Assembly: GCF_963666195.1 (NCBI RefSeq)
Contig: NZ_OY762653.1
Location: forward strand, 372,001-436,000
Source: Trichococcus shcherbakoviae
GTDB lineage: Bacteria; Bacillota; Bacilli; Lactobacillales; Aerococcaceae
Length of the DNA: 64,000 bases
Direction of reading: 5' to 3'
Shown: one piece after another, positions 1 through 64,000 of the stretch
Layout of the letters: every line of letters starts with the position of its first letter
Numbering within the stretch: position 1 is the first letter of the stretch
Program-made: the position numbers and the translations under genes
Notes under the pieces: model-generated
Told to the model about the DNA's origin: nothing
What the model saw: the letters and a program-made list of their open reading frames with translations, nothing else
Databases searched by the model: none

Positions 1-110
1 TGCAACTTTGATCAGAAGCAACTCTTAGGCGGCGTCATAGCGATTACTACCTTGAAAACACTCCAGTAGTGTTAGGAGTGACAGAAACAAGATAATCTTA
101 TCCATAAAGA

Positions 111-134
111 AAAAGGGGCATTTTTCGTGCCCCT
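111..134 (-). terminator. intrinsic terminator after the cyclophilin gene
   Basis: On the minus strand a GGGGCA/TGCCCC stem with a 7-nt loop is followed by a T run, a few bases past the stop of the cyclophilin gene. The first 110 bases of the window hold no gene I can support. Confidence 0.8.
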
Positions 135-141
135 CATACTA

Positions 142-726
142 TTATAAAATCGTGATGCTCTCGATGACAACGTCTTCGACAGGTTTGTCTTGAGCGCCTT
201 TTTTCACGCCTTCGATAGCGTAGACTGTGTCCATGCCGGCTTCCACTTGTCCGAATACGGTATGTTTTTGATCCAACCAAGGTGTTCCGCCGTTTGCAGC
301 GTATGCATCGATGATTTCTTTCGGCCATCCGCCAGCTTCCAATTGAGCTAGCATTGTCATTGGCACTTCTTTAGCGGTAACGATGAAAAATTGGCTGCCG
401 TTTGTGTTCGGGCCAGCATTCGCCATCGACAACGCACCATTCAGGTTGAAAAGACTCGTTGAGAATTCATCTTCAAAAGAATCGCCCCAAACACTTGAAC
501 CGCCCATACCTGTTCCTGTAGGATCGCCGCCTTGGATCATGAAGTCATTGATGACACGGTGGAAAATGATGCCGTCATAATAGCCGCTTTCAGCTAAACC
601 CAAGAAGTTTTCGACTGTTTTTGGCGCCAAATCAGGGAACAAACGGATTGTGATATCCCCTTTATTTGTTTTCATAATGACTTTCTTATCGTTATCTGTT
701 GCTTGTAATTGTGGAAATAAACTCAT
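142..726 (-). CDS. cyclophilin-type peptidyl-prolyl cis-trans isomerase
   Basis: This is a 194-residue single-domain cyclophilin that catalyses proline cis-trans isomerisation during protein folding. The signature FHRVI at residues 55-59 carries the catalytic Arg, followed by IQGGDP (64-69), a SQFFI segment, a Trp-Leu-Asp stretch and HTVFG. These are the usual active-site blocks. There is no signal peptide or lipobox, so it should be cytosolic, unlike PrsA-type foldases. The ATG is preceded by GGAGGATGAATA, which fixes the start. It appears monocistronic, with its own terminator. The family call is secure; the client proteins are unknown. Confidence 0.93.
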
Positions 727-892
727 TATTCATCCTCCTTTTTTTTACATTTTACCACAATATGCAAAAGATTAATCCCCCGATTTTTCAAAAATGAAAA
801 TTCAGCCCGTTTTTTCTTTTTCATTAGGATGTAAGTATCGATTCATGTTATCATAAATGAAAAGCAGATATTTAAGTGAAGGATGAAAAATA

Positions 893-1402
893 ATGATGAT
901 CTTCGAGAATTTCCCCTTAATTTGTTCCCTGGCAGCTATCATGTTCACCCAAGCTTTAAAATATCCGATTGCAATTTTTTCAAAAGACAAGAAAACTTCC
1001 TTGTCGATCGTTACAACTACAGGCGGAATGCCCAGTTCCCACTCGGCGGCCGTCAGTTCGTTGATAACGGCACTCATTCTGCAATACGGCATCGGATCCG
1101 GTTATGTAGCCATCGCTACGACTTTTGGCGTCATCGTCATGTTCGATTCGATGGGCGTACGTCGTCAGAGCGGTGAGCAAGGAATCGTCCTCGTCGACGC
1201 TATCAAAGAACTGACCCGCTTGTCACTCAAGTTCCCGAAGAACGCTCAGGAACTGATTGCCGAAGAAGAGGAAGAGAAGATTTACCCTGAAGAAATGGCC
1301 GTAAAAAAATACCTTGGGCACAAACCTTCGGAAGTTTTTGTCGGACTGTTGACGGGCATCTTTGTGACATTCATCGTCAGAATGTTCTATGAGCAAATCT
1401 GA
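893..1402 (+). CDS. divergent PAP2 family (DUF212) membrane protein
   Basis: This 169-residue membrane protein has the DUF212 hallmark GGMPSSHSA at residues 44-52, which resembles the PSGH motif of PAP2 phosphatases. Hydrophobic segments flank it and lie at both ends. The family is often described as acid-phosphatase/vanadium-haloperoxidase related, but its substrate is not established. The ATG at 893 is preceded by AAGTGAAGGATG; a second ATG follows directly. A GC-rich hairpin (1410-1430, arms CCGGGCGA/TCGCCCGG) without a T run separates it from the reductase downstream, so the two may be partly co-transcribed. Confidence 0.85.
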   Translation: MMIFENFPLICSLAAIMFTQALKYPIAIFSKDKKTSLSIVTTTGGMPSSHSAAVSSLITALILQYGIGSGYVAIATTFGVIVMFDSMGVRRQSGEQGIVLVDAIKELTRLSLKFPKNAQELIAEEEEEKIYPEEMAVKKYLGHKPSEVFVGLLTGIFVTFIVRMFYEQI

Positions 1403-1454
1403 TACCTCTCCGGGCGATGCATTCGCCCGGAACAGAAACAACGGAGGAAGACAA

Positions 1455-2444
1455 TTGAAAGATATAGAAATATACGACATCACCATCATCGGCGGTGGCC
1501 CTGTCGGCATGTTCACGGCGTTCTACGCCGGACTGCGGCAAGCCAAAGTCAAAATCATAGAAGCCCTACCCCAGCTCGGCGGCCAACCTGGCATGCTTTA
1601 TGCTGAAAAAAATATATATGACATCGCAGGTTACCCAGCCATTTCCGGAGGCGACCTCGTCACCAACCTGAAAGAACAGATGGACCGCTTCAACACGAAG
1701 TTGGTGTTCGGAGAGGAAGCATTTGAACTAGAAAAAAATGCTGAAGGCATCTTCGAAATCCAAACGACCAAAAATCGCCATTACTCAAAAGCAGTGATCA
1801 TCTCTGCAGGAAACGGAGCTTTTCGGCCAAGGAAACTGGAAATAGAACACGCAGATAAGTACGAAAATACTAATCTCCACTATTTCGTGAACAACATCGA
1901 GAGTTTTCGCGATAAGACGGTCGCCATCTGCGGCGGCGGTGACTCAGCAGTGGATTGGGCGCTGGCATTGGAACCAATCGCCAAAAAGGTCTATCTCATC
2001 CATCGTCGCCCGCAATTCCGTGCCCAAGAGCACAGCGTCCATTTGTTGCATGAATCGTCCGTTGAGGTCATGACGCCTTTCGTTCCTGTCAGTGTCAATG
2101 GAAACGATGAGTTCTTGACGAGCGTAACCCTTCAGGAAGCCCGCAAGGATAATACGTTGGAGTTGGATATAGATGACTTTTTGATCAATTACGGCTTTTC
2201 ATCTTCCATCGGAGGCATGAAGAAATGGGGCTTTGAAGTCCAAGGAAATGCCATAGTCGTGAACTCGAAAATGGAGACCACCATCCCTGGGGTCTACGCC
2301 ATTGGAGATATCGGAACCTATTCCGGCAAAGTCAAACTGATCGCCACGGGATTCGGCGAAGCGCCAGTAGCCGTCAACAATGCGATGGCGTACATCAATC
2401 CCGACACCCGCGTACAACCGATGCACAGTACGAGCTTATTTTAA
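1455..2444 (+). CDS. ferredoxin/flavodoxin-NADP+ reductase, thioredoxin-reductase-like (YumC type)
   Basis: This 329-residue FAD enzyme moves electrons between NADPH and ferredoxin or flavodoxin. The N-terminal FAD site IIGGGPVGM and the central NADPH site ICGGGDSAVD are both present, as is the C-terminal FAD block GDIGTYSG. The redox CxxC of true thioredoxin reductase is absent, which points to the YumC-type reductase. I place the start at TTG 1455 because GGAGGA lies 6 nt upstream and homologues begin close to the FAD motif. A longer frame to 1389 would run through an intergenic hairpin and overlap the previous gene. Confidence 0.9.
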   Translation: MKDIEIYDITIIGGGPVGMFTAFYAGLRQAKVKIIEALPQLGGQPGMLYAEKNIYDIAGYPAISGGDLVTNLKEQMDRFNTKLVFGEEAFELEKNAEGIFEIQTTKNRHYSKAVIISAGNGAFRPRKLEIEHADKYENTNLHYFVNNIESFRDKTVAICGGGDSAVDWALALEPIAKKVYLIHRRPQFRAQEHSVHLLHESSVEVMTPFVPVSVNGNDEFLTSVTLQEARKDNTLELDIDDFLINYGFSSSIGGMKKWGFEVQGNAIVVNSKMETTIPGVYAIGDIGTYSGKVKLIATGFGEAPVAVNNAMAYINPDTRVQPMHSTSLF

Positions 2445-2455
2445 ATTTTATGGAG

Positions 2456-2484
2456 GGCTGTCTCTTTCAGAGATGGCCTTTTTT
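2456..2484 (+). terminator. intrinsic terminator after the reductase
   Basis: A nine-pair stem (GGCTGTCTC with GAGATGGCC, including G-T pairs) with a 5-nt loop is followed by six T residues. Confidence 0.85.
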
Positions 2485-2565
2485 CGTTTATCCCTAAATT
2501 GCTGGGTTGGAACTCCATCAAATCCAATCACTGATGCGAATAATGAATCAAGAATGCCTCTTCTT

Positions 2566-2593
2566 TTGTTTTCCAAACCTGTTCCTCTATAAT
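2566..2593 (+). promoter_or_regulatory. sigma-A-type promoter for the PgpA gene
   Basis: TTGTTT (2566-2571), a 16-bp spacer and a perfect TATAAT (2588-2593) lie 35 nt before the start codon. The placement and the preceding terminator support an independent transcript. Confidence 0.6.
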
Positions 2594-2627
2594 AAAAGTA
2601 TCAAATACGAATCCAGGAGGTATTTAT

Positions 2628-3134
2628 ATGGTCAAATCAGACAGCGAGTTGCATGCACGAGCGGTAGCTTTGATGAAGGAACGCGGTGTGAGCGTCGAAG
2701 ATATCGCCGACCTCGTTTTGCATCTCCAAAAATCCTATGTAGAAAATCTGACTATGGAGGAATGCATCGAGAACGTTACTGCTGTGTTCCTGAAACGGGA
2801 GGTTCAAAATGCAATCATTACCGGAATCGAAATAGATAAGCTCGCCGAATCGGGGCAGCTCTCTCAACCGCTGGCGGATATTATCCTGAACGACGAAGGG
2901 CTCTACGGCATCGATGAGATCCTTGCCCTTTCAATCGTCAACGTATATGGCTCCATCGGCTTCACGAACTACGGATACATCGATAAAGTAAAACCCGGCA
3001 TCCTTCAGAAACTGAACGACAAATCCGACTCAGAGTGCCACACTTTCCTTGATGACATCGTTGGCGCCATCGCAGCCGCAGCCGCCAGCCGCATCGCCCA
3101 CGACAACCCAAACAAAAGCGACATAATGAAATAG
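2628..3134 (+). CDS. phosphatidylglycerophosphatase A family protein (YutG-like)
   Basis: This 168-residue soluble-looking protein matches the PgpA/YutG family of Firmicutes. It opens with a helical segment (ELHARAVALMKERGVSVEDIA). The conserved acidic and Gly/Ala-rich block DDIVGAIAAAAASR sits near residues 141-154. E. coli PgpA dephosphorylates phosphatidylglycerophosphate, but the Firmicutes branch lacks the clear membrane segments, so that activity is inferred and not certain. The start ATG has AGGAGG upstream. It has its own promoter and ends before a bidirectional terminator shared with the convergent operon. Confidence 0.85.
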   Translation: MVKSDSELHARAVALMKERGVSVEDIADLVLHLQKSYVENLTMEECIENVTAVFLKREVQNAIITGIEIDKLAESGQLSQPLADIILNDEGLYGIDEILALSIVNVYGSIGFTNYGYIDKVKPGILQKLNDKSDSECHTFLDDIVGAIAAAAASRIAHDNPNKSDIMK

Positions 3135-3180
3135 AGTGTGATGAATCCCGGGGAGAAATCGAGCACCCAGTCAAAACAAA

Positions 3181-3230
3181 AACCAGCGTGATTTGCCATC
3201 TAACAAGATGGCAGCTCAAGCTGGTTTATT
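3181..3230. terminator. bidirectional terminator
   Basis: The arms AACCAGC (3181-3187) and GCTGGTT (3220-3226), with an inner GCCATCT/AGATGGC stem, are flanked by T-rich or A-rich tracts. It lies between the convergent PgpA gene and yunD operon and can serve both. Confidence 0.8.
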
Positions 3231-3863
3231 TTATGTTGTTTTGACTTTCCTGCGTACCCAGAAGTACAGCAGCACAAGCAACAATTCAAGCATCACAAAG
3301 ACCAGAACAAAACAGTGCATGAAAAAGTCCTGCGGCAACGCCAGAATGATCGGGTCTGTCCGGGCATCAAAAATCCAGGCATCATTATTGAAGAAGACAC
3401 CGTGGAATGCCACAAACAAACGGTCGAAGTTCATGAATATCACAGTTAAAGCCACTAAAGGTGAAGCGACCATCAGGCGCAAAGGATTCAGCATACGCCA
3501 ATACCCCTGCTCTTTTTTCACCATCCGCAAAAATAATATGCTTGCAACGGCCGACACTCCCAATATGGCGTAATCCAGCAAAAACAGTCTTTTCACCTCA
3601 TGAAAATGGAACAGTCCGCTTTCGGATGCCGGGAAATCAGACATCTTCAAATCCGCGATCCACGGCAAATTCAGATACTGCATCAGGACGCGGTAATTAT
3701 CCAGAATGACGTCTTTCGAAAACCCGGCCATCTGTTCAATGTTCAGGTAATCGATATCAAAGCTGTAGAGCGGTGTGAAGTTGATCGTGAAGGCGATGCT
3801 TGCACTCAACACAAGCAAAAAGATTGCTGTGTATCCGAAGAAATATTTCAGTTTCTGTGCCAT
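3231..3863 (-). CDS. TIGR01906 family integral membrane protein
   Basis: This is a protein of about 210 residues with four or five hydrophobic segments: one near the N-terminus, others near residues 100, 135 and 180, and a basic tail RRKVK. It belongs to the TIGR01906 (DUF1461) family, found next to yutF homologues in lactic acid bacteria; its function is not known. I use ATG 3863, which overlaps the upstream gene by one codon, because an earlier GTG start would lie inside that gene. It is the last gene of the yunD-yutD-yutF operon. Confidence 0.85.
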   Translation of the reverse strand: MAQKLKYFFGYTAIFLLVLSASIAFTINFTPLYSFDIDYLNIEQMAGFSKDVILDNYRVLMQYLNLPWIADLKMSDFPASESGLFHFHEVKRLFLLDYAILGVSAVASILFLRMVKKEQGYWRMLNPLRLMVASPLVALTVIFMNFDRLFVAFHGVFFNNDAWIFDARTDPIILALPQDFFMHCFVLVFVMLELLLVLLYFWVRRKVKTT

Positions 3864-3865
3864 CG

Positions 3866-4633
3866 CTACACTTCCCACTCGGACAGATCATTGACGATGT
3901 AGGTAGGTTGCTCATCTTTGCCTTCGATGTCCACCAGTTGGGAGAATCCTGTCAGGACCATCAACGTGTCCACACCATAACGGACGCCCGCTAGGATATC
4001 CGTATTGTAGTTGTCCCCGACCATGACGACATCTGCCTTCTTCAGTTGCATCCTTTTGATGGCCCCGGCCATGATTGTGGGATACGGTTTGCCGATGATC
4101 AACGGTTCTTTCTGAGTGCAAGCCTTCAGAAATGCGGTCAAAGCACCAGCTCCCGGAATAAAGCCCCTTTCGGTCGGCAGGTTAGTATCGGGATTGGTGG
4201 CAACGAACTTGGCCCCCTTTTGGATGGCCAAACAAGCAGCCTCCAATTGCTGGTACGTAACCCCGCGGTCCAACGCCTGCAGGACAAAATCAGGATCTTT
4301 ATCGACCATCTCGAACCCGGCAGCTTGCACTTCCTGCTTCAAGGAGGGTTCACCGACGACCAGCACCTTTTTGCCGATGTTCAATTCTTTCAGGTGATCC
4401 AATGCCGCCATCGCGCTGGTGTAGATGTGGTCTTCCGTTACATCAATCTGGAAGTTGTGCAGCAGATTCTCTTTGACTTCTGTAGCGGTCTTGGTGGCAT
4501 TGTTCGTGACGAACAGGAACGGAATGTTTTTATCCTGAAGTTCTTTGACGAATATTTCCGCAGTCGGGATGCGCTCGGCACCTTTGTACACGGTTCCGTC
4601 CAGATCGATTAAATAACCTTTATACTTTTTGAT
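3866..4633 (-). CDS. TIGR01457 family HAD hydrolase (YutF/NagD-like), apparent ATC start
   Basis: This is a NagD-type HAD-superfamily phosphatase of about 255 residues. The nucleophile motif DLDGT sits near residue 10, the second motif is VTNNATKT, and the C-terminal motif GDNYNTDI binds the metal. No ATG, GTG, TTG or CTG lies between the strong ribosome site AGGAGG and DLDGT. The codon that aligns with the usual start (before KKYKGYLIDLDGT) is ATC at 4633-4631, 8 nt after AGGAGG. The next in-frame GTG (4591) would delete the catalytic aspartates. Either a rare ATC start is used or the base is a sequencing error or mutation. The stop overlaps the next gene. Confidence 0.85.
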   Translation of the reverse strand: MKKYKGYLIDLDGTVYKGAERIPTAEIFVKELQDKNIPFLFVTNNATKTATEVKENLLHNFQIDVTEDHIYTSAMAALDHLKELNIGKKVLVVGEPSLKQEVQAAGFEMVDKDPDFVLQALDRGVTYQQLEAACLAIQKGAKFVATNPDTNLPTERGFIPGAGALTAFLKACTQKEPLIIGKPYPTIMAGAIKRMQLKKADVVMVGDNYNTDILAGVRYGVDTLMVLTGFSQLVDIEGKDEQPTYIVNDLSEWEV

Positions 4634-4649
4634 GATGTTCTCCTCCTGA

Positions 4650-5375
4650 TCATTGCTCTATCTTTTTGATTTGGAAACTTTTCTTCTCGCCCTTAGCAGA
4701 TCTAGTTGTTGTCGTTTTAGGTTGGTCCTTTGGCTGGGAGTCCTTCGTATTCACGTCTTTGATCACGAATCCTTTTTTCTTCCCTTGGCTTTTCGGTCTT
4801 TCGACATTTTTCGTTACTTTATTTTTGTTTGGTTTAGCCTGTGTGGGAATCGGAGTCGTCTGGGCAGCTGGTTGGACAGTTGCATCAGCAGGCAATTCAT
4901 CTCTGTTCGCTTCACGGTTTTTGCGTTTACGGTTGCGCTTTGTTTTTGTGATTTTTTCTTTTTCGGCGCGCGTTTTTTCGATAACGAAATAGGCACAGCC
5001 AAAATTGCAGTATTCGTAGAGATAATCCTCCAGGAAACTGATTTTTTTATCTTGGGAGACTTTGCTGTTGTTGTTCCTGTAAAAACCTTTCAGGCGCAAT
5101 TGTTCATATCCCCAATCCCCGACGATGTAATCGTACTTGCTCAGAATCGACGTATATCTTCCAGCCAGCGCTTCAGCATCAAAGCCTTCACGGTAATCGA
5201 TGCTCAATTCGTATTCTTGGGTACCTACCAAAAGACGCTTGTCGTCCAATAACTTTACAATTTCTTCCTCTTCGTTACGGTCGCTTGTTTCCGATTCACT
5301 ATCATCCGCAATATTTTCCAGCAAGGAGTCCACTTGCGTTTTCAATGATTCATCCAGTAATTCCTTTTTATCCAC
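4650..5375 (-). CDS. yutD: YutD family protein
   Basis: This 241-residue protein has an acidic N-terminus and a YutD (DUF1027) domain from about residue 45 to 135. The domain contains the diagnostic RYTSILSKYDYIVGDWGYEQLRLKG-type core and EYCNFGCAYFVIE. It is followed by a long low-complexity tail rich in Lys, Pro, Thr and Gln. The tail suggests a nucleic-acid or ribosome-binding extension, but no biochemical role is established for YutD. It is the second gene of a four-gene operon, and its TGA stop lies only 16 nt before the atypical start of the HAD gene, suggesting translational coupling. Confidence 0.88.
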   Translation of the reverse strand: MDKKELLDESLKTQVDSLLENIADDSESETSDRNEEEEIVKLLDDKRLLVGTQEYELSIDYREGFDAEALAGRYTSILSKYDYIVGDWGYEQLRLKGFYRNNNSKVSQDKKISFLEDYLYEYCNFGCAYFVIEKTRAEKEKITKTKRNRKRKNREANRDELPADATVQPAAQTTPIPTQAKPNKNKVTKNVERPKSQGKKKGFVIKDVNTKDSQPKDQPKTTTTRSAKGEKKSFQIKKIEQ

Positions 5376-5384
5376 GATAGCACC

Positions 5385-6773
5385 TCACTTTTCTCTCATT
5401 ATGGGAAATTTTTTCTCTAAATGCAGACCGAACACCTCCCTTAAGAAATACGGGAACAACAGACGGCTGCGGCCTTCGTTTTCGATTGTGGGGAAATAAG
5501 TGATGTAGCGGAAATGGTCCACCGTTACAAAGGTGATGTCCTCCTCATCGGAAAGCTCTCGGCCATCCACGGTCACGCGGTTCGTTACCGGATCGACTTC
5601 GAACCCCCGGTAGCAGAGCTCTCCGAAAATTCTTCCCCGGAAACCCATGCCGGTTATTTCCTTCGTCATCAGTTCTTCGCGCTGCGATTCCATTTCGTCG
5701 ATCATGACTTTGAAATCCCGCCCCGTCAGCGTGCATTCCAGCAAACGCATCGGATGCGGCAGGATTTGATGCAGATGGTTTTTGGTGATGATTCCTTCCG
5801 GCAAATCCTCCAGGAACAGTCCGGAGTTCAGAATGCCGAATGGCGTATCGGCATATTCAGTCACAGCGTCCAATCCCAACAGCAACAAATCATTGGTGTG
5901 GCCTTCATCCGCTTTGAGGCAAGCCGGGTTGTCCGCAACTAGGATGGCAGACAACAGTTCTTCACCGCGTTGCTGCAGTTCCTCGACTTCCGCTAAATCT
6001 CCAGGTTTTTCCGGAAGATCCCCGGCTTCGATCAATTCGGCTTTGCGATCCAAAATCCGGTCGGAATCATAGCTGACCGTCACATGCCCGATGTATTGTC
6101 CGAACTTGCCCGCCCCCAGCAACAGGGACTCCTCCACATGTTTGCCTTCCGGCAGCACATGATGCGTATGCGCTCCGATGATGATCGGAATGGAACGGTA
6201 CATTTCGCCGATATGGATATCCTCGATGATGCCGACGTGCGACAAAAGGATGATTAGATCGACGGACGGCGCTACTTTCAACAAAATTTTCGGCAGGACT
6301 TCATCCGATTCCTTCGGGTCCCAGCCGTTCGGGACATAGCTGAGATAGAGCGGTGCCGTCAAGCCGATGATCCCGACCTTTAGGCCGCTGGACAAGGTCT
6401 TGAGCAGATACGGCTGCGCCCAGGTCGGCAAAGCATCCGTTTCCGGATCATAGAGATTCGCCAGCACGACGGGAAATTCGGCATCATCATAGAGTTCGTC
6501 CAATTGGCGTTTGTCGTTACCGATCCCTTCATTGTTGCCGATCGTCACTGCGTCGAACGGAACCTGATTCAACAATTCGATGTTAGCCTTGCCGTTGGTG
6601 GCTTCCGTCAAAGGATGCACCCTGTCGCAGGCATCGCCGATGTCGAAGAGCAGAACCTCTTCTCCGTTCTTTTCATGAAAGGCCTTCTTCTCCAACAAAA
6701 AACGCCGGATCTTCGGCCAATTGTCAAAATGTGAATGCAGATCATTGATATGGTAGATGTGCAATTTTTTCAT
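5385..6773 (-). CDS. yunD: YunD-like metallophosphatase / 5'-nucleotidase
   Basis: This 462-residue enzyme belongs to the 5'-nucleotidase/2',3'-cyclic phosphodiesterase superfamily. Metal ligands are visible in NDLHSHF near residue 10, DIGDACD, GNNEG, SHVG and GAHTHH. A second (substrate-binding) domain fills the C-terminal half. No signal peptide or anchor is present, so this is the cytoplasmic YunD subtype and not a surface nucleotidase. It is the promoter-proximal gene of the yunD-yutD-yutF-TIGR01906 operon, with 9 nt to yutD. The exact nucleotide substrate is unknown. Confidence 0.88.
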   Translation of the reverse strand: MKKLHIYHINDLHSHFDNWPKIRRFLLEKKAFHEKNGEEVLLFDIGDACDRVHPLTEATNGKANIELLNQVPFDAVTIGNNEGIGNDKRQLDELYDDAEFPVVLANLYDPETDALPTWAQPYLLKTLSSGLKVGIIGLTAPLYLSYVPNGWDPKESDEVLPKILLKVAPSVDLIILLSHVGIIEDIHIGEMYRSIPIIIGAHTHHVLPEGKHVEESLLLGAGKFGQYIGHVTVSYDSDRILDRKAELIEAGDLPEKPGDLAEVEELQQRGEELLSAILVADNPACLKADEGHTNDLLLLGLDAVTEYADTPFGILNSGLFLEDLPEGIITKNHLHQILPHPMRLLECTLTGRDFKVMIDEMESQREELMTKEITGMGFRGRIFGELCYRGFEVDPVTNRVTVDGRELSDEEDITFVTVDHFRYITYFPTIENEGRSRLLFPYFLREVFGLHLEKKFPIMREK

Positions 6774-6812
6774 GATACGTTCTCCTTTTCCGTTGACAAA
6801 GAGGAACGTGCT

Positions 6813-7316
6813 TCATTCATCTTTCTCTTGTGTAATCTCTTCAATTTTAGCGTGCACTGCAGACATCAGATCGGCGGGACTGAGCTCGATCTGCGTGCCG
6901 CGTTTGCCGCCGGACACCAGCACGCTCTTTTCATCAAGGATATGATGGGACAAATAGGTAGGGAACGCTTTTTTCATCCCGATTGGCGAACAGCCGCCCC
7001 GGATATACCCAGTGGTTGCTTCCAGATCCTTCAAAGGCAGCATTTCAATCCGCTTATTGCCGCTGACTTTCGCAAAAGCCTTCAGGTCCAGTTCGTTCTG
7101 CGCCGGGATGACCCCAACGACAACGCCGGTCTTATCGCCGACCGCTACAATGGTTTTATAGACCGCACCGGCATCCTGACTCATTTTTTCAAGGACGGAC
7201 AGCGCATCGAGATGGTCCTCCGACCAAGCGTATTCGTGGACTGTATAGGAGCACTTCTGTTTATCCAACATGCGCATCGCATTTGTTTTGGTTATTTTCT
7301 TATTTTTCACTGTCAT
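6813..7316 (-). CDS. YbaK/EbsC family Cys-tRNA(Pro) deacylase
   Basis: This 167-residue YbaK-type editing protein removes cysteine mischarged on tRNA-Pro. Its features are the N-terminal TKTNAMRMLD helix, GGKRGTQIELSPADL near the C-terminus, and the GGCSPIG loop with a Gly-Cys pair in the middle. I start at ATG 7316, preceded by AAGGAAAG. A longer frame upstream encodes nothing family-like. It sits 40 nt before yunD on the same strand and may be co-transcribed with that operon. Confidence 0.88.
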   Translation of the reverse strand: MTVKNKKITKTNAMRMLDKQKCSYTVHEYAWSEDHLDALSVLEKMSQDAGAVYKTIVAVGDKTGVVVGVIPAQNELDLKAFAKVSGNKRIEMLPLKDLEATTGYIRGGCSPIGMKKAFPTYLSHHILDEKSVLVSGGKRGTQIELSPADLMSAVHAKIEEITQEKDE

Positions 7317-7403
7317 CTTTCCTTTTTGTCTGATACTGCCTATTTTACCATATGTATAGGGATTGCATCCGGAAAAAGTGATGGTTCCTGCATAAAAAAG
7401 CGC

Positions 7404-7443
7404 AAAAAAAGGGACTTCCCAGCTCAATGCTGCGACAGTCCCT
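7404..7443 (-). terminator. terminator of the MarR gene
   Basis: AGGGACT/AGTCCCT arms are followed on the minus strand by seven T residues, just after the MarR stop. Confidence 0.75.
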
Positions 7444-7466
7444 GATATTTTGACGCTGGATTCTGA

Positions 7467-7910
7467 TCAGTGCTCCAAGTTTTCGGCATGGAGCCCTACT
7501 CGTTTGGCCAAGTCGATGAACGTTTCTACTTCTTTATCTGAAAGGACAGAAAATATATCTGCGATATACGCAGCATGCAATGGGAAAATGCGGTCCATCA
7601 ATTTGCGTCCTTCTTCGGTAATGGCTGTAAAAATAACGCGGCGGTCAGTTGCACATGGGATGCGTTGCACCAGCCCTTTGCTCTCTAATTTATCGACAAC
7701 GTACGTCAAACTGCTGCTGGCAAGCAAGACTTTCTTTCCGATGTTTTGGATCGGTTGCTCCCCTTTATGATACAACAATTCCATCACGGCGAATTCGGAA
7801 AAATTCAAACCTTGCTTCATCATATCTTTCTTAAGTTTGTCCTGTACATGTTGAGATGATTTAAATAACACAGTAAGGGCCTTCAAAGTATCGCGATCTG
7901 TTGCAGACAT
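7467..7910 (-). CDS. MarR family transcriptional regulator
   Basis: This 147-residue winged-helix repressor is of the MarR type. The recognition region runs through NIGKKVLLASSSLTYVVDKLESKGLV (about residues 50-75), and the wing carries the family Asp-Arg-Arg (ATDRRVIFTAIT). Its long dimerisation helices are at both ends. The start at ATG 7910 is set by GGGAGGTG. No obvious target gene is adjacent in the same operon. A palindrome over its own -35 box suggests autorepression. The ligand is unknown. Confidence 0.9.
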   Translation of the reverse strand: MSATDRDTLKALTVLFKSSQHVQDKLKKDMMKQGLNFSEFAVMELLYHKGEQPIQNIGKKVLLASSSLTYVVDKLESKGLVQRIPCATDRRVIFTAITEEGRKLMDRIFPLHAAYIADIFSVLSDKEVETFIDLAKRVGLHAENLEH

Positions 7911-7946
7911 CGTAACACCTCCCTTTTTTATTTCGATTTCGAAGTA

Positions 7947-7986
7947 ATAATAGCACGAATGAAAAAGTTTGTCAAAATATACAAAC
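7947..7986 (-). promoter_or_regulatory. MarR gene promoter with overlapping palindromic operator
   Basis: On the minus strand TTGACA (7975-7970), a 17-bp spacer and TATTAT (7952-7947) form a near-consensus promoter. The inverted repeat GTTTGT-8 nt-ACAAAC (7967-7986) covers the -35 box, which suits autorepression by the MarR protein. A smaller TTCGA/TCGAA repeat lies downstream of the -10 box. Confidence 0.65.
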
Positions 7987-8022
7987 GCTTGCATGATGGA
8001 AATAATAGCAATCGGTCCAAAA

Positions 8023-8069
8023 TAAAAAAACCACACGGATGGACATCCAAAGTCGTTCCGTACGGTTTT
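8023..8069 (-). terminator. terminator of the 129-residue membrane protein gene
   Basis: AAACCGTACGGA pairs with TCCGTGTGGTTT on the minus strand and is followed by a T-rich tract. It lies between this gene's stop and the divergently placed MarR promoter. Confidence 0.75.
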
Positions 8070-8086
8070 GTAAATTGCTATGAAAG

Positions 8087-8476
8087 CTACTCACTCCACC
8101 CGAAATACAAAACAATCAGGTAAAGGATCAACGTCAACAACATGGCTACGGCAACATAATACCCGTAGAGCACAACGTCGAGGAATATCATACCGTTGGA
8201 TATCAGCGGCGACAGGATGATCCCTGCCAAAAAAATCAGTTCCGCTACCAATAAGAGCAGCACATTGGTTTGCCTGAACCTTAATAGCATAAAATACGTA
8301 AGCAAACTCAGGACACATAATAATACCACGAAATAATTTTGTGAATAAAACCGATAGCCGGATGTCGGGTCCAACGCGAGCGTCTCATAGTTCGGGAGCA
8401 GGATCCAAGGCGTAAACAGACTGATTCCAAAAACGGCAAACAGTAAACCCAAAATTACAAGAGATGTATTTTTCAT
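8087..8476 (-). CDS. four-helix membrane protein of unknown function
   Basis: This 129-residue protein is made almost entirely of four hydrophobic segments (about residues 5-25, 45-65, 70-90 and 98-120) with short polar loops. I do not recognise the family. The start ATG at 8476 has GAAGGAGC upstream; a longer frame into the intergenic region is not supported by a ribosome site. It is divergent from a DUF454 gene across a palindrome-containing spacer, so the two may share control. Confidence 0.7.
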   Translation of the reverse strand: MKNTSLVILGLLFAVFGISLFTPWILLPNYETLALDPTSGYRFYSQNYFVVLLCVLSLLTYFMLLRFRQTNVLLLLVAELIFLAGIILSPLISNGMIFLDVVLYGYYVAVAMLLTLILYLIVLYFGWSE

Positions 8477-8538
8477 AATAGCTCCTTCTCGGTGATGAAT
8501 CAGGACTTCCCTAATACACACGCTCCGCCAAATGTACT

Positions 8539-8556
8539 ATACTATCTGAATAGTAT
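8539..8556. promoter_or_regulatory. perfect palindrome in a divergent promoter region
   Basis: ATACTAT-CTGA-ATAGTAT is a perfect 7-bp inverted repeat between two divergent membrane-protein genes. It could bind a dimeric regulator, or be a small hairpin at the start of a transcript. No partner regulator is adjacent. Confidence 0.4.
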
Positions 8557-8645
8557 ATCACAAACAATCTTCATTACGAGGATATTGTTAACTATAAGCA
8601 ACAATAATCATCTGGTTTTTGCCAGATTTGAAGGAGACTATCCAT

Positions 8646-9008
8646 TTGAAAAAATACCTATACATCGGCATGGGTTTCTTGACGTTCGGTCTCGGGACTG
8701 TCGGGATGTTCCTGCCGTTCCTGCCTACAACTGTCTTCTATCTGCTGACCGGCTTCTTCTGGGTCCACAGTTCGGAAAAATTGCATAAGCAATTCGTCGA
8801 ATCGGAAAAATACAAGCAATACATCGAGGGCCCGTTATTGAAAAAGAACATCACGAACCCAGGAATGGTCCGGATGTTCGTGATGATGCTCTTTGTCTTT
8901 GCGATCCCTTTTGCGCTGACCGACAGCGCACTGTTGCGCATCGTACTGATAATCGTATACTTGGCCCACCTGATCGGGTTGACCTGGCATTTGCGGTTCA
9001 GGAAATAA
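8646..9008 (+). CDS. DUF454 (YbaN-like) membrane protein
   Basis: This 120-residue protein has a typical DUF454 layout: an N-terminal helix pair with GFLTFGLGTVGMFLPFLPTT, a short soluble helix containing the FVESEKYKQYIEG stretch, and two C-terminal membrane segments. The function of the family is unknown. The start is TTG 8646, 8 nt after AAGGAGA; the frame upstream of it lacks a ribosome site. It converges on the RocB-like gene. Confidence 0.85.
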   Translation: MKKYLYIGMGFLTFGLGTVGMFLPFLPTTVFYLLTGFFWVHSSEKLHKQFVESEKYKQYIEGPLLKKNITNPGMVRMFVMMLFVFAIPFALTDSALLRIVLIIVYLAHLIGLTWHLRFRK

Positions 9009-9037
9009 CCACAATCACATCACTGTCCACCGTCAGA

Positions 9038-10729
9038 TCACGGATTCCCAATACTTCTGGATAATCGTTTATCACTTTCCGCATGGTCCTCCTCTCGTGA
9101 TAGATTCGAAATGACTTTCCGGATCAGTTGGGGCAGAACTTCATAGGAATAGGGCTTGTAAATCCTTTCCTTCCATGTGTGCGCCCCTTTTCCAAACACT
9201 CCCAGATTAACCGCAGGGATTGAAAGCTCCTGGATATCATCGGTCGGCAAGGGGTATATGCTTTCCATGCCCGGAAAATTTTGGATCAATGTCAGGATTT
9301 CCTCTTTGGTTTCGCTCATGGACAGGTAGCTGCTGTCTGAAAGGAACGGGAAAAAGCGCCGTTTTTTGAATGTCTGACCTTGCTCTTCACCGATTTTTTC
9401 CATCGCGTCTGAAATGGCACGGTCGACCGAAGAATTCGTTTCGATGCCATTATGCGGACAAAACGGCGGTGCTAGGAACAAAATCACTTTGGCGCTATCA
9501 TCCCCTGTCGCATGTTCCAACGCGTCGATCACGCGGAAGCCGAATGCGCGTTTGTCCTCGCTGCCGTATTTATTTAACGTGTCCGCGATTATCGCAGCCG
9601 TATCGACGCCCTTTTGCGAACACTCCCGCAAATACTCTTCGAAAAGCAGGACTTTCACCTCATGCCCGATCGTACCGATCGGAACGCCGACTCTGGCACG
9701 GTATTCGGCAAGTCGGGCGTCCAATTTATCCGTCACTTCCCGGACGGCTTCCTCGGCTGCACCGCGCAATACCGTCAGCACCTCCGTAACGGAGCGTTCG
9801 TACAGGAAAGTGTTGAAATACAGATGCGCCACTTTCGCTGTTTGGACATTGTAGAAGTCTTTGCAGTCCCGCTGCTGGAGAGCGGATGACGGCAGGACCT
9901 CTTCGTCGTCGATCAGCTCGCACAAATCGGGGTTCGTGTTGATCGCCAAATTGATGGCACTGGACAGCAGCGTCGGATCGATGCCCTGCAACGTGCTGCC
10001 CACATGCGTTTCGCGGCCTTTGATGTAAAAACAAGGGAGGATTTTCCCGGCAGCACCCGTATACAGATAGCGCGTGCTGTCCCCCTCGAACAAGGGCGAA
10101 ACAAAATCAGTGTTGACCGCGATGACGAATTCGTAACCCTTCCGCTTGAACACCAGCAGCTCCGGCAAAGAAGCAATGACGCCGGTATGGTCGTTCTCCT
10201 CCACGGGATTCCCCATCAACAGCAGGTTGAATGGGAGTTGTTCCGGATGTAATGAATAATGCAGCAGGTTCGCCAGATGCACAGCCATCCCGCTCTTCAT
10301 GTCCAGCATGCCGCGCCCGAATGCCCACTCCCCGGACAATGCATCCCTTTGAACCTCGGCATCCGCTTCGTAATTCTCAAAAAAGCGCAACAGACGATCC
10401 GGCGAAAAAGCATCTGCTTTCTGCTTCCCGAAATCCTCGACGCCGACCGTATCGATATGGGCATGCAGCAGGACGATCTTCTTCGAATCAGCTTTGGGGA
10501 GAAAAGCGAACACATTTCTCCGCTGCAATGGATCATTTTCCATTGGTGTCTCCCAGACCAGATTGGGGTGCTCCTGAAAATAAGGGAAACTCGACAGGAT
10601 TTCAAACACCCTTTTGCTGATGTCCGCTTCGCCATGCGCGGAACTGTTTACGCTCGGGATTTGGACGAGCTCTTTTGCCAATGCTTCTATTTGTTGCGGT
10701 TGCGGCAGATTTTTGATTTTCTCGTACAT
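9038..10729 (-). CDS. M20 family peptidase, RocB-like arginine utilisation protein
   Basis: This protein of 563 residues resembles RocB, an M20-clan hydrolase linked to arginine catabolism but without a proven reaction. Metal-site motifs are visible: HAHIDTVG, GRGMLDMKSG and PVEENDHTG. The central dimerisation lid and the long C-terminal part make it larger than ordinary M20 peptidases, as expected for RocB. The start ATG 10729 follows GGGGGAAAC. It is the second gene of an operon, 11 nt after an arginine-deiminase-like amidinotransferase, which supports a role in guanidino-compound breakdown. Confidence 0.85.
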   Translation of the reverse strand: MYEKIKNLPQPQQIEALAKELVQIPSVNSSAHGEADISKRVFEILSSFPYFQEHPNLVWETPMENDPLQRRNVFAFLPKADSKKIVLLHAHIDTVGVEDFGKQKADAFSPDRLLRFFENYEADAEVQRDALSGEWAFGRGMLDMKSGMAVHLANLLHYSLHPEQLPFNLLLMGNPVEENDHTGVIASLPELLVFKRKGYEFVIAVNTDFVSPLFEGDSTRYLYTGAAGKILPCFYIKGRETHVGSTLQGIDPTLLSSAINLAINTNPDLCELIDDEEVLPSSALQQRDCKDFYNVQTAKVAHLYFNTFLYERSVTEVLTVLRGAAEEAVREVTDKLDARLAEYRARVGVPIGTIGHEVKVLLFEEYLRECSQKGVDTAAIIADTLNKYGSEDKRAFGFRVIDALEHATGDDSAKVILFLAPPFCPHNGIETNSSVDRAISDAMEKIGEEQGQTFKKRRFFPFLSDSSYLSMSETKEEILTLIQNFPGMESIYPLPTDDIQELSIPAVNLGVFGKGAHTWKERIYKPYSYEVLPQLIRKVISNLSREEDHAESDKRLSRSIGNP

Positions 10730-10740
10730 AATGTTTCCCC

Positions 10741-11586
10741 CTATGCGTTTACTCTTTTCAGTGGAAAGGTCATGCAATGGATGCCTCCCCCTAATTTCAG
10801 CAACTCCGTCAACTCGACTTCATGGACAGTTAGCCCTTTCTTGCGCATCTTTTCATTGATGCCCCGATTCTGAACCAGGGAAATCACTTCGTCACGGCCG
10901 ATTGCCTGAACATTGTAGCCGTGTCGAAAAATAGCGGGTTCGTCGTCGGTGATCAATTCGATTTCCATTTTCTTCAACAACGCGACGAAAGTGTCAGGCA
11001 AATCTGCATAGCCGATCGCCACCTTGGGAGCAACCAGGTTGAAGCACATATCCAAATGGAGATAGCGCGGATCCATCTCAACGGAATGCACCTCATAACC
11101 CAAAGGTTTCAGGATATCCGTAATCTGGCCGAATCCCTCCGCATTCGTCCGATCCAGCATTCCGATGGCGACGGTGCGTTCATCCAGGAAGGCAAAGTCC
11201 CCGCCCTCAAATACGCCCGTCCCTGACACTTCCCCCAATAGCGGAACGCCCAACTCGGCCATCTTCTCTTCGTAGGCTGCTGTTTCCGGCAAGCGGATCC
11301 CATTTTTGAATTTTCCGAGTATGTAGCCTTCGTTCACGCAGCCCCCAAAGTCCCGGGCGAACACGGCATGCGGAAGGATTTCATCCTTTTCCATCAGTTC
11401 TACGGAAATGCCCAAGCTTTCATATAACGCATGGAGATCTTGGAATTCCTTTTGGACGCGCCCTTCATCTATATGCTGCAGGTTCCAATTTTTTGAAATT
11501 TCATTGATTTGTTCGGCCTGATGGACATGATTGGGTTTTGACAGCAAAACCTTCTTAAGCCTGCCTGTTCCGTTTGCGACGAACAT
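10741..11586 (-). CDS. arginine deiminase / dimethylarginine dimethylaminohydrolase-like amidinotransferase
   Basis: This 281-residue enzyme of the guanidino-group-modifying superfamily has the motifs FARDFGG, FEGGDF, HLDMCF and the catalytic Cys in GGGIHCMT near the C-terminus. These hydrolases split guanidinium compounds such as arginine or methylarginine into citrulline and an amine; which substrate is used here cannot be read from sequence. I set the start at ATG 11586 because GGAGGGAG lies just upstream. A frame 74 codons longer has no ribosome site and lacks family similarity. It is co-transcribed with the RocB-like gene. Confidence 0.82.
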   Translation of the reverse strand: MFVANGTGRLKKVLLSKPNHVHQAEQINEISKNWNLQHIDEGRVQKEFQDLHALYESLGISVELMEKDEILPHAVFARDFGGCVNEGYILGKFKNGIRLPETAAYEEKMAELGVPLLGEVSGTGVFEGGDFAFLDERTVAIGMLDRTNAEGFGQITDILKPLGYEVHSVEMDPRYLHLDMCFNLVAPKVAIGYADLPDTFVALLKKMEIELITDDEPAIFRHGYNVQAIGRDEVISLVQNRGINEKMRKKGLTVHEVELTELLKLGGGIHCMTFPLKRVNA

Positions 11587-11853
11587 AAGCTCCCTCCGTT
11601 CACTTGATGCATTTGCGGATCCGGTGAACGGCAATCTATTTTTTCCGTTCAGAGCGAATCCTTGCTTATTTCTTATCTGATTCAAAGTATAAGGAACATT
11701 TTCAGGGTCGACCACTTGGTGTAAAGTGCTGAAAACGATGTCTTTCCATTCCTGTAAGCATTGGAAATGACTTTTGAATAGTTGCGGCTTTTCCCGAATG
11801 TGTGACATTTCCTGACAGGATTCACGACTTTCTTACATACATAACCTTTTTCC

Positions 11854-11871
11854 ATAACTACTGGTTATAAT
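11854..11871 (+). promoter_or_regulatory. LysR-type box overlapping the -10 of the LysR gene
   Basis: ATAACTACTGGTTAT (11854-11868) is a T-N11-A dyad that overlaps TATAAT (11866-11871). It sits between the divergent LysR gene and the amidinotransferase operon, the standard place for autoregulation plus control of the neighbour. Confidence 0.55.
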
Positions 11872-11904
11872 AGGCGGTAAATAATCTGACATGGAGGGAT
11901 TGCG

Positions 11905-12783
11905 ATGGGCTTATCACATCTACGGACGTTTCATTATTGCGCTACTTATTTAAGCTTCTCCAAAACCGCCCAACATTTCGAACTGAGCCAACCGGCGATC
12001 ACCAAACAAATCAAAAAGTTGGAATCGGATCTGGAGCAGGAACTGTTCATCCGGGCAGGCAAGAAACTGTTTCTGACAGCTGCCGGGGAAGCCTTGTTCG
12101 AGTATTCTTCCCAAATATTCAGCCTTTATGAAGAAGCAATGGATACGATGCGGAATCTTTCCGAGAAAAAGCGGCGGTTGCGAATCGTAGGGGATCTAAA
12201 TTATATGAAGATGAACCTGTCGGAATTTTTCGCGAAAGCCTACGAGCGGTTTCCTGACATCGAAATCGAAATCAATACCGCTGAGAACGCCAAACTGATA
12301 TTTTCAGGCGTGCGCGATAAGCAATACGACCTCGGCATCCTCAGCGCAAATTACACAACAATCGGCGTGCGCGACAGGCTGCTCCGCGAAGACAACATCT
12401 GCTTGGTCGCTTCAACCGCTTTGGCCAGCCGCATGAAACGGGAACCCGAGCTGAAGCCGCCCTTGCTGTTCTACAAATCGGAATCCTCCTACAGCAGCTT
12501 CCTTCAGGAGTTCATGCACAGAAACCGCCTTTCCGACCAGAATCGGATGACCTTCAACAGTCTCGAGATGATCCGCCAAGCCTTGTTGAAGGATGCCGGT
12601 GTCGCCATCCTGTCGGAAGACGTCATCAAAGAAGATATCCTGGCTGGGCGCGTCACCATCTTGTCAACGCCTGTCGAATCGTTGAAAATCAAAACGAGGG
12701 TGATCTACCGGACGGACAATCCGATGCTGCGCAGCATCGAAGAGTGTTTGAAGTTGATTGTCGCTGAAACGAGCAAAGCTTAG
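11905..12783 (+). CDS. LysR family transcriptional regulator
   Basis: This 292-residue regulator has an N-terminal winged helix (residues 1-60: LRTFHYCATYLSFSKTAQHF, then SQPAITKQIKKLE) and a C-terminal periplasmic-binding-like effector domain. It is divergent from the amidinotransferase-rocB operon, so it most likely controls guanidino-compound use; this is inferred from position. A T-N11-A box lies in the shared spacer. It ends at a strong bidirectional terminator. Confidence 0.92.
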   Translation: MGLSHLRTFHYCATYLSFSKTAQHFELSQPAITKQIKKLESDLEQELFIRAGKKLFLTAAGEALFEYSSQIFSLYEEAMDTMRNLSEKKRRLRIVGDLNYMKMNLSEFFAKAYERFPDIEIEINTAENAKLIFSGVRDKQYDLGILSANYTTIGVRDRLLREDNICLVASTALASRMKREPELKPPLLFYKSESSYSSFLQEFMHRNRLSDQNRMTFNSLEMIRQALLKDAGVAILSEDVIKEDILAGRVTILSTPVESLKIKTRVIYRTDNPMLRSIEECLKLIVAETSKA

Positions 12784-12805
12784 CGATTAAGCCCCCTGAT
12801 AAAGC

Positions 12806-12856
12806 AAAATGGACCAGCAAATCCGCCTTCCAGGGGATTACTGGTCCATTTTTTAT
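12806..12856. terminator. bidirectional terminator
   Basis: AAAATGGACCAG pairs with CTGGTCCATTTT, with an inner imperfect stem. T runs lie on both sides, between the convergent LysR and HD genes. Confidence 0.85.
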
Positions 12857-12863
12857 TTTTCTT

Positions 12864-13280
12864 TCACTCCGATAAATATTCGATTGCCTTGCGGTATTTC
12901 TCTGCCCGTTCCCTGTCCTTTTGGGTGATCTTCTCCAGACGGCTCAAATCCGAATTGTGCTTCAGATCCGCCAGCTTTACGGCAGTGGCCAACCGGTTCT
13001 TTTTAACACCAGCCAAATATGCGGCATAATTTTGGTTATGCTTTTTGGTCAATGCTTTAACAGCTTCGACAACATTGTCCGGCAAACCCTTCGCCAGCAA
13101 CTCATTTGCCGTCACATCCGTATCCTCGATGATATCATGCAGCAGCGCGACAGCCTTCTCTTCATCCGTCGTCATCTCCGCAGCCACTTGCAACGGATGC
13201 AGAATATAATCAAGCCCGGCTTTATCCGTCTGTCCGGCATGCGCCTCTTTCGCAATTTCAAACGCCAATTCTTCCAACAT
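12864..13280 (-). CDS. HD domain phosphohydrolase, RelA/SpoT N-terminal-like
   Basis: This 138-residue protein consists of just the HD hydrolase domain of RelA/SpoT-type enzymes. AHAGQTDKAG-YILHPLQVA holds the first ligands near residues 15-30, the HD pair is in ALLHDIIEDT, and the last ligand is in KLADLKHN. It lacks a synthetase or TGS domain, so it cannot make (p)ppGpp; hydrolysis of an alarmone or another nucleotide is possible but unproven. The ATG lies after GGGAGAGGCGG. Confidence 0.82.
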   Translation of the reverse strand: MLEELAFEIAKEAHAGQTDKAGLDYILHPLQVAAEMTTDEEKAVALLHDIIEDTDVTANELLAKGLPDNVVEAVKALTKKHNQNYAAYLAGVKKNRLATAVKLADLKHNSDLSRLEKITQKDRERAEKYRKAIEYLSE

Positions 13281-13361
13281 AATTGCACCGCCTCTCCCTT
13301 ACATTATAATCGACTTTATTGAAAAACAAAAAAAGGATCAGCGTCAACTGATCCAAATGCC

Positions 13362-13601
13362 TTATTTATATTTCAATTTGGCAACCAGAATGACCAAAGC
13401 CAAGCAGAAAGTGATTAGGTTGGCGATTAACAGTGCCATGTCCCCCATTACGTATCCATGTACCATCCATAAGAAGATACCGATAACTGACATGAGGTAC
13501 ATCCCCAGCGAAATGGCCTTTGTGTCCTTTGTCTGCAAAACCTTGATAACCTGCGGTACAAATGACAACGTCGTCAATATTCCTGCGATCGTTCCAATCA
13601 T
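13362..13601 (-). CDS. SemiSWEET family sugar transporter
   Basis: This 79-residue three-helix membrane protein carries the PQ-loop motif FVPQVIK near residue 15 and the conserved central Trp and Gly of MtN3/SWEET half-transporters. Such proteins dimerise to form an alternating-access pore for mono- or disaccharides. It is preceded by GGGGGAAAAGAAT before ATG. The substrate is unknown. Confidence 0.85.
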   Translation of the reverse strand: MIGTIAGILTTLSFVPQVIKVLQTKDTKAISLGMYLMSVIGIFLWMVHGYVMGDMALLIANLITFCLALVILVAKLKYK

Positions 13602-13626
13602 ATTCTTTTCCCCCTGATTTGTATTA

Positions 13627-13839
13627 TTATTTTAGTTTATAAAGTAAGTAGTCCAAACAGTCGATTGCCTTCTGGTCCTCATGGATCTTATCCAATAAAA
13701 TATGCCTGTGTTTTTTCAGCAACTCCATCTGTTTTGCCTGTTCGTTCGTTTGCCGGTAATCCAGGAAAGCAGCGATGGTTTCATTCGTGCAGCCTGCATC
13801 CTTAAGATTTGTGATCAGCATTTCTTCAGTTATGTCCAC
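13627..13839 (-). CDS. small conserved protein of unknown function
   Basis: This 70-residue predicted helical protein has a DAGCTNETIAAFLDY segment followed by an amphipathic stretch and the ending DCLDYLLYKLK. This pattern resembles small uncharacterised Firmicutes proteins with an IDCLDYL C-terminus. GAGGAG lies 8 nt before GTG 13839, which I take as the start in preference to a longer frame whose N-terminus looks non-coding. It sits just upstream of a SemiSWEET gene on the same strand and divergent from a LysR gene. Confidence 0.65.
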   Translation of the reverse strand: MDITEEMLITNLKDAGCTNETIAAFLDYRQTNEQAKQMELLKKHRHILLDKIHEDQKAIDCLDYLLYKLK

Positions 13840-13899
13840 TCGTTTCACTCCTCTTGACAATAGAATACAGCGAATCAGCAGGAACATCAAATACCTATA

Positions 13900-13946
13900 T
13901 CAGATAATCTGACATACTTGAAAGGCATGGCAAGAAGCGCTAAAAT
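13900..13946 (+). promoter_or_regulatory. LysR box and promoter
   Basis: TCAGATAATCTGA (13900-13912) is a perfect T-N11-A dyad. Directly downstream are TTGAAA (13918-13923), a 17-bp spacer and TAAAAT (13941-13946). The box just upstream of the -35 of a LysR gene suggests autoregulation. Confidence 0.65.
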
Positions 13947-13968
13947 AATTCTGAAGGAGATGAGTATG

Positions 13969-14862
13969 ATGGAGCTCAGAGTGTTGCAGTATTTTTTGAC
14001 GATCGCAAGGGAACAGAGCATTTCGGGAGCGGCGGAATTTTTACATATCACGCAACCGACGCTATCCAGACAGATGAAAGAATTGGAGGAAGAGCTCGGC
14101 AAGCAGCTTTTCATCAGAGGAAACCGCAAGATCACTTTGACGGATGACGGCATGCTGCTCAGAAAAAGGGCGGAGGAAATCATCCAACTCGTTGATAAAA
14201 CCGAGTCGGAAATGCGCGCGGATGATACTGAATTCAGCGGGGACATCTATATAGGCGGTGGCGAATCCGAAGGCATGCGGATCATTGCACGCGCAATCAG
14301 CAGAGCCCAAACGGAGCACCCGCTGCTCAAATTCCATCTGTTCAGTGGCAATGCCGAGGATGTCACAGACCGATTGGACAAAGGGTTGCTCGATTTCGGC
14401 GTACTTGTGGAGCCGACGAACATGACCAAGTATGACTTCATCAAGTTGCCGACCAAGGATATCTGGGGCGTCCTGATGAGGAAAGACAGTTCGCTGGCTG
14501 AGTTTGAAAGCATCACACCGAAGGATCTGAGGGGCAAGCCGGTCATCTGCTCGAACCAGATGCTTGTCAAAAATGAACTCGCAGGCTGGCTAGGCGGAAA
14601 TGAGCGCAGCCTGAACATCGTCACAACCTATAATCTTCTCTACAATGCCTCCCTGCTCGTCGAAGAAAACAGTCATTATGCACTGTGTTTGGACGGTATC
14701 ATCCATACCGGCGAGAGCAGCGATTTGCGCTTCCGCCCGCTGGAGCCACGCCTTGAGGTCGGGCTTCATTTCGTATGGAAGAAATATCAGGTATTTTCGA
14801 AAGCCTCGGACTATTTCTTGGGACTGGTGCAGGAAGAGGCAAGATCCCAAAGTAATCAATGA
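13969..14862 (+). CDS. LysR family transcriptional regulator
   Basis: This regulator of about 297 residues begins MELRVLQYFLTIAREQSISGA, a typical LysR DNA-binding domain (to residue 60, with TQPTLSRQMKELEEELG as recognition helix). A substrate-binding domain follows, with a GGGESEGMRIIARAI start. Two adjacent ATGs (13966 and 13969) follow AAGGAGA; I choose the second on family alignment. The divergent neighbours are the small 70-residue protein and SemiSWEET, which are possible targets. The effector is unknown. Confidence 0.9.
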   Translation: MELRVLQYFLTIAREQSISGAAEFLHITQPTLSRQMKELEEELGKQLFIRGNRKITLTDDGMLLRKRAEEIIQLVDKTESEMRADDTEFSGDIYIGGGESEGMRIIARAISRAQTEHPLLKFHLFSGNAEDVTDRLDKGLLDFGVLVEPTNMTKYDFIKLPTKDIWGVLMRKDSSLAEFESITPKDLRGKPVICSNQMLVKNELAGWLGGNERSLNIVTTYNLLYNASLLVEENSHYALCLDGIIHTGESSDLRFRPLEPRLEVGLHFVWKKYQVFSKASDYFLGLVQEEARSQSNQ

Positions 14863-14878
14863 AAAAAATATAAGTTTC

Positions 14879-14930
14879 AAAATACCCGATGAATTGCTGC
14901 GCGCAGATGGCGTGCTTCATCGGGTATTTT
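14879..14930. terminator. bidirectional terminator
   Basis: AAAATACCCGATGAA pairs with TTCATCGGGTATTTT between the convergent LysR and Mg2+ ATPase genes. Confidence 0.85.
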
Positions 14931-14955
14931 GATACTGTTATGGAAGCCGCACTGC

Positions 14956-17505
14956 TTATCTGCGTACTTTCTTGGTTTCCGGCTGCGCCTTTGCTTTATA
15001 AAAATAATATTTTGCGACTTCCGTGACGATCACGTACAGGCCTAGGATAAGGAACAAAGACAGCAACAGCAATGGCTGGATCGGTTCAATGCCTAGGTAT
15101 TGATGGAACGGCAGGTATGGGATCAGCAAAGTGATGATCCCCACAACAATCGATGAATACAGCAAGAGTGGGGCAGGTTTGCTCATATAGAACCGCTTAT
15201 GCGTACGCATAACCAACAACACAAGCAATTCCGTGAGCACTGAAAAAGTGAACCAGCTGCTCTGGAATAATCCGTGCTTGGCATCAAAACCGATGAACAG
15301 GAGGGCAAACGTCAGATAGTCAAAAACCGAACTGACCAGCCCAAAAACAAACATAAAATCACGGATGAAATGGATATCCCATCTGAGCGGCTTTTCCACT
15401 GTTTCCTTGTCCACACTATCATTGGCGATGGTTATCGCAGGGAAATCGCTCAAAAAATTGATCAAGAGAATTTGTTTGGGGAGCAGCGGCAGGAACGGCA
15501 GGAATAAGGATGCCCCCGCCATGCTGAACATATTGCCGAAATTGGCGCTGGTAGTGACTTGGATGTATTTGAGCGTGTTGGCAAAGGTTGTCCTTCCCAT
15601 CACAATACCGCGGCTCAGTACTTCCAGATTTTTTTCCATCAATACGAAATCAGCCGATTCCTTAGCCACATCGACGGCATTGTCCACTGATAGGCTGACG
15701 TCTGCCGCATGCAGCGCCGGCACATCGTTAATGCCATCGCCCATATAGCCAACCACATGATTTTTCTTTTTCAGGGCGAGGATAATCCGCTCCTTCTGGT
15801 TGGGATCCACTTCAGCGAATACCGTAGTGGCTTCGATTTTAGCCCACAAGGCTTCATCACTCAGCTTCATCAGTTCCGATCCGGTCAGTACGCCCGTGAC
15901 TTTCAGGCCTACCGCCTCAGCAGTGTGCAAAGCGATCAACTTATTGTCCCCGGTAATTATCCGCAGACTGACCCCTTTACGCGCCAAGTCTAAAATGGTC
16001 TGCGAAACATCCGCTTTCGGATGGTCAAATAGGAGCAGAAAGCCCATCAGTACCATTTCCTTTTCGTCTTCAACTGTATATTTTTCCTGCATGGGCACCA
16101 TTTTTTGGGCGACTGCGATGATGCGGATTCCTTGACCGCTCCACTCTTCGTAGTGTTGTTGGATACCGGACCGGATCTGTTCATCCATTGCGCTTTCGGC
16201 GCCAGCGATTTCAACCCGCGTGCAGATGGCGAGGATGCTGTTCAAGGCCCCTTTCACGATCATTATGCACTGTCCATCCTCCTGAACAATGACACTCAGT
16301 CGTTCCCGGTTGAAATCAAAAGGGATTTCCCCTTGTTTTTTGACGGCACTGATATCCACATCTTTGGATGCACTGATTGCCTCATCCAGCGTATTTGCCA
16401 TACCTGTCTGAAGACTTGCATTCAAGTACGCAAGCCTGAACACTTCATCGGAGGGCTGCCCAGAAACATCAGCCGCGCCATCGAGCCGGATGCTCCCCTC
16501 CGTCAAGGTTCCGGTTTTATCGGTACAAAGGATATCCATGCTGCCAAAATTTTCGATTGCGGTCAGGCGGCGGACGATAACCCCTTCCTTCGCCATGATG
16601 CGGGATCCTTTCGAAAGCGTAATGCTGATGATTGCCGGCAGAAGCTGCGGCGTAATCCCAACTGCAAGTGCAACCGAGAAAAGTAGGGCTTCGATGGCTG
16701 GCCTGTTCATGATAACGTTGATCGCGAAAACGACAAGGGTAAGGACGAGCATGATTTCAGTCAATAAATAACCGAACCGTCTTACTCCGCGCTCAAATTC
16801 CGTTTCCGGCGGGCGCAAAGAAAGCTTATCGGATATTTGCCCGAATTCGGTGCTTGCTCCCGTTTCCACCACTAACATCGTGGCGTTTCCGCTCTGTACA
16901 CTCGTGCCCGTGTAGACACAATTGGTGCGTTCCTCCAGACTGGCGTCTTCCCTGACCTTGTCCGGCTTCTTTTCTGATGGCTGGGATTCTCCGGTGAGGA
17001 TGGACTGGTTGACGAATAAATTCGAGCTATCCAGAATCAACCCGTCCGCAACAATGAGGCTGCCGGTAGAAAGTTTGATGATATCGCCCGGAACTACCTC
17101 TTTTGATGCAATCTCGATCGGCTTACCATCGCGAAGGACGACGGACTTTGCTTGCACTTTCGCCCGGAGTTCCGCTATGACATTGCCCGCGGTATATTCC
17201 TGATAAAAGCTGAGAGTCGCGCTCGCCAAGACGATGGCCAGGATGATCATCGCATCAATCCACTCCCCTGTTGCAGCCGATATTCCGGTTGCAACAATCA
17301 ATATGAGGATGATCGGATTTTTGAACTGGCTGAGGAAGGCCCTGAGTTGCGTATCTTTTTTCTGTTTTCTTAGCGTGTTTCGACCGTGCTGCTTCAACCT
17401 TACTGCCGCTTCCTCAGCAGCCAGACCGTTTACGTTGGAATGAACAGCTTCCAACATCTCTTCCGGAGTCACACTCCAATAGTTGATTCTCACTTTTTCT
17501 TGCAT
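14956..17505 (-). CDS. mgtA: magnesium-translocating P-type ATPase (MgtA/MgtB type)
   Basis: This 849-residue type III P-type ATPase imports Mg2+ using ATP. It has TGES in the actuator domain near residue 173, the phosphorylated Asp in CTDKTGTL at about residue 329, and the hinge GDGINDVPAL near residue 600. Two N-terminal, two central and about six C-terminal membrane segments complete the fold. The N-terminus is shorter than in enterobacterial MgtA. ATG 17505 follows AAGGTCG; a slightly longer frame is less likely. I see no clear M-box riboswitch in the leader. It stands alone, divergent from apbE. Confidence 0.92.
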   Translation of the reverse strand: MQEKVRINYWSVTPEEMLEAVHSNVNGLAAEEAAVRLKQHGRNTLRKQKKDTQLRAFLSQFKNPIILILIVATGISAATGEWIDAMIILAIVLASATLSFYQEYTAGNVIAELRAKVQAKSVVLRDGKPIEIASKEVVPGDIIKLSTGSLIVADGLILDSSNLFVNQSILTGESQPSEKKPDKVREDASLEERTNCVYTGTSVQSGNATMLVVETGASTEFGQISDKLSLRPPETEFERGVRRFGYLLTEIMLVLTLVVFAINVIMNRPAIEALLFSVALAVGITPQLLPAIISITLSKGSRIMAKEGVIVRRLTAIENFGSMDILCTDKTGTLTEGSIRLDGAADVSGQPSDEVFRLAYLNASLQTGMANTLDEAISASKDVDISAVKKQGEIPFDFNRERLSVIVQEDGQCIMIVKGALNSILAICTRVEIAGAESAMDEQIRSGIQQHYEEWSGQGIRIIAVAQKMVPMQEKYTVEDEKEMVLMGFLLLFDHPKADVSQTILDLARKGVSLRIITGDNKLIALHTAEAVGLKVTGVLTGSELMKLSDEALWAKIEATTVFAEVDPNQKERIILALKKKNHVVGYMGDGINDVPALHAADVSLSVDNAVDVAKESADFVLMEKNLEVLSRGIVMGRTTFANTLKYIQVTTSANFGNMFSMAGASLFLPFLPLLPKQILLINFLSDFPAITIANDSVDKETVEKPLRWDIHFIRDFMFVFGLVSSVFDYLTFALLFIGFDAKHGLFQSSWFTFSVLTELLVLLVMRTHKRFYMSKPAPLLLYSSIVVGIITLLIPYLPFHQYLGIEPIQPLLLLSLFLILGLYVIVTEVAKYYFYKAKAQPETKKVRR

Positions 17506-17790
17506 AAAACGACCTTCTTTCACAAACCGTCACACCGCATTCGCTGTCTGAAATGTTGCCCAACTGCACTCTTCATCAAGCAGCTTCCGTTGACCCTATT
17601 ATAACGCAATCGCGGCTGCATACAGAAAATTTAACCGCGCGGAATAGCGGATTCCATCTTGAAAATGTCATCAGCTGCTTTTCCTCCAACATTTTTCCCG
17701 CAACTTTACGTCTTTTTTTCGGGGAATAGTAATTCTTTGAGGCATACAATGAATGCATGCGAAAGAAAATACAAAAGAATAGGTGATTCC

Positions 17791-18708
17791 ATGCAGATTT
17801 CGTTTCAAGCTTTCGGTACCTATAACCAGATCATGGCGGAGGTGGATTGCCTGCCGCTGTTGGAAGAATGCCGGTCATTGTGCGAAGCTATCGAAGCCAA
17901 ATTTTCAGCCTTCCAGCCCACGAGCGCGATTGCCGAAATTTCAGCGCAAGCAGGCATCCGCCCCGTCGCAATCGATGAAGAAACGTTTTTTATGTTAAAA
18001 AGAGCACAAGATTTTTCGAATCTTTCCAAAGGAGCGTTTGACATCACCATACGTCCTGCTACCGCGCTTTGGGGGATCGGCAAGAAGGAAGATTACGTAC
18101 CTGACAGCCAGGATCTCGAGCAGCTCAATGAACTTGTCGATTACAAAGGACTCGTCCTGGACCAAAAAAACGGCACAGCCATGTTGCAGAAAGCCGGCCA
18201 GCAGATCGACCTGGGCGGCATCGCGAAAGGATATGCCGCTGATAAGGCTAGAGACCACCTCGTTCAGAAAGGTTGCAGCTCCGCCCTGATCAATTTCGGC
18301 GGCAACATCGCTACGATTGGGGAAAAACAAAATGGGGAAAGTTGGCAGGTTGGCGTCCAGAATCCGTTGGCGAAGCGCGGTGAATTCATCGGTACTGTGA
18401 GTCTGACCGATCAGACGATGGTCACGTCAGGAGTGAACGAGCGCTTCTTCATCCGCGATGGGAAAAGATACCATCATATTTTGGATCCGCGGACTTGCCG
18501 CCCGGCCGATTCTTCTTTGTTGAGTGTGACGGTCGTCGGCAACCGTTCCATCGATATGGACGCCCTGTCGACAGCTCTGTTCGTGCTCGGACCCGATGAA
18601 GGCTCCAAATTGGCTATTCAAACGGGTTGCCACGCCCTGTTTATCTTGACGAACCGGGAGATTTTTGCCACGGAAGGCTTCACCAAAATGCTGAAAAGGA
18701 AGGTATGA
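17791..18708 (+). CDS. apbE: FAD:protein FMN transferase (ApbE)
   Basis: This 305-residue ApbE family protein attaches FMN covalently, through a phosphoester bond, to a Thr/Ser in target flavoproteins. The family motifs GGIAKGYAAD, NFGGN and ILDPRT are in the right order. No lipobox or signal peptide is seen, so the N-terminus may be cytosolic or simply atypical. ATG 17791 follows AGGTGA; upstream in-frame codons are probably untranslated. The next gene starts 4 nt later and encodes a membrane flavoprotein with two flavinylation motifs, clearly its substrate. Confidence 0.92.
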   Translation: MQISFQAFGTYNQIMAEVDCLPLLEECRSLCEAIEAKFSAFQPTSAIAEISAQAGIRPVAIDEETFFMLKRAQDFSNLSKGAFDITIRPATALWGIGKKEDYVPDSQDLEQLNELVDYKGLVLDQKNGTAMLQKAGQQIDLGGIAKGYAADKARDHLVQKGCSSALINFGGNIATIGEKQNGESWQVGVQNPLAKRGEFIGTVSLTDQTMVTSGVNERFFIRDGKRYHHILDPRTCRPADSSLLSVTVVGNRSIDMDALSTALFVLGPDEGSKLAIQTGCHALFILTNREIFATEGFTKMLKRKV

Positions 18709-18712
18709 TACC

Positions 18713-20356
18713 ATGGATCCGAAAAGAAAAAATAAACTGAAAAGAAAAATGCGCCAGTTCAAAAAAATCAACTTCGTCAGGAGGATTGTTCAGCTCGTCT
18801 GCTTCCTCTTGTTGCCCGGATTCTTCATCCAAATCTATTCGAGCACAAAAGCCCTTGTGGTGGCACTCCTCGCCGGCAGCTTTTCCTTGCAGGCGAACAG
18901 CGTCGACCTCGTTGTCGTCCTGTCCGTCTATCCCCTCACCCTCCTGTTCGGTCGCTTCTTTTGCGGATGGATCTGCGCGATGGGCAGCCTAGGAGACTTG
19001 CTTACCTCCATCCGCAACGGACTGAAAATCAAGGAACATCAACTTGGGGAGTCCACAGACAGCAAACTGAAGCTAATCAAATACATTCTCCTGCTATTCT
19101 CCATCATTTTCGTTTGGGTTCTCCAGATCGTCGCCATTCCGCAAGGGCTCAATCCCTTGGACGCGTTCGGGGTGTTGGTTTCCCTTGAAAACCTGGATCT
19201 GTTGTTCACCACTTTCCTGATTGCGACAATCCTGTTGATCGGCATTTTGATTGCTTCCTTCTTCGTGCCGCGGTTCTTCTGCCGCTACTTGTGCCCGACC
19301 GGCGCCATCCTCAGCCTGGTATCCCTGCCGCGCATGCTGACAATCAAGAAACCAAGAGAGAATTGCCGCAACTGCAACCTTTGCACGCAAAACTGCCCCA
19401 TGTCCATCCCACTTTACAAAACGGATAAATCCCGCTCCGGCGAATGCATCGAGTGCGGTCAATGCGTGATAGGCTGCCCAAAGAAAAACTGCAACATGCA
19501 ATTCTTGGGGAGGGATTTGAACAGCAAGACTCTGGGAGCCGTTACAGCGACAAGCATCGTCGGGCTGAATTATCTTGGGACGATTACGGTCAGCGCGATG
19601 GACTTCGAATCCGCTCAAACGATAACGACGATTGCCGAAGCTGCCACACAGCCCTCCACTGGAACAAGCACCGGCCAGTATCAGGATGGCACTTACGAAG
19701 GCAGCGCGCGCGGGTTCAAAGGTCTGATCACGGTTTCGGTCACTGTCGAAAATGGCCTGATAACCGACATCGAGGACGTTTCCAACAACGATACCCCTTC
19801 ATTCTTCGAGAGATGTTGGAGCGTGGTCACGGGCGACATCATCGAAGCGCAAAGTACCGATGTGGATGCCGTTACGGGCGCAACCTACAGCAGCGTAGGG
19901 ATCATGGATGCGGTCGCCGATGCCCTTTCCGGACAAACAGCCACCGCATCCACAGCAAGCGACTCAACTAAAATTGAAGCTGATACCAACGAGGAAGCAG
20001 CTTCATCCAGTTCAGAGGAGAGCGCATCAAGCAGTGTTTCTGCAGGGCAATATGCAGATGGCGTATATACAGGCAGCGGAACCGGCTTTCGCGGTGAAAC
20101 GATTGTGGAAGTGACCGTCCAGAACGGACTGATAACCGACATCACAGAAACCTCAAAACAAGACGATGACCAATTTTTCTACCGCGCTTGGACCACCGTC
20201 ATCGAAGAAATCATCACCGCCCAAGCAGTCGAAGTCGATGCCGTATCGGGCGCGACCTTCAGCAGCAACAGCATCATGGAAGCCGTCTCCGATGCACTGG
20301 GTTTAGCTTTCGAAAATCCGAACAGCTCGCTCCCAAGCGGACACGGCGGACATTAA
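18713..20356 (+). CDS. NapH/NosR-like membrane iron-sulfur protein fused to two FMN-binding domains
   Basis: This 547-residue fusion has N-terminal membrane helices (about residues 24-140, 165-195) with the paired motifs FCGWIC and FCRYLCP. Two 4Fe-4S clusters follow (Cys 218, 221, 224, 228 and 245, 248, 251, 255), then a hydrophobic segment and two extracytosolic FMN-binding domains joined by a Ser/Glu/Thr-rich linker. Each FMN domain has an ApbE target motif: DAVTGAT (385-391) and DAVSGAT (509-515), the final Thr being the expected FMN site. It likely passes electrons from cytosolic donors across the membrane to flavins outside. It is translationally close to apbE (4 nt). The terminal acceptor is unknown. 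Confidence 0.88.
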   Translation: MDPKRKNKLKRKMRQFKKINFVRRIVQLVCFLLLPGFFIQIYSSTKALVVALLAGSFSLQANSVDLVVVLSVYPLTLLFGRFFCGWICAMGSLGDLLTSIRNGLKIKEHQLGESTDSKLKLIKYILLLFSIIFVWVLQIVAIPQGLNPLDAFGVLVSLENLDLLFTTFLIATILLIGILIASFFVPRFFCRYLCPTGAILSLVSLPRMLTIKKPRENCRNCNLCTQNCPMSIPLYKTDKSRSGECIECGQCVIGCPKKNCNMQFLGRDLNSKTLGAVTATSIVGLNYLGTITVSAMDFESAQTITTIAEAATQPSTGTSTGQYQDGTYEGSARGFKGLITVSVTVENGLITDIEDVSNNDTPSFFERCWSVVTGDIIEAQSTDVDAVTGATYSSVGIMDAVADALSGQTATASTASDSTKIEADTNEEAASSSSEESASSSVSAGQYADGVYTGSGTGFRGETIVEVTVQNGLITDITETSKQDDDQFFYRAWTTVIEEIITAQAVEVDAVSGATFSSNSIMEAVSDALGLAFENPNSSLPSGHGGH

Positions 20357-20391
20357 GTTTCTGCATTATCGCTTGAGAGATCAAAAAAAAC

Positions 20392-20435
20392 AAGTGCCCC
20401 GACCGATGCAAATTGCGCATCGGTCGGGGCACTTT
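20392..20435. terminator. bidirectional terminator
   Basis: AAGTGCCCCGACCGATGC pairs with the matching arm around a short loop, between the convergent flavoprotein and OsmC genes. Confidence 0.9.
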
Positions 20436-20449
20436 TCCGTTTAATTTGT

Positions 20450-20890
20450 CTAAATGATAGTGGTATCAAAGCTGATGCTGGCAGGATTGATCAAGGTATC
20501 GCCGACTGGGCAATGCGATTCCACAAACTCCACGAAATGGCTGATTTCCGCTTCGGTATTATCAGCTTTGATGCGGTAGACCGCATGAATGTCAGTAAAA
20601 CCGATTTTGACATTCTCATCGCCCAAAAATCCGTCTGTGTTCAGGTTTCCGCTCACTTCAATCTCAAGTTCATGGAGTTTGATGCCGAGCTTCGCGGCAA
20701 ACATCCGCCCGGCGATGGCTTTACAGCTGCCCAATCCGGCAAGCAATGCCTCCACCGGACTCAAACCGATGTCCGTACCTCCGAATGCTTCCGGTTCATC
20801 CAGCACGATGGATTTGCCTCTGGCTTTGTTGATCACCTGGTAATTTTCATTCAGACTGGTCGATGTCACTTTGAATAGTTGATTTGGCAT
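20450..20890 (-). CDS. OsmC family protein
   Basis: This 146-residue OsmC/Ohr-fold protein has its two conserved cysteines in GLGSCKA (about residue 53) and ESHCPVGD (about residue 128). These act as peroxidatic and resolving residues in peroxide-reducing members. The sequence is nearer the YhfA/OsmC branch than Ohr. It is monocistronic; the ATG follows GGGGGAACAGAT. The in vivo substrate is not readable. Confidence 0.88.
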   Translation of the reverse strand: MPNQLFKVTSTSLNENYQVINKARGKSIVLDEPEAFGGTDIGLSPVEALLAGLGSCKAIAGRMFAAKLGIKLHELEIEVSGNLNTDGFLGDENVKIGFTDIHAVYRIKADNTEAEISHFVEFVESHCPVGDTLINPASISFDTTII

Positions 20891-21118
20891 ATCTGTTCCC
20901 CCTTAGTTGAAATTTGGTAAGCAAAGAATACCATCTTATCAACCGTTTGGATAACATACGAAATCGAACACGTTTGATAGCTATAACAGAACAGCCTTTG
21001 TCGGAAGGTGAATCATCTGAACGCGCAAGGTTTTTGTTTCTTTTTGACTCATAATCAGATATGATAACAACGGCAGGAACAAACGTTCTCGCTTATTTTA
21101 TTTTTGAAAGGATTCAAC

Positions 21119-21739
21119 ATGACTGGAAAAACACACGTAGCGATAGGGACTGCCGCCAGCTTGCTGGTTACGCAACCCTCCACGCTGAAGGAATTATTCA
21201 TCTGTCTGGGCGTAGCAATCGTCGGGTCTGTCATCAGCGACATCGATGTCACCACCTCTGAATCCCATCAGACTCTGGACTGGATTCTCGGTTTGATCCT
21301 GGCGGTATCGGTCCTGCTGGCATTCGCAGAGTCCAGGTGGTCGCTCGGCATCTTCTCCGCCATCCTGAACCACAGCTCCTACTCCCGGATCTTTTTCGGG
21401 ACCGTCATTTTCTTGGGTATCTGCATCTTCGGAAAGGAACAACCGCATCGGTCGTTTCTTCATTCCATACTCGGACTGGCCTTATTGAGCATGGCGGTCT
21501 ATATTCTGTCGCCGCTTCTGGTTCCTTATTTCGCAGTTGCGATGGCGTCGCATATTGCAATCGACATGCTCAACCACAAGCGCGTGAAGCTGTTTTATCC
21601 GCTTCCCGGCGGTATCCGCCTCGGTTTGTGCAGCGCGAGCGGCATCGTGAACGACTGGTTGTTCAAAATCGGCAGTCTGGTAGTCATCATCGAAATGGTA
21701 TTGCTGATCGGCAGGATGGGATTGGCATTCTTTTCATAG
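21119..21739 (+). CDS. YdjM-like membrane-bound metal-dependent hydrolase family protein
   Basis: This 206-residue integral membrane protein starts MTGKTHVAIG, where the His belongs to a conserved motif. It also has DIDVTTSESHQT (about residue 42), RSFLHSILG and HIAIDMLNHKRVKLFYPLP, matching the YdjM/DUF457 family. Members are annotated as metal-dependent hydrolases, but no substrate is known. ATG 21119 follows AAAGGA. It has its own terminator (21754-21803). Confidence 0.85.
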   Translation: MTGKTHVAIGTAASLLVTQPSTLKELFICLGVAIVGSVISDIDVTTSESHQTLDWILGLILAVSVLLAFAESRWSLGIFSAILNHSSYSRIFFGTVIFLGICIFGKEQPHRSFLHSILGLALLSMAVYILSPLLVPYFAVAMASHIAIDMLNHKRVKLFYPLPGGIRLGLCSASGIVNDWLFKIGSLVVIIEMVLLIGRMGLAFFS

Positions 21740-21753
21740 ACGGTAAAACGAGA

Positions 21754-21803
21754 AAACACAAGTATTCCGGCTACATATATGAGCCGGGATGCTTGTGTTT
21801 TTT
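21754..21803 (+). terminator. intrinsic terminator after the YdjM-like gene
   Basis: AACACAAGTATTCCGGCT pairs imperfectly with AGCCGGGATGCTTGTGTT and is followed by T residues. Confidence 0.8.
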
Positions 21804-21830
21804 GTTCATGATTGGCTGAATTACTCCGTC

Positions 21831-21968
21831 CTCCGGTGAGAGCAGCCTTAGCCGTAGTTGCGACCTGTCCTATCTCGTTCTTCTCCGGCCAAGCACTCTT
21901 CGCAGGAGTTGCGCCCGCGTATTTCAACCGTCCTCCGGTGACAGCCCCTTCACCGGAGGTCCGACCCC
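21831..21968. repeat. palindromic repeat family A, array of three units
   Basis: Three related units of about 35 bp start at 21831, 21883 and 21933, that is every 50-52 bp. Each opens CTCCGG, and the third is a clean hairpin (CCTCCGGTGA/TCACCGGAGG). Each ends in a short GC-rich tail close to TTGCGACC. The linkers between units are not conserved. The same family recurs at 48.3 kb and singly at 33.07 kb. It fills the 275 bp between the YdjM-like gene and the folE remnant, where I see no gene. Confidence 0.7.
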
Positions 21969-22014
21969 GTTCGCCCAACTATCATACGATCAAGCGACCC
22001 ATCACGAACTAACA

Positions 22015-22626
22015 TCAGCCAAACTGATTCGTGCTATCTTTCGTATACAGCATCATCAGCTTATTGTTCAGCATCGGATCGGTGTTGAAGCGTCCACGCA
22101 GCGTAGTCGTGATGGTTTTCGCGCCGGGCTTCTGGATGCCGCGGGTGGTCATGCAGCCGTGCTCGCCTTGGATGATGACAGCCACATCCTCCGATTCGGT
22201 AATCTTCTCCAGAATCTCCGCAATGTCGCTGCCGATCCTTTCCTGCAGCTACAGCCTACGACCCGCCATATCGGCAATCCGGGCTATTTTGCTCAAACCG
22301 ATGACCTTTTGTTTGGGGATATACGCAACCGCAACCTTCATGTTGTACATCAACGCCAGATGATGCTCGCAGTGGCTGAATATCTCAATGTCCTTCATGA
22401 AGACAAGATCATTTTCGGCATTGCCAAAGGCCAGGTCATCCTCGAAAGTGGTGTTCAGCATTTCCGCGATTTCATCGTTCGTGTAGCACATCCCTTTGTA
22501 GATGTCCTCGTACATTTTGGCCACCCGTTTCGGAGTGTCCTTGAGGCCTTCTCTTTCGGGGTCGTCGCCCAAGGCAATCAGGATACCCCTTATATGCCCT
22601 TCGATCGCTTGTACATCAATTGCCAT
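22015..22626 (-). pseudogene. folE: GTP cyclohydrolase I interrupted by an in-frame amber codon
   Basis: The frame encodes a complete FolE-like enzyme of 203 codons that would convert GTP to dihydroneopterin triphosphate, the first step to preQ0. Codon 126 (22251-22249) is TAG between GRRL and LQERIGS, where homologues have Gln (CAG). The zinc ligand Cys86 with His88/His89 lies before the stop, but the second zinc Cys (GEHGCMTT) and the rest of the active site lie after it. A truncated 125-residue product should therefore be inactive. The sequence after the stop stays well conserved and in frame to TGA 22015, so the change is recent, an error, or read through. It follows queE by 2 nt. Confidence 0.85.
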
Positions 22627-22628
22627 AG

Positions 22629-23294
22629 TTAAACTCCTCTCTCGTTCGGATCCCAGATGATTTTGTGGAGCTGCACCTGCATGTTGACCCCATTCATCTG
22701 GTTATCCTTCATGAAATCAACGATGCTTTCCAGCTCGATTTCTCCGAAAACCGGGCTGATAAAGATGCAGGTTTTTTCAGTAAGCTTGTATTTATTGATC
22801 AATTCTCGGGCTTTCTCCAGGTCCGCCATGCTTCCCGATACAAATTTGACCGTATCCTTATCTGTCAGATAATCGAAATTTTCCAACGCCATCATGCGCT
22901 CCATCCCACTGGAAGGAAGCTTATAGTCCATCGTGAAGCTAGGCGGGTTTTCCAAATCAGAAAATTTGCTCAACAATACGCTGCCGTTCGTCTCGATTTC
23001 GACATAGAGCTCCGGATCCTGCGAAAGCAACTCCAAAAGTACTCCCACGTCCTGCTGCAGCAATGGCTCTCCCCCGGTCAGGGTGACATTGGTGACCTGA
23101 GTGTCCTTGATGTAGGCATAAACTTCCTCGGCCGTCATCGGATCGAAAGCGACTTTTCTGTCGTTGGCCCAGGCGGTGTCGCAATAGCCGCAGTTCAGAT
23201 TGCATCCCGCGAACCGGATGAAGGTCGCCAATTGTCCGCATCTGCGGCCTTCACCATTGATGCTGACGAATTTTTCAACTACTTGAAGTGCCAT
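22629..23294 (-). CDS. queE: 7-carboxy-7-deazaguanine synthase
   Basis: This 221-residue radical SAM enzyme converts 6-carboxytetrahydropterin to 7-carboxy-7-deazaguanine in queuosine biosynthesis. The cluster motif is CNLNCGYC (Cys 31, 35, 38), and the SAM-site GGE occurs in LTGGEPLLQ. It overlaps neither neighbour but is packed directly against queD (stop/start adjacent) and 2 nt from folE. No queC or queF is visible in the window, so the route to preQ0/preQ1 must be completed elsewhere. Confidence 0.92.
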
Positions 23295-23726
23295 TTAGCT
23301 TACCCCGCTTTCTTCATAAGCGGCGCTGTTTGTTGGTGTTTCATAAACGATCGCACGCTTCACATCATAGCCCAAGCCAGCCATCGTTCTGTAGAAATGT
23401 GCGGCGAAATTCTCGGCTGTCGGACGGAACGGGAATTCGATGACGGCAAAACCGTCTTCCTTGATGCATTGCAGCGTTTGTTCCCGCATGGTTCCCTGCT
23501 CGATGATCAGCGCGTGATCTAAGTGATCCACAGCGACCTTGAGGTCCTTTTTCAAATCTCCGAAATCCACTACCATTCCGTCCAGTTGTCCGGATGCGAC
23601 CAATTCTTCCGCTTGAACCTCGATTTCGACCCGCCATCTGTGGCCGTGGATGTTTGCACATTTGCCTGCATAGCCAGCAAGAAAATGCGCGATGTCGAAG
23701 CTGTGCTCTGTTTTCAAAATATACAT
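23295..23726 (-). CDS. queD: 6-carboxy-5,6,7,8-tetrahydropterin synthase
   Basis: This 143-residue PTPS-fold enzyme has zinc ligands His14, His27 and His29 and catalytic Cys23, seen in AHFLAGYAGKCANIHGH. It turns dihydroneopterin triphosphate into 6-carboxytetrahydropterin. I start at ATG 23726; a longer frame lies in the leader. It is the first gene of queD-queE-folE and follows a long structured leader with an aptamer-like hairpin and a terminator, implying attenuation by a pathway product. Confidence 0.92.
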   Translation of the reverse strand: MYILKTEHSFDIAHFLAGYAGKCANIHGHRWRVEIEVQAEELVASGQLDGMVVDFGDLKKDLKVAVDHLDHALIIEQGTMREQTLQCIKEDGFAVIEFPFRPTAENFAAHFYRTMAGLGYDVKRAIVYETPTNSAAYEESGVS

Positions 23727-23756
23727 TTTTGTATTTCTCCCCCCTAAAGTTGTCCG

Positions 23757-23796
23757 CAGCACCGCCCCTTTTTACAGGCGCTGCTGCCGTTCTGCC
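23757..23796 (-). other. hairpin in the queD leader
   Basis: An 11-bp stem with one mismatch (GCAGCAGCGCC against GGCGGTGCTGC) lies about 30 nt before queD. No T run follows, so it is not a terminator; it may affect mRNA stability. Confidence 0.35.
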
Positions 23797-23868
23797 GATC
23801 CGTCGTTCCAGAACTTTCCTTGTCTTTGATGGCTTCGAAATATGCAGATCACTACTATTTTTTTGCAC

Positions 23869-23890
23869 AAAAAAAGGGCACACTATGCCC
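23869..23890 (-). terminator. intrinsic terminator within the queD leader
   Basis: On the minus strand GGGCA-TAGTG-TGCCC is followed by seven T residues. It lies between the putative promoter and queD, so it must be a conditional (attenuator) terminator if that promoter is the only one. Confidence 0.7.
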
Positions 23891-23928
23891 ATCAACAATC
23901 GACCGCTTCAAATAAGCAGCAGTCAGGT

Positions 23929-23967
23929 CCTAGTTTTGATTTGAGACAGGATGGTTTCGAACTGTCT
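23929..23967 (-). promoter_or_regulatory. possible preQ1-I-like riboswitch aptamer
   Basis: On the minus strand a 6-bp stem AGACAG/CTGTCT closes a 12-nt loop beginning TTC. It is followed by an A-rich tail CAAATCAAAACTAGG. Stem length, loop length, loop start and tail resemble class I preQ1 aptamers, and the downstream genes make preQ1 precursors. I could not find a clean second pseudoknot pairing, so the class is not certain. Confidence 0.45.
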
Positions 23968-23991
23968 TATTCTGTTTTTTGACACTAATAC

Positions 23992-24020
23992 AGACTACTA
24001 CAGGAAAAATGGATAGTCAA
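23992..24020 (-). promoter_or_regulatory. candidate promoter of the queD operon
   Basis: TTGACT (24020-24015), a 17-bp spacer and TAGTCT (23997-23992) lie about 25 nt upstream of the aptamer-like hairpin. The -10 box is weak. Confidence 0.4.
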
Positions 24021-24053
24021 GTTACCCCCGCAACAAAATAAGGCGAAGGCAGC

Positions 24054-24389
24054 TCAAATTCGTTCAAATTGTCTGAACCATTTTCTTTTGTACGTCAGCC
24101 TGCCGTAATCGCCGATCACATACTTGCGGTACACCCCTCTGCCGACACGAAACGTGATGCGTTCGCCACCGTCGACTTCGAAGGTCATCACGTAGCTAGT
24201 TGTCGTCATCAAAGAGTCCCCGTTCATGTGACTCGCACTCTCCGTATCTTTCCCGATCAATTTGGCGTTTTCGGTAACCTCCACAGCAGTCAGATTCAAA
24301 ACCCAATTAAAAAACAAATACCCAAATACACTGATGATTCCGATGCTCGCCAGAATCATAATCAACTCAAAATCCTCACTCATACCCAT
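24054..24389 (-). CDS. DUF2500 family protein
   Basis: This 111-residue protein has one N-terminal membrane helix (about residues 8-30) followed by a small beta-rich domain ending RGVYRKYVIGDYGRLTYKRKWF, the DUF2500 pattern. The function is unknown. Two nearby ATGs (24389, 24383) are possible starts; AAGGAG is 11 nt before the first. It appears monocistronic upstream of the queD leader. Confidence 0.75.
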   Translation of the reverse strand: MGMSEDFELIMILASIGIISVFGYLFFNWVLNLTAVEVTENAKLIGKDTESASHMNGDSLMTTTSYVMTFEVDGGERITFRVGRGVYRKYVIGDYGRLTYKRKWFRQFERI

Positions 24390-24468
24390 GCCCCATCACA
24401 CTCCTTGTTAAAATAATAACACTTTTTGATGGAATATTATAATGAATCACCGTCTAATATAAGAGGCG

Positions 24469-24610
24469 AATTGCCGAATATCGGACTATCATTCGATTAT
24501 TTTATTCCAGTTTTGGGCGGAATTGTCGAATGCTGTCTTTCATTCGACAATTTGACTCCTCTGCAGACCGAAGTTGTCGAATACAGCACGCCCATTCGGC
24601 AATTCGCTCC
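24469..24610. repeat. palindromic repeat family B, array of three units
   Basis: Units start at 24469, 24521 and 24572 (spacing 52 and 51 bp). The central one is a near-perfect hairpin, AATTGTCGAATG against CATTCGACAATT; the outer two are degenerate copies with G-to-A type changes. Each is followed by a pyrimidine-rich tail ending near CTCC. The same family forms a three-unit array at 42.3 kb. No gene is seen in this 290-bp spacer. Confidence 0.75.
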
Positions 24611-24679
24611 ACAAAATCCATCACCGCCACAAAGAAGCTCTCCCACCTATTGATGGAAGAGCTCCTTTATGTTAAATAA

Positions 24680-26221
<1,542 letters not shown>

Positions 26222-26266
26222 CTAAACACTTATATCTGCTTCCATTATTGATTTCCTGACAAAAAA

Positions 26267-26280
26267 AGTAAATGCTTTCG
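26267..26280 (-). promoter_or_regulatory. cre-like site upstream of the GH1 gene
   Basis: CGAAAGCATTTACT (minus strand) resembles the CcpA consensus TGWAARCGYTWNCW with a few mismatches, including the central G. Its position between two divergent carbohydrate genes supports it weakly. Confidence 0.35.
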
Positions 26281-26396
26281 GCAGCTATTGGCATGCCGTT
26301 GCATCTTTTCTTTTTTAACGGGCATTTGTTGAAACATAATTTCATGATTCAAATCGACAAATGGTATAATTGGAGTAAATCAAACGCAAAACAGGG

Positions 26397-27287
26397 GTGA
26401 TATTTCTGAACATAATCAGCAGGATGAACCAAAGCCACTTTTTTTCGAACGCGGAGAACAGCATCATCCATTTTTTGCTTGAAAATCCGGATGATTTAAA
26501 AAATGCCACAACTAAAGATTTAGCCACGAAAACCTTCACGAGCCCATCCACCATCGTGCGGCTTGCCCAAAAACTGGGCTTCCAAGGCTACAATGATTTC
26601 AAAATCGAATTCCTGGCCGCTGTCCAACAGATCGACAGTCCACTGGTTTCGATCGATGCCAATTTCCCGTTCAAAAAAGCAGATGGCATCACCGAAATAT
26701 CCTCAAATCTATCTCAGCTTTTCGTGGATGCAGTCAAGGAAACCAATTCCCTAGTGGATGAAGACACATACAATCAAGCCATCAATCTGCTTGACCAAGC
26801 GACCTTCATCGACATTTATGGCGTCGGCTCAAACCAGCACTTGGCCTATAATTTCACGCTTGATATGCGGCGCATCAACAAAGAAGTCACGACATCCACC
26901 AGCCAGCAGGAGCAACTCATCAAGGCTGCCACATCGAACAAAGACAGAGTCGCTTTGATCATTTCCTACACCGGCGAAACAAAAGACATCCTCGAAATCT
27001 GCCAACTGCTGAAGGCTACGGAGACGCCGATGATCTGCATCTCCAGTGTCGGAAACAACAGCATCAGCGATTTGTGCGACATCACCTTGAACATCGTCAC
27101 ATGGGAAAAAATGTTCTCGAAAATCAGCACCTTCTCTTCCAGCGTGTCCACTCTGTTGGTGTTGGATATTCTGTATGCCGGCCTGTTCGCGCGGAACTAT
27201 GATAAAAATAAGAAACGCTTGCTTCAGGTGAAGGCGAACACCACCGGTTTCCGCTCCAAAATCCAGCCTCTGATAGAGGATGTTTGA
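26397..27287 (+). CDS. MurR/RpiR family transcriptional regulator
   Basis: This protein of about 296 residues has an N-terminal RpiR helix-turn-helix (ATTKDLATKTFTSPSTIVRLAQKLGF, about residues 40-65) and a C-terminal SIS sugar-phosphate-binding domain with SYTGETKDI. It is divergent from the GH1 gene, so that is its likely target. The start is uncertain: GTG 26397 sits in the ribosome-site-like AGGGGTGA, whereas CTG 26406, three codons on, has better spacing. TATAAT at 26365-26370 is a likely -10 box. Confidence 0.88.
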   Translation: MIFLNIISRMNQSHFFSNAENSIIHFLLENPDDLKNATTKDLATKTFTSPSTIVRLAQKLGFQGYNDFKIEFLAAVQQIDSPLVSIDANFPFKKADGITEISSNLSQLFVDAVKETNSLVDEDTYNQAINLLDQATFIDIYGVGSNQHLAYNFTLDMRRINKEVTTSTSQQEQLIKAATSNKDRVALIISYTGETKDILEICQLLKATETPMICISSVGNNSISDLCDITLNIVTWEKMFSKISTFSSSVSTLLVLDILYAGLFARNYDKNKKRLLQVKANTTGFRSKIQPLIEDV

Positions 27288-27308
27288 GACGCAACAATCT
27301 TTCAAAAA

Positions 27309-27346
27309 GAGAGGCTCTCCCATCAAATTGATGGGAGGGCCTCTCT
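27309..27346. terminator. terminator between convergent genes
   Basis: GAGAGGCTCTCCCATCA pairs with TGATGGGAGGGCCTCTC. The T run is on the minus-strand side, serving the YczE-like gene best. Confidence 0.8.
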
Positions 27347-27358
27347 ATGAGTAAATAT

Positions 27359-28009
27359 CTACCTGGCTGTTTTTTGGAACTGCGCAAATGTCAAAAACGG
27401 TTCCACTTTTTTCTTGAAATAGTTGATCAAGGGACCGGTGAAAAAAGCCGTGATGATTGTTCCGATACCGATTTGGGCACCCAAGATGAAGCCGACCGCG
27501 ACACAACTGAGGTCCGTCATGATCCTGATTTCCCGGTAAGTTAATCGGAGAGGCAACTTTTCCAGCAGAATGATTCCCAATGCGTCATACGGAGCAAGAC
27601 CCATATCGGCAGTCATATAGACGGCTACTCCGAAGCAACATGCGATAAGCCCGAGGAGCAATCCCAGCATGCGCATCGTCAGCGTGTCAGGCAGATTCTG
27701 CAACATTCCCAAAAGAAAGTCCGAAAAATAGCCAACGAAGAAAATTCCCAATAGCGTCCCTAAATGGATCAGCTTCGGCCGGAACCAAAGCATCACCAAT
27801 AGAACCGCAATATTTGCCAGCATCTGTATCGTTCCGAAGTCCATTCCTATAGATTCACTGATCCCGATATTCATCGTCACAAACGGATCGGTTCCCATTC
27901 CGCTGAAACGCATCCAAGCTATGCCACAACTGATGAGACTTGTTCCGAGAAACGTGGTGACACCCCGGAACAGTATGTTACCCTTTTTTTCTGTAGATGG
28001 TACTTTCAA
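27359..28009 (-). CDS. YczE/YyaS/YitT family membrane protein
   Basis: This 216-residue protein has five or six membrane helices with the family motifs SGMGTDPFVTMNIGIS and ADMGLAPYDALG. The family is conserved in Firmicutes; the role is unknown. TTG 28009 follows AGAGGGG by 8 nt and gives the usual family length; a longer frame reaching 28075 lacks a ribosome site. It is divergent from the AraC gene and may share its control region. Confidence 0.82.
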   Translation of the reverse strand: MKVPSTEKKGNILFRGVTTFLGTSLISCGIAWMRFSGMGTDPFVTMNIGISESIGMDFGTIQMLANIAVLLVMLWFRPKLIHLGTLLGIFFVGYFSDFLLGMLQNLPDTLTMRMLGLLLGLIACCFGVAVYMTADMGLAPYDALGIILLEKLPLRLTYREIRIMTDLSCVAVGFILGAQIGIGTIITAFFTGPLINYFKKKVEPFLTFAQFQKTAR

Positions 28010-28060
28010 TGTGATAACCCCTCTCGTTGTTGGTTCGCGCTTAACCCATTTAATTATAGG

Positions 28061-28090
28061 TTGCTGGAAACGCATCCTATAGATTATAAT
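28061..28090 (+). promoter_or_regulatory. promoter with embedded cre-like site before the AraC gene
   Basis: TTGCTG (28061-28066), an 18-bp spacer and TATAAT (28085-28090). TGGAAACGCATCCT (28065-28078) matches the cre consensus at 12 of 14 positions and lies in the spacer, where CcpA would block polymerase. Confidence 0.5.
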
Positions 28091-28125
28091 GTTCTAAAAT
28101 GCAGTCAAAATGTTAGGAGGTAATG

Positions 28126-28989
28126 ATGGAAACTTCTTATTTCAAATCTTACTTTTTCAACAATCAAAAAGACCTCAAGATTCTTTTCTCCGGAAAAGCG
28201 GTCTGCGAGTCGCTTTACAGTTTCGGGCCGGCAGTCCGGCCCAATTACATCATCCATATCGTGACGAAAGGCAAAGGCCGCTATCAGCTGGATAATGAGT
28301 CCTATGAAGTGACGGCAGGCCAAGGTTTCATTATTCCGCCGGATACCAGAACTTTTTATCAAGCCGACAAAGAAGACCCATGGAGCTACTATTGGATCGG
28401 ATTCGAGGGTGATCTCGCCGGGTTCTACCTGGATGCACTGGGGTGTTCGGGCCACCATCCGGTTTTCCAAACCGAAAATACGGAACGCATCATCCAAATC
28501 ATAGAAGAATCCTTTTCCGAGGATCAAGTTTCTCTTTTTTCCGAATTGATGCTTTCGGCCCGACTGTATGAATTTTTGGCCTTGTTTAAACAGACAACGG
28601 AACACTCCATCACCAGAGGTCAGCTAAGGAACCCGCACATCCGGGAAGCGATCGCCTACATCAGGAGCTATTATGCCACACCGATGACCATTCAGAGCCT
28701 TGCGGAAGCATTGTGTTTGAACCGTAGCTATCTTTCCAGCATTTTCAAGCAGGAGATGGGTGTGACGCTGCAGCAATATTTGACGGATCATCGCCTGACG
28801 CGGGCGGCGGAACTCTTAGGTTTGAAGAACTTTTCGATCGATGAAATCGCAGAATACAGCGGCTATCGCGATACCCTGGTCTTTTCCAAAGCTTTCAAAA
28901 GAAAGTACTCAGTCACGCCGACCACCTACAGAAAGGCGGAATACGAAAAGCGGGAGCAATACAACGAAAAAACGGCGCATCGCTTCTGA
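28126..28989 (+). CDS. AraC family regulator, probable activator of alpha-galactoside use
   Basis: This 287-residue regulator has an N-terminal cupin domain (about residues 20-110, including the GQGFIIPPDT loop) and a C-terminal pair of helix-turn-helices (YLSSIFKQEMGVT, and AEYSGYRDTLVFSKAFKRKYSVTPTTYR). The layout matches MsmR/RafR-type activators. AGGAGG lies 5 nt before ATG 28126; the ATG one codon earlier is too close to it. It converges on the GH36 alpha-galactosidase, its most likely target. Confidence 0.88.
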   Translation: METSYFKSYFFNNQKDLKILFSGKAVCESLYSFGPAVRPNYIIHIVTKGKGRYQLDNESYEVTAGQGFIIPPDTRTFYQADKEDPWSYYWIGFEGDLAGFYLDALGCSGHHPVFQTENTERIIQIIEESFSEDQVSLFSELMLSARLYEFLALFKQTTEHSITRGQLRNPHIREAIAYIRSYYATPMTIQSLAEALCLNRSYLSSIFKQEMGVTLQQYLTDHRLTRAAELLGLKNFSIDEIAEYSGYRDTLVFSKAFKRKYSVTPTTYRKAEYEKREQYNEKTAHRF

Positions 28990-29006
28990 CGATGCACCGT
29001 TTTTTT
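28971..29006. terminator. bidirectional terminator
   Basis: AACGGCGCATCG pairs with CGATGCACCGTT; runs of T or A flank both sides between the convergent AraC and alpha-galactosidase genes. Confidence 0.85.
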
Positions 29007-31228
29007 CATTTTGCTTCTAATATATAAATTTTTGAATCGAAGTCACAAGAAGGTTTTCTTCCGTCGAGAACCTGACCGCAGGAAGCGTCACTTGTCACCA
29101 AGCCGATATGCATCAGTTCATCTCCGTAATAGCCCTTCCCATCGGAAATGTCGACGTACTCGATCGAAGGATCCAATCCAATCAAATGCAGTCTTCTGAA
29201 AGGCGCATTGACCTCATTCAGAATTTTATATTGGCCCACCAGCACCGTCCGTTTATCTTCGGAAACGACCATCCATGCACAATAGTTCCCGTCGAACGGG
29301 CTCATGAGACGGTAGAAAGTGCCGCTGTGGATGATTTTGCGGTACTTTTTGATGAACGTAATCTGTTCCTTGACGATTGCCCTTTCCTGTTCCGTCAATC
29401 TGTTCAGATCCAATTCATACCCGAATGAGCCGAATGCCGAAACATTCCCGCGTGTCTCCAACGGTGTATAACGATGAAGCTGTTCGTTAGGAGCTGCGGA
29501 AACATGCGCTCCCATCGAGCTCAAGGGGTAAACAAAAGAAGTGCCGTACTGGATTTTCAATCGCTCAACTGCATCCGTATCATCGCTGGTCCATCCTTGC
29601 GGAGAATAATAGATCATCCCAGGATCAAAGCGACCTCCCCCGGAAGCGCAAAATTCAAAAAGAATTTCCGGAAACTCGGATGTCAGACGTTCATACAGGT
29701 CATAGACGCCCAGCATGTAGCGATGGAACACCTCACCCTGTCTCCCGGCAGGAAGTCTTGGCGAATAAGCCTCAGTGATGCAGCGGTTCATATCCCATTT
29801 CACATAAGAAATTTTGGCTTCGCGCAATATCTTAGAAATCATGGTGTAAATATGATCGACTACTTCAGAGCGGGTGAAATCAAGGACATATTGGTGGCGC
29901 CCGTGGGAAACCGGTCTTCCCGGTGTATGGATGATCCAATCCGGATGAGCCCGGAAAAGATCACTGTCCGCATTCACCATTTCCGGCTCGAACCATAGCC
30001 CGAACCGCAAGCCGATTGCTTCAATCTTTTCAGCCAAGCCGTCAATCCCCTCCGGCAACAATTCCCCGTTGACGAACCAATCTCCGAGCCCAGCTCGCTC
30101 ATGACGCCGGCCACCGAACCAGCCATCATCCAGAACGAACAGTTCCACCCCGTCTTCATAAGCTGTCTCGGCAAAAGCCAGCAATTGCTGTTCCGTGAAA
30201 TCCATCCCGGTCGCTTCCCAGTTATTGATCAAAATCGGACGTTCCTTATCGCGCCACGTCCCTCTTGCCAACCGTTGGCGGTAGAGGCTGTGGAAAGTTT
30301 GACTCATGCCGTTCAAACCATTCCCGCTGTGCACCATCACGACTTCCGGTGCCTGGAAAGTTTCCCCTGGTTCAAGCAACCAGCCGAAGCCGAACGGATT
30401 GATCCCCATACTGACGCGCGCAACATTGTAGGTATCCACTTCCACCTGCGCCAAGAAATTACCGGAATAAACGAAACTGAATCCCAGGACCTCTCCGGAT
30501 TGTTCGGTGGCATCCAGTCTTTTCAAAGCAATGAACGGATTTTGGTAGTGGCTGGATGATCCTCTCGCGCTTTCGACACTTTGGATGCCCGGCACCAATC
30601 GGCGGAAGTACGGATGACGTTCCCGCCCCCAAGCACCCGACAACTGCAGCAGTTCGTATTCTGCATCAGGCAGATCCAGGTTCATGCTGAGCAAACGTTC
30701 CAGCTGCACATTTTTCTGTCCATCATTCCGCACACGCACCGATCTCGTCACAACAGGACGTTCCTCATAGAGCGTGTAGCTCAGCACGACGACCACCCCT
30801 GCCAAAGAATCCTCCAAAGTGATTTCCAAAGTAGTCGCCTCTTCCGGTGATTCGGCATAAGTGGCCGGCAATCCTGCGAGTGTTTTCTTACCCGAATGGA
30901 CAACGTGTTCTTTCACTTGGAAGGCGGACACGCGGCTGCCGTTCTCATTCAGTACGCTGATGGCAGGGTGGCGGAAATCAGTCGTCCCGTAGACCGGAAA
31001 TTCCTGGCGCATATGCTCTCTCGAAAAAGAGTAGTCCTCCTGGCTGGCGTAAGCTGTATTCGGTCTATACGCCGATTCGATCAGATGGCTGAAATCCGTC
31101 CTGTCGGCTACCTTTTTTCCGAAATATAGATTCCCAAGACTGCCATCCTCCAGTACCTGCATGATGTAACTGATCTCCTGATTGGTCAGATGAAATAATT
31201 TCCCTTGTTGATGAATTTGAATTGGCAT
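29006..31228 (-). CDS. GH36 alpha-galactosidase
   Basis: This 740-residue enzyme, of the usual length for bacterial GH36, cleaves terminal alpha-1,6-galactose from melibiose and raffinose-type sugars. The nucleophile Asp is in VKWDMNR and the acid/base Asp in SDDTDAVE. FVLDDGWFGGRR is a further family block. No signal peptide is seen, so it is intracellular. ATG 31228 follows GGGGGCGATTCC; the frame upstream is not family-like. It is separated from the divergent GH1 gene by a spacer with a strong cre site. Confidence 0.93.
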   Translation of the reverse strand: MPIQIHQQGKLFHLTNQEISYIMQVLEDGSLGNLYFGKKVADRTDFSHLIESAYRPNTAYASQEDYSFSREHMRQEFPVYGTTDFRHPAISVLNENGSRVSAFQVKEHVVHSGKKTLAGLPATYAESPEEATTLEITLEDSLAGVVVVLSYTLYEERPVVTRSVRVRNDGQKNVQLERLLSMNLDLPDAEYELLQLSGAWGRERHPYFRRLVPGIQSVESARGSSSHYQNPFIALKRLDATEQSGEVLGFSFVYSGNFLAQVEVDTYNVARVSMGINPFGFGWLLEPGETFQAPEVVMVHSGNGLNGMSQTFHSLYRQRLARGTWRDKERPILINNWEATGMDFTEQQLLAFAETAYEDGVELFVLDDGWFGGRRHERAGLGDWFVNGELLPEGIDGLAEKIEAIGLRFGLWFEPEMVNADSDLFRAHPDWIIHTPGRPVSHGRHQYVLDFTRSEVVDHIYTMISKILREAKISYVKWDMNRCITEAYSPRLPAGRQGEVFHRYMLGVYDLYERLTSEFPEILFEFCASGGGRFDPGMIYYSPQGWTSDDTDAVERLKIQYGTSFVYPLSSMGAHVSAAPNEQLHRYTPLETRGNVSAFGSFGYELDLNRLTEQERAIVKEQITFIKKYRKIIHSGTFYRLMSPFDGNYCAWMVVSEDKRTVLVGQYKILNEVNAPFRRLHLIGLDPSIEYVDISDGKGYYGDELMHIGLVTSDASCGQVLDGRKPSCDFDSKIYILEAK

Positions 31229-31337
31229 GGAATCGCCCCCTTTATAATATAACTGGATTGTAACCCCTTTTTCGGAAAATTCGGAGGGGTCAGCGTCTGT
31301 TTCATCAGTCAAAATGTTAGTAACCAGACCAAATTGT

Positions 31338-31351
31338 TGCAAACGCTACCT
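31338..31351 (+). promoter_or_regulatory. cre site between divergent glycosidase genes
   Basis: TGCAAACGCTACCT matches the CcpA consensus TGWAARCGYTWNCW at 13 of 14 positions. It lies between the alpha-galactosidase and GH1 genes and could repress both. Confidence 0.65.
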
Positions 31352-31400
31352 TATGCCATGCGTTTTCTGCATCAAGCATGTTAGAATAGAGAGGGAGTAG

Positions 31401-32906
<1,506 letters not shown>

Positions 32907-32908
32907 GA

Positions 32909-33030
32909 AAAGCTGAACGGGTTCGTTCAGACCTGAAAGAAATTTAGGAAATCTGGCCCTGAATGAGCATCGTAGAGCGCAATGGGTCAGATTTATCTAA
33001 TTTCCGAAGGGCTAACCCGTGCAGCTGGAC
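32909..33030. repeat. long hairpin repeat element C, copy 1
   Basis: About 120 bp directly after a GH1 stop folds into one long imperfect hairpin. The outer arms are AGCTGAACGGGTT and AACCCGTGCAGCT; the inner arms are GAAATTTAGGAAATCTGGCCC-like against its complement. Copy 2 (45542-45728) has the same arms with paired base changes and a longer loop. It could be a miniature mobile element or a structured RNA. Confidence 0.65.
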
Positions 33031-33073
33031 ATCATTTTAGGTGCATGAAACATTTTGCAAACTTGTGAAACAC

Positions 33074-33103
33074 CTCCGGTGATGCACTTTTCACTCTGGA
33101 AAA
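33074..33103. repeat. single degenerate copy of repeat family A
   Basis: CTCCGGTGATGCACTTTTCA and the following CTCTGGA resemble the family A unit (CTCCGGTGA...TTCnCCGGAG) with a few changes. It stands alone between the hairpin element and a terminator. Confidence 0.45.
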
Positions 33104-33133
33104 TTTTATAAATTCCTATAAGTTAACAAAGAA

Positions 33134-33177
33134 TCCCCGACCAAGCTCATAATGCAGCTCGGTCGGGGATTTTTTCG
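33134..33177. terminator. terminator between convergent genes
   Basis: CCCCGACCAAGCT pairs with AGCTCGGTCGGGG, followed by six T residues on the plus strand; A/T-rich on the other side. Confidence 0.8.
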
Positions 33178-33186
33178 GTATATGAA

Positions 33187-34089
33187 TCACTGGTATTCTG
33201 TCTTTTTTAGCATTCCCGTCTTTTTCGAATCTTTCAAACTATTCAGACTGATGCCTATCAAAATTAATATAACACCCGTCCACTTTACAGGTGGGACTGG
33301 CTCTGATAATACTACTGAGGACATCAGTATCGCTACGGGAAGTTCGGACGATGTCAAAATCGTTCCTAGGCTGGGTCCGACATGCGGCATTCCGATCGAA
33401 TAAAGCAACGGAGGCAGCACTACACCGAAAAGACCAAGAAGCAGGCCGTATGGAGCAAGGCTAAAGAACGTCGTGCCCTCAAGGATGAAGACCGGCGGAT
33501 AACAAATGGACACGAGTATGCTCGCGCCAGTAGCCAGCAAGGCACTTTTTTGAACAGGAGGGAGTTGACTCCCGACAGCACTACTCAAAAATAGGAAGGT
33601 TGCGAAACTGACTGCTGCCAAAATCCCCCAGATTAAGCCTATTACCGTGAATGTTGAACTACTTTTCGAAAAAACGTCAGCCGCCAATAATGAACCGAGC
33701 AAAAGGACAGCTATCGAAATCAGCTTCGTTTTATCCGGAACAAGTCTGTAAACCAGCCACTCGATCACTGATCCGATCCAAACAAATTGAAAAAGGAAAA
33801 CAATCGCTAATGAGGCACTCAATGATTGCAGTGCTTGATAATAAAAAATTCCGGTCAAACCGAAAGGGATGCCTGACAACAAAAGTTTCACCGACTCCTT
33901 TACGGAAAGCTTTTCCTTTTTTGTAAACAGTAAAACAAGCCACAACATCATCGTACCGAACAAGTACTGCGCACCTGTCACGGCACCAGAACTAAATCCG
34001 TTCGCATATGCTATTTTCACAAAAGTCGAAAGAATGCCGTAACAGCATCCCCCCAAAAAAACAAGTCCTGCATAGTACATATTTTTCAT
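33187..34089 (-). CDS. EamA/DMT family transporter
   Basis: This 300-residue protein of ten hydrophobic segments is arranged as two EamA repeats, each with a Pro/Gly-rich ending such as SEPVPPVKWTGVILILIG near the C-terminus. It is a drug/metabolite-superfamily exporter; the substrate is unknown. ATG 34089 follows GGAG at 9 nt; codons upstream are not family-like. It is divergent from an RpiR regulator gene. Confidence 0.87.
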   Translation of the reverse strand: MKNMYYAGLVFLGGCCYGILSTFVKIAYANGFSSGAVTGAQYLFGTMMLWLVLLFTKKEKLSVKESVKLLLSGIPFGLTGIFYYQALQSLSASLAIVFLFQFVWIGSVIEWLVYRLVPDKTKLISIAVLLLGSLLAADVFSKSSSTFTVIGLIWGILAAVSFATFLFLSSAVGSQLPPVQKSALLATGASILVSICYPPVFILEGTTFFSLAPYGLLLGLFGVVLPPLLYSIGMPHVGPSLGTILTSSELPVAILMSSVVLSEPVPPVKWTGVILILIGISLNSLKDSKKTGMLKKTEYQ

Positions 34090-34256
34090 GTTAATGCACT
34101 CCGGCACGTTTACCGGAGTCAATCCCCCTTTGGATGCTAAAATGATTTTAACCCATGTTTGCGTAGGATTTCCCAGCGTTCCCTCCATTCCTATGCTTGT
34201 GTTGAAAATTAATGGATTTCAACTATACTGAAGGTAGAAACTTCAGGAGGTGAAGC

Positions 34257-35003
34257 ATGATTCTCGATAAGGTCAACGACATACTGAATACAAGAAATCA
34301 GAATGATTCCATTTATGCCATCGCTGGCTACATCAAATCCCATATTGACGAAATCCCCTTCTTGACGATAGATGCTGTTGCTGCCGGATGCTTTGTTTCG
34401 AAAGGTCAAATCTCCAAAACTATCCGAACTCTAGGATACGAAAACTACGCAAGCTTCAAGGATGCTTGCCGGAATTATGTAGATTCCCTGGAGAGAAAAT
34501 CCTTTCTGTTCAATAAAGCGTACGGTTTTCCTGAGAATGTCGCCCTTTTCAACCAGAAATTAAGCGAGACATTCCAGTACGTTACAAACCATCTCGATTA
34601 TGCCACTCTGGAAAAACTAGTGAACGTCATAGGCAGGCAAAAACGTGTCTATTTATTTGCCCAAGGTGATATCCGCTCCGTTTGCCACACCATCCAGATT
34701 GAGTTGAGCCGTCTTTCCATTTCGACTGTCATTTGCGATGCTGATTTTGACGTCGATTTCCCGCTCAATCAAGATGATTTTCTGCTCGTTCTCAGCGTCA
34801 ACGGCAACACTTTCAGATACAGCAAGCGGATCACTCGAAGGATCAAGAGCCTGCAGAGCACAACTTGGCTCATCACCTGCAATGACCAACTCGAATTTCC
34901 CAACAAATGCGTCGTTCCTTCAAACGAAACTACCCTGAACGATTTTGCTTTAAAATATGTCGTGGATGTTTTGCTTGCTGGCATCATCATGCAAAAAAGT
35001 TGA
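34257..35003 (+). CDS. MurR/RpiR family transcriptional regulator
   Basis: This 248-residue protein has an RpiR-type helix-turn-helix (about residues 30-60, FVSKGQISKTIRTLGYENYASFKDAC) and a C-terminal SIS-like domain that is shorter and more divergent than in the other two RpiR proteins here. AGGAGGTGAAGC before ATG fixes the start. It converges on a GH1 gene 35 nt downstream, its plausible target. Confidence 0.85.
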   Translation: MILDKVNDILNTRNQNDSIYAIAGYIKSHIDEIPFLTIDAVAAGCFVSKGQISKTIRTLGYENYASFKDACRNYVDSLERKSFLFNKAYGFPENVALFNQKLSETFQYVTNHLDYATLEKLVNVIGRQKRVYLFAQGDIRSVCHTIQIELSRLSISTVICDADFDVDFPLNQDDFLLVLSVNGNTFRYSKRITRRIKSLQSTTWLITCNDQLEFPNKCVVPSNETTLNDFALKYVVDVLLAGIIMQKS

Positions 35004-35038
35004 TAGATCCTCCTTCGAATATCCTGAAGTCCGTTAAA

Positions 35039-36631
<1,593 letters not shown>

Positions 36632-36722
36632 TTATACAACGTGTTGTTTTGACGAACGTAAGTCCTGTTGTCAAAATTCTGCACGCTTTTTTGTTGCTTT
36701 TGGAAGAGATATGGAGGATTAC

Positions 36723-37241
36723 ATGTACAAAGTTAATGATTTGATAGTGTATGGAAACGAAGGGGTCTGCCGAGTTGAAGCGATCGAAGTTATGAATGTC
36801 ACTGCTGTCGCAAATGATCGTCTCTATTATGTTCTGAAGCCCCTGTATCGGAACGGAACAGTATTCACACCCGTTGATACGAAAGTATTTATGCGTCCCG
36901 TTATTTCGGCCGATGACGCACAAGAAATAATCGAACAGATTCCGACAATAGAAACGGATATCCTATACAGCAGCGCGAATCTGCTTTCCGAACATTATGA
37001 TAAAGCCATGGAACGCCATGATTGCAAATACCTGATCCAAGTGATCAAAACGGTCTACCTCAAGAACCAGATTGCCGCCACAAAAAATAAAAAGGTTTCC
37101 GAAACCGACAGACGCTATATGAAGAAAGCCGAAGAAATGCTTTACGGCGAATTCGCTGTCGTGCTGGAGATGCCCAAAAATGAAGTGAAGACCTACGTCG
37201 AAGAAAAAGTTTCAGCAATTGAATTAAGTTTGATCAAATAA
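36723..37241 (+). CDS. CarD family transcriptional regulator
   Basis: This 172-residue protein has an N-terminal CarD/TRCF RNA-polymerase-interacting Tudor-like domain (YKVNDLIVYGNEGVCRVEAI, to about residue 60) and a helical C-terminal DNA-binding domain. CarD-type proteins bind the RNA polymerase beta subunit and tune open-complex stability, often at rRNA promoters. TGGAGGATTAC before ATG 36723 sets the start; the frame open upstream covers the promoter. It ends at its own terminator. Confidence 0.9.
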   Translation: MYKVNDLIVYGNEGVCRVEAIEVMNVTAVANDRLYYVLKPLYRNGTVFTPVDTKVFMRPVISADDAQEIIEQIPTIETDILYSSANLLSEHYDKAMERHDCKYLIQVIKTVYLKNQIAATKNKKVSETDRRYMKKAEEMLYGEFAVVLEMPKNEVKTYVEEKVSAIELSLIK

Positions 37242-37259
37242 AACACTTTAAATGAAAAA

Positions 37260-37291
37260 CAGAAATCCGGATAAGGGATTTCTGTTTTTTT
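37260..37291 (+). terminator. terminator of the CarD gene
   Basis: CAGAAATCC pairs with GGATTTCTG, followed by seven T residues. Confidence 0.85.
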
Positions 37292-37330
37292 CTATCTCGC
37301 TCGTTATTCAGTTCAGAAGATTTTACAGTT

Positions 37331-38227
<897 letters not shown>

Positions 38228-38236
38228 CTATGGAGC

Positions 38237-38683
38237 TTACTCCACAGCAAGCGGTATTTCGTGTTTTTTGAAATGTTTCATCCTCCAAAGCTCTTCAACC
38301 TCGTCATCATTCAGTTCGCCGGCATTGATTTTAGCGACATGATCATCAAACGTCTCGATTTTGTACTCCAGCAGATCCCTTGCATGCATCATCTCCTCCA
38401 ATTTGACATTGATTTCAGTCAACTGATCCTGCAGAATCTGTTTTTGGGCTGCCCGCACGTTCTCCTTCGATTGCGCCAATGTTGCGAACTCGATCAGCGA
38501 CTCGATCGACAAGCCCGCTTTGCGCAAACTCTTTGCCAGAAAAATCCAATTGAGGTCCCGTTTGGCGTAGATGCGATAGCCATTCTTGTCGCGTGTTATC
38601 GGCGGAATCACACCCACCCGTTCATAATATCTGATCGTATCGATCGGCAAATCGAATAGCTGCGCTACTTCTTTGCTGTTCAT
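38237..38683 (-). CDS. MerR family transcriptional regulator
   Basis: This 148-residue regulator has the MerR winged helix (SKEVAQLFDLPIDTIRYYERVGVIPP, residues 2-30) followed by a long dimerisation coiled coil. Metal-binding cysteines of the MerR/CueR type are absent, so it resembles small-molecule or aldehyde-sensing members (TipA/AdhR type). ATG 38683 is preferred to an upstream GTG. It has a classical MerR promoter and is the first gene of an operon with the aldo/keto reductase. Confidence 0.9.
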   Translation of the reverse strand: MNSKEVAQLFDLPIDTIRYYERVGVIPPITRDKNGYRIYAKRDLNWIFLAKSLRKAGLSIESLIEFATLAQSKENVRAAQKQILQDQLTEINVKLEEMMHARDLLEYKIETFDDHVAKINAGELNDDEVEELWRMKHFKKHEIPLAVE

Positions 38684-38720
38684 ATGCTTCACTTCTCTCT
38701 TGTGCTTAGTCTATGCATCC

Positions 38721-38751
38721 ATTATAAACCATGAAGTGGACTTCATAGCAA
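38721..38751 (-). promoter_or_regulatory. MerR-type promoter with 19-bp spacer and operator
   Basis: TTGCTA (38751-38746), a 19-bp spacer and TATAAT (38726-38721) on the minus strand. The palindrome ATGAAGT-GG-ACTTCAT (38731-38746) fills the over-long spacer, the hallmark of MerR-controlled promoters that need DNA distortion for activation. Confidence 0.75.
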
Positions 38752-38798
38752 ATCAAGTGCGTTTCGGCATACTGTTATTGGCTGTTGTAGAAACGGCA

Positions 38799-38850
38799 AA
38801 ACCACCCGTGAATCCTGCAACGCGGGTTGCGTCGATCATGGGTGGTTAAT
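38799..38850 (-). terminator. terminator after the ROK gene
   Basis: AACCACCC pairs with GGGTGGTT around a partly paired loop; TTTT follows on the minus strand. A second small hairpin (GCAATCTA/TAGATTGC, 38892-38914) lies nearer the stop codon. Confidence 0.6.
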
Positions 38851-38916
38851 TTTTATTTTTAGTTACTATCTACGCTAGCGTGAATAGATACGCAATCTAT
38901 TTATTTAGATTGCTCC

Positions 38917-39837
38917 CTACACGTTAACTGCCATCTCTTCATCCACATTCAGCAACAATTGGTACAACGCCCCCAACAGGTTCGCATCATTCAGGAAGCG
39001 GCAGCTGTCGATTTCCACTTCCGTCAAGGTGTTCGCCACGAAAGGCAGCCCGGCGCGGATGGCGCGGTATTGTTTCCGGATTTCTTCGATAACGATCGAT
39101 TGGGCGCTGATCCCGCCGCCGATGACGATCTTCTCGAGGTCAAGGATGGCTTGGACGTTGCAGATCATATAGGCGATTTCTCTGGCGAAGACTTCGAAAA
39201 TCGGATAGATGCTCGGATCCTTTTGATTGATTGCTTCGAAGGCAGCAGCGCCGTCCTTCGTGTCCTCGGTCCCCAACTCGATGTTCACTTTTTTGACGAG
39301 TCCAACTGCCGACCCGGTCATGCCGTACATATCCTCAAAGGATGGCTTGCCGGATTGCTTCATCATGAAACTCAATTCTCCCGCCTGAAAATTTTTGCCC
39401 TGGTAGAGTTTGCCGTCAAGGATCAGCCCGCCACCGATGCCGGTTCCGAGCACAAGCGCCAAACCGTTCTCAATGCCTTTCAGGTTGCCGAGCCACAGTT
39501 CGGACAAGGCAGCCGCTTTCCCGTCATTGATGACGGAGATAGGCACAGCAAATTTCGGTTGGAATTTGTCGATGAAGGAAATACCGTCCAAGAAAGGCAA
39601 GGCTCCGCCGAAAGAAATCATGCCCGTTTCCGTGTCCACTTTCCCCGGGCAGCTGAAGGCGATCCCGCGAATCTCATCCTGCACCAATTCGATTTCATTT
39701 TCCAATGCGGCGATGAATGCGCCGTATTCATGTGGCGTCCGCACCTGCTTCTTGGACTGAATCTGTCCGGAATGGTCGATCAGAGCCAATTTGATGTTCG
39801 TGCCGCCGATGTCGATGCTTAAATAATTTTTCTTCAT
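38917..39837 (-). CDS. ROK family sugar kinase / regulator-like protein
   Basis: This 306-residue ROK protein has the N-terminal phosphate-binding loop IDIGGTNIKLALID and the signature LGTGIGGGLILDGKLYQGKNFQAGE near residue 120-150. The zinc-binding Cys cluster of classical ROK kinases is missing, and there is no helix-turn-helix. Kinase activity on glucose, N-acetylmannosamine or another hexose is likely but unspecified. ATG 39837 follows AAGGCGGG. The IS200/IS605 element is inserted just upstream of it. Confidence 0.85.
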   Translation of the reverse strand: MKKNYLSIDIGGTNIKLALIDHSGQIQSKKQVRTPHEYGAFIAALENEIELVQDEIRGIAFSCPGKVDTETGMISFGGALPFLDGISFIDKFQPKFAVPISVINDGKAAALSELWLGNLKGIENGLALVLGTGIGGGLILDGKLYQGKNFQAGELSFMMKQSGKPSFEDMYGMTGSAVGLVKKVNIELGTEDTKDGAAAFEAINQKDPSIYPIFEVFAREIAYMICNVQAILDLEKIVIGGGISAQSIVIEEIRKQYRAIRAGLPFVANTLTEVEIDSCRFLNDANLLGALYQLLLNVDEEMAVNV

Positions 39838-39904
39838 GTCAATCCCGCCTTCGCTCATTTATTGGATGCCTTCGCTCTTCAATACAAAAATCAGGGCTCG
39901 GCGA

Positions 39905-40114
39905 CTGACTGCTCCCCATGGATAAATCCAGGGGGTTCCAAGGGCTGTTGAGACGTCACGGACCGTACTGGCGATATTTCCAAAAAAGTGGAGATGTCGT
40001 TTTTCTATTTCCGTTCTATTCCCAAAAGCCCTCAGACTTTCTCAACAAGGCGCCCGATGGCACCATTCGCGTTGAAGGCTCACAGCTGAACCTTTTGGTT
40101 GCTCTTTACATTTG
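39905..40114 (-). ncRNA. possible omega RNA (right-end guide RNA) of the IS element
   Basis: TnpB nucleases use an RNA made from the 3' end of tnpB through the right-end hairpin into flanking DNA. The 200 nt between the tnpB stop and the end hairpin occupy the expected place on the expected strand and hold no gene. With tnpB interrupted, the RNA may be a relic. Confidence 0.35.
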
Positions 40115-41629
40115 TTAAGCTAATTGAAAATCTCGCAGTCCGAAATTGCAGGACTGGCGTTCGGTTGATTGGCAGAGCGTCTGGATGAAGGTGTCGTGGT
40201 GCGCCATGAAGGTAGCGAACGTCGTGCTACATTTTGTGCGGTCAGTTTCGTTGCGTGTCGGTTGGCTGTTTTTCAGGAGGAACGCACTGTACAGATCCCG
40301 TTGGACAAGCTGCCCGCCAACAAGGGTCGTACGTTCATCACGTGTCTTCTTAATGTAGGTATCATTTATGTGGTTATACTGGCTGGCACGGAATTTAAAG
40401 GTATCCACCTCGTACAGCGCTCCCCCTTCTTGGGGTGCTTTTTGCTTCACGATGCCGACCAACATAGCCGGCGCGTGATAGCCGATGGACTTGCCGTAGC
40501 GTTTCTTGCGGTTGAACCGCCCATTCTTGTTGACGGTCGTTTCTTTGGCCCGCTTCATCAATGCGCGCAAATCCATGTCCTCTACATAAACCTGATTACC
40601 CAGTGCCAGGATGGCATTGGCGGTTTTGTTGTGGGCTTCCTTTAAGCCCACCGCCCGGCGGCGGTAGAGGTCCTTCAAGCGAAACATTATTTTCATGTAG
40701 TTCCCGCTCCGTACCCAGGTCAACTTGACACCCCGCTTGACGGTGCCGTCGACATTAAAGTTGGCGGGGTTGGTTGCGCGGCGACTCCGGTCCAGTTTTC
40801 GTTGCAACAGATGAATCGCGTGGTCATAGGACGCTCCTTCTGGAAATAATTCCTTCAAGATGACGCCGTCATCACCTGCCACAGCCACCGTAGAGGTGCC
40901 GATATCGATACCCACTTCCGCATTCGGAGCAGGTTTTCGGCGGGGCATACCCGTATTATTGTTGCGTTTCACCGGCGCGATGCCTTCTAGCACCAGTTGC
41001 AGGAAGTACTGATTGCCGCCCTTGAACGCCTTGCGTACGATGCGGCAGTATTTCACCCGGTGCAAGGAAAGGGATTCCTGAACGAATAGGTCGTTGGCAC
41101 GGATAGTGACGGGCAGAACCAGCCCGTTCCACTCTAAACGGTCGCCTTTGAAGCGCATGCCTGTAGCGTTCGACTTGCCTTCCAACGATTCCAGCTGTCC
41201 GAACTTTTTGAAGCGTACCTTTTTGCCTTTGCCATACAGAAGGGAGGACACACTTGTTCAAACCGTAGAAGCGATTTTCTGTGCTGTGAAGCTGTCGATA
41301 TGCTTCTTGTACGCCTCGCGCATCCGTCCGATGTAGGCATGCAAAGCGTATTCCGTCATACCGAAGGTCTTTTGGATAGCTTGCAATTCCTTGTTGCACG
41401 CGGTTTCACATTTCTTGTCCTTTGCTTTGATGGCCAAGCGGCGTTCTGCCAGCACGTCTTGGTATCGACGGTTCTTGTACAACTCTGTCAGCTGCGTCCG
41501 CGCATGGTATAAGACTTTATTATACAGTTTTTCAGCGATTTTGAAACGCTTATCCAGCACTGCTTGTTCATTTTGATACGTGACCAGTCGCAGCTCTACG
41601 ACAAATGAAGCTGTTTTGCTTTTAGCCAT
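40115..41629 (-). pseudogene. tnpB: TnpB/OrfB RNA-guided nuclease gene with in-frame TGA
   Basis: One frame runs 41629 to 40115 (504 sense codons' worth) but is cut by a TGA at 41260-41258, after KIASTV and before a GTG that could restart translation. The C-terminal part keeps the RuvC-like acidic residues in GIDIGTSTVAV, YVEDMDL and QRDLYSAF. It lacks the zinc-ribbon cysteines of typical TnpB, having KFRASQYNH in that place. The N-terminal 123 residues have the helical beginning of OrfB. Because only one codon is at fault, this may be recent decay, a sequencing error, or two-piece expression. Confidence 0.8.
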
Positions 41630-41663
41630 ACGTGTCCCTCCCTTCTTGATGATTACTTTGCAT

Positions 41664-42074
41664 TTACTGGCGTTGTGAGGTCTTTTGGCTTTGGATGTAT
41701 TGCTGAATCATTTCAAGGGGTGCCCCACCCACCGTGGAAACGAAATAGCTATTCGACCAAAGCGTGGGTAGCTTCGTCGTCAGTTCCTTAAACTCCTGTC
41801 TCAGCACGCGGGAAGAAACTCCCTTGATGCGTTTGACTGCTTTGTGAACCCCGAATTGTGGGTCTATATCCAATAGGAGGTGAACGTGGTCTGGCATGAT
41901 CTCCATTTCCTGAATTTCGACGGATAGAACGGTGCACGTTTCTACAATGAGCTCCTTTAAGCGTGCCGCTACTGGTCCGACAAGGACCTTTCGCCGATAT
42001 TTTGGACACCAGACAACATGGTAGGTACAAGAATAAATGATGTTATTGTTTGATTTATATTTTTTATTTTCCAT
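41664..42074 (-). CDS. tnpA: IS200/IS605 family Y1 transposase TnpA
   Basis: This 136-residue HUH single-strand transposase has the HUH pair in MPDHVHLLLDI (about residues 60-70) and the catalytic Tyr in QQYIQSQ near the C-terminus. The start YSCTYHVVWCPKYRRKVL is typical. It appears intact, so it could mobilise this and related copies even though tnpB is broken. It is located between the end hairpin and tnpB. Confidence 0.92.
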   Translation of the reverse strand: MENKKYKSNNNIIYSCTYHVVWCPKYRRKVLVGPVAARLKELIVETCTVLSVEIQEMEIMPDHVHLLLDIDPQFGVHKAVKRIKGVSSRVLRQEFKELTTKLPTLWSNSYFVSTVGGAPLEMIQQYIQSQKTSQRQ

Positions 42075-42164
42075 ATATTGATTATACAGCTAATCCCAAT
42101 ATAACACAACTAAGTGCACGTCTTATATACCCATAGCTAAAGCAAGGGGCTTTACGACGCTCTT

Positions 42165-42320
42165 TCGGTAATCACCTCGATGTTGTTGTCGTATAGAGTA
42201 TACGCAGCTACTTGTAGATTGCGCGTTGCCTGATGAAAATAATCTGCGCTTGTTCGTCGTTCGAAATCACATCTGTTATCCCGGTGAACCGGGACTTTAA
42301 TTGGTGTCTGCCGGTAACTT
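42165..42320. other. unassigned stretch beside the IS element
   Basis: The 155 bp between the insertion sequence and repeat array B2 holds no gene I can name. Two minus-strand frames are open and protein-like over 30-45 codons, without start or family similarity. They may be the remnant of a gene cut by the insertion. Confidence 0.3.
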
Positions 42321-42323
42321 CTG

Positions 42324-42463
42324 GATTGTCGAATAGCTGGCCTGTATTTGACTATCTCGCGTTGCATTTGGATCAAATTGTCGAATGTTTTCTAGCATTC
42401 GACAATTCCCCTCCGCACTCCAATCAAATTGCCGAATATCCACCCTTTATTCGGCAACCTCGC
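42324..42463. repeat. palindromic repeat family B, second array of three units
   Basis: Units begin at 42324, 42376 and 42427 (spacing 52 and 51 bp). The middle unit is again the best hairpin, AATTGTCGAATG against CATTCGACAATT. The outer units have matching changes to ATTGCCGAATA/TATTCGGCAA or are degenerate. Order and spacing match the array at 24.5 kb. Confidence 0.75.
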
Positions 42464-42500
42464 ACCCCGCAAAGCCCACACAAAAATCGCCACAAACACA

Positions 42501-42524
42501 AAAAGGCCAGGATTTCTCCTGGCC
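42501..42524 (-). terminator. terminator of the DAHP synthase gene
   Basis: GGCCAGGA-GAAA-TCCTGGCC is followed by T residues on the minus strand. Confidence 0.85.
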
Positions 42525-42538
42525 CCACATTCATGCTC

Positions 42539-43567
42539 TTATGCGTTTTCTGCGATGTATTTAACCAATTCTTCTGTTTCTTCCCAGCCTAGGCATGGGT
42601 CGGTGATGGATTGTCCGAAGACTGTGCCATCGTCATCTTGACGGCCGCCCACCAAGAAGCTTTCGATCATGAAGCCGCGCGCCAATTTCTTGATGTCGGC
42701 ATTCCATGTACGGTTGAACATCGTTTCTTTGACGATGCGGATCTGTTCCATGTGTTTTTTGCCTGAGTTGTCATGGTTGGTATCAATAACGATGAACGGA
42801 TTTTTGTAATCGCCGCTTTCGTATGCTTTCACAACTTTGACCAGGTCTTCGTAGTGGTAGTTCGGAACGTTTTCGCCGTAATCGTTCGTGCCGCCACGCA
42901 AGACAACGTGCGCCAATGGGTTGGAGCTGGACTGCACTTCGACACCGTTATGGATGAATTTTTGTTTTTGTTGTGCAGCGTAAACGGAATTGAACAATAC
43001 TTTCAGGTTGCCGCTTGTCGGGTTCTTCATCCCGGCTGGGTGATCGATTCCGCTGGCAACGAAACGGTGCTGTTGGTCTTCCACGGAACGCGCGCCGATT
43101 GCATGGTAGCTGACAAGATCATCAACAAAATCCAGGTTTTCCGGGTACAACATTTCGTCAGCCGTCGTCAAACCTGTTTCAGTGATAACGCGGTTGTGCA
43201 GGCTGCGAACAGCAGCGATACCTTGGATCAGGTTGCTCTTGCCGGTAGGATCTTGTTTATGCAACAAGCCTTTGTAGCCATCGCCGGTCGTACGCGGTTT
43301 GTTTGTGTAGATGCGGGGAACCATGAACACTTTGTCTTTGACTTGTTCCTGCAGTTTCGCCAAGCGACGCACGTATTCCATTACCGCTTCTTCATCATGG
43401 GCGGAACAAGGCCCGATGATCAACAGGATGCGATCGTCTTTGCCTTCGACGATGTCGTGCAACTCTTTGTCGCGGGCTGCCTTCATCGCTGCTTGCTCAG
43501 GTGTCAGTTTGGATAATTCTTTGACTAATTCGAAATCGATTTTTTCACTCAATGCTTTGAAACTCAT
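42539..43567 (-). CDS. 3-deoxy-7-phosphoheptulonate (DAHP) synthase, type I
   Basis: This 342-residue enzyme condenses phosphoenolpyruvate with erythrose 4-phosphate, the first step of aromatic amino acid synthesis. Family blocks are IIGPCSAHDEEA, YTNKPRTTGDGYKG, VLRGGTNDYG, DTNHDNSGK and DDDGTVFGQSITDPC. Its length and sequence fit the AroF/G/H class, in which feedback control is built into an N-terminal extension. A T-box leader upstream senses an uncharged tRNA, most likely tRNA-Phe. It is monocistronic. Confidence 0.93.
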   Translation of the reverse strand: MSFKALSEKIDFELVKELSKLTPEQAAMKAARDKELHDIVEGKDDRILLIIGPCSAHDEEAVMEYVRRLAKLQEQVKDKVFMVPRIYTNKPRTTGDGYKGLLHKQDPTGKSNLIQGIAAVRSLHNRVITETGLTTADEMLYPENLDFVDDLVSYHAIGARSVEDQQHRFVASGIDHPAGMKNPTSGNLKVLFNSVYAAQQKQKFIHNGVEVQSSSNPLAHVVLRGGTNDYGENVPNYHYEDLVKVVKAYESGDYKNPFIVIDTNHDNSGKKHMEQIRIVKETMFNRTWNADIKKLARGFMIESFLVGGRQDDDGTVFGQSITDPCLGWEETEELVKYIAENA

Positions 43568-43593
43568 AGTAATCCCTCCATTTTCTCTTCAAC

Positions 43594-43876
43594 AAAAAAA
43601 AGCTTCGTCCATTCCAAATTTTCATTGGAAAGGACGAAGCCGTATAGACTCGTGTTACCACCTTTGTTCATAGACCACTCGCGCAAGTCTACCTCGATAG
43701 GTACATTATAATACCCTAGCGAAATAACGAACGCTATCACCCGTCGCAGCCTACTTGATTTCAGTGCGAAGTTCAAAGATGAATTCGGCTATCTCGCATG
43801 TGTGCCTCGCATCGACCGGCACCTTTCTGGTCAGCTCAATAACTTACTACTTCTTATCATCACTTTTTATGTTGTT
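43594..43876 (-). promoter_or_regulatory. T-box leader, probable phenylalanine (UUC) specifier
   Basis: On the minus strand the conserved T-box sequence AAAGGTGGTAACACG (43665-43651) precedes a strong terminator stem, CTTCGTCC...GGACGAAG, with eight T residues (43640-43594). Upstream is a long stem I whose basal helix pairs GAAGT with ACTTC and whose specifier loop reads GAA-TTC-A (UUC, Phe). The T-box TGGT fits a tRNA ending ACCA. Uncharged tRNA would stabilise the antiterminator and switch on DAHP synthase. Confidence 0.85.
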
Positions 43877-43882
43877 TCTCAG

Positions 43883-43911
43883 AATATACTCATTTTTCAA
43901 GGAAATGTCAA
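43883..43911 (-). promoter_or_regulatory. promoter of the T-box transcript
   Basis: TTGACA (43911-43906), a 17-bp spacer and TATATT (43888-43883) give a near-consensus promoter just upstream of stem I. Confidence 0.8.
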
Positions 43912-43956
43912 ATGGTTTTTTGAAAAAAAGTGAATGATAGGGTTTTCTTGTCGTAA

Positions 43957-45333
43957 TTAGTCCAAGTCTCTAGCGATTTCATCTTTAACAGTCACGCCTT
44001 CAGCTTCCAAACGTGCGATTGTTTCAGCGAATTGAGGTAAGTGTTTTTTGTGTGCGATGAACAATTCGTTCATGATTTTGATTGCAGTTTCGCCTGAGCG
44101 GATTAATGGGTTGATCGTGAATGCTTGTAATGCAGTACCATAGTCGCCTGTTACAGCTGCTTCGATAGTCAGCAATTCCATAGCTTTCATCACTTGTAAC
44201 CAGCCTTTTTCAGCAATCGGCAATTCACCGAAAGCAACGTTACGAGCGCCTTGTGCGCCAACGTAAGCTGTGACTTCGACTACGCAGTCAGCTGGCAGGT
44301 CAGGAACAGCACCATTATTTTTAGTTGATACAACGATTTGCGTATCTTTGTTTCCGTAGATAGCAGCGATTGTTTCACAAGCAGCGTCAGAGTAGTACGC
44401 TCCCCCACGTTTTTGCAATTGCTCCGGTTTGTGATCCAGGTTTGGATCTTTGTATAATTCGAACAATTCAGCTTCTGTCTCTTTCACTTGTTGCGCACGC
44501 GTGCCTACGCCATTGAATTCTTCCAGACCGTGTTCCAGCATTTCTTCTTCACGGTAGTAATAACGGTGGTAGCCGCAAGGGATCATGCCCATTTGTTCCA
44601 ATTGTTCTCTGTAGAACGGAATGTCATGGATGTTTTTCGGAAGGCCTGCATCTTTGTCGAACATGGCATCGATCACTTTGTAAGTGACGTCGTTGCCTTT
44701 GTCGTCAGCAACTTTATGCCAGTGGAAGTGGTTCAAACCAGCAAATTTGTAGATCAAGTCCTCTTTTTCGACGCCTAATGCTTTCGGCTCAGTCATGGTA
44801 GCCATAACCGGAACGTTACACAAGCCCATTACTCTGTCCCATTTGCCGTAGCGTACGACTGCTTCTGTTACCATGCCGCTTGGATTTGTGAAGTTGACCA
44901 ACCAAGCATTCGGGCACAATTCTTTCATGTCTTCAACAATCTGCAAAATGATCGGGATTGTACGGAAGGCTTTGAACATACCGCCGGCACCGTTTGTTTC
45001 TTGACCCAGCATGCCATATGAGAAAGGAATGCGCTCATCTTTGACGCGAGCATTCAGTAAACCGACACGGAATTGCGTCGTTACGAAATCAGCATCTTTC
45101 AAAGCTTCTCTGCGGTCAAGAGTCATATGGATTTTCACGTCGTAAGGGGAAGCATCCCACATACGTTGCGCCATTGTGCCCACGATTTCCAGTTTTTCTT
45201 TTCCTGCTTCGATATCCACTAACCAAATTTCGCGGATAGGCAGTTCATCATAACGTTTGATGAAACCTTCCATTAATTCAGGTGTGTAGCTGCTTCCTCC
45301 GCCGATTGTTACAATTTTAACGCCTTTTGTCAT
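43957..45333 (-). CDS. GH4 6-phospho-beta-glucosidase
   Basis: This 458-residue NAD+- and metal-dependent family 4 glycosidase starts with the Rossmann site VTIGGGSSYTPELMEGF. GLCNVP (metal-binding Cys) and AGLNHFHW (metal-binding His) lie mid-protein. GH4 enzymes use an oxidation-elimination mechanism unlike GH1; similarity is to CelF/LicH-type phospho-beta-glucosidases. ATG 45333 follows GAGGAGG; an upstream ATG 15 codons earlier overlaps the leader. A cre-like site and a divergent RpiR gene lie upstream. Confidence 0.9.
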   Translation of the reverse strand: MTKGVKIVTIGGGSSYTPELMEGFIKRYDELPIREIWLVDIEAGKEKLEIVGTMAQRMWDASPYDVKIHMTLDRREALKDADFVTTQFRVGLLNARVKDERIPFSYGMLGQETNGAGGMFKAFRTIPIILQIVEDMKELCPNAWLVNFTNPSGMVTEAVVRYGKWDRVMGLCNVPVMATMTEPKALGVEKEDLIYKFAGLNHFHWHKVADDKGNDVTYKVIDAMFDKDAGLPKNIHDIPFYREQLEQMGMIPCGYHRYYYREEEMLEHGLEEFNGVGTRAQQVKETEAELFELYKDPNLDHKPEQLQKRGGAYYSDAACETIAAIYGNKDTQIVVSTKNNGAVPDLPADCVVEVTAYVGAQGARNVAFGELPIAEKGWLQVMKAMELLTIEAAVTGDYGTALQAFTINPLIRSGETAIKIMNELFIAHKKHLPQFAETIARLEAEGVTVKDEIARDLD

Positions 45334-45489
45334 TTGTATATTCCTCCTCGTTTCGTTTACAAGGTTATTATCCATCATGTAAATATCGATAACAAGGGTT
45401 CTGGGTACACTTCAAAACCTTTTTACAAAATTCGTGCAAAATCCGTCTAATAATTCAAATTTTTTTCGCTTTTTGGCCTTTTTTGAGCG

Positions 45490-45503
45490 AAATATCGTTT
45501 ACA
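45490..45503 (-). promoter_or_regulatory. cre-like site upstream of the GH4 gene
   Basis: TGTAAACGATATTT (minus strand) matches the CcpA consensus at 12 of 14 positions. The surrounding A/T-rich sequence is the likely promoter region of the GH4 gene. Confidence 0.5.
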
Positions 45504-45541
45504 TAACATTTACATTAATCTATAATTTTTGTAAATAGAAA

Positions 45542-45728
45542 GAAAGGCTGAACGGGTTCGTTTAGCCCTGAAAGAAATTTAGGAAATCGGTCCGCAACGT
45601 TCCCTACGGTCACCTTGTACTGGGACTCTAAGGGATGAATCCCTAAAAGTCCCATGCAACTGAGCATCGAAGAGCGCAATAGGACCGATTTATCTAATTT
45701 CCGAAGGGCTAACCCGTGAAGCTGGACA
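45542..45728. repeat. long hairpin repeat element C, copy 2
   Basis: About 187 bp has the same outer arms as copy 1 (GGCTGAACGGGTT, AACCCGTGAAGCT) and inner arms AAATCGGTCC/GGACCGATTT. In copy 1 the corresponding pair is AAATCTGGCCC/GGGTCAGATTT, so pairing is kept although bases differ. The loop carries an extra 65 bp with its own hairpins (GGGACT..AGTCCC). It sits just before an RpiR gene. Confidence 0.65.
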
Positions 45729-45769
45729 ACTTGTTAGTACAAATATTCAGAAAGGGAGACATGCCACCT

Positions 45770-46663
45770 ATGTTAATACGCGAAAAAATGGAAACCATCA
45801 AGTTTTCTCCAGCTGAAAAGGAAGTCGTGGAATACCTGCTGCGTTTTCCGGAAGTGCTGGATGAAAAGACGATGCAGGAAATCGCAGCAGAAACCTATAC
45901 GCAGCCTTCCACGCTGATCCGCATCGCCAAGAAATTGGGTTTTGATGGATGGGTGGAATGCAAAAAAGCTTACCAGGAAGAACACGACTATCTGACCCGC
46001 AACTTCGTCGACATCGATGCCAATCTGCCGTTTGAGGCGAACGACTCGATCATGACGATCAGCAATAAGATGGCCTCTCTCGGACAATCAACAATCGAGG
46101 ATACGCTCTCGCTCATCCACCACGACACGCTGCAGCAGGCTAAGCAGATGCTGCTGAGGGCTAAGCATATCCAAATCTTCGCCAACAACGCCAACATGCT
46201 CATCCCGCAGGACTTTGCCCTGAAAATGAACCGGATCAAGCACCACACTGCCGTTTCCACCATTAAAGGCGAAGACGTCTATACAGCCTACACCAGTCCT
46301 GAAGGCACTTGCGCCATCTTGATTTCCTATACCGGCGAAAGCACTGCGATGAAACAGATTGCAAATATTTTGAAAGCGGAAGGCGTTCCGACAATCGGGA
46401 TTACGGGCATCGGCGACAACTACCTTTCGCGGGTGGTCGACTGCTATCTACCAATCACGACGCGCGAGAAACTGTATTCCAAGATCGGCAACTTTACGAT
46501 CAACCTTTCCATCATCTATTTGCTGGATGTGCTGTATTCAGTAGTCTTTGCCGAAAATTATGAGGAAAATCTGGCCCATATCATCCGCTTGGGCAGAATA
46601 GCCGACAAACGGAAAACCAGTTCGGATATCATGCAGGAAGATACTGGCGGGGAAAAGATGTAG
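45770..46663 (+). CDS. MurR/RpiR family transcriptional regulator
   Basis: This 297-residue protein has an RpiR helix-turn-helix (MQEIAAETYTQPSTLIRIAKKLGF, about residues 35-60) and a SIS domain (ISYTGESTAMKQIANILKAEGVPTIGITG). It is divergent from the GH4 gene, its likely target. The start is ambiguous: ATG 45770 gives the usual MLIREK N-terminus, and ATG 45761 and a GTG inside the hairpin repeat are also in frame. It resembles the RpiR protein at 26.4 kb. Confidence 0.88.
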   Translation: MLIREKMETIKFSPAEKEVVEYLLRFPEVLDEKTMQEIAAETYTQPSTLIRIAKKLGFDGWVECKKAYQEEHDYLTRNFVDIDANLPFEANDSIMTISNKMASLGQSTIEDTLSLIHHDTLQQAKQMLLRAKHIQIFANNANMLIPQDFALKMNRIKHHTAVSTIKGEDVYTAYTSPEGTCAILISYTGESTAMKQIANILKAEGVPTIGITGIGDNYLSRVVDCYLPITTREKLYSKIGNFTINLSIIYLLDVLYSVVFAENYEENLAHIIRLGRIADKRKTSSDIMQEDTGGEKM

Positions 46664-46679
46664 CGATTTAGTTGGAGAA

Positions 46680-46708
46680 TTGATAACTATAATATTCCAT
46701 GTTATAAT
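46680..46708 (+). promoter_or_regulatory. promoter of the antitoxin RNA
   Basis: TTGATA (46680-46685), a 17-bp spacer and a perfect TATAAT (46703-46708). No protein is encoded downstream before the terminator. Confidence 0.75.
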
Positions 46709-46714
46709 GGCTTT

Positions 46715-46789
46715 GCGATATGAAATTAAATCAGTGCAAACAGCACAAAAACCACTCCCTGACTGCGACGAAAGGGAGTGGCTTTTTTT
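46715..46789 (+). ncRNA. antitoxin RNA of an Fst-type type I toxin-antitoxin locus
   Basis: A predicted transcript of about 75 nt runs from the strong promoter to the terminator at 46750-46789. Its 5' part (46715-46746) is a direct repeat of 46899-46936, the translation start region of the toxin mRNA made from the opposite strand. It can therefore base-pair with that mRNA. This is the RNA II arrangement of the enterococcal par locus. Confidence 0.7.
46750..46789. terminator. shared bidirectional terminator of toxin and antitoxin RNAs
   Basis: CCACTCCC pairs with GGGAGTGG; seven T residues follow on the plus strand and TTTTT on the minus strand, so both convergent RNAs can end here. Confidence 0.85.
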
Positions 46790-46843
46790 ACGTCTACTGC
46801 GACAATAGGCGTGTAGGTTAGCGACAACTTGCGTGGTTATCCG

Positions 46844-46927
46844 CTAATCATCTAACCAATGCTCAACTAGCAATAATACTAGTCCCACAAAAAGTGGTGC
46901 GATAACCAATGAAATTAAATCAAACAC
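46844..46927 (-). CDS. Fst family type I toxin peptide
   Basis: This 27-residue hydrophobic peptide, MFDLISLVIAPLFVGLVLLL followed by VEHWLDD, closely resembles the Fst/Ldr toxins (core LVIAPIFVGLVL, then charged tail). Such peptides insert in the membrane and halt growth when the antitoxin RNA is lost. Translation from GTG 46927 is served by AAAGGGGG, which is buried in a CCCC-GAAA-GGGG hairpin (46937-46948), as in Fst RNA I. An extended -10 TGCTATAAT (TATAAT at 46970-46965) lies upstream. The gene is too short for routine gene calling. Confidence 0.8.
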   Translation of the reverse strand: MFDLISLVIAPLFVGLVLLLVEHWLDD

Positions 46928-46936
46928 AAACAGCAC
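46899..46936. repeat. direct repeat at the toxin start (partner of 46715-46746)
   Basis: Both copies read GCGATA...TGAAATTAAATCA...CAAACAGCAC on the plus strand, differing by a few inserted bases. One copy lies in each RNA, so the two transcripts are complementary here as well as at the terminator. Confidence 0.75.
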
Positions 46937-47089
46937 CCCCTTTCGGGGCAAGTTGCCATCCATGATTATAGCACAGAATAATTTATAATTGAGCATAAAC
47001 CAAACAAAGGGCCACCCCTTAGCTGAGGCAGCCCTTCATTACAATATACTTATTCGTGCACCCCATCAGAGTCATGCAGCTAGTGGCAT

Positions 47090-47257
47090 CTACTGACACA
47101 AGTCGTCTCCGCAGATGTTTTCCATTTTTTCGGTCATTTCATCCGTCAGCACGTTGCTGACAAAAGCACCATAATAGTTTTTCTTCATTTCCATTTCAAT
47201 TTTCAGGTGCTCGCGTTCCTGCAAAGTCATTTCGTTCGTATTAAAGTAATTTTTCAT
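47090..47257 (-). CDS. small charged protein of unknown function (55 residues)
   Basis: It begins MKNYFNTNEMTLQEREHLKI, is rich in Glu, Met and Lys, is probably helical, and ends with two cysteines (NICGDDLC). AGGAGG lies 8 nt before ATG 47257. A very good promoter (47344-47372) lies about 80 nt upstream. I do not recognise the family. The strong expression signals argue that it is real. Confidence 0.6.
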   Translation of the reverse strand: MKNYFNTNEMTLQEREHLKIEMEMKKNYYGAFVSNVLTDEMTEKMENICGDDLCQ

Positions 47258-47343
47258 AGCATTTCCTCCTTGTATGAAACTTATGTAAAAGGCTGATTGT
47301 CAAAGCAACAGCGACTGGCAGACTCCTGATGAGGTGTAATAAA

Positions 47344-47372
47344 TTTATACAATGATTTGAGCTTCAAGTCAA
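47344..47372 (-). promoter_or_regulatory. promoter of the 55-residue protein gene
   Basis: TTGACT (47372-47367), a 17-bp spacer and TATAAA (47349-47344) on the minus strand. Confidence 0.65.
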
Positions 47373-47429
47373 TAATACTGCTCAGCCAATATTGTTCCAA
47401 AAATCGCGTTTTGGTCGATATAATGCCAA

Positions 47430-47473
47430 AAACAGGAAGACAATCCTATACCTGATGGGATTGTCTTCCTGTT
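47430..47473. terminator. terminator after the nitroreductase gene
   Basis: AACAGGAAGACAATCC pairs with GGATTGTCTTCCTGTT; TTTTT follows on the minus strand. The 70 bp between it and the nitroreductase stop hold no gene. Confidence 0.8.
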
Positions 47474-47542
47474 GCATTTGTTGTTCTTTTTGTGTATTTA
47501 CGAGCAATGTCGGCAGCTTCCGGTTTCGGTTTGACTACAAAG

Positions 47543-48208
47543 CTAATCGATAACTTCCAAAATCTCATCCAAGGACTGTCTTTTCTTCGGCGTGATCGGT
47601 TCATTGCGGTATCCCAGACCCAACATATAGGATACGCCGAATTCATTCAGATCGACCAGACCTTTTTCCGACAGGTATTTCTCAACATTGGCTTTGTTGA
47701 AGCCTTCGATCGGGCAACTGTCGATTCCCAAAAGGGCTGCAGTGGTCATCATGTTGGCCATCGCGATGTACGTCTGTTTGGACGCCCAATCGTACAATTT
47801 TCGTTCGTCAGTCAATTGCTGATTGTTCTTTTGGAAATTGTCGAAGTACTGACTGCGCGGTGAATCAATCGCAAAGTCCACGCCGAGCACGTCCTCAACG
47901 ATGTGCCGTACATGATCACTTTCGATGGTCACATTTTTTCGAGCCAGCGCGATGACGAAATGGCTAGCGCCGTTGAGACTGTTGACTGCTCCCGCAGCAA
48001 TCCCTTTCAAATCATCCTTGATTTCCTGGTTTTTCACCAACAGGAATTTCCAAGGTTCATAACCGAAGGAACTCGGCGATAAGCGTGCCGATTCAATGAT
48101 CGTTTCCCAATCTTCTTCGGCAATCTTTTTCGTCGGATCGAAGGATTTAGTGGCATAGCGGCTTTGGTGTGCTTCGATGATTTGTGCTCTTAATTCAGGT
48201 GTCGACAT
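47543..48208 (-). CDS. nitroreductase family NAD(P)H-dependent FMN oxidoreductase
   Basis: This 221-residue nitroreductase-fold flavoprotein has an FMN-binding N-terminus, SRYATKSFDPTKKI, then SARLSPSSFGYEPWKFLLV and a C-terminal GIDSCPIEGF. It is of the YfkO/NfsB-like group that reduces quinones and nitro compounds with NAD(P)H. GGAGATCCATTT precedes the ATG. It is monocistronic. Confidence 0.92.
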   Translation of the reverse strand: MSTPELRAQIIEAHQSRYATKSFDPTKKIAEEDWETIIESARLSPSSFGYEPWKFLLVKNQEIKDDLKGIAAGAVNSLNGASHFVIALARKNVTIESDHVRHIVEDVLGVDFAIDSPRSQYFDNFQKNNQQLTDERKLYDWASKQTYIAMANMMTTAALLGIDSCPIEGFNKANVEKYLSEKGLVDLNEFGVSYMLGLGYRNEPITPKKRQSLDEILEVID

Positions 48209-48302
48209 AAATGGATCTCCTCACTTTACATGATGATATTCGCAATAAATTCTATATAATCAATATACTACTTTTTTATGGAACATACGGCAAGGGAGAT
48301 GC

Positions 48303-48484
48303 CTTCCGCTGAACCCAACAATCGGAACACAGTCCACTCTTCATACATCTCCGATGAAGGATCCTTCTACGGAGATTGAGGTCATATTTCAATTCTATTC
48401 TCCTGTGAAGGCACGCTCTCCAGAGATGCCGATGTTTGAATGACTATTTCATCCGGCGAAGCGCCTCTGACCGGAGTTCAGCCC
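48303..48484. repeat. palindromic repeat family A, second array
   Basis: Three recognisable units start at 48349, 48400 and 48451, exactly 51 bp apart. A more degenerate one lies at about 48303. The first is a near-perfect hairpin, TCTCCGATGAAGG against CCTTCTACGGAGA; the third reads ATCCGGCGAAG...CCGGAG. The array fills the spacer between the nitroreductase and DapA-like genes, which holds no gene. Confidence 0.7.
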
Positions 48485-48504
48485 TTTTACATAGAACTGA
48501 GCTG

Positions 48505-49338
48505 TTACAGATTACCCAACGGCGATCGCGCAATCCCCATATCGATCTGCGTGTGCTTCGTGATTTCGTTTTTAATGTATATAATCGAGTTATCCGCAAA
48601 AACGTTGTGAATCTTCTCTTCGATTCCGGCGTCTTTTGTTTTGTCCGCACACCCGCGCAACAAATCCGTGAAATATGCTTCTACCTCGGTCGGATACAGA
48701 TTACCCGCCATCGAGGACAAACGGGTTGCGCCCAATGCGATTTTGTTGTCCAAATCGATTTCCCCGCCGGCATAGACGTAGATCTTTTTGTCCGTAACGG
48801 AAATCAATTTGGGGATGCGCGCGCTGTCGCCCGCATCTTTGATACCGATGATGTTCGCCAGCTTGATCAGTTCAGCAAAAGTGTCCAAATCCAGATTGAA
48901 TCCTGTGCGCCGCGGATTGTTGTAGAGGATGATGGGCTTATTGATGACTTTTGCGATGGCTTCCACGTAGAGCCTCGCTTCTTTTTGTGAGGGCAAGATG
49001 TAAGGAGGAAATCCCAACAGCACGCCGCTGATTTTTGGGTTCGCATTGACTTTTTCAGCCAGCTGCAGGGCTTCCTTTTGCCTGATGCTGGCCACTCCGA
49101 AAAGGATCTCCAGGTCATCCGGCAGGAAACTGGCCGCGTCCAGGCTTTCCAGCAGTTGCAATTTCTCTGCCAACGACAAGCTGTGCTGCTCCCCTGTCGT
49201 GCCGCATACCAGGACGGATTTCACACCCTGATCGTACAGATGCATGACATGCTGCAGCGTCGTCTCTGTATTCAAATCCTCGTTATCGTAAAACGCGGTC
49301 GGAACCGCGATATGGAAATCATTCATCAAATCGTACAT
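48505..49338 (-). CDS. dihydrodipicolinate synthase / N-acetylneuraminate lyase family aldolase
   Basis: This 277-residue class I aldolase has the Schiff-base Lys in IIGIKDAGDS (about residue 160) and the conserved Tyr in ILYNNPRRTG (about residue 137). The CGTTGEQHSLS loop replaces the GTTGE(S)xTL of DapA. It could be a sugar-acid lyase; the lack of lysine-pathway neighbours argues against being the main DapA. AAGGGGAGAGG precedes the ATG. Confidence 0.82.
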   Translation of the reverse strand: MYDLMNDFHIAVPTAFYDNEDLNTETTLQHVMHLYDQGVKSVLVCGTTGEQHSLSLAEKLQLLESLDAASFLPDDLEILFGVASIRQKEALQLAEKVNANPKISGVLLGFPPYILPSQKEARLYVEAIAKVINKPIILYNNPRRTGFNLDLDTFAELIKLANIIGIKDAGDSARIPKLISVTDKKIYVYAGGEIDLDNKIALGATRLSSMAGNLYPTEVEAYFTDLLRGCADKTKDAGIEEKIHNVFADNSIIYIKNEITKHTQIDMGIARSPLGNL

Positions 49339-49425
49339 GTGCCTCTCCCCTTAAACAGTGATATGCAAGCTATTATATCACTCTCTTTCCAAGTACTTCA
49401 TCCATTACTGCCACCTAAGTGAATT

Positions 49426-49459
49426 AAAAAAGAGACAAAGTAACTACAACTTTGTCCCT
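49426..49459 (-). terminator. terminator of the DUF697/EcsC-like gene
   Basis: GGGACAAAG pairs with CTTTGTCTC on the minus strand, followed by TTTTTT. Confidence 0.8.
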
Positions 49460-49482
49460 AAAGAATTTATCTGTCATGAAAT

Positions 49483-50214
49483 TCATTTCTTATTTGATGG
49501 TTTACTGGAGTTCTGAAGTGTTTTGAACAACGTATTGAACTGCCCCTTGAAGGACATGGCTTGATCGAAAATATCTTCACCGTCATTCAACATTTTGACG
49601 GTTACCCAGCCTAAAGACTCTGTGATGGTGCTGGCAACGGCACCGTTAATTGCAGCACCTGCGACGGTTCCTACCGCAGGAACCAATTTCAGGATATTGC
49701 CGACTGCACCTCTGCCTAAACCAACAACGATCAATTCCCTGGATAGGCTTTTGCCAAGACTTTCCGACCATGATTGACCAAATATCTTGTGCAGGCGAGC
49801 CATCATTGTTAATTGGACTGGAACCAGCAAGAAAGCATCTGAAAAAGGGATTGGCGAAAAGCCGATTATGGCTGCTGTTAAAGACGCGGCATGAACAGTC
49901 TTATGACATTTTTTGCGTTTTTCTTCATCGACACCTTCCAGAAATTCATCGAAGATCCCATCAAATTGATTTTTGCTTTTGTCGAGAATTTTTTCAGCCT
50001 TCTCTTTTGATTTATCATAAGCGTTCAGGACACTGGTTGATGTCTTTTGCGGTAATTTTTTTAACACTTCAGAAAAGAATGATTCAAATTCTTTTTCTTC
50101 TTGCTTCAGATCGCTATCTGGAAGTTCTGTTTCAACTTGTACTTCCGCTACCTTCTCTTTTTCCAGATTTCCTGTTTCCCCGGTAATCGTCTTTTTCCTG
50201 AACACTTTTTTCAT
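49483..50214 (-). CDS. DUF697/EcsC-like membrane-associated protein
   Basis: This 243-residue protein has a charged helical N-terminal third and a DUF697-like domain: AASLTAAIIGFSPIPFSDAF near residue 110, then VPVQLTMMARLHKIFGQSW, and two Gly/Ala-rich hydrophobic segments around residue 160-190. Related domains occur in YcjF-type and EcsC-type proteins; function is not known. AAAGGTGGGA precedes the ATG. It stands alone. Confidence 0.72.
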   Translation of the reverse strand: MKKVFRKKTITGETGNLEKEKVAEVQVETELPDSDLKQEEKEFESFFSEVLKKLPQKTSTSVLNAYDKSKEKAEKILDKSKNQFDGIFDEFLEGVDEEKRKKCHKTVHAASLTAAIIGFSPIPFSDAFLLVPVQLTMMARLHKIFGQSWSESLGKSLSRELIVVGLGRGAVGNILKLVPAVGTVAGAAINGAVASTITESLGWVTVKMLNDGEDIFDQAMSFKGQFNTLFKTLQNSSKPSNKK

Positions 50215-50328
50215 GATGATCCCACCTTTTTAGTTAATCATTATAGGGCTTGCTAATCTTGCGGATAGATGATTACTTTCTCTCTACTATAATCATACAC
50301 CAGAGAGCAAGAATCCCCAAGGAAAGGA

Positions 50329-50387
50329 AAAACCCACCCGAAACTGGCACGCGCATTGTTTAGCGGCTCGTTTTTGGGTGGGGGTTT
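50329..50387 (-). terminator. terminator of the second aldo/keto reductase gene
   Basis: AAACCCCCACCC pairs with GGGTGGGTTT around a partly paired loop; T residues follow on the minus strand. Confidence 0.75.
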
Positions 50388-50426
50388 AAATGTAGGCTTT
50401 ATTTCTTGAAGTACAATTTATCATGA

Positions 50427-51445
<1,019 letters not shown>

Positions 51446-51455
51446 TTAAGTATAG

Positions 51456-51484
51456 TAAAAAAGAGACTATTAAGAAGTCTCTCT
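51456..51484 (-). terminator. terminator of the LysR gene
   Basis: GAGACTTCTTAATAGTCTC on the minus strand is followed by TTTTTT, between the LysR and aldo/keto reductase genes. Confidence 0.8.
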
Positions 51485-51509
51485 TGGCTCACGAGTTGCA
51501 ACCCAAAGG

Positions 51510-52409
51510 TTATGACTGGACCTCGTATATCTGACTGATGATTTTCAGGAATTCTTTGACATCATTGGATGGCGTGTTTGAATGCAGGATCCCTATCGGA
51601 ATCGTATGCTTCCAGCTGATCGGAATGATTTTCAGCAAAGGATGGACATTTTCCCATTCCGCTACACCAATCAGAACCGCGTTGTCGTTTTCACATTTGT
51701 TGAAGACATTCACATCGAAGAATGAAAAATCTTCTATTTGGATCCTCGGATAGTTTTCTGCCAGATCATCTCTGACTTCATCAAAGGCGCTCATGTAGCC
51801 GCGTTTGATGAGCATGACCTTTTCATCGAACAGGTCCTCTATCGCTATTTCATCGTTTGCTGCCAAGCGATGATGGAGCGGGACCGCCGCACAAAGGGGT
51901 GCATCATACAATTTCAATGCCGAACAACGCCGCTCGCTCAATATGTTATCGCTGTATATGCCAGCAACCACATCGATGTTCCTGCCGAAATGTTTCATGA
52001 TTTCCCGGGCGTTCTCCGGAGTGTTCTCGAATGAGACCAGCTCGAATTTCAGAGCCGGATTGTGTTGGCGAATCTGGGGCCACAGACTGACCAAAAACTG
52101 GACCGGCGTCGTCAATGATGTCCCGATCCTCAGTACGTGCTTGGGTTCAGCCAGCATTTTTTCAGCCCTGGTGATTGAATCTTTTGCATACTGGATGAGA
52201 TACTTTGCATCGCGGTACAATGATTCGCCGGCAGGTGTCAAGTGGACGCCCCGATGCGTCCTGACAAACAAATCAAATCCCAGACTGTTTTCCAGAAGAT
52301 TGATTTGCTTCATGACAGCATTCGGCGATACAAATAGTTCTTCGGATGCTTTATTGAAACTTCCTAAATCGGCAACTTTTATGAATGTGTCCAATTGATG
52401 ATTGTACAT
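51510..52409 (-). CDS. LysR family transcriptional regulator
   Basis: This 299-residue protein has an N-terminal LysR helix-turn-helix (LDTFIKVADLGSFNKASEEL, SPNAVMKQINLLENSLG) and an effector domain beginning LRIGTSLTTPVQFL. GGAGGTG precedes the ATG. The downstream aldo/keto reductase, on the same strand after a terminator, is the only nearby candidate target. The effector is unknown. Confidence 0.9.
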   Translation of the reverse strand: MYNHQLDTFIKVADLGSFNKASEELFVSPNAVMKQINLLENSLGFDLFVRTHRGVHLTPAGESLYRDAKYLIQYAKDSITRAEKMLAEPKHVLRIGTSLTTPVQFLVSLWPQIRQHNPALKFELVSFENTPENAREIMKHFGRNIDVVAGIYSDNILSERRCSALKLYDAPLCAAVPLHHRLAANDEIAIEDLFDEKVMLIKRGYMSAFDEVRDDLAENYPRIQIEDFSFFDVNVFNKCENDNAVLIGVAEWENVHPLLKIIPISWKHTIPIGILHSNTPSNDVKEFLKIISQIYEVQS

Positions 52410-52512
52410 TTTTTCACCTCCAAAACATTTCCACTCAGCACAATCAGAGAGAAGTCTTATGGTTACTATCTTACCAAACTATCATACAAATCAGGAATTT
52501 AATTGTTCCAAA

Positions 52513-52558
52513 TAAAATAGAGCCAAAACCTCTAACGGGAGGCTTTCAGCTCTATTTG
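52513..52558 (-). terminator. terminator of the 45-residue protein gene
   Basis: AATAGAGC...GCTCTATT with an inner CCTC/GAGG stem; T-rich on the minus strand. It is about 120 bp after the small gene; the sequence between holds no gene I can support. Confidence 0.6.
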
Positions 52559-52677
52559 TCGATATCCCCATCACAGACTGCACGATCCGCGAATGGGACT
52601 GTCAAAACTGCCACACGCATCACGCCCCCGACGTAAACGCCGTAAAAAATATTTCAGTGCCGATGTAGTTCATCTGT

Positions 52678-52815
52678 TTATTTTTGCTTCTTTTTCAAAT
52701 ACTCCGCACGTATTTTTTCAAGTTGCTGCTTTTTATCAAATTTGGCAGGCGTCTGTTTTTCATGATACTTCGTCACAGATGCCTGACCTTTGTAATCCAA
52801 TTGATATTTCCCCAT
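52678..52815 (-). CDS. small lysine-rich conserved-looking protein (45 residues)
   Basis: It begins MGKYQLDYKGQASVTKYHEK and ends with a Lys-rich helix (AEYLKKKQK). It resembles short uncharacterised proteins of lactic acid bacteria that start MGKYQLD, but I cannot name a family. AGGTGAATAAA precedes ATG 52815, and a perfect TATAAT (52871-52866, minus strand) lies upstream. The net charge suggests nucleic-acid or ribosome binding (inference). Confidence 0.65.
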   Translation of the reverse strand: MGKYQLDYKGQASVTKYHEKQTPAKFDKKQQLEKIRAEYLKKKQK

Positions 52816-53008
52816 TTTATTCACCTACTTTTCTTGTCCTTAAAGAGAATCTCTCCAGCAAATGTATTATACATTATTTTACTAAAGCAAACCGGATTAC
52901 TTTATTCTCCGACTGTTATTAATTCGATCTACTGACGACGGAACTGGAGTGGATATCCGTCAACACTAACGGAGCCCCGAACTAAAATTGCTTTGAACGT
53001 ATCCAACC

Positions 53009-53058
53009 AAAAACAGCAGCATGGGAACCATCGTCGTGGTTTCCATGCTGCTGTTTTT
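53009..53058. terminator. strong bidirectional terminator
   Basis: AAACAGCAGCATGG..ACC pairs perfectly with GGT..CCATGCTGCTGTTT, with A and T runs outside. The 328-bp gap 52816-53143 holds this, the small-gene promoter, and no further gene. Confidence 0.85.
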
Positions 53059-53143
53059 ATTTAGAGATAAGGTACTATCGAAAAACAATCCGCTATTCTC
53101 GAATCCCTATTCAAATATTCATGAGTGCAGCAAATGCTTGTTC

Positions 53144-53470
53144 CTAGATATCAAACCGCTTCTCTGTTGTACTCAAGAAATTTTCCAGCGCTTCTTCGCT
53201 GTCGATGCCCATCCGGTCCGCCAACACCATCAGCCACCAGATGTTTTCGCCGATTTTGTGCTCCAAGCCGGCTTCATTTGATTCACCGACCGGCCAGCGA
53301 CCCTGCTGCGCCATGGTCAGGCGCCCAACCAAGCCCGCATCGGTCAAAAACGCCAACGCATCCTCTTGCACGGACCATTCACTGCCGTGATGCTTCATTT
53401 CCAATGAGCGATAATGCCCCCGGATTTTTTTCGATCTTTCTGCAGCTTGTTTGATTGTCAAATTTTCCAT
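53144..53470 (-). CDS. MazG-like protein
   Basis: This 108-residue helical protein resembles the MazG-like all-alpha NTP pyrophosphohydrolase family. HKIGENIWWLMVLADRMGID near the C-terminus corresponds to the E-x-D metal region, and the C-terminus is ENFLSTTEKRF. Members hydrolyse non-canonical or stress nucleotides. GGGAGGGACATA before ATG 53470 sets the start. It lies at the edge of the defence island, but base composition is host-like. Confidence 0.75.
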   Translation of the reverse strand: MENLTIKQAAERSKKIRGHYRSLEMKHHGSEWSVQEDALAFLTDAGLVGRLTMAQQGRWPVGESNEAGLEHKIGENIWWLMVLADRMGIDSEEALENFLSTTEKRFDI

Positions 53471-53562
53471 TATGTCCCTCCCAGTTTGGTTATTCGATTT
53501 ACTAAAAATTACTCCGAATAGTATTACTTCTTTCACCACGAATTTCCCATTAAAATCAAAAT

Positions 53563-53590
53563 TTGAATTAGGTTACATTTATGCTAAAAT
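53563..53590 (+). promoter_or_regulatory. promoter of the island membrane protein
   Basis: TTGAAT (53563-53568), a 16-bp spacer and TAAAAT (53585-53590). Confidence 0.55.
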
Positions 53591-53624
53591 TAGCAGTATC
53601 AATATATCGAAAGATGGTGAATAA

Positions 53625-54161
53625 TTGAATTCATTAATAGAGAATATCCAAAACTATGGTCCATCAGCTAGTATCATTTATATCTTAATTCTACATTGGA
53701 ATGAATTTGAGAGATGCCTTATAAAAAAAGATAACAGTTTATTAGAAAGAATCGAGACAGGATTATTACCTGATAGTACAATATACAAATTTGGTATCAC
53801 TGCATCGTTATTGATCCTCATTATTTCTGCGATCATTGCTAGCTTTGTCTACTCAAATATATCTAACGTCTATTTATTTATAATTTTCTTTTTTGTTATT
53901 ACGGTATCGTTGAGCATCTTGTTCTTAAAATATTATTGGCATAAAAGTATGCTTCATAAAAAACTTTATATTACTGATCCCGCATTTTCTGGAGACTCAT
54001 TTTCCAAACAAAGCAAAATCTTCGTTTATGTGACGAAAGAAGGAGAGGACAAATATATATTCAGATTACATTCGAAAGATACTACAAATTCTGAGTATAT
54101 TTATGTGACAAAGTTGGAAATATTCAGCAATTACTTTGAATACACAGACCAAAATGAATAG
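53625..54161 (+). CDS. two-helix membrane protein of unknown function at the island edge
   Basis: This 178-residue protein has two adjacent membrane segments (about residues 57-78 and 83-106) and a soluble C-terminal domain of about 70 residues. A weaker hydrophobic stretch lies near the N-terminus. Codon use is markedly AT-rich compared with genes to its left, like the defence genes to its right. Start TTG 53625 follows GATGGTGA. It converges on mcrC. No family is recognised. Confidence 0.6.
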   Translation: MNSLIENIQNYGPSASIIYILILHWNEFERCLIKKDNSLLERIETGLLPDSTIYKFGITASLLILIISAIIASFVYSNISNVYLFIIFFFVITVSLSILFLKYYWHKSMLHKKLYITDPAFSGDSFSKQSKIFVYVTKEGEDKYIFRLHSKDTTNSEYIYVTKLEIFSNYFEYTDQNE

Positions 54162-54254
54162 ATAAAGATTCAGCAATAGAATGTTTATGGCTGATATGCA
54201 TTACACATTTCAATTATCCATTACCTTACAGACAAATTTCTTCTTGCGTTTGCA

Positions 54255-55559
54255 TCAACTTGTAAACTGCCCTATTAGCATCCTTTTAATTTGCCCATCA
54301 ACATCCCCATACAAGTCAAGATACCGCACATCAACCTGCACACCATTAGTATCAGGTATGTCAGTTAAACTGTGAAATTCCGTCGGCAGAAATTCTTTGC
54401 TGTATGGGTAAATCAAAACTACCTTTTGAACATTCTCGCCTTTATGGCTATACCGTGTATGGTACGCATACATCTGATACAAGTCGGCTTGAGCTGGGCC
54501 ATCCGCCTTTAGTACTTTCCATTTCGTGTCTGCAATCACGGTTGTTTCATCGGATCGAATGACAATGTCGGGTCGCAAACGATAGGAGCTGCTCTGTTTC
54601 CCATGCTCATCAAATAACCAATTTTTCCTATCCTGCAGCGAAACATTGTAGTCACTCAACTTTTTGCTTACCAAATCAGACACGTAAGCTTCAAAAATTT
54701 TGTCCATAGGAAAAAGCAAGGCGAAAGCCATGCTGCTGCCTTTAAACGAAGTGAAGGATTGCTTTGCTAGTATGATTTCACACCATTGTAGCGCCTGAGT
54801 GTAGTATTGAAAGTTTCGGCCAAGTTTGATTCGCTGAAAACCTTGGTCAACGTTATGCAAAATCGTTACTTGATTGAAGTAAATCAGTTGTTCCCGGATC
54901 AGACGCTGATTGTTGAAATCTGAAGAAATATGTAGAAGATATTCCAACGCTGTCCGGATTAATCGGTTTTCTGGGCAATTAATCATGAATTCATCGTGAT
55001 GATTGTAAAATCGCGCTTTGTTTACTAGGTTGTGTTGTATCTGCTGCTTCATCAGCAATTTCCCTTTTAAGAATGCCTCGTTCTCTTCCACACCGATATA
55101 AGCAGACTTAAGCCCTTGCTTGATGATGCTGTCTACTTCACCCAAGAACATCCGGATAAAAACCTCAAACAGGTTGGTATTAGCTGTATCCAGATGTGCC
55201 ATGGAAAATGTTCTGCCGTCAATATTTTTGACTGCACCCAACATCTTCAGAAAAAGTTTCCGGACATCGTTATCCTTTTTGCTAGACTCATTCTTTCCAT
55301 GGATTTTGGGCAAAATTTCAATCGTCAAGCCAGATTTCGTTTGCAGGACACCAACGTAATTATTCGCTTGCACGCCAAGACGGATCGGTCTGAGAAAATT
55401 ATCGAGTGAAGAATCCGCCCCATCGTCATTAACGGTGTTGCCCTCATCAATGAAAGTCTTCAGCTCTTCGATATCTTTTTTAGTTACCTTTACACCTTCA
55501 TAGTCAGCCCCTGCATATAGGCGACCATATTCAGTGATTGTAACGACTCGATTCTTCAT
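54255..55559 (-). CDS. mcrC: McrC-like PD-(D/E)XK nuclease subunit
   Basis: This 434-residue partner of McrB has an N-terminal McrC domain (GLTIEILPKI near residue 80). Its C-terminal PD-(D/E)XK nuclease has Asp331 in RLRPDIVI and Asp344-x-Lys346 in VIADTKWK, so the catalytic core is intact. It overlaps mcrB by 4 nt (ATGA), so the two are co-translated. In known McrBC, this subunit cleaves modified (methylated) DNA after GTP-driven translocation by McrB. Confidence 0.9.
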   Translation of the reverse strand: MKNRVVTITEYGRLYAGADYEGVKVTKKDIEELKTFIDEGNTVNDDGADSSLDNFLRPIRLGVQANNYVGVLQTKSGLTIEILPKIHGKNESSKKDNDVRKLFLKMLGAVKNIDGRTFSMAHLDTANTNLFEVFIRMFLGEVDSIIKQGLKSAYIGVEENEAFLKGKLLMKQQIQHNLVNKARFYNHHDEFMINCPENRLIRTALEYLLHISSDFNNQRLIREQLIYFNQVTILHNVDQGFQRIKLGRNFQYYTQALQWCEIILAKQSFTSFKGSSMAFALLFPMDKIFEAYVSDLVSKKLSDYNVSLQDRKNWLFDEHGKQSSSYRLRPDIVIRSDETTVIADTKWKVLKADGPAQADLYQMYAYHTRYSHKGENVQKVVLIYPYSKEFLPTEFHSLTDIPDTNGVQVDVRYLDLYGDVDGQIKRMLIGQFTS

Positions 55560-57385
55560 GATTCATTCGCTTCTTTATGAATAAGGACTCCTGACAGGAA
55601 CTTTTTAAACTCCTCATCACTTGCAGTAGCTTTCAGAGCATATTTATTTTCACTGTTGCTGAAGAAACCATCTGACAGCTTAGTGTCGAATAATTTGTGT
55701 ACCGATGTTTCCTTTTCAGTTATGTAAATACCATTTTTGTCATTGAGTACTGCTCTTATTTTTCGGAAATCATCGTAAAAATACTCCTGCAGCAACGGAA
55801 TGATTTTATTCTCAAAAGTTCTTTTCACATCAGCAAGTGTACTGTTGTTCATGAAGAAAGCATGTCCCAATGTATGCTCCCGGTCGTAAAGATAAGCAAT
55901 TCGTTCATTCATCGCATCCAAAATGTCAGCCAAATTGAATCCTTCGATGCTTCCAGATTCCCCTACTTTTTCACGGATCAAGCCGCTGTCCGGCATCATT
56001 TCAACAAAATCAAATCGACGGCGCAAAGCGGTATCCATCATCGAAAGTGATCGATCAGCGGTATTCATTGTTCCCAAAATGTACACATTCTTAGGGATTC
56101 CAAACTGATCTCCAGAATAAGGCAACGTTACCGTAATTGCCTCAGCTGCACCAATTCTTTTCTCAGGTTCGATCAAGGTGATCAACTCACCGAAAATTTT
56201 GCTGATATTCCCGCGGTTAATTTCATCAATCACGAACAAGAAATTATTGTCAGTCCCATTTTCCAGATCCTCTTCTGCTCTTTCACAGAAATTCCGGAAC
56301 ACGCCTTTTTTCACTTCATATTGGATACTGCCATCTACAGTTTCAGCACGAATTCCTTCAATGAAATCTTCATACCCATATGATTGATGAAAGGTTACGA
56401 ACTGGTAGTAATAATCCTTTGTCTGACCTATTTCTTTAGCATTCGAAAAAACTTCTTCTGCCTCAATCTTTCCGGCATCTGTCAAAGCCCATCTGTCTTT
56501 GATTCGCTCGAAAAGATCTCTCCCGTTTCGATAAGTTGATGTTGTTGAATCCTCTGTGGCATGCTCGATTACTGTTGTACTGAGTGTGCCGTAAATCGAT
56601 TTGCTTTTTTTAGTTTTGGCGTAAGCACGAACCACTTCAGTATTCTCAATCTCCTTAACTGACAACGCTTCAAAATTCCTTTCCTTATAAGCCAAGTAAA
56701 TGGCCTCTCTCCAGGATAACCCTTCAAAATTGTAGAGCTGTTCCGAAGCTGATTGATTCAAAAGCAAAGTATCTTTGTACGTTTTCACAGCGTATGTCTT
56801 ACCAGTTCCAGGAGGACCGTATAGAATCGTATTTAATCCAATTATCTGAAAATCTTCCTGGGTAGGTTCTACTTTTTGCGAGTTGTCTTTTGGATGTGTT
56901 CTCTTGTGTCTATTTTTTTGTTGTTCTGAATATTGGATCCTTATTTCGTCACTTGGACTACCATATAAATTTAACAATCCTTGTGCCAACATAACGTCAT
57001 CAATACCCGCAAAACTTCCATAGCAGATTACCTCGCCAAATTTTTCTATTTCTCTGATGTTAATCCTAGGAGTTGAATGTCTTCTTTTTGTCTCATTTTT
57101 GATATCTTCTCGGCTTTCATAAAAACCAATTGCATTTTTGATTTCACTTTCTGGCTTTTTTTCTGAAGCATTCGGATATACGTCTTTGATCGTAATTAGC
57201 GAAGGTGTCACTTCTTCAGTCCAATATTGGAGCGCCGCCTCCTCTGAAAGACGTTTCCATGAGAATCTTTTCGTATTTTCGGCTGAAAATTCGTTCCCAT
57301 TTATTGTAAACTTTGATAATTTTCTATTTTTTAGGTCTTCATAATTCTCAATTAATGGTTTGTTCTTTTTTAAAATTAGTTCCAA
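55556..57385 (-). CDS. mcrB: McrB-like GTPase of the AAA+ family
   Basis: This protein of 609 residues from TTG 57385 has Walker A GPPGTGKT (about 190-197), Walker B VIDEINRGN (about 386-393) and MNTADRS (about 440-446), the McrB signature set. The N-terminal 190 residues should recognise the DNA mark but match no domain I know, so the target modification cannot be predicted. GAAGAAGG lies 8 nt before TTG 57385; TTG 57391 is an alternative, and a longer frame overlaps the SNF2 gene. It is 34 nt after the helicase stop. Confidence 0.88.
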   Translation of the reverse strand: MELILKKNKPLIENYEDLKNRKLSKFTINGNEFSAENTKRFSWKRLSEEAALQYWTEEVTPSLITIKDVYPNASEKKPESEIKNAIGFYESREDIKNETKRRHSTPRINIREIEKFGEVICYGSFAGIDDVMLAQGLLNLYGSPSDEIRIQYSEQQKNRHKRTHPKDNSQKVEPTQEDFQIIGLNTILYGPPGTGKTYAVKTYKDTLLLNQSASEQLYNFEGLSWREAIYLAYKERNFEALSVKEIENTEVVRAYAKTKKSKSIYGTLSTTVIEHATEDSTTSTYRNGRDLFERIKDRWALTDAGKIEAEEVFSNAKEIGQTKDYYYQFVTFHQSYGYEDFIEGIRAETVDGSIQYEVKKGVFRNFCERAEEDLENGTDNNFLFVIDEINRGNISKIFGELITLIEPEKRIGAAEAITVTLPYSGDQFGIPKNVYILGTMNTADRSLSMMDTALRRRFDFVEMMPDSGLIREKVGESGSIEGFNLADILDAMNERIAYLYDREHTLGHAFFMNNSTLADVKRTFENKIIPLLQEYFYDDFRKIRAVLNDKNGIYITEKETSVHKLFDTKLSDGFFSNSENKYALKATASDEEFKKFLSGVLIHKEANES

Positions 57386-57419
57386 ATTCAAAACCTTCTT
57401 CCGTTGGGAATTAGTGAAT

Positions 57420-59573
57420 CTAAACAGCCTCGACCTGAAGTCTCTCTCTTTCCATATCAACGATCTTTTTGACCATGGATTTTTCAGAAATATCCTTTGC
57501 GGCAGCGGTATGATCGGTAATGTATGAATCCTTTGCATAATCATCAAATACTTGTTGTTTAGTATCTAACATCTCCATCATTCGCTCATCGATGCTGTTT
57601 TCGGTCAATAGTCGATAGACAAAGACTTTTTGGGTCTGACCCATCCGGTAAGCTCTTGCAATGGCTTGTGTCTCCAATGTAGGTTTAATTTGAGGTTCAC
57701 AAAAAATAACTATACTGGCTGACTGGATGTTCAAGCCTACTCCGCCTGCTTGTATTTGTGAAACCAACACATGTTTTTGTTCTGAGGATTTAAAGGTGTC
57801 TAAAATTTCCTGCCTCTGTGCGGAGGATACAGCTCCCGTTATAGGAGTGAGCGTTTTCTCACCCAGTTCCGTGCATATTGTATTAATGACACTCTTAAAA
57901 AAGCTGAAGACAATGACTTTTTTCCCATTGGAAGCTGCTTCTTCGCAAATTTCGATGAGCCGATTCAGTTTGGGGCTTTTCTTTTTTGTTATTCCTTGCC
58001 AACCAGCTCGTCGCATCAACATGAATTCTCCGTTTCTGACTGCCTCTCGATAAATTTGGCCCTCTTCTTGACCAAACGACAGCCATTCTTCAACTTGTGT
58101 CAATTCAGGGAGTTCAGTCAATACATCTTCCTTATTTCGTCGCAGATAAACGGGTGCAATTCTTTCCTTAAAAATATTGGAGCCTATATACTGCACACTA
58201 TTCTCCATCTCCCTTGTAATGTCTGGCTGGAGTTTACCAACCAAATTAACCATTTCAGCGAGCCGGTTTTCTAACGGTGTCCCCGTTAAATAAAGTACAT
58301 TGTCACTTCTTTCAGTCAAACTATAGATAGTCTGCGATCGTTTTGCATCCGGGTTTTTCACGTAATGGGCTTCATCTACAACTAACAAGTCTATTTTATC
58401 TAAATTTTCATGTTTCAAACGCTGTATTGTCTCATAAGTTGTAATGGCTACGCCGCCTTCAACTTGCCATTGATTGAAAGCATGTTCTCGACTAGGACCA
58501 TGAACCAAAAATGGCTTCAATTCGCTATGCTTTTCAATTTCACGCATCCAATTGATTACAATACTAGCTGGACATACAACTATAAAGGCATTTTGACCTC
58601 CATACGCAAGATGAGCCATAACAGCTATAGCTTCAATCGTTTTCCCAAGCCCCATCTCATCGCCAATAAGGACTTTTTTTTGTACTATTGCGTATTTTGC
58701 TCCAAAATCCTGCCACCCGCGCAGTTTAACCTTTAATTTTTCTACCATTAATTCAGTATTTTCTATTTTCTCGATAATTTCTGCAGATAAGGAATGAGCT
58801 GGATGATTTTTTTCAAGACCAATACTGAAGTATGGTTCTAAAACTGCATAATAACGTGCTGCATTATTCTTAAAATCATCCCAAATTTCTTCTTCTGAAA
58901 AAGTTTGAATTTCCGACAGTTCTTTACGTAGCTGCTTCGTTTGTTCCCCGTATTTTTGGTTGAATGATTGGATTAATTCTAGATCAACTGCAAAAACAGC
59001 TTTTTTATCTGCAGACTTAAAAAACCATTCAAGCGTCCAACTCCATTTGGGATTGACGATTCGGATCTTATCATCTATATATCCATTAAAGTATTGCGAA
59101 ATCGCAAAAGCTTCTTCACTTATGCCTTTTTCCTTGTCTATCGGATAAACAGATTGTAATAATTTAGTATGTGATGGATCTTTGCGCTCTACATCAAAAC
59201 GGATGGATAAGTTTTTCGCTAATTCATTTTTATAGTTGCTCAGAGAATGCTGAATTACATCCTCCGTCCGATCGCCGATGCCATCGATTCCTCTAGCGTC
59301 TGTAATTCGCTGCTGCAATTGATGGACATTTGTTATCCCGTTCCTTTGCAATGTAGACAGTTTAATTCCTGGATACGCATTTGCGAAGTTTTCAATTGCT
59401 GTATTACCGAATGCTTCTCTGATTGTTTCCTCTTTTACGTATGAAATGCATTTCTTCAAATCATTTTGTTTCCGACTAAATTGTATTTGCAAATCGTTAG
59501 CTTCAGCATAAATTCCTTTCGCTTTAGCAATCGCTCTCAAAACATCTGTCTTTTTGGGTTTAATGAGGGTCAT
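57420..59573 (-). CDS. SNF2-family helicase / translocase with N-terminal HhH region
   Basis: This 717-residue protein has a helix-hairpin-helix-like segment at about 70-110 (NGITNVHQLQQRITDARGIDGIGDRT). Its SNF2 motor has GDEMGLGKT (304-312), DEAH (400-403), LTGTPLENR, and the C-terminal motifs QAGGVGLN and RAYRMGQTQ. SNF2 proteins translocate on double-stranded DNA without unwinding it. Position between a nuclease gene and mcrB in one operon points to DNA-defence work. AGGAGG precedes the ATG strongly. There is no fused methylase or nuclease domain. Confidence 0.9.
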   Translation of the reverse strand: MTLIKPKKTDVLRAIAKAKGIYAEANDLQIQFSRKQNDLKKCISYVKEETIREAFGNTAIENFANAYPGIKLSTLQRNGITNVHQLQQRITDARGIDGIGDRTEDVIQHSLSNYKNELAKNLSIRFDVERKDPSHTKLLQSVYPIDKEKGISEEAFAISQYFNGYIDDKIRIVNPKWSWTLEWFFKSADKKAVFAVDLELIQSFNQKYGEQTKQLRKELSEIQTFSEEEIWDDFKNNAARYYAVLEPYFSIGLEKNHPAHSLSAEIIEKIENTELMVEKLKVKLRGWQDFGAKYAIVQKKVLIGDEMGLGKTIEAIAVMAHLAYGGQNAFIVVCPASIVINWMREIEKHSELKPFLVHGPSREHAFNQWQVEGGVAITTYETIQRLKHENLDKIDLLVVDEAHYVKNPDAKRSQTIYSLTERSDNVLYLTGTPLENRLAEMVNLVGKLQPDITREMENSVQYIGSNIFKERIAPVYLRRNKEDVLTELPELTQVEEWLSFGQEEGQIYREAVRNGEFMLMRRAGWQGITKKKSPKLNRLIEICEEAASNGKKVIVFSFFKSVINTICTELGEKTLTPITGAVSSAQRQEILDTFKSSEQKHVLVSQIQAGGVGLNIQSASIVIFCEPQIKPTLETQAIARAYRMGQTQKVFVYRLLTENSIDERMMEMLDTKQQVFDDYAKDSYITDHTAAAKDISEKSMVKKIVDMERERLQVEAV

Positions 59574-59675
59574 CTATTATCCTCCTCGTAAAAAAATAAA
59601 AAACGTATGATTCAACAGTGTATCTCTTGGATTAATCTTCTGCTGAATCTTTGTTTTAAAGAAGTAAAGCCTTCA

Positions 59676-60428
59676 CTAATAGCCTATGACTTCCTTGTTC
59701 ACTGCCGTAATGACTTCTTTGGGGATGGTTTCGATTTCAAGCAAATAAACAGTATTCAGTCTTGGATTAAAGATACCTAGTTTATTTAGAGATTGAAATT
59801 CATCATGAATCGAGTTTATTCCCATCAGATAATAAACAAGCAGTTGAAGCGTGTGTTGAGGTTTGATATTAGCTTTTAAAACTTTAAAATCCCATAAGGT
59901 ATCTGCCGTCAGAAAGTCGCCATCTCCTGATGTAATTTTGTCTGTATAACCCCCAGGAAAAGTAAAAGAATCAAGTGTCATTGGTCCATACTCGTCAAAA
60001 AAGTTAAGGCTTCTTGTCACCATTTCTTTGACGTTAAAGAGAGTATCCTCATTTGGAACTAGCATGGTATCCTCGGGGATGAAGCCGCTTCGTAATACCG
60101 AATCATATTTCACGAGATTGATTGCTGCGGTGATTGATTCATCATCCAAATCATAAATTTGGTCTGCTAATATTTTTGCAAGCATTAATTTATTCGCTCT
60201 ATTTGCACCCATCAAAGATATTTTAAATGCTTCTTTTGCGCCCGCGCTGGGATTCAGCATAAGCCTAGTCAAGTAATCTACGGTTATTCCAATTAGATTT
60301 GGCGGAATATTTTCTGAAGGTTTAAGTTCATTGGATGATGTTAATTCCTTTGACGAAAATGATTTGGTTGGTATATAACCACCCCTTGGTTGTTTAATTT
60401 GCTCAATTCTTTTTGTGACTGAAACCAT
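59676..60428 (-). CDS. putative RecB/Cas4-like PD-(D/E)XK nuclease, unrecognised family
   Basis: This 250-residue protein has an unstructured N-terminus to about residue 40 and a helical region (45-110). Its C-terminal part fits a RecB-like nuclease core: GDGDFL (169-173; Asp171), LWDFKV with Asp180 and Lys182, then Q195 and Y199 in LQLLVYYLMG, like motif IV of RecB nucleases. It lacks the Fe-S cysteines of Cas4. I do not recognise the family. GAGGGGGAAAC precedes the ATG; hsdR ends 35 nt upstream and the SNF2 gene starts about 100 nt downstream. Confidence 0.6.
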   Translation of the reverse strand: MVSVTKRIEQIKQPRGGYIPTKSFSSKELTSSNELKPSENIPPNLIGITVDYLTRLMLNPSAGAKEAFKISLMGANRANKLMLAKILADQIYDLDDESITAAINLVKYDSVLRSGFIPEDTMLVPNEDTLFNVKEMVTRSLNFFDEYGPMTLDSFTFPGGYTDKITSGDGDFLTADTLWDFKVLKANIKPQHTLQLLVYYLMGINSIHDEFQSLNKLGIFNPRLNTVYLLEIETIPKEVITAVNKEVIGY

Positions 60429-60463
60429 GCTGTTTCCCCCTCTTTAATGTCGCAAACTTTTTG

Positions 60464-63400
60464 TTATCTCAACTCATTCTCTAACGGCATCACAACTTCA
60501 TCCAGCACTTTCCGCCATTCACGTTTCATTTCTGGACCGTATTGAAATTTCTTAGTATTAGGGTTAAGTTTCTTGTACTCTTCGAAATTTAGACTGTCGA
60601 TGATGCTGCCAATATTTGGAATAGGATCCATACCCACCACATACTGGACGGCAGAAGAGTGCAATTGCGTAACGGATACAAACCAACTATTCGCAAAATC
60701 TGCAACCCTGGTATTTTTGGCAATTGTAAAGTAATGTCTTTTCAGCGCAAAGATATCTTCTTCAGGGTCAACCTTTTTCGAGTCAATATCATTCAAAATC
60801 GCACGGTATACTTCTCGCACAATCTCGGATTTATTCAACTTCTGCATGGCCTTCTCTATATCATCACGTACGTTTTTATTGTGCGCGGAATAGGTGTTTA
60901 AAAGCTGATCGATATAGGTTGAATCGATATCATAGAGTTTGATTGGGTTATCTGAATAGAATTCGATTTCTGATAAACCAGTTGGATGAATTGGGTCAAT
61001 AGGTCCTGGGTCAACAAGGGAACCTTTTATCGTGTGGTAAAGCCCCAAGTTTTCTTCTAAGACCATCACTTGTTCCTTCAATATTTTAGACTTTTCCATA
61101 TCGTCATTGTAATCATCATAGGTCACAAGGGCTTCGAATGAATTATTCAGTTCCTGGAAGGCTTTGACAAACTCAATTCTTTGTTCCAACGAAGACTCAA
61201 CATTAATATCCGGATGTTCTGAAATGAAGCCAGTGAGTCGTTTGTGCCCCTTGTTGAATTTTTTTCTGGATTTTTCGTAAGTCGGATAAATAAGATCCGT
61301 TTCTTCCTTCGCTTCCGAGTAGAGCCTGGTTGCTTCAGCGACATTCTTTTCCATCGTGTGCGGTTTTCGGAACGAAACGATCAATCCTTTTGTTTTGTTT
61401 GGATATGTCCGATTAGTACGGGAAAAAGCCTGGATCAAATTGGCATAACTCAGATTTCGATCGACAAATAAAGTCTGGATTGTTGGCGCATCAAAGCCAG
61501 TCAATAACCTATCCACTACAATGACCAGGTCGACCTGTTTGCCGAACTCTTTGAATTCCGCTCTTTTACGAGCAAGTCGATTGTTGATGTCTCCGTTGTA
61601 TCGGTCGATATCGTCGATTGCCCAAGCTGATTTGTAGTACTGGTTATAGTCCTTGATAATTTTCTTCATTTCTTTTTGGTTATCGGCTGAGTCTACTTCG
61701 TTTTCTTGCAGTGAATACGTAATCGCGATTCTTGGGAAATCAGAGTCCTCAATCGTACGACCGGTCCGGATTGGATGTTCGGCAAATTCCCGCTGAATCC
61801 AATTGGGCTCTTTTGTCATTGCCTTAATAGCATGGTAATATTTTTTCGCCATATCAATCGAACTGGTCGTCAAAATAGCTGACTTTTGCGGACGGCCATT
61901 TTGGAAATCGAATTTAACATAAGCATTATCGGGACGGAATATCTTGTGCAGCACTTTTTGGATGTGCTCATCCCGTTCATAAACAGATGCATCCAGATAG
62001 TCTTCTTTCTCTACCGCTGGCATCTGATCAATCAAATCATTGATCCCGTCAACACTATAACTAGCATACTTCTCATTCACCTTAAGCTGATTGAAAATAT
62101 GGTTATTCAATGTTGTCTGCTGGATTGTATCCTCATGCTCAACCTGAAATCCAAGAACAGCGTTGTCATCCAACGCATTTTTTATCGTGTAGGTATGCAA
62201 CTGCTCTCCGTATTGATCATGAGTCGTACGGGCAAGTTGACCCTTGGCTTGCTTTTTGTTCTCTTCAAAAATTGGGGTTCCCGTGAAACCAAACCAAGTG
62301 GAATTAGGGAAAAACTTTTTGATTTCATCCATCCCCTCAGCACTCAACGCGCGATGACATTCATCTACGACAAAAACAATGTGCTGTCCCAATAACTTCT
62401 TGAATCGCTCTACGTTCTTGTTTTCTTTTTGTTTCTGAGCGTGACGCAAAGCTGACTCCAGTTTTTGACGTGTCGTGATGATCACCGTGTTGTTATTGGT
62501 GTCAGACAACAGTGTCTTACTTAGTTCCTTGGAACTGCCTGTTCCAACAATCAGGCTATTTGCTCGTACATTCCCAGAAGATATCCCCGTGTTGAATTCA
62601 GAAGCAAATTTTGTAAACTCGCTGGTCGTTTGATTGTCCAAGTCCTTGCGGTCTATCAGCATGATCGTCCGATCGACACCCGGCTTGCGTGCCAGCAATT
62701 TTGTAGACACGAAGCTGGTCAGTGTTTTACCAGAGCCCGTCGCATGCCAAATAAATCCGGATTTATGCTTCATTGCAGATGTAAACAATGCCTCAATCGC
62801 ATGGATTTGATACGGATGCAATACCATCAATACCTTGTTATCATTGTCTTCGCTGACGATTGTATAGTGCGCAATCAATCGATGCGCATCCGGAATATTG
62901 AGTACTTGCTTCACAAATTCATATATATTTTCAACTTTGCGGTTATCGGTGGTTCTCCAGCTGAACAGGAATTTTCGGTCCATATTCTTTGGTAGCGCAT
63001 TCGCAAAATAGCGAGTCGTGTGTTCATTTGAAATCACAAACAGCTGCAGCGTCGAAAAGATGTTATTCCGAAACATGCCTTCTTCAGCATACTTTTTAAT
63101 TTGATTGAATGCCTGATAGTAGCCATCTTTCGCGCCTGCTTGTTTCAATTCGATTTGAACAATAGGCAGCCCATTGATCAATAAGGTCACGTCAAATCTA
63201 CGTTCCCTATCATCGATGTCTGACTTGCGTTTAGCAATTTGATTAACCACCTCATAAGTGGAAATCCCCCCGCCAATGTCCTGGTTTGAATATAAAATCA
63301 ATGACATCGAGCCCAAAGATACCTCTTCACGATCAATGGTAATGCGCGCAATACCATTTTCGCCCTTCAACCACTTTGCCGCATGGAATGGCGTCTTAGT

Positions 63401-63625
63401 GTGCAACAACAGTTCTATTTTTATCGAATCAAATTCCTTATCCGTAATCGGATTCTCGCCGATTTCGGATAAGTTATTTTGGGTAATTTTCCGGCGTAGA
63501 TTCTGCCATAAATCCTCTTCTGATTTTAGGTCACTGCGATAGTTCCACTGATTATGTCCCTCACCCAGAACCTGAATCAGATTTTCTTCAATTGTTGCCT
63601 CATCATTTCTCGGAATTTTGCACAT
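60464..63625 (-). CDS. hsdR: type I restriction enzyme R subunit (HsdR)
   Basis: This 1053-residue motor-nuclease has the N-terminal nuclease residues Asp145 and Glu159-x-Lys161 (VQIELKQ) with a Q-x-x-x-Y type region near 171-179. The helicase core starts with ATGSGKT (295-301) and DECH (421-424) and continues through GFTGTP and the QAFSRTNRT motif. A C-terminal helical domain would dock HsdM. All catalytic residues appear intact. No hsdM lies in the window; an hsdS fragment lies just upstream on the other strand, so M and S may lie beyond the right edge. AGGTGGGAAG precedes the ATG. Confidence 0.92.
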   Translation of the reverse strand: MCKIPRNDEATIEENLIQVLGEGHNQWNYRSDLKSEEDLWQNLRRKITQNNLSEIGENPITDKEFDSIKIELLLHTKTPFHAAKWLKGENGIARITIDREEVSLGSMSLILYSNQDIGGGISTYEVVNQIAKRKSDIDDRERRFDVTLLINGLPIVQIELKQAGAKDGYYQAFNQIKKYAEEGMFRNNIFSTLQLFVISNEHTTRYFANALPKNMDRKFLFSWRTTDNRKVENIYEFVKQVLNIPDAHRLIAHYTIVSEDNDNKVLMVLHPYQIHAIEALFTSAMKHKSGFIWHATGSGKTLTSFVSTKLLARKPGVDRTIMLIDRKDLDNQTTSEFTKFASEFNTGISSGNVRANSLIVGTGSSKELSKTLLSDTNNNTVIITTRQKLESALRHAQKQKENKNVERFKKLLGQHIVFVVDECHRALSAEGMDEIKKFFPNSTWFGFTGTPIFEENKKQAKGQLARTTHDQYGEQLHTYTIKNALDDNAVLGFQVEHEDTIQQTTLNNHIFNQLKVNEKYASYSVDGINDLIDQMPAVEKEDYLDASVYERDEHIQKVLHKIFRPDNAYVKFDFQNGRPQKSAILTTSSIDMAKKYYHAIKAMTKEPNWIQREFAEHPIRTGRTIEDSDFPRIAITYSLQENEVDSADNQKEMKKIIKDYNQYYKSAWAIDDIDRYNGDINNRLARKRAEFKEFGKQVDLVIVVDRLLTGFDAPTIQTLFVDRNLSYANLIQAFSRTNRTYPNKTKGLIVSFRKPHTMEKNVAEATRLYSEAKEETDLIYPTYEKSRKKFNKGHKRLTGFISEHPDINVESSLEQRIEFVKAFQELNNSFEALVTYDDYNDDMEKSKILKEQVMVLEENLGLYHTIKGSLVDPGPIDPIHPTGLSEIEFYSDNPIKLYDIDSTYIDQLLNTYSAHNKNVRDDIEKAMQKLNKSEIVREVYRAILNDIDSKKVDPEEDIFALKRHYFTIAKNTRVADFANSWFVSVTQLHSSAVQYVVGMDPIPNIGSIIDSLNFEEYKKLNPNTKKFQYGPEMKREWRKVLDEVVMPLENELR

Positions 63626-63712
63626 AAGCTTCCCACCTAAACTATATACTTAATTCCCCCACAAATTATCTATTAAATTATATCACGATTGTTTCATTTA
63701 ATGTGGTATTTC

Positions 63713-63740
63713 TGAGTATTGAGTATTGAGTGTTGAGCGT
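63713..63740. repeat. four 7-bp tandem repeats at the hsdS fragment junction
   Basis: TGAGTAT, TGAGTAT, TGAGTGT and TGAGCGT lie in tandem (63713-63740) and run straight into the first hsdS codons. Such short repeats can mark slippage or a recombination junction. Confidence 0.6.
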
Positions 63741-64000
63741 GGGAACAGCGTAAGTTAGGTGAATTAGCATCCTTTTCAAAGGGAACTGGATACACTAAAG
63801 GAGATTTAAAGGCTATAGGGAAACCGATAATACTCTATGGACGGTTATACACCAAGTATGAAACGGTTATAGAAAATGTCGACACATTTGTAGATGAAAA
63901 AGAAAAGTCTGTAATAAGTGCTGGAAACGAAGTAATCGTTCCCGCTTCAGGAGAGACGTCAGAAGATATTTCAAGAGCATCAGTAGTGGCAAAACCGGGA
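63737..64000 (+). pseudogene. hsdS (type I specificity subunit) fragment without a start, runs off the window
   Basis: From 63737 the frame reads AWEQRKLGELASFSKGTGYT and on through GDLK, ILYGRLYT and ASGETSED, all characteristic of a type I specificity subunit target-recognition domain. A TGA lies directly upstream and no start codon or ribosome site precedes AWEQRKLGE, which normally follows about 15-20 residues of N-terminus. It faces away from hsdR. It is either a decayed gene or a silent recombination cassette; the window ends before its 3' end. Confidence 0.7.

What the first reader, a model, noticed from the sequence alone, without database searches (positions are those of the whole stretch)
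54255..63625. Five-gene defence operon: hsdR, RecB-like nuclease, SNF2 helicase, mcrB, mcrC
All five genes lie on one strand with gaps of about 35, 100 and 34 nt and a 4-nt mcrB/mcrC overlap. A type I restriction subunit, an orphan nuclease, a SNF2 translocase and a type IV McrBC pair are normally found in separate systems. Here they share an apparent operon and an AT-rich composition unlike the genes to the left. HsdR lacks visible HsdM/HsdS partners. The arrangement may be a composite defence system, or two systems fused by chance.
Basis: partly seen in the sequence, partly recalled or inferred. Interest (0 to 1): 0.75.

Follow-up and report, generated by a model that had tools for sequence, protein, structure and literature searches.

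The report
Mosaic restriction island, inverting type I
The five genes are real, but they are a patchwork of separate anti-virus systems gathered at a chromosomal hotspot around an ordinary switchable restriction system, not one new machine; the small nuclease among them is an uncharacterised candidate that often sits beside restriction genes.

Summary
The five genes exist at the stated coordinates with operon-like spacing. The 'orphan' HsdR is a window-edge artefact: just right of base 64000 the same genome carries hsdM, hsdS, a tyrosine integrase and a start-less inverted hsdS' that begins in the window at 63737. [quoted passage not shown] The block lies in a variable hotspot of Trichococcus (about 3-22 kb in 9 genomes). 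It is a mosaic: against one congener, DNA identity is 92% to the end of hsdR and then stops; against two others hsdR is 71-84% identical but nuclease-SNF2(-mcrBC) 82-97%. T. ilyis has GmrSD in place of mcrBC. In 395 Lactobacillales genomes the whole set occurs in two, both Trichococcus. Type I plus McrBC clustering is classical (E. coli, Listeria immigration control regions). Of wider interest: the 250-aa protein is PADLOC's uncharacterised candidate PDC-S61, with invariant D171/D180/K182 and weak RecB/Cas4-like fold matches. It lies within 300 bp of hsdM or hsdR in 14 of 54 loci, in several arrangements. That is enriched against McrC, but not significantly against the SNF2 control.

The parts
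60464..63625 (-). hsdR, type I restriction subunit, 1053 aa; partner of hsdM/hsdS just outside the window
   Evidence: HSDR_N, SWI2_SNF2/ResIII, T1R_D3-like, EcoR124_C; TIGR00348 over its cut-off
59676..60428 (-). PDC-S61 nuclease, 250 aa, PD-(D/E)XK type (D171, D180, K182, Q195 invariant)
   Evidence: PADLOC PDLC05052 E 4.5e-106 full length; 24-row alignment; model pLDDT 93.9
57420..59573 (-). SNF2-family helicase/translocase, 717 aa
   Evidence: PF00176 and PF00271
55556..57385 (-). mcrB (start TTG 57385 inferred from the ribosome-binding-like GGAAGAAGG; the longest ORF starts at 57547)
   Evidence: AAA_5 and PRK11331 below its cut-off; start
54255..55559 (-). mcrC, 434 aa
   Evidence: PF10117 E 1.5e-87
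63737..64000 (+). 5' part of the silent hsdS' (open frame without ATG/GTG/TTG in its first 83 codons); continues to L030:927
   Evidence: inverted repeats with hsdS
63740..63757 (.). 18-bp arm of an inverted repeat whose other arm lies in hsdS beyond the window
   Evidence: L216 11740-11757 with 15078-15095
63677..63685 (-). TGATATAAT, possible extended -10 element of the hsdR-led unit (seen by eye; not listed by the scan)
   Evidence: sequence; scan

Best explanation
A mosaic defence island in a chromosomal hotspot of Trichococcus, made of modules that act largely independently. Module 1 is a complete inverting type I R-M system (hsdM-hsdS-integrase-hsdS'-hsdR): recombination at the repeats, most likely by the integrase, swaps target-recognition halves between hsdS and the silent hsdS', changing the methylated motif, and HsdR translocates and cuts DNA lacking the current mark. 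Module 2, in an exchangeable slot directly behind hsdR, is the PDC-S61 nuclease plus an SNF2 translocase. Module 3 is McrBC, a type IV enzyme that would cut DNA with modified cytosine; T. ilyis has GmrSD there. Genes hsdR to mcrC are probably one transcription unit with its own promoter, because hsdS' is divergent. Shown: gene content, families, inverted repeats, mosaic joints, hotspot. Inferred: transcription, inversion in cells, phage defence, substrates.
For: Partners beyond the edge; start-less hsdS' and perfect 118-bp plus 18-bp inverted repeats, as described for inverting type I loci (PMC7394358, passages). Both flanks on one contig in 9 of 13 genus genomes with different content between them. 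Identity joints at the end of hsdR and at the end of SNF2. Set not conserved outside the genus in 395 genomes. Known precedents for type I plus type IV islands (PMC3874165; PMC10059834).
Against: Nuclease and SNF2 stay together in 3 of 3 Trichococcus genomes that have either of this type, and loose pairings recur elsewhere: SNF2 with hsdR and McrBC in G018 (L047), SNF2 80 bp behind a split hsdR in Aerococcus (L062), mcrBC behind hsdR in G327 and G335. Some functional coupling is therefore possible. No expression or phage data.
Confidence: 0.8

Rival explanations
1. PDC-S61 is a dedicated accessory of type I R-M systems: held by, or recruited to, the Hsd complex, it degrades DNA (or harms the cell) when restriction starts, stalls or is inhibited, the logic of PrrC in EcoprrI with a DNase in place of a tRNase.
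For: hsdM or hsdR within 300 bp in 14 of 54 loci, at least 8 changes of state on a 53-row tree, in different positions: behind hsdR, between hsdS and hsdM, between hsdS and hsdR, before hsdM, convergent with hsdR, divergent from hsdM. Within 10 kb of hsdR in 10 of 20 places against 6 of 61 for McrC, p = 0.0003, 0.02 after collapsing related nuclease genomes by hand.
Against: 40 of 54 loci have no hsdM/hsdR within 300 bp, several being solitary genes on plasmids. Against the SNF2 control the excess is not significant: 14 of 54 against 1 of 19 at 300 bp, p = 0.10; 16 of 54 against 3 of 19 at 3 kb, p = 0.36; 10 of 20 against 4 of 16 at 10 kb, p = 0.18. In G377 the gene sits 42 bp upstream of mcrB instead. 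22 of 50 inner branches of the tree are open.
Confidence: 0.2
2. Nuclease plus SNF2 form a two-gene ATP-dependent nuclease: SNF2 moves along or remodels invading DNA and the nuclease cuts it.
For: The two are adjacent (102 nt here, 47 nt in T. ilyis and T. flocculiformis) and stay together when mcrBC is absent or hsdR differs.
Against: The nuclease is within 10 kb of such an SNF2 in only 3 of 20 places, all Trichococcus; of the 54 loci one more, L025, has SNF2, 8.5 kb away on the other strand. Most SNF2 relatives stand without it.
Confidence: 0.15
3. The five genes are one composite defence system.
For: One strand, short gaps, no terminator-like site in the gaps; same five in T. flocculiformis.
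Against: hsdR belongs to a complete type I system; T. ilyis lacks mcrBC and G361 lacks all four downstream genes; identity joints at gene ends; not conserved elsewhere.
Confidence: 0.05

Closest known systems
E. coli K-12 immigration control region (hsd genes near mcrBC and mrr)
   Same: Type I and type IV restriction genes clustered in a highly divergent locus (PMC3874165, passage)
   Different: Here the type I system is of the inverting kind and the mcrBC lies behind hsdR with two further genes between
Listeria monocytogenes immigration control region
   Same: Hotspot with paired type I and type IV systems in some strains and helicase genes in others (PMC10059834, abstract and sections 3.3 and 3.5)
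   Different: Different flanking genes and different systems
[quoted passage not shown]
   Same: Opposite-strand start-less hsdS', repeats before the 5' recognition domain and between the two, locus recombinase (PMC7394358, passages)
   Different: Cargo genes behind hsdR; inversion not observed here
EcoprrI with embedded prrC
   Same: Precedent for an extra nuclease gene inside a type I operon (PMC3874165, passage)
   Different: PrrC is a tRNA anticodon nuclease; PDC-S61 looks like a PD-(D/E)XK DNase and lies at varied positions
DISARM DrmD / DpdE helicases
   Same: Best PADLOC models for the SNF2 gene (E 1.5e-142 and 1.3e-140)
   Different: Far below the NCBIfam cut-offs; no other DISARM or Dpd gene among the island proteins scanned

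Membership tests
Inverting type I R-M system | hsdM, hsdS and hsdR present together | tested here: met
Inverting type I R-M system | second, silent hsdS' on the opposite strand | tested here: met
   no start codon in the first 83 codons
Inverting type I R-M system | inverted repeats shared by hsdS and hsdS' | tested here: met
   118 bp and 18 bp perfect
Inverting type I R-M system | inversion and switched methylation in cells | not testable with these tools
   needs long-read and methylome data
McrBC (type IV) | McrB AAA+ GTPase/ATPase followed by McrC nuclease subunit | tested here: met
   PF07728 and PF10117, 4-nt overlap
McrBC (type IV) | cleavage of DNA with modified cytosine; recognisable N-terminal binding domain | tested here: inconclusive
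   no Pfam match in the N-terminal part of McrB; activity not testable
PDC-S61 | full-length match to the PADLOC model | tested here: met
   1-250 of 253, E 4.5e-106
RecB/Cas4-like PD-(D/E)XK nucleases | catalytic D...(D/E)xK motif and fold | tested here: inconclusive
   motif invariant in 24 sequences; best Foldseek matches Dna2 and ACE1 at E 5e-3 to 2e-2, none at 0.001 or better; 0 sequence matches in the PDB
DISARM | DrmD-type helicase over the curated cut-off together with DrmA/DrmB | tested here: not met
   67.7 bits against a cut-off of 610, and 100 against 950; no DrmA/DrmB match among the five proteins
   hsdR, nuclease, SNF2 and McrC together only in G000 and G270 of 395 genomes

The most novel reading that the evidence does not exclude
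PDC-S61 is a type I R-M-associated effector nuclease, joined to hsd loci several times independently. It senses inhibition or stalling of the Hsd complex, or takes over its cut ends, and so gives type I restriction a second layer, as PrrC does with a tRNase.
Probability: 0.2. Interest if true: 0.6.

Novelty: new member of a known kind. Interest (0 to 1): 0.35.

Why it matters
It shows how an apparent new operon can be a mosaic whose joints lie at gene ends, with a restriction locus acting as an exchangeable cargo slot behind hsdR. It also points to an uncharacterised nuclease family (PDC-S61), confidently modelled and with invariant catalytic-type residues, as a repeated neighbour of type I restriction genes, which is cheap to test. 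If the nuclease depends on Hsd proteins it would be a new case of a guard built on a restriction enzyme.

Tried and rejected
Orphan HsdR: rejected after reading beyond the window edge. DISARM membership of SNF2: rejected on cut-offs. Nuclease plus SNF2 as a split form of one longer protein: most other SNF2 relatives are 890-957 aa with about 200 extra N-terminal residues, but these showed no similarity to the nuclease (best E 0.086). Sequence search of the nuclease profile against solved structures: 0 matches at E 1 or better. Pfam on 24 members: one member each for nine families at chance level, among them PDDEXK_1 at E 0.036. Foldseek: 0 matches at E 0.001 or better. Promoter and terminator scans: 19 and 8 sites against 26.4 and 8.3 in shuffles, so no evidence.

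Rows dropped or not seen: L020 (stop inside), L017, L019 and L026 are not in the alignment. L017 gave no nuclease ORF; L181 (split ORF) is not in the tree. Of 31 plasmid records with PDC-S61 (30 listed) I opened 10, chosen to avoid near-duplicates and the distant Lactococcus/Lactobacillus rows. Of 7 plasmid records with SNF2 I opened 6. Of 24 genomes with a PDC-S61 match, the 20 with E 6e-33 or better were counted. Of the 28 closest hsdR relatives (64-100% identity; one is partial) 26 neighbourhoods were read, some on short contigs; G177 and G096 were not fetched. In one search one table had 56 for 55 McrC places; one search corrects it and adds the SNF2 comparisons. The collapsed nuclease count (5 of 13) was made by hand. 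Probability of the novel case was set at 0.20, down from a draft 0.22, after the SNF2 comparisons.
Full report
What is there. The window is G000:C1:372001-436000 of a 2.93-Mb single-contig genome. The genus is Trichococcus by inference: two same-genus genomes have contigs of exactly the lengths of records of T. ilyis DSM 22150 and T. flocculiformis DSM 2094. Gaps are 35, 102 and 34 nt, with TTG 57385 as mcrB start; mcrB and mcrC overlap by 4 nt. HsdR has HSDR_N, motor domains and EcoR124_C; SNF2 has both helicase lobes; McrB has AAA_5; McrC has PF10117. The 250-aa protein has no Pfam or NCBIfam match at E 0.001 but matches PADLOC's candidate PDC-S61 over its whole length, E 4.5e-106. No minus-strand terminator-like site lies in a gap, so co-transcription is possible but untested.

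HsdR is not an orphan. Past base 64000 on the same contig come, in order: hsdS' on the plus strand (open from window 63737), a tyrosine integrase on the plus strand, hsdS and hsdM on the minus strand, and an AAA_15 ATPase with a weak OLD-type TOPRIM match. hsdS' has no start codon in its first 83 codons. A perfect 118-bp and an 18-bp inverted repeat join hsdS and hsdS'. The two repeat positions and the silent opposite-strand copy are those described for inverting type I systems in PMC7394358 (passages read). Because hsdS' is divergent, the hsdR-led genes need their own promoter; TGATATAAT at 63685-63677 is a candidate by eye that the consensus scan did not list.

The place is a hotspot. DNA of both flanks was searched in 13 genus genomes. 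Nine, the own one included, have both flanks on one contig with about 3 to 22 kb between them. In G373 only a 52-base piece of the right flank matched nearby, in G309 the right flank matched only weakly and elsewhere, and the two incomplete genomes G395 and G396 had no right-flank match. Contents differ. The same-species genome G282 has a Schlafen-type helicase and a 252-aa gene. G361 has the same type I system (hsdR 97% identical) followed by an 860-aa ATPase. T. flocculiformis (G270) has the full set. T. ilyis (G357) has nuclease and SNF2 followed by a GmrSD_N protein instead of mcrBC. In G349, G377, G385 and G229 no homologue of these hsd genes was found there at E 1e-5.

The island is a mosaic with joints at gene ends. 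In one search the alignment with G361 runs at 92% identity to window base 60465, in the stop codon of hsdR; the next match is at 53471. With G270 and G357, hsdR is 71-84% identical in 300-base steps, while nuclease and SNF2 (and mcrBC in G270) are 82-97%, the 82% step straddling the joint. The hsdR and the downstream cassette therefore have different histories. A second joint lies at the end of SNF2, where T. ilyis stops matching.

Is the set conserved elsewhere? In 395 Lactobacillales genomes SNF2 was found in 16 (E 1e-60), PDC-S61 in 24 (20 places used below), McrC in 58 (61 places) and hsdR of this kind in 120 (E 1e-100). hsdR, nuclease, SNF2 and McrC occur together only in G000 and G270. 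Within 10 kb: SNF2 and McrC in 3 of 16, nuclease and SNF2 in 3 of 20, nuclease and McrC in 3 of 20. Among 26 of the 28 closest hsdR relatives, mcrBC lies behind hsdR in five (G000, G270, G018, G327, G335) and upstream of hsdM in G101; the nuclease is beside it in four (G000, G270, G357, G101) and SNF2 near it in four (G000, G270, G357, G018). In G018 (L047) hsdR is followed by two ORFs (one with an Mrr catalytic domain), a 68-aa ORF resembling the hsdR 3' end, a 324-aa ORF, SNF2 and a divergent mcrBC. In an Aerococcus record (L062) SNF2 sits 80 bp behind an hsdR read in two frames, in an inverting-type locus. So pairings recur while the set does not.

The nuclease. Over 24 sequences D171, D180, K182 and Q195 are invariant. 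The AlphaFold2 model has mean pLDDT 93.9 and pTM 0.89. Foldseek's best matches are Dna2 (E 5.1e-3), the Cas4-family ACE1 (E 2.0e-2) and AdnAB (E 0.12). A RecB/Cas4-like DNase is the best class, held by motif plus weak fold matches. Its neighbourhood is the unexpected result. Of 54 loci (26 of 27 from genome contigs, 17 from the order, 10 plasmids, the own one) 14 have hsdM or hsdR within 300 bp, 16 within 3 kb and 17 within 8 kb. On a 53-row tree the 300-bp state needs at least 8 changes (22 of 50 inner branches are open, so this is rough). Positions differ: behind hsdR, between hsdS and hsdM, between hsdS and hsdR, before hsdM, convergent with hsdR, divergent from hsdM. Within 10 kb of hsdR the nuclease is found in 10 of 20 places, McrC in 6 of 61 (p = 0.0003; 0.02 with related nuclease genomes collapsed by hand) and SNF2 in 4 of 16 (p = 0.18). 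Against SNF2 loci read in the same way, the excess is 14 of 54 against 1 of 19 at 300 bp (p = 0.10) and 16 of 54 against 3 of 19 at 3 kb (p = 0.36). So the link is clear against McrC and unproven against SNF2, which itself may be hsd-linked. Also against a firm rule: 40 of 54 loci have no hsdM/hsdR within 300 bp, and in G377 the gene is 42 bp upstream of mcrB.

Comparison with print. Clustering of type I genes with McrBC and Mrr in E. coli is classical (PMC3874165, passages). L. monocytogenes has a hotspot with paired type I and type IV systems and, in some strains, helicase genes (PMC10059834, abstract and two sections). prrC inside a type I operon is the precedent for a linked effector (PMC3874165, passage). 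PDC-S61 by name was found in one paper, in a table (PMC11514479, passages). I did not find its link with hsd genes in the search listings; these cover open-licence papers only, and most listed papers were not opened.

Verdict. The object is an immigration-control-type mosaic island around an inverting type I system with an exchangeable cargo slot, a known kind. The PDC-S61 association with type I loci deserves a test.

Noticed in passing
L169:5213-9562 (G377): In another Trichococcus a different-clade PDC-S61 gene sits 42 bp upstream of mcrB-mcrC on the same strand, without SNF2 or hsdR.
   Followed up: partly
L047:6836-19527 (G018): hsdR, two ORFs (one Mrr-like), an hsdR 3'-end-like fragment, a 324-aa ORF, SNF2, then a divergent mcrBC: suggests repeated insertion behind hsdR.
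   Followed up: partly
L186:3852-7046 (G309): The integrase gene of the inverting type I locus is split into two pieces with two ORFs (260 and 422 aa) between, so inversion there may be locked.
   Followed up: no
L183:7094-9097, L177:6089-7504, L215:8001-9710: PDC-S61 domains in longer open frames (667, 471 and 569 aa), possibly fusions with another domain.
   Followed up: no
L030:4794-6605: AAA_15 ATPase with a weak OLD-type TOPRIM match directly upstream of hsdM; T. ilyis and T. flocculiformis carry PLD-helicase-DUF3427 genes on that side.
   Followed up: partly
G000:C1:921568-922407: A second McrC-type protein (354-aa open frame) elsewhere in the same genome.
   Followed up: no
window 53625-54161 (+): 178-aa ORF with hydrophobic stretches, convergent with mcrC at the island's left end; no Pfam match at E 0.001.
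   Followed up: no
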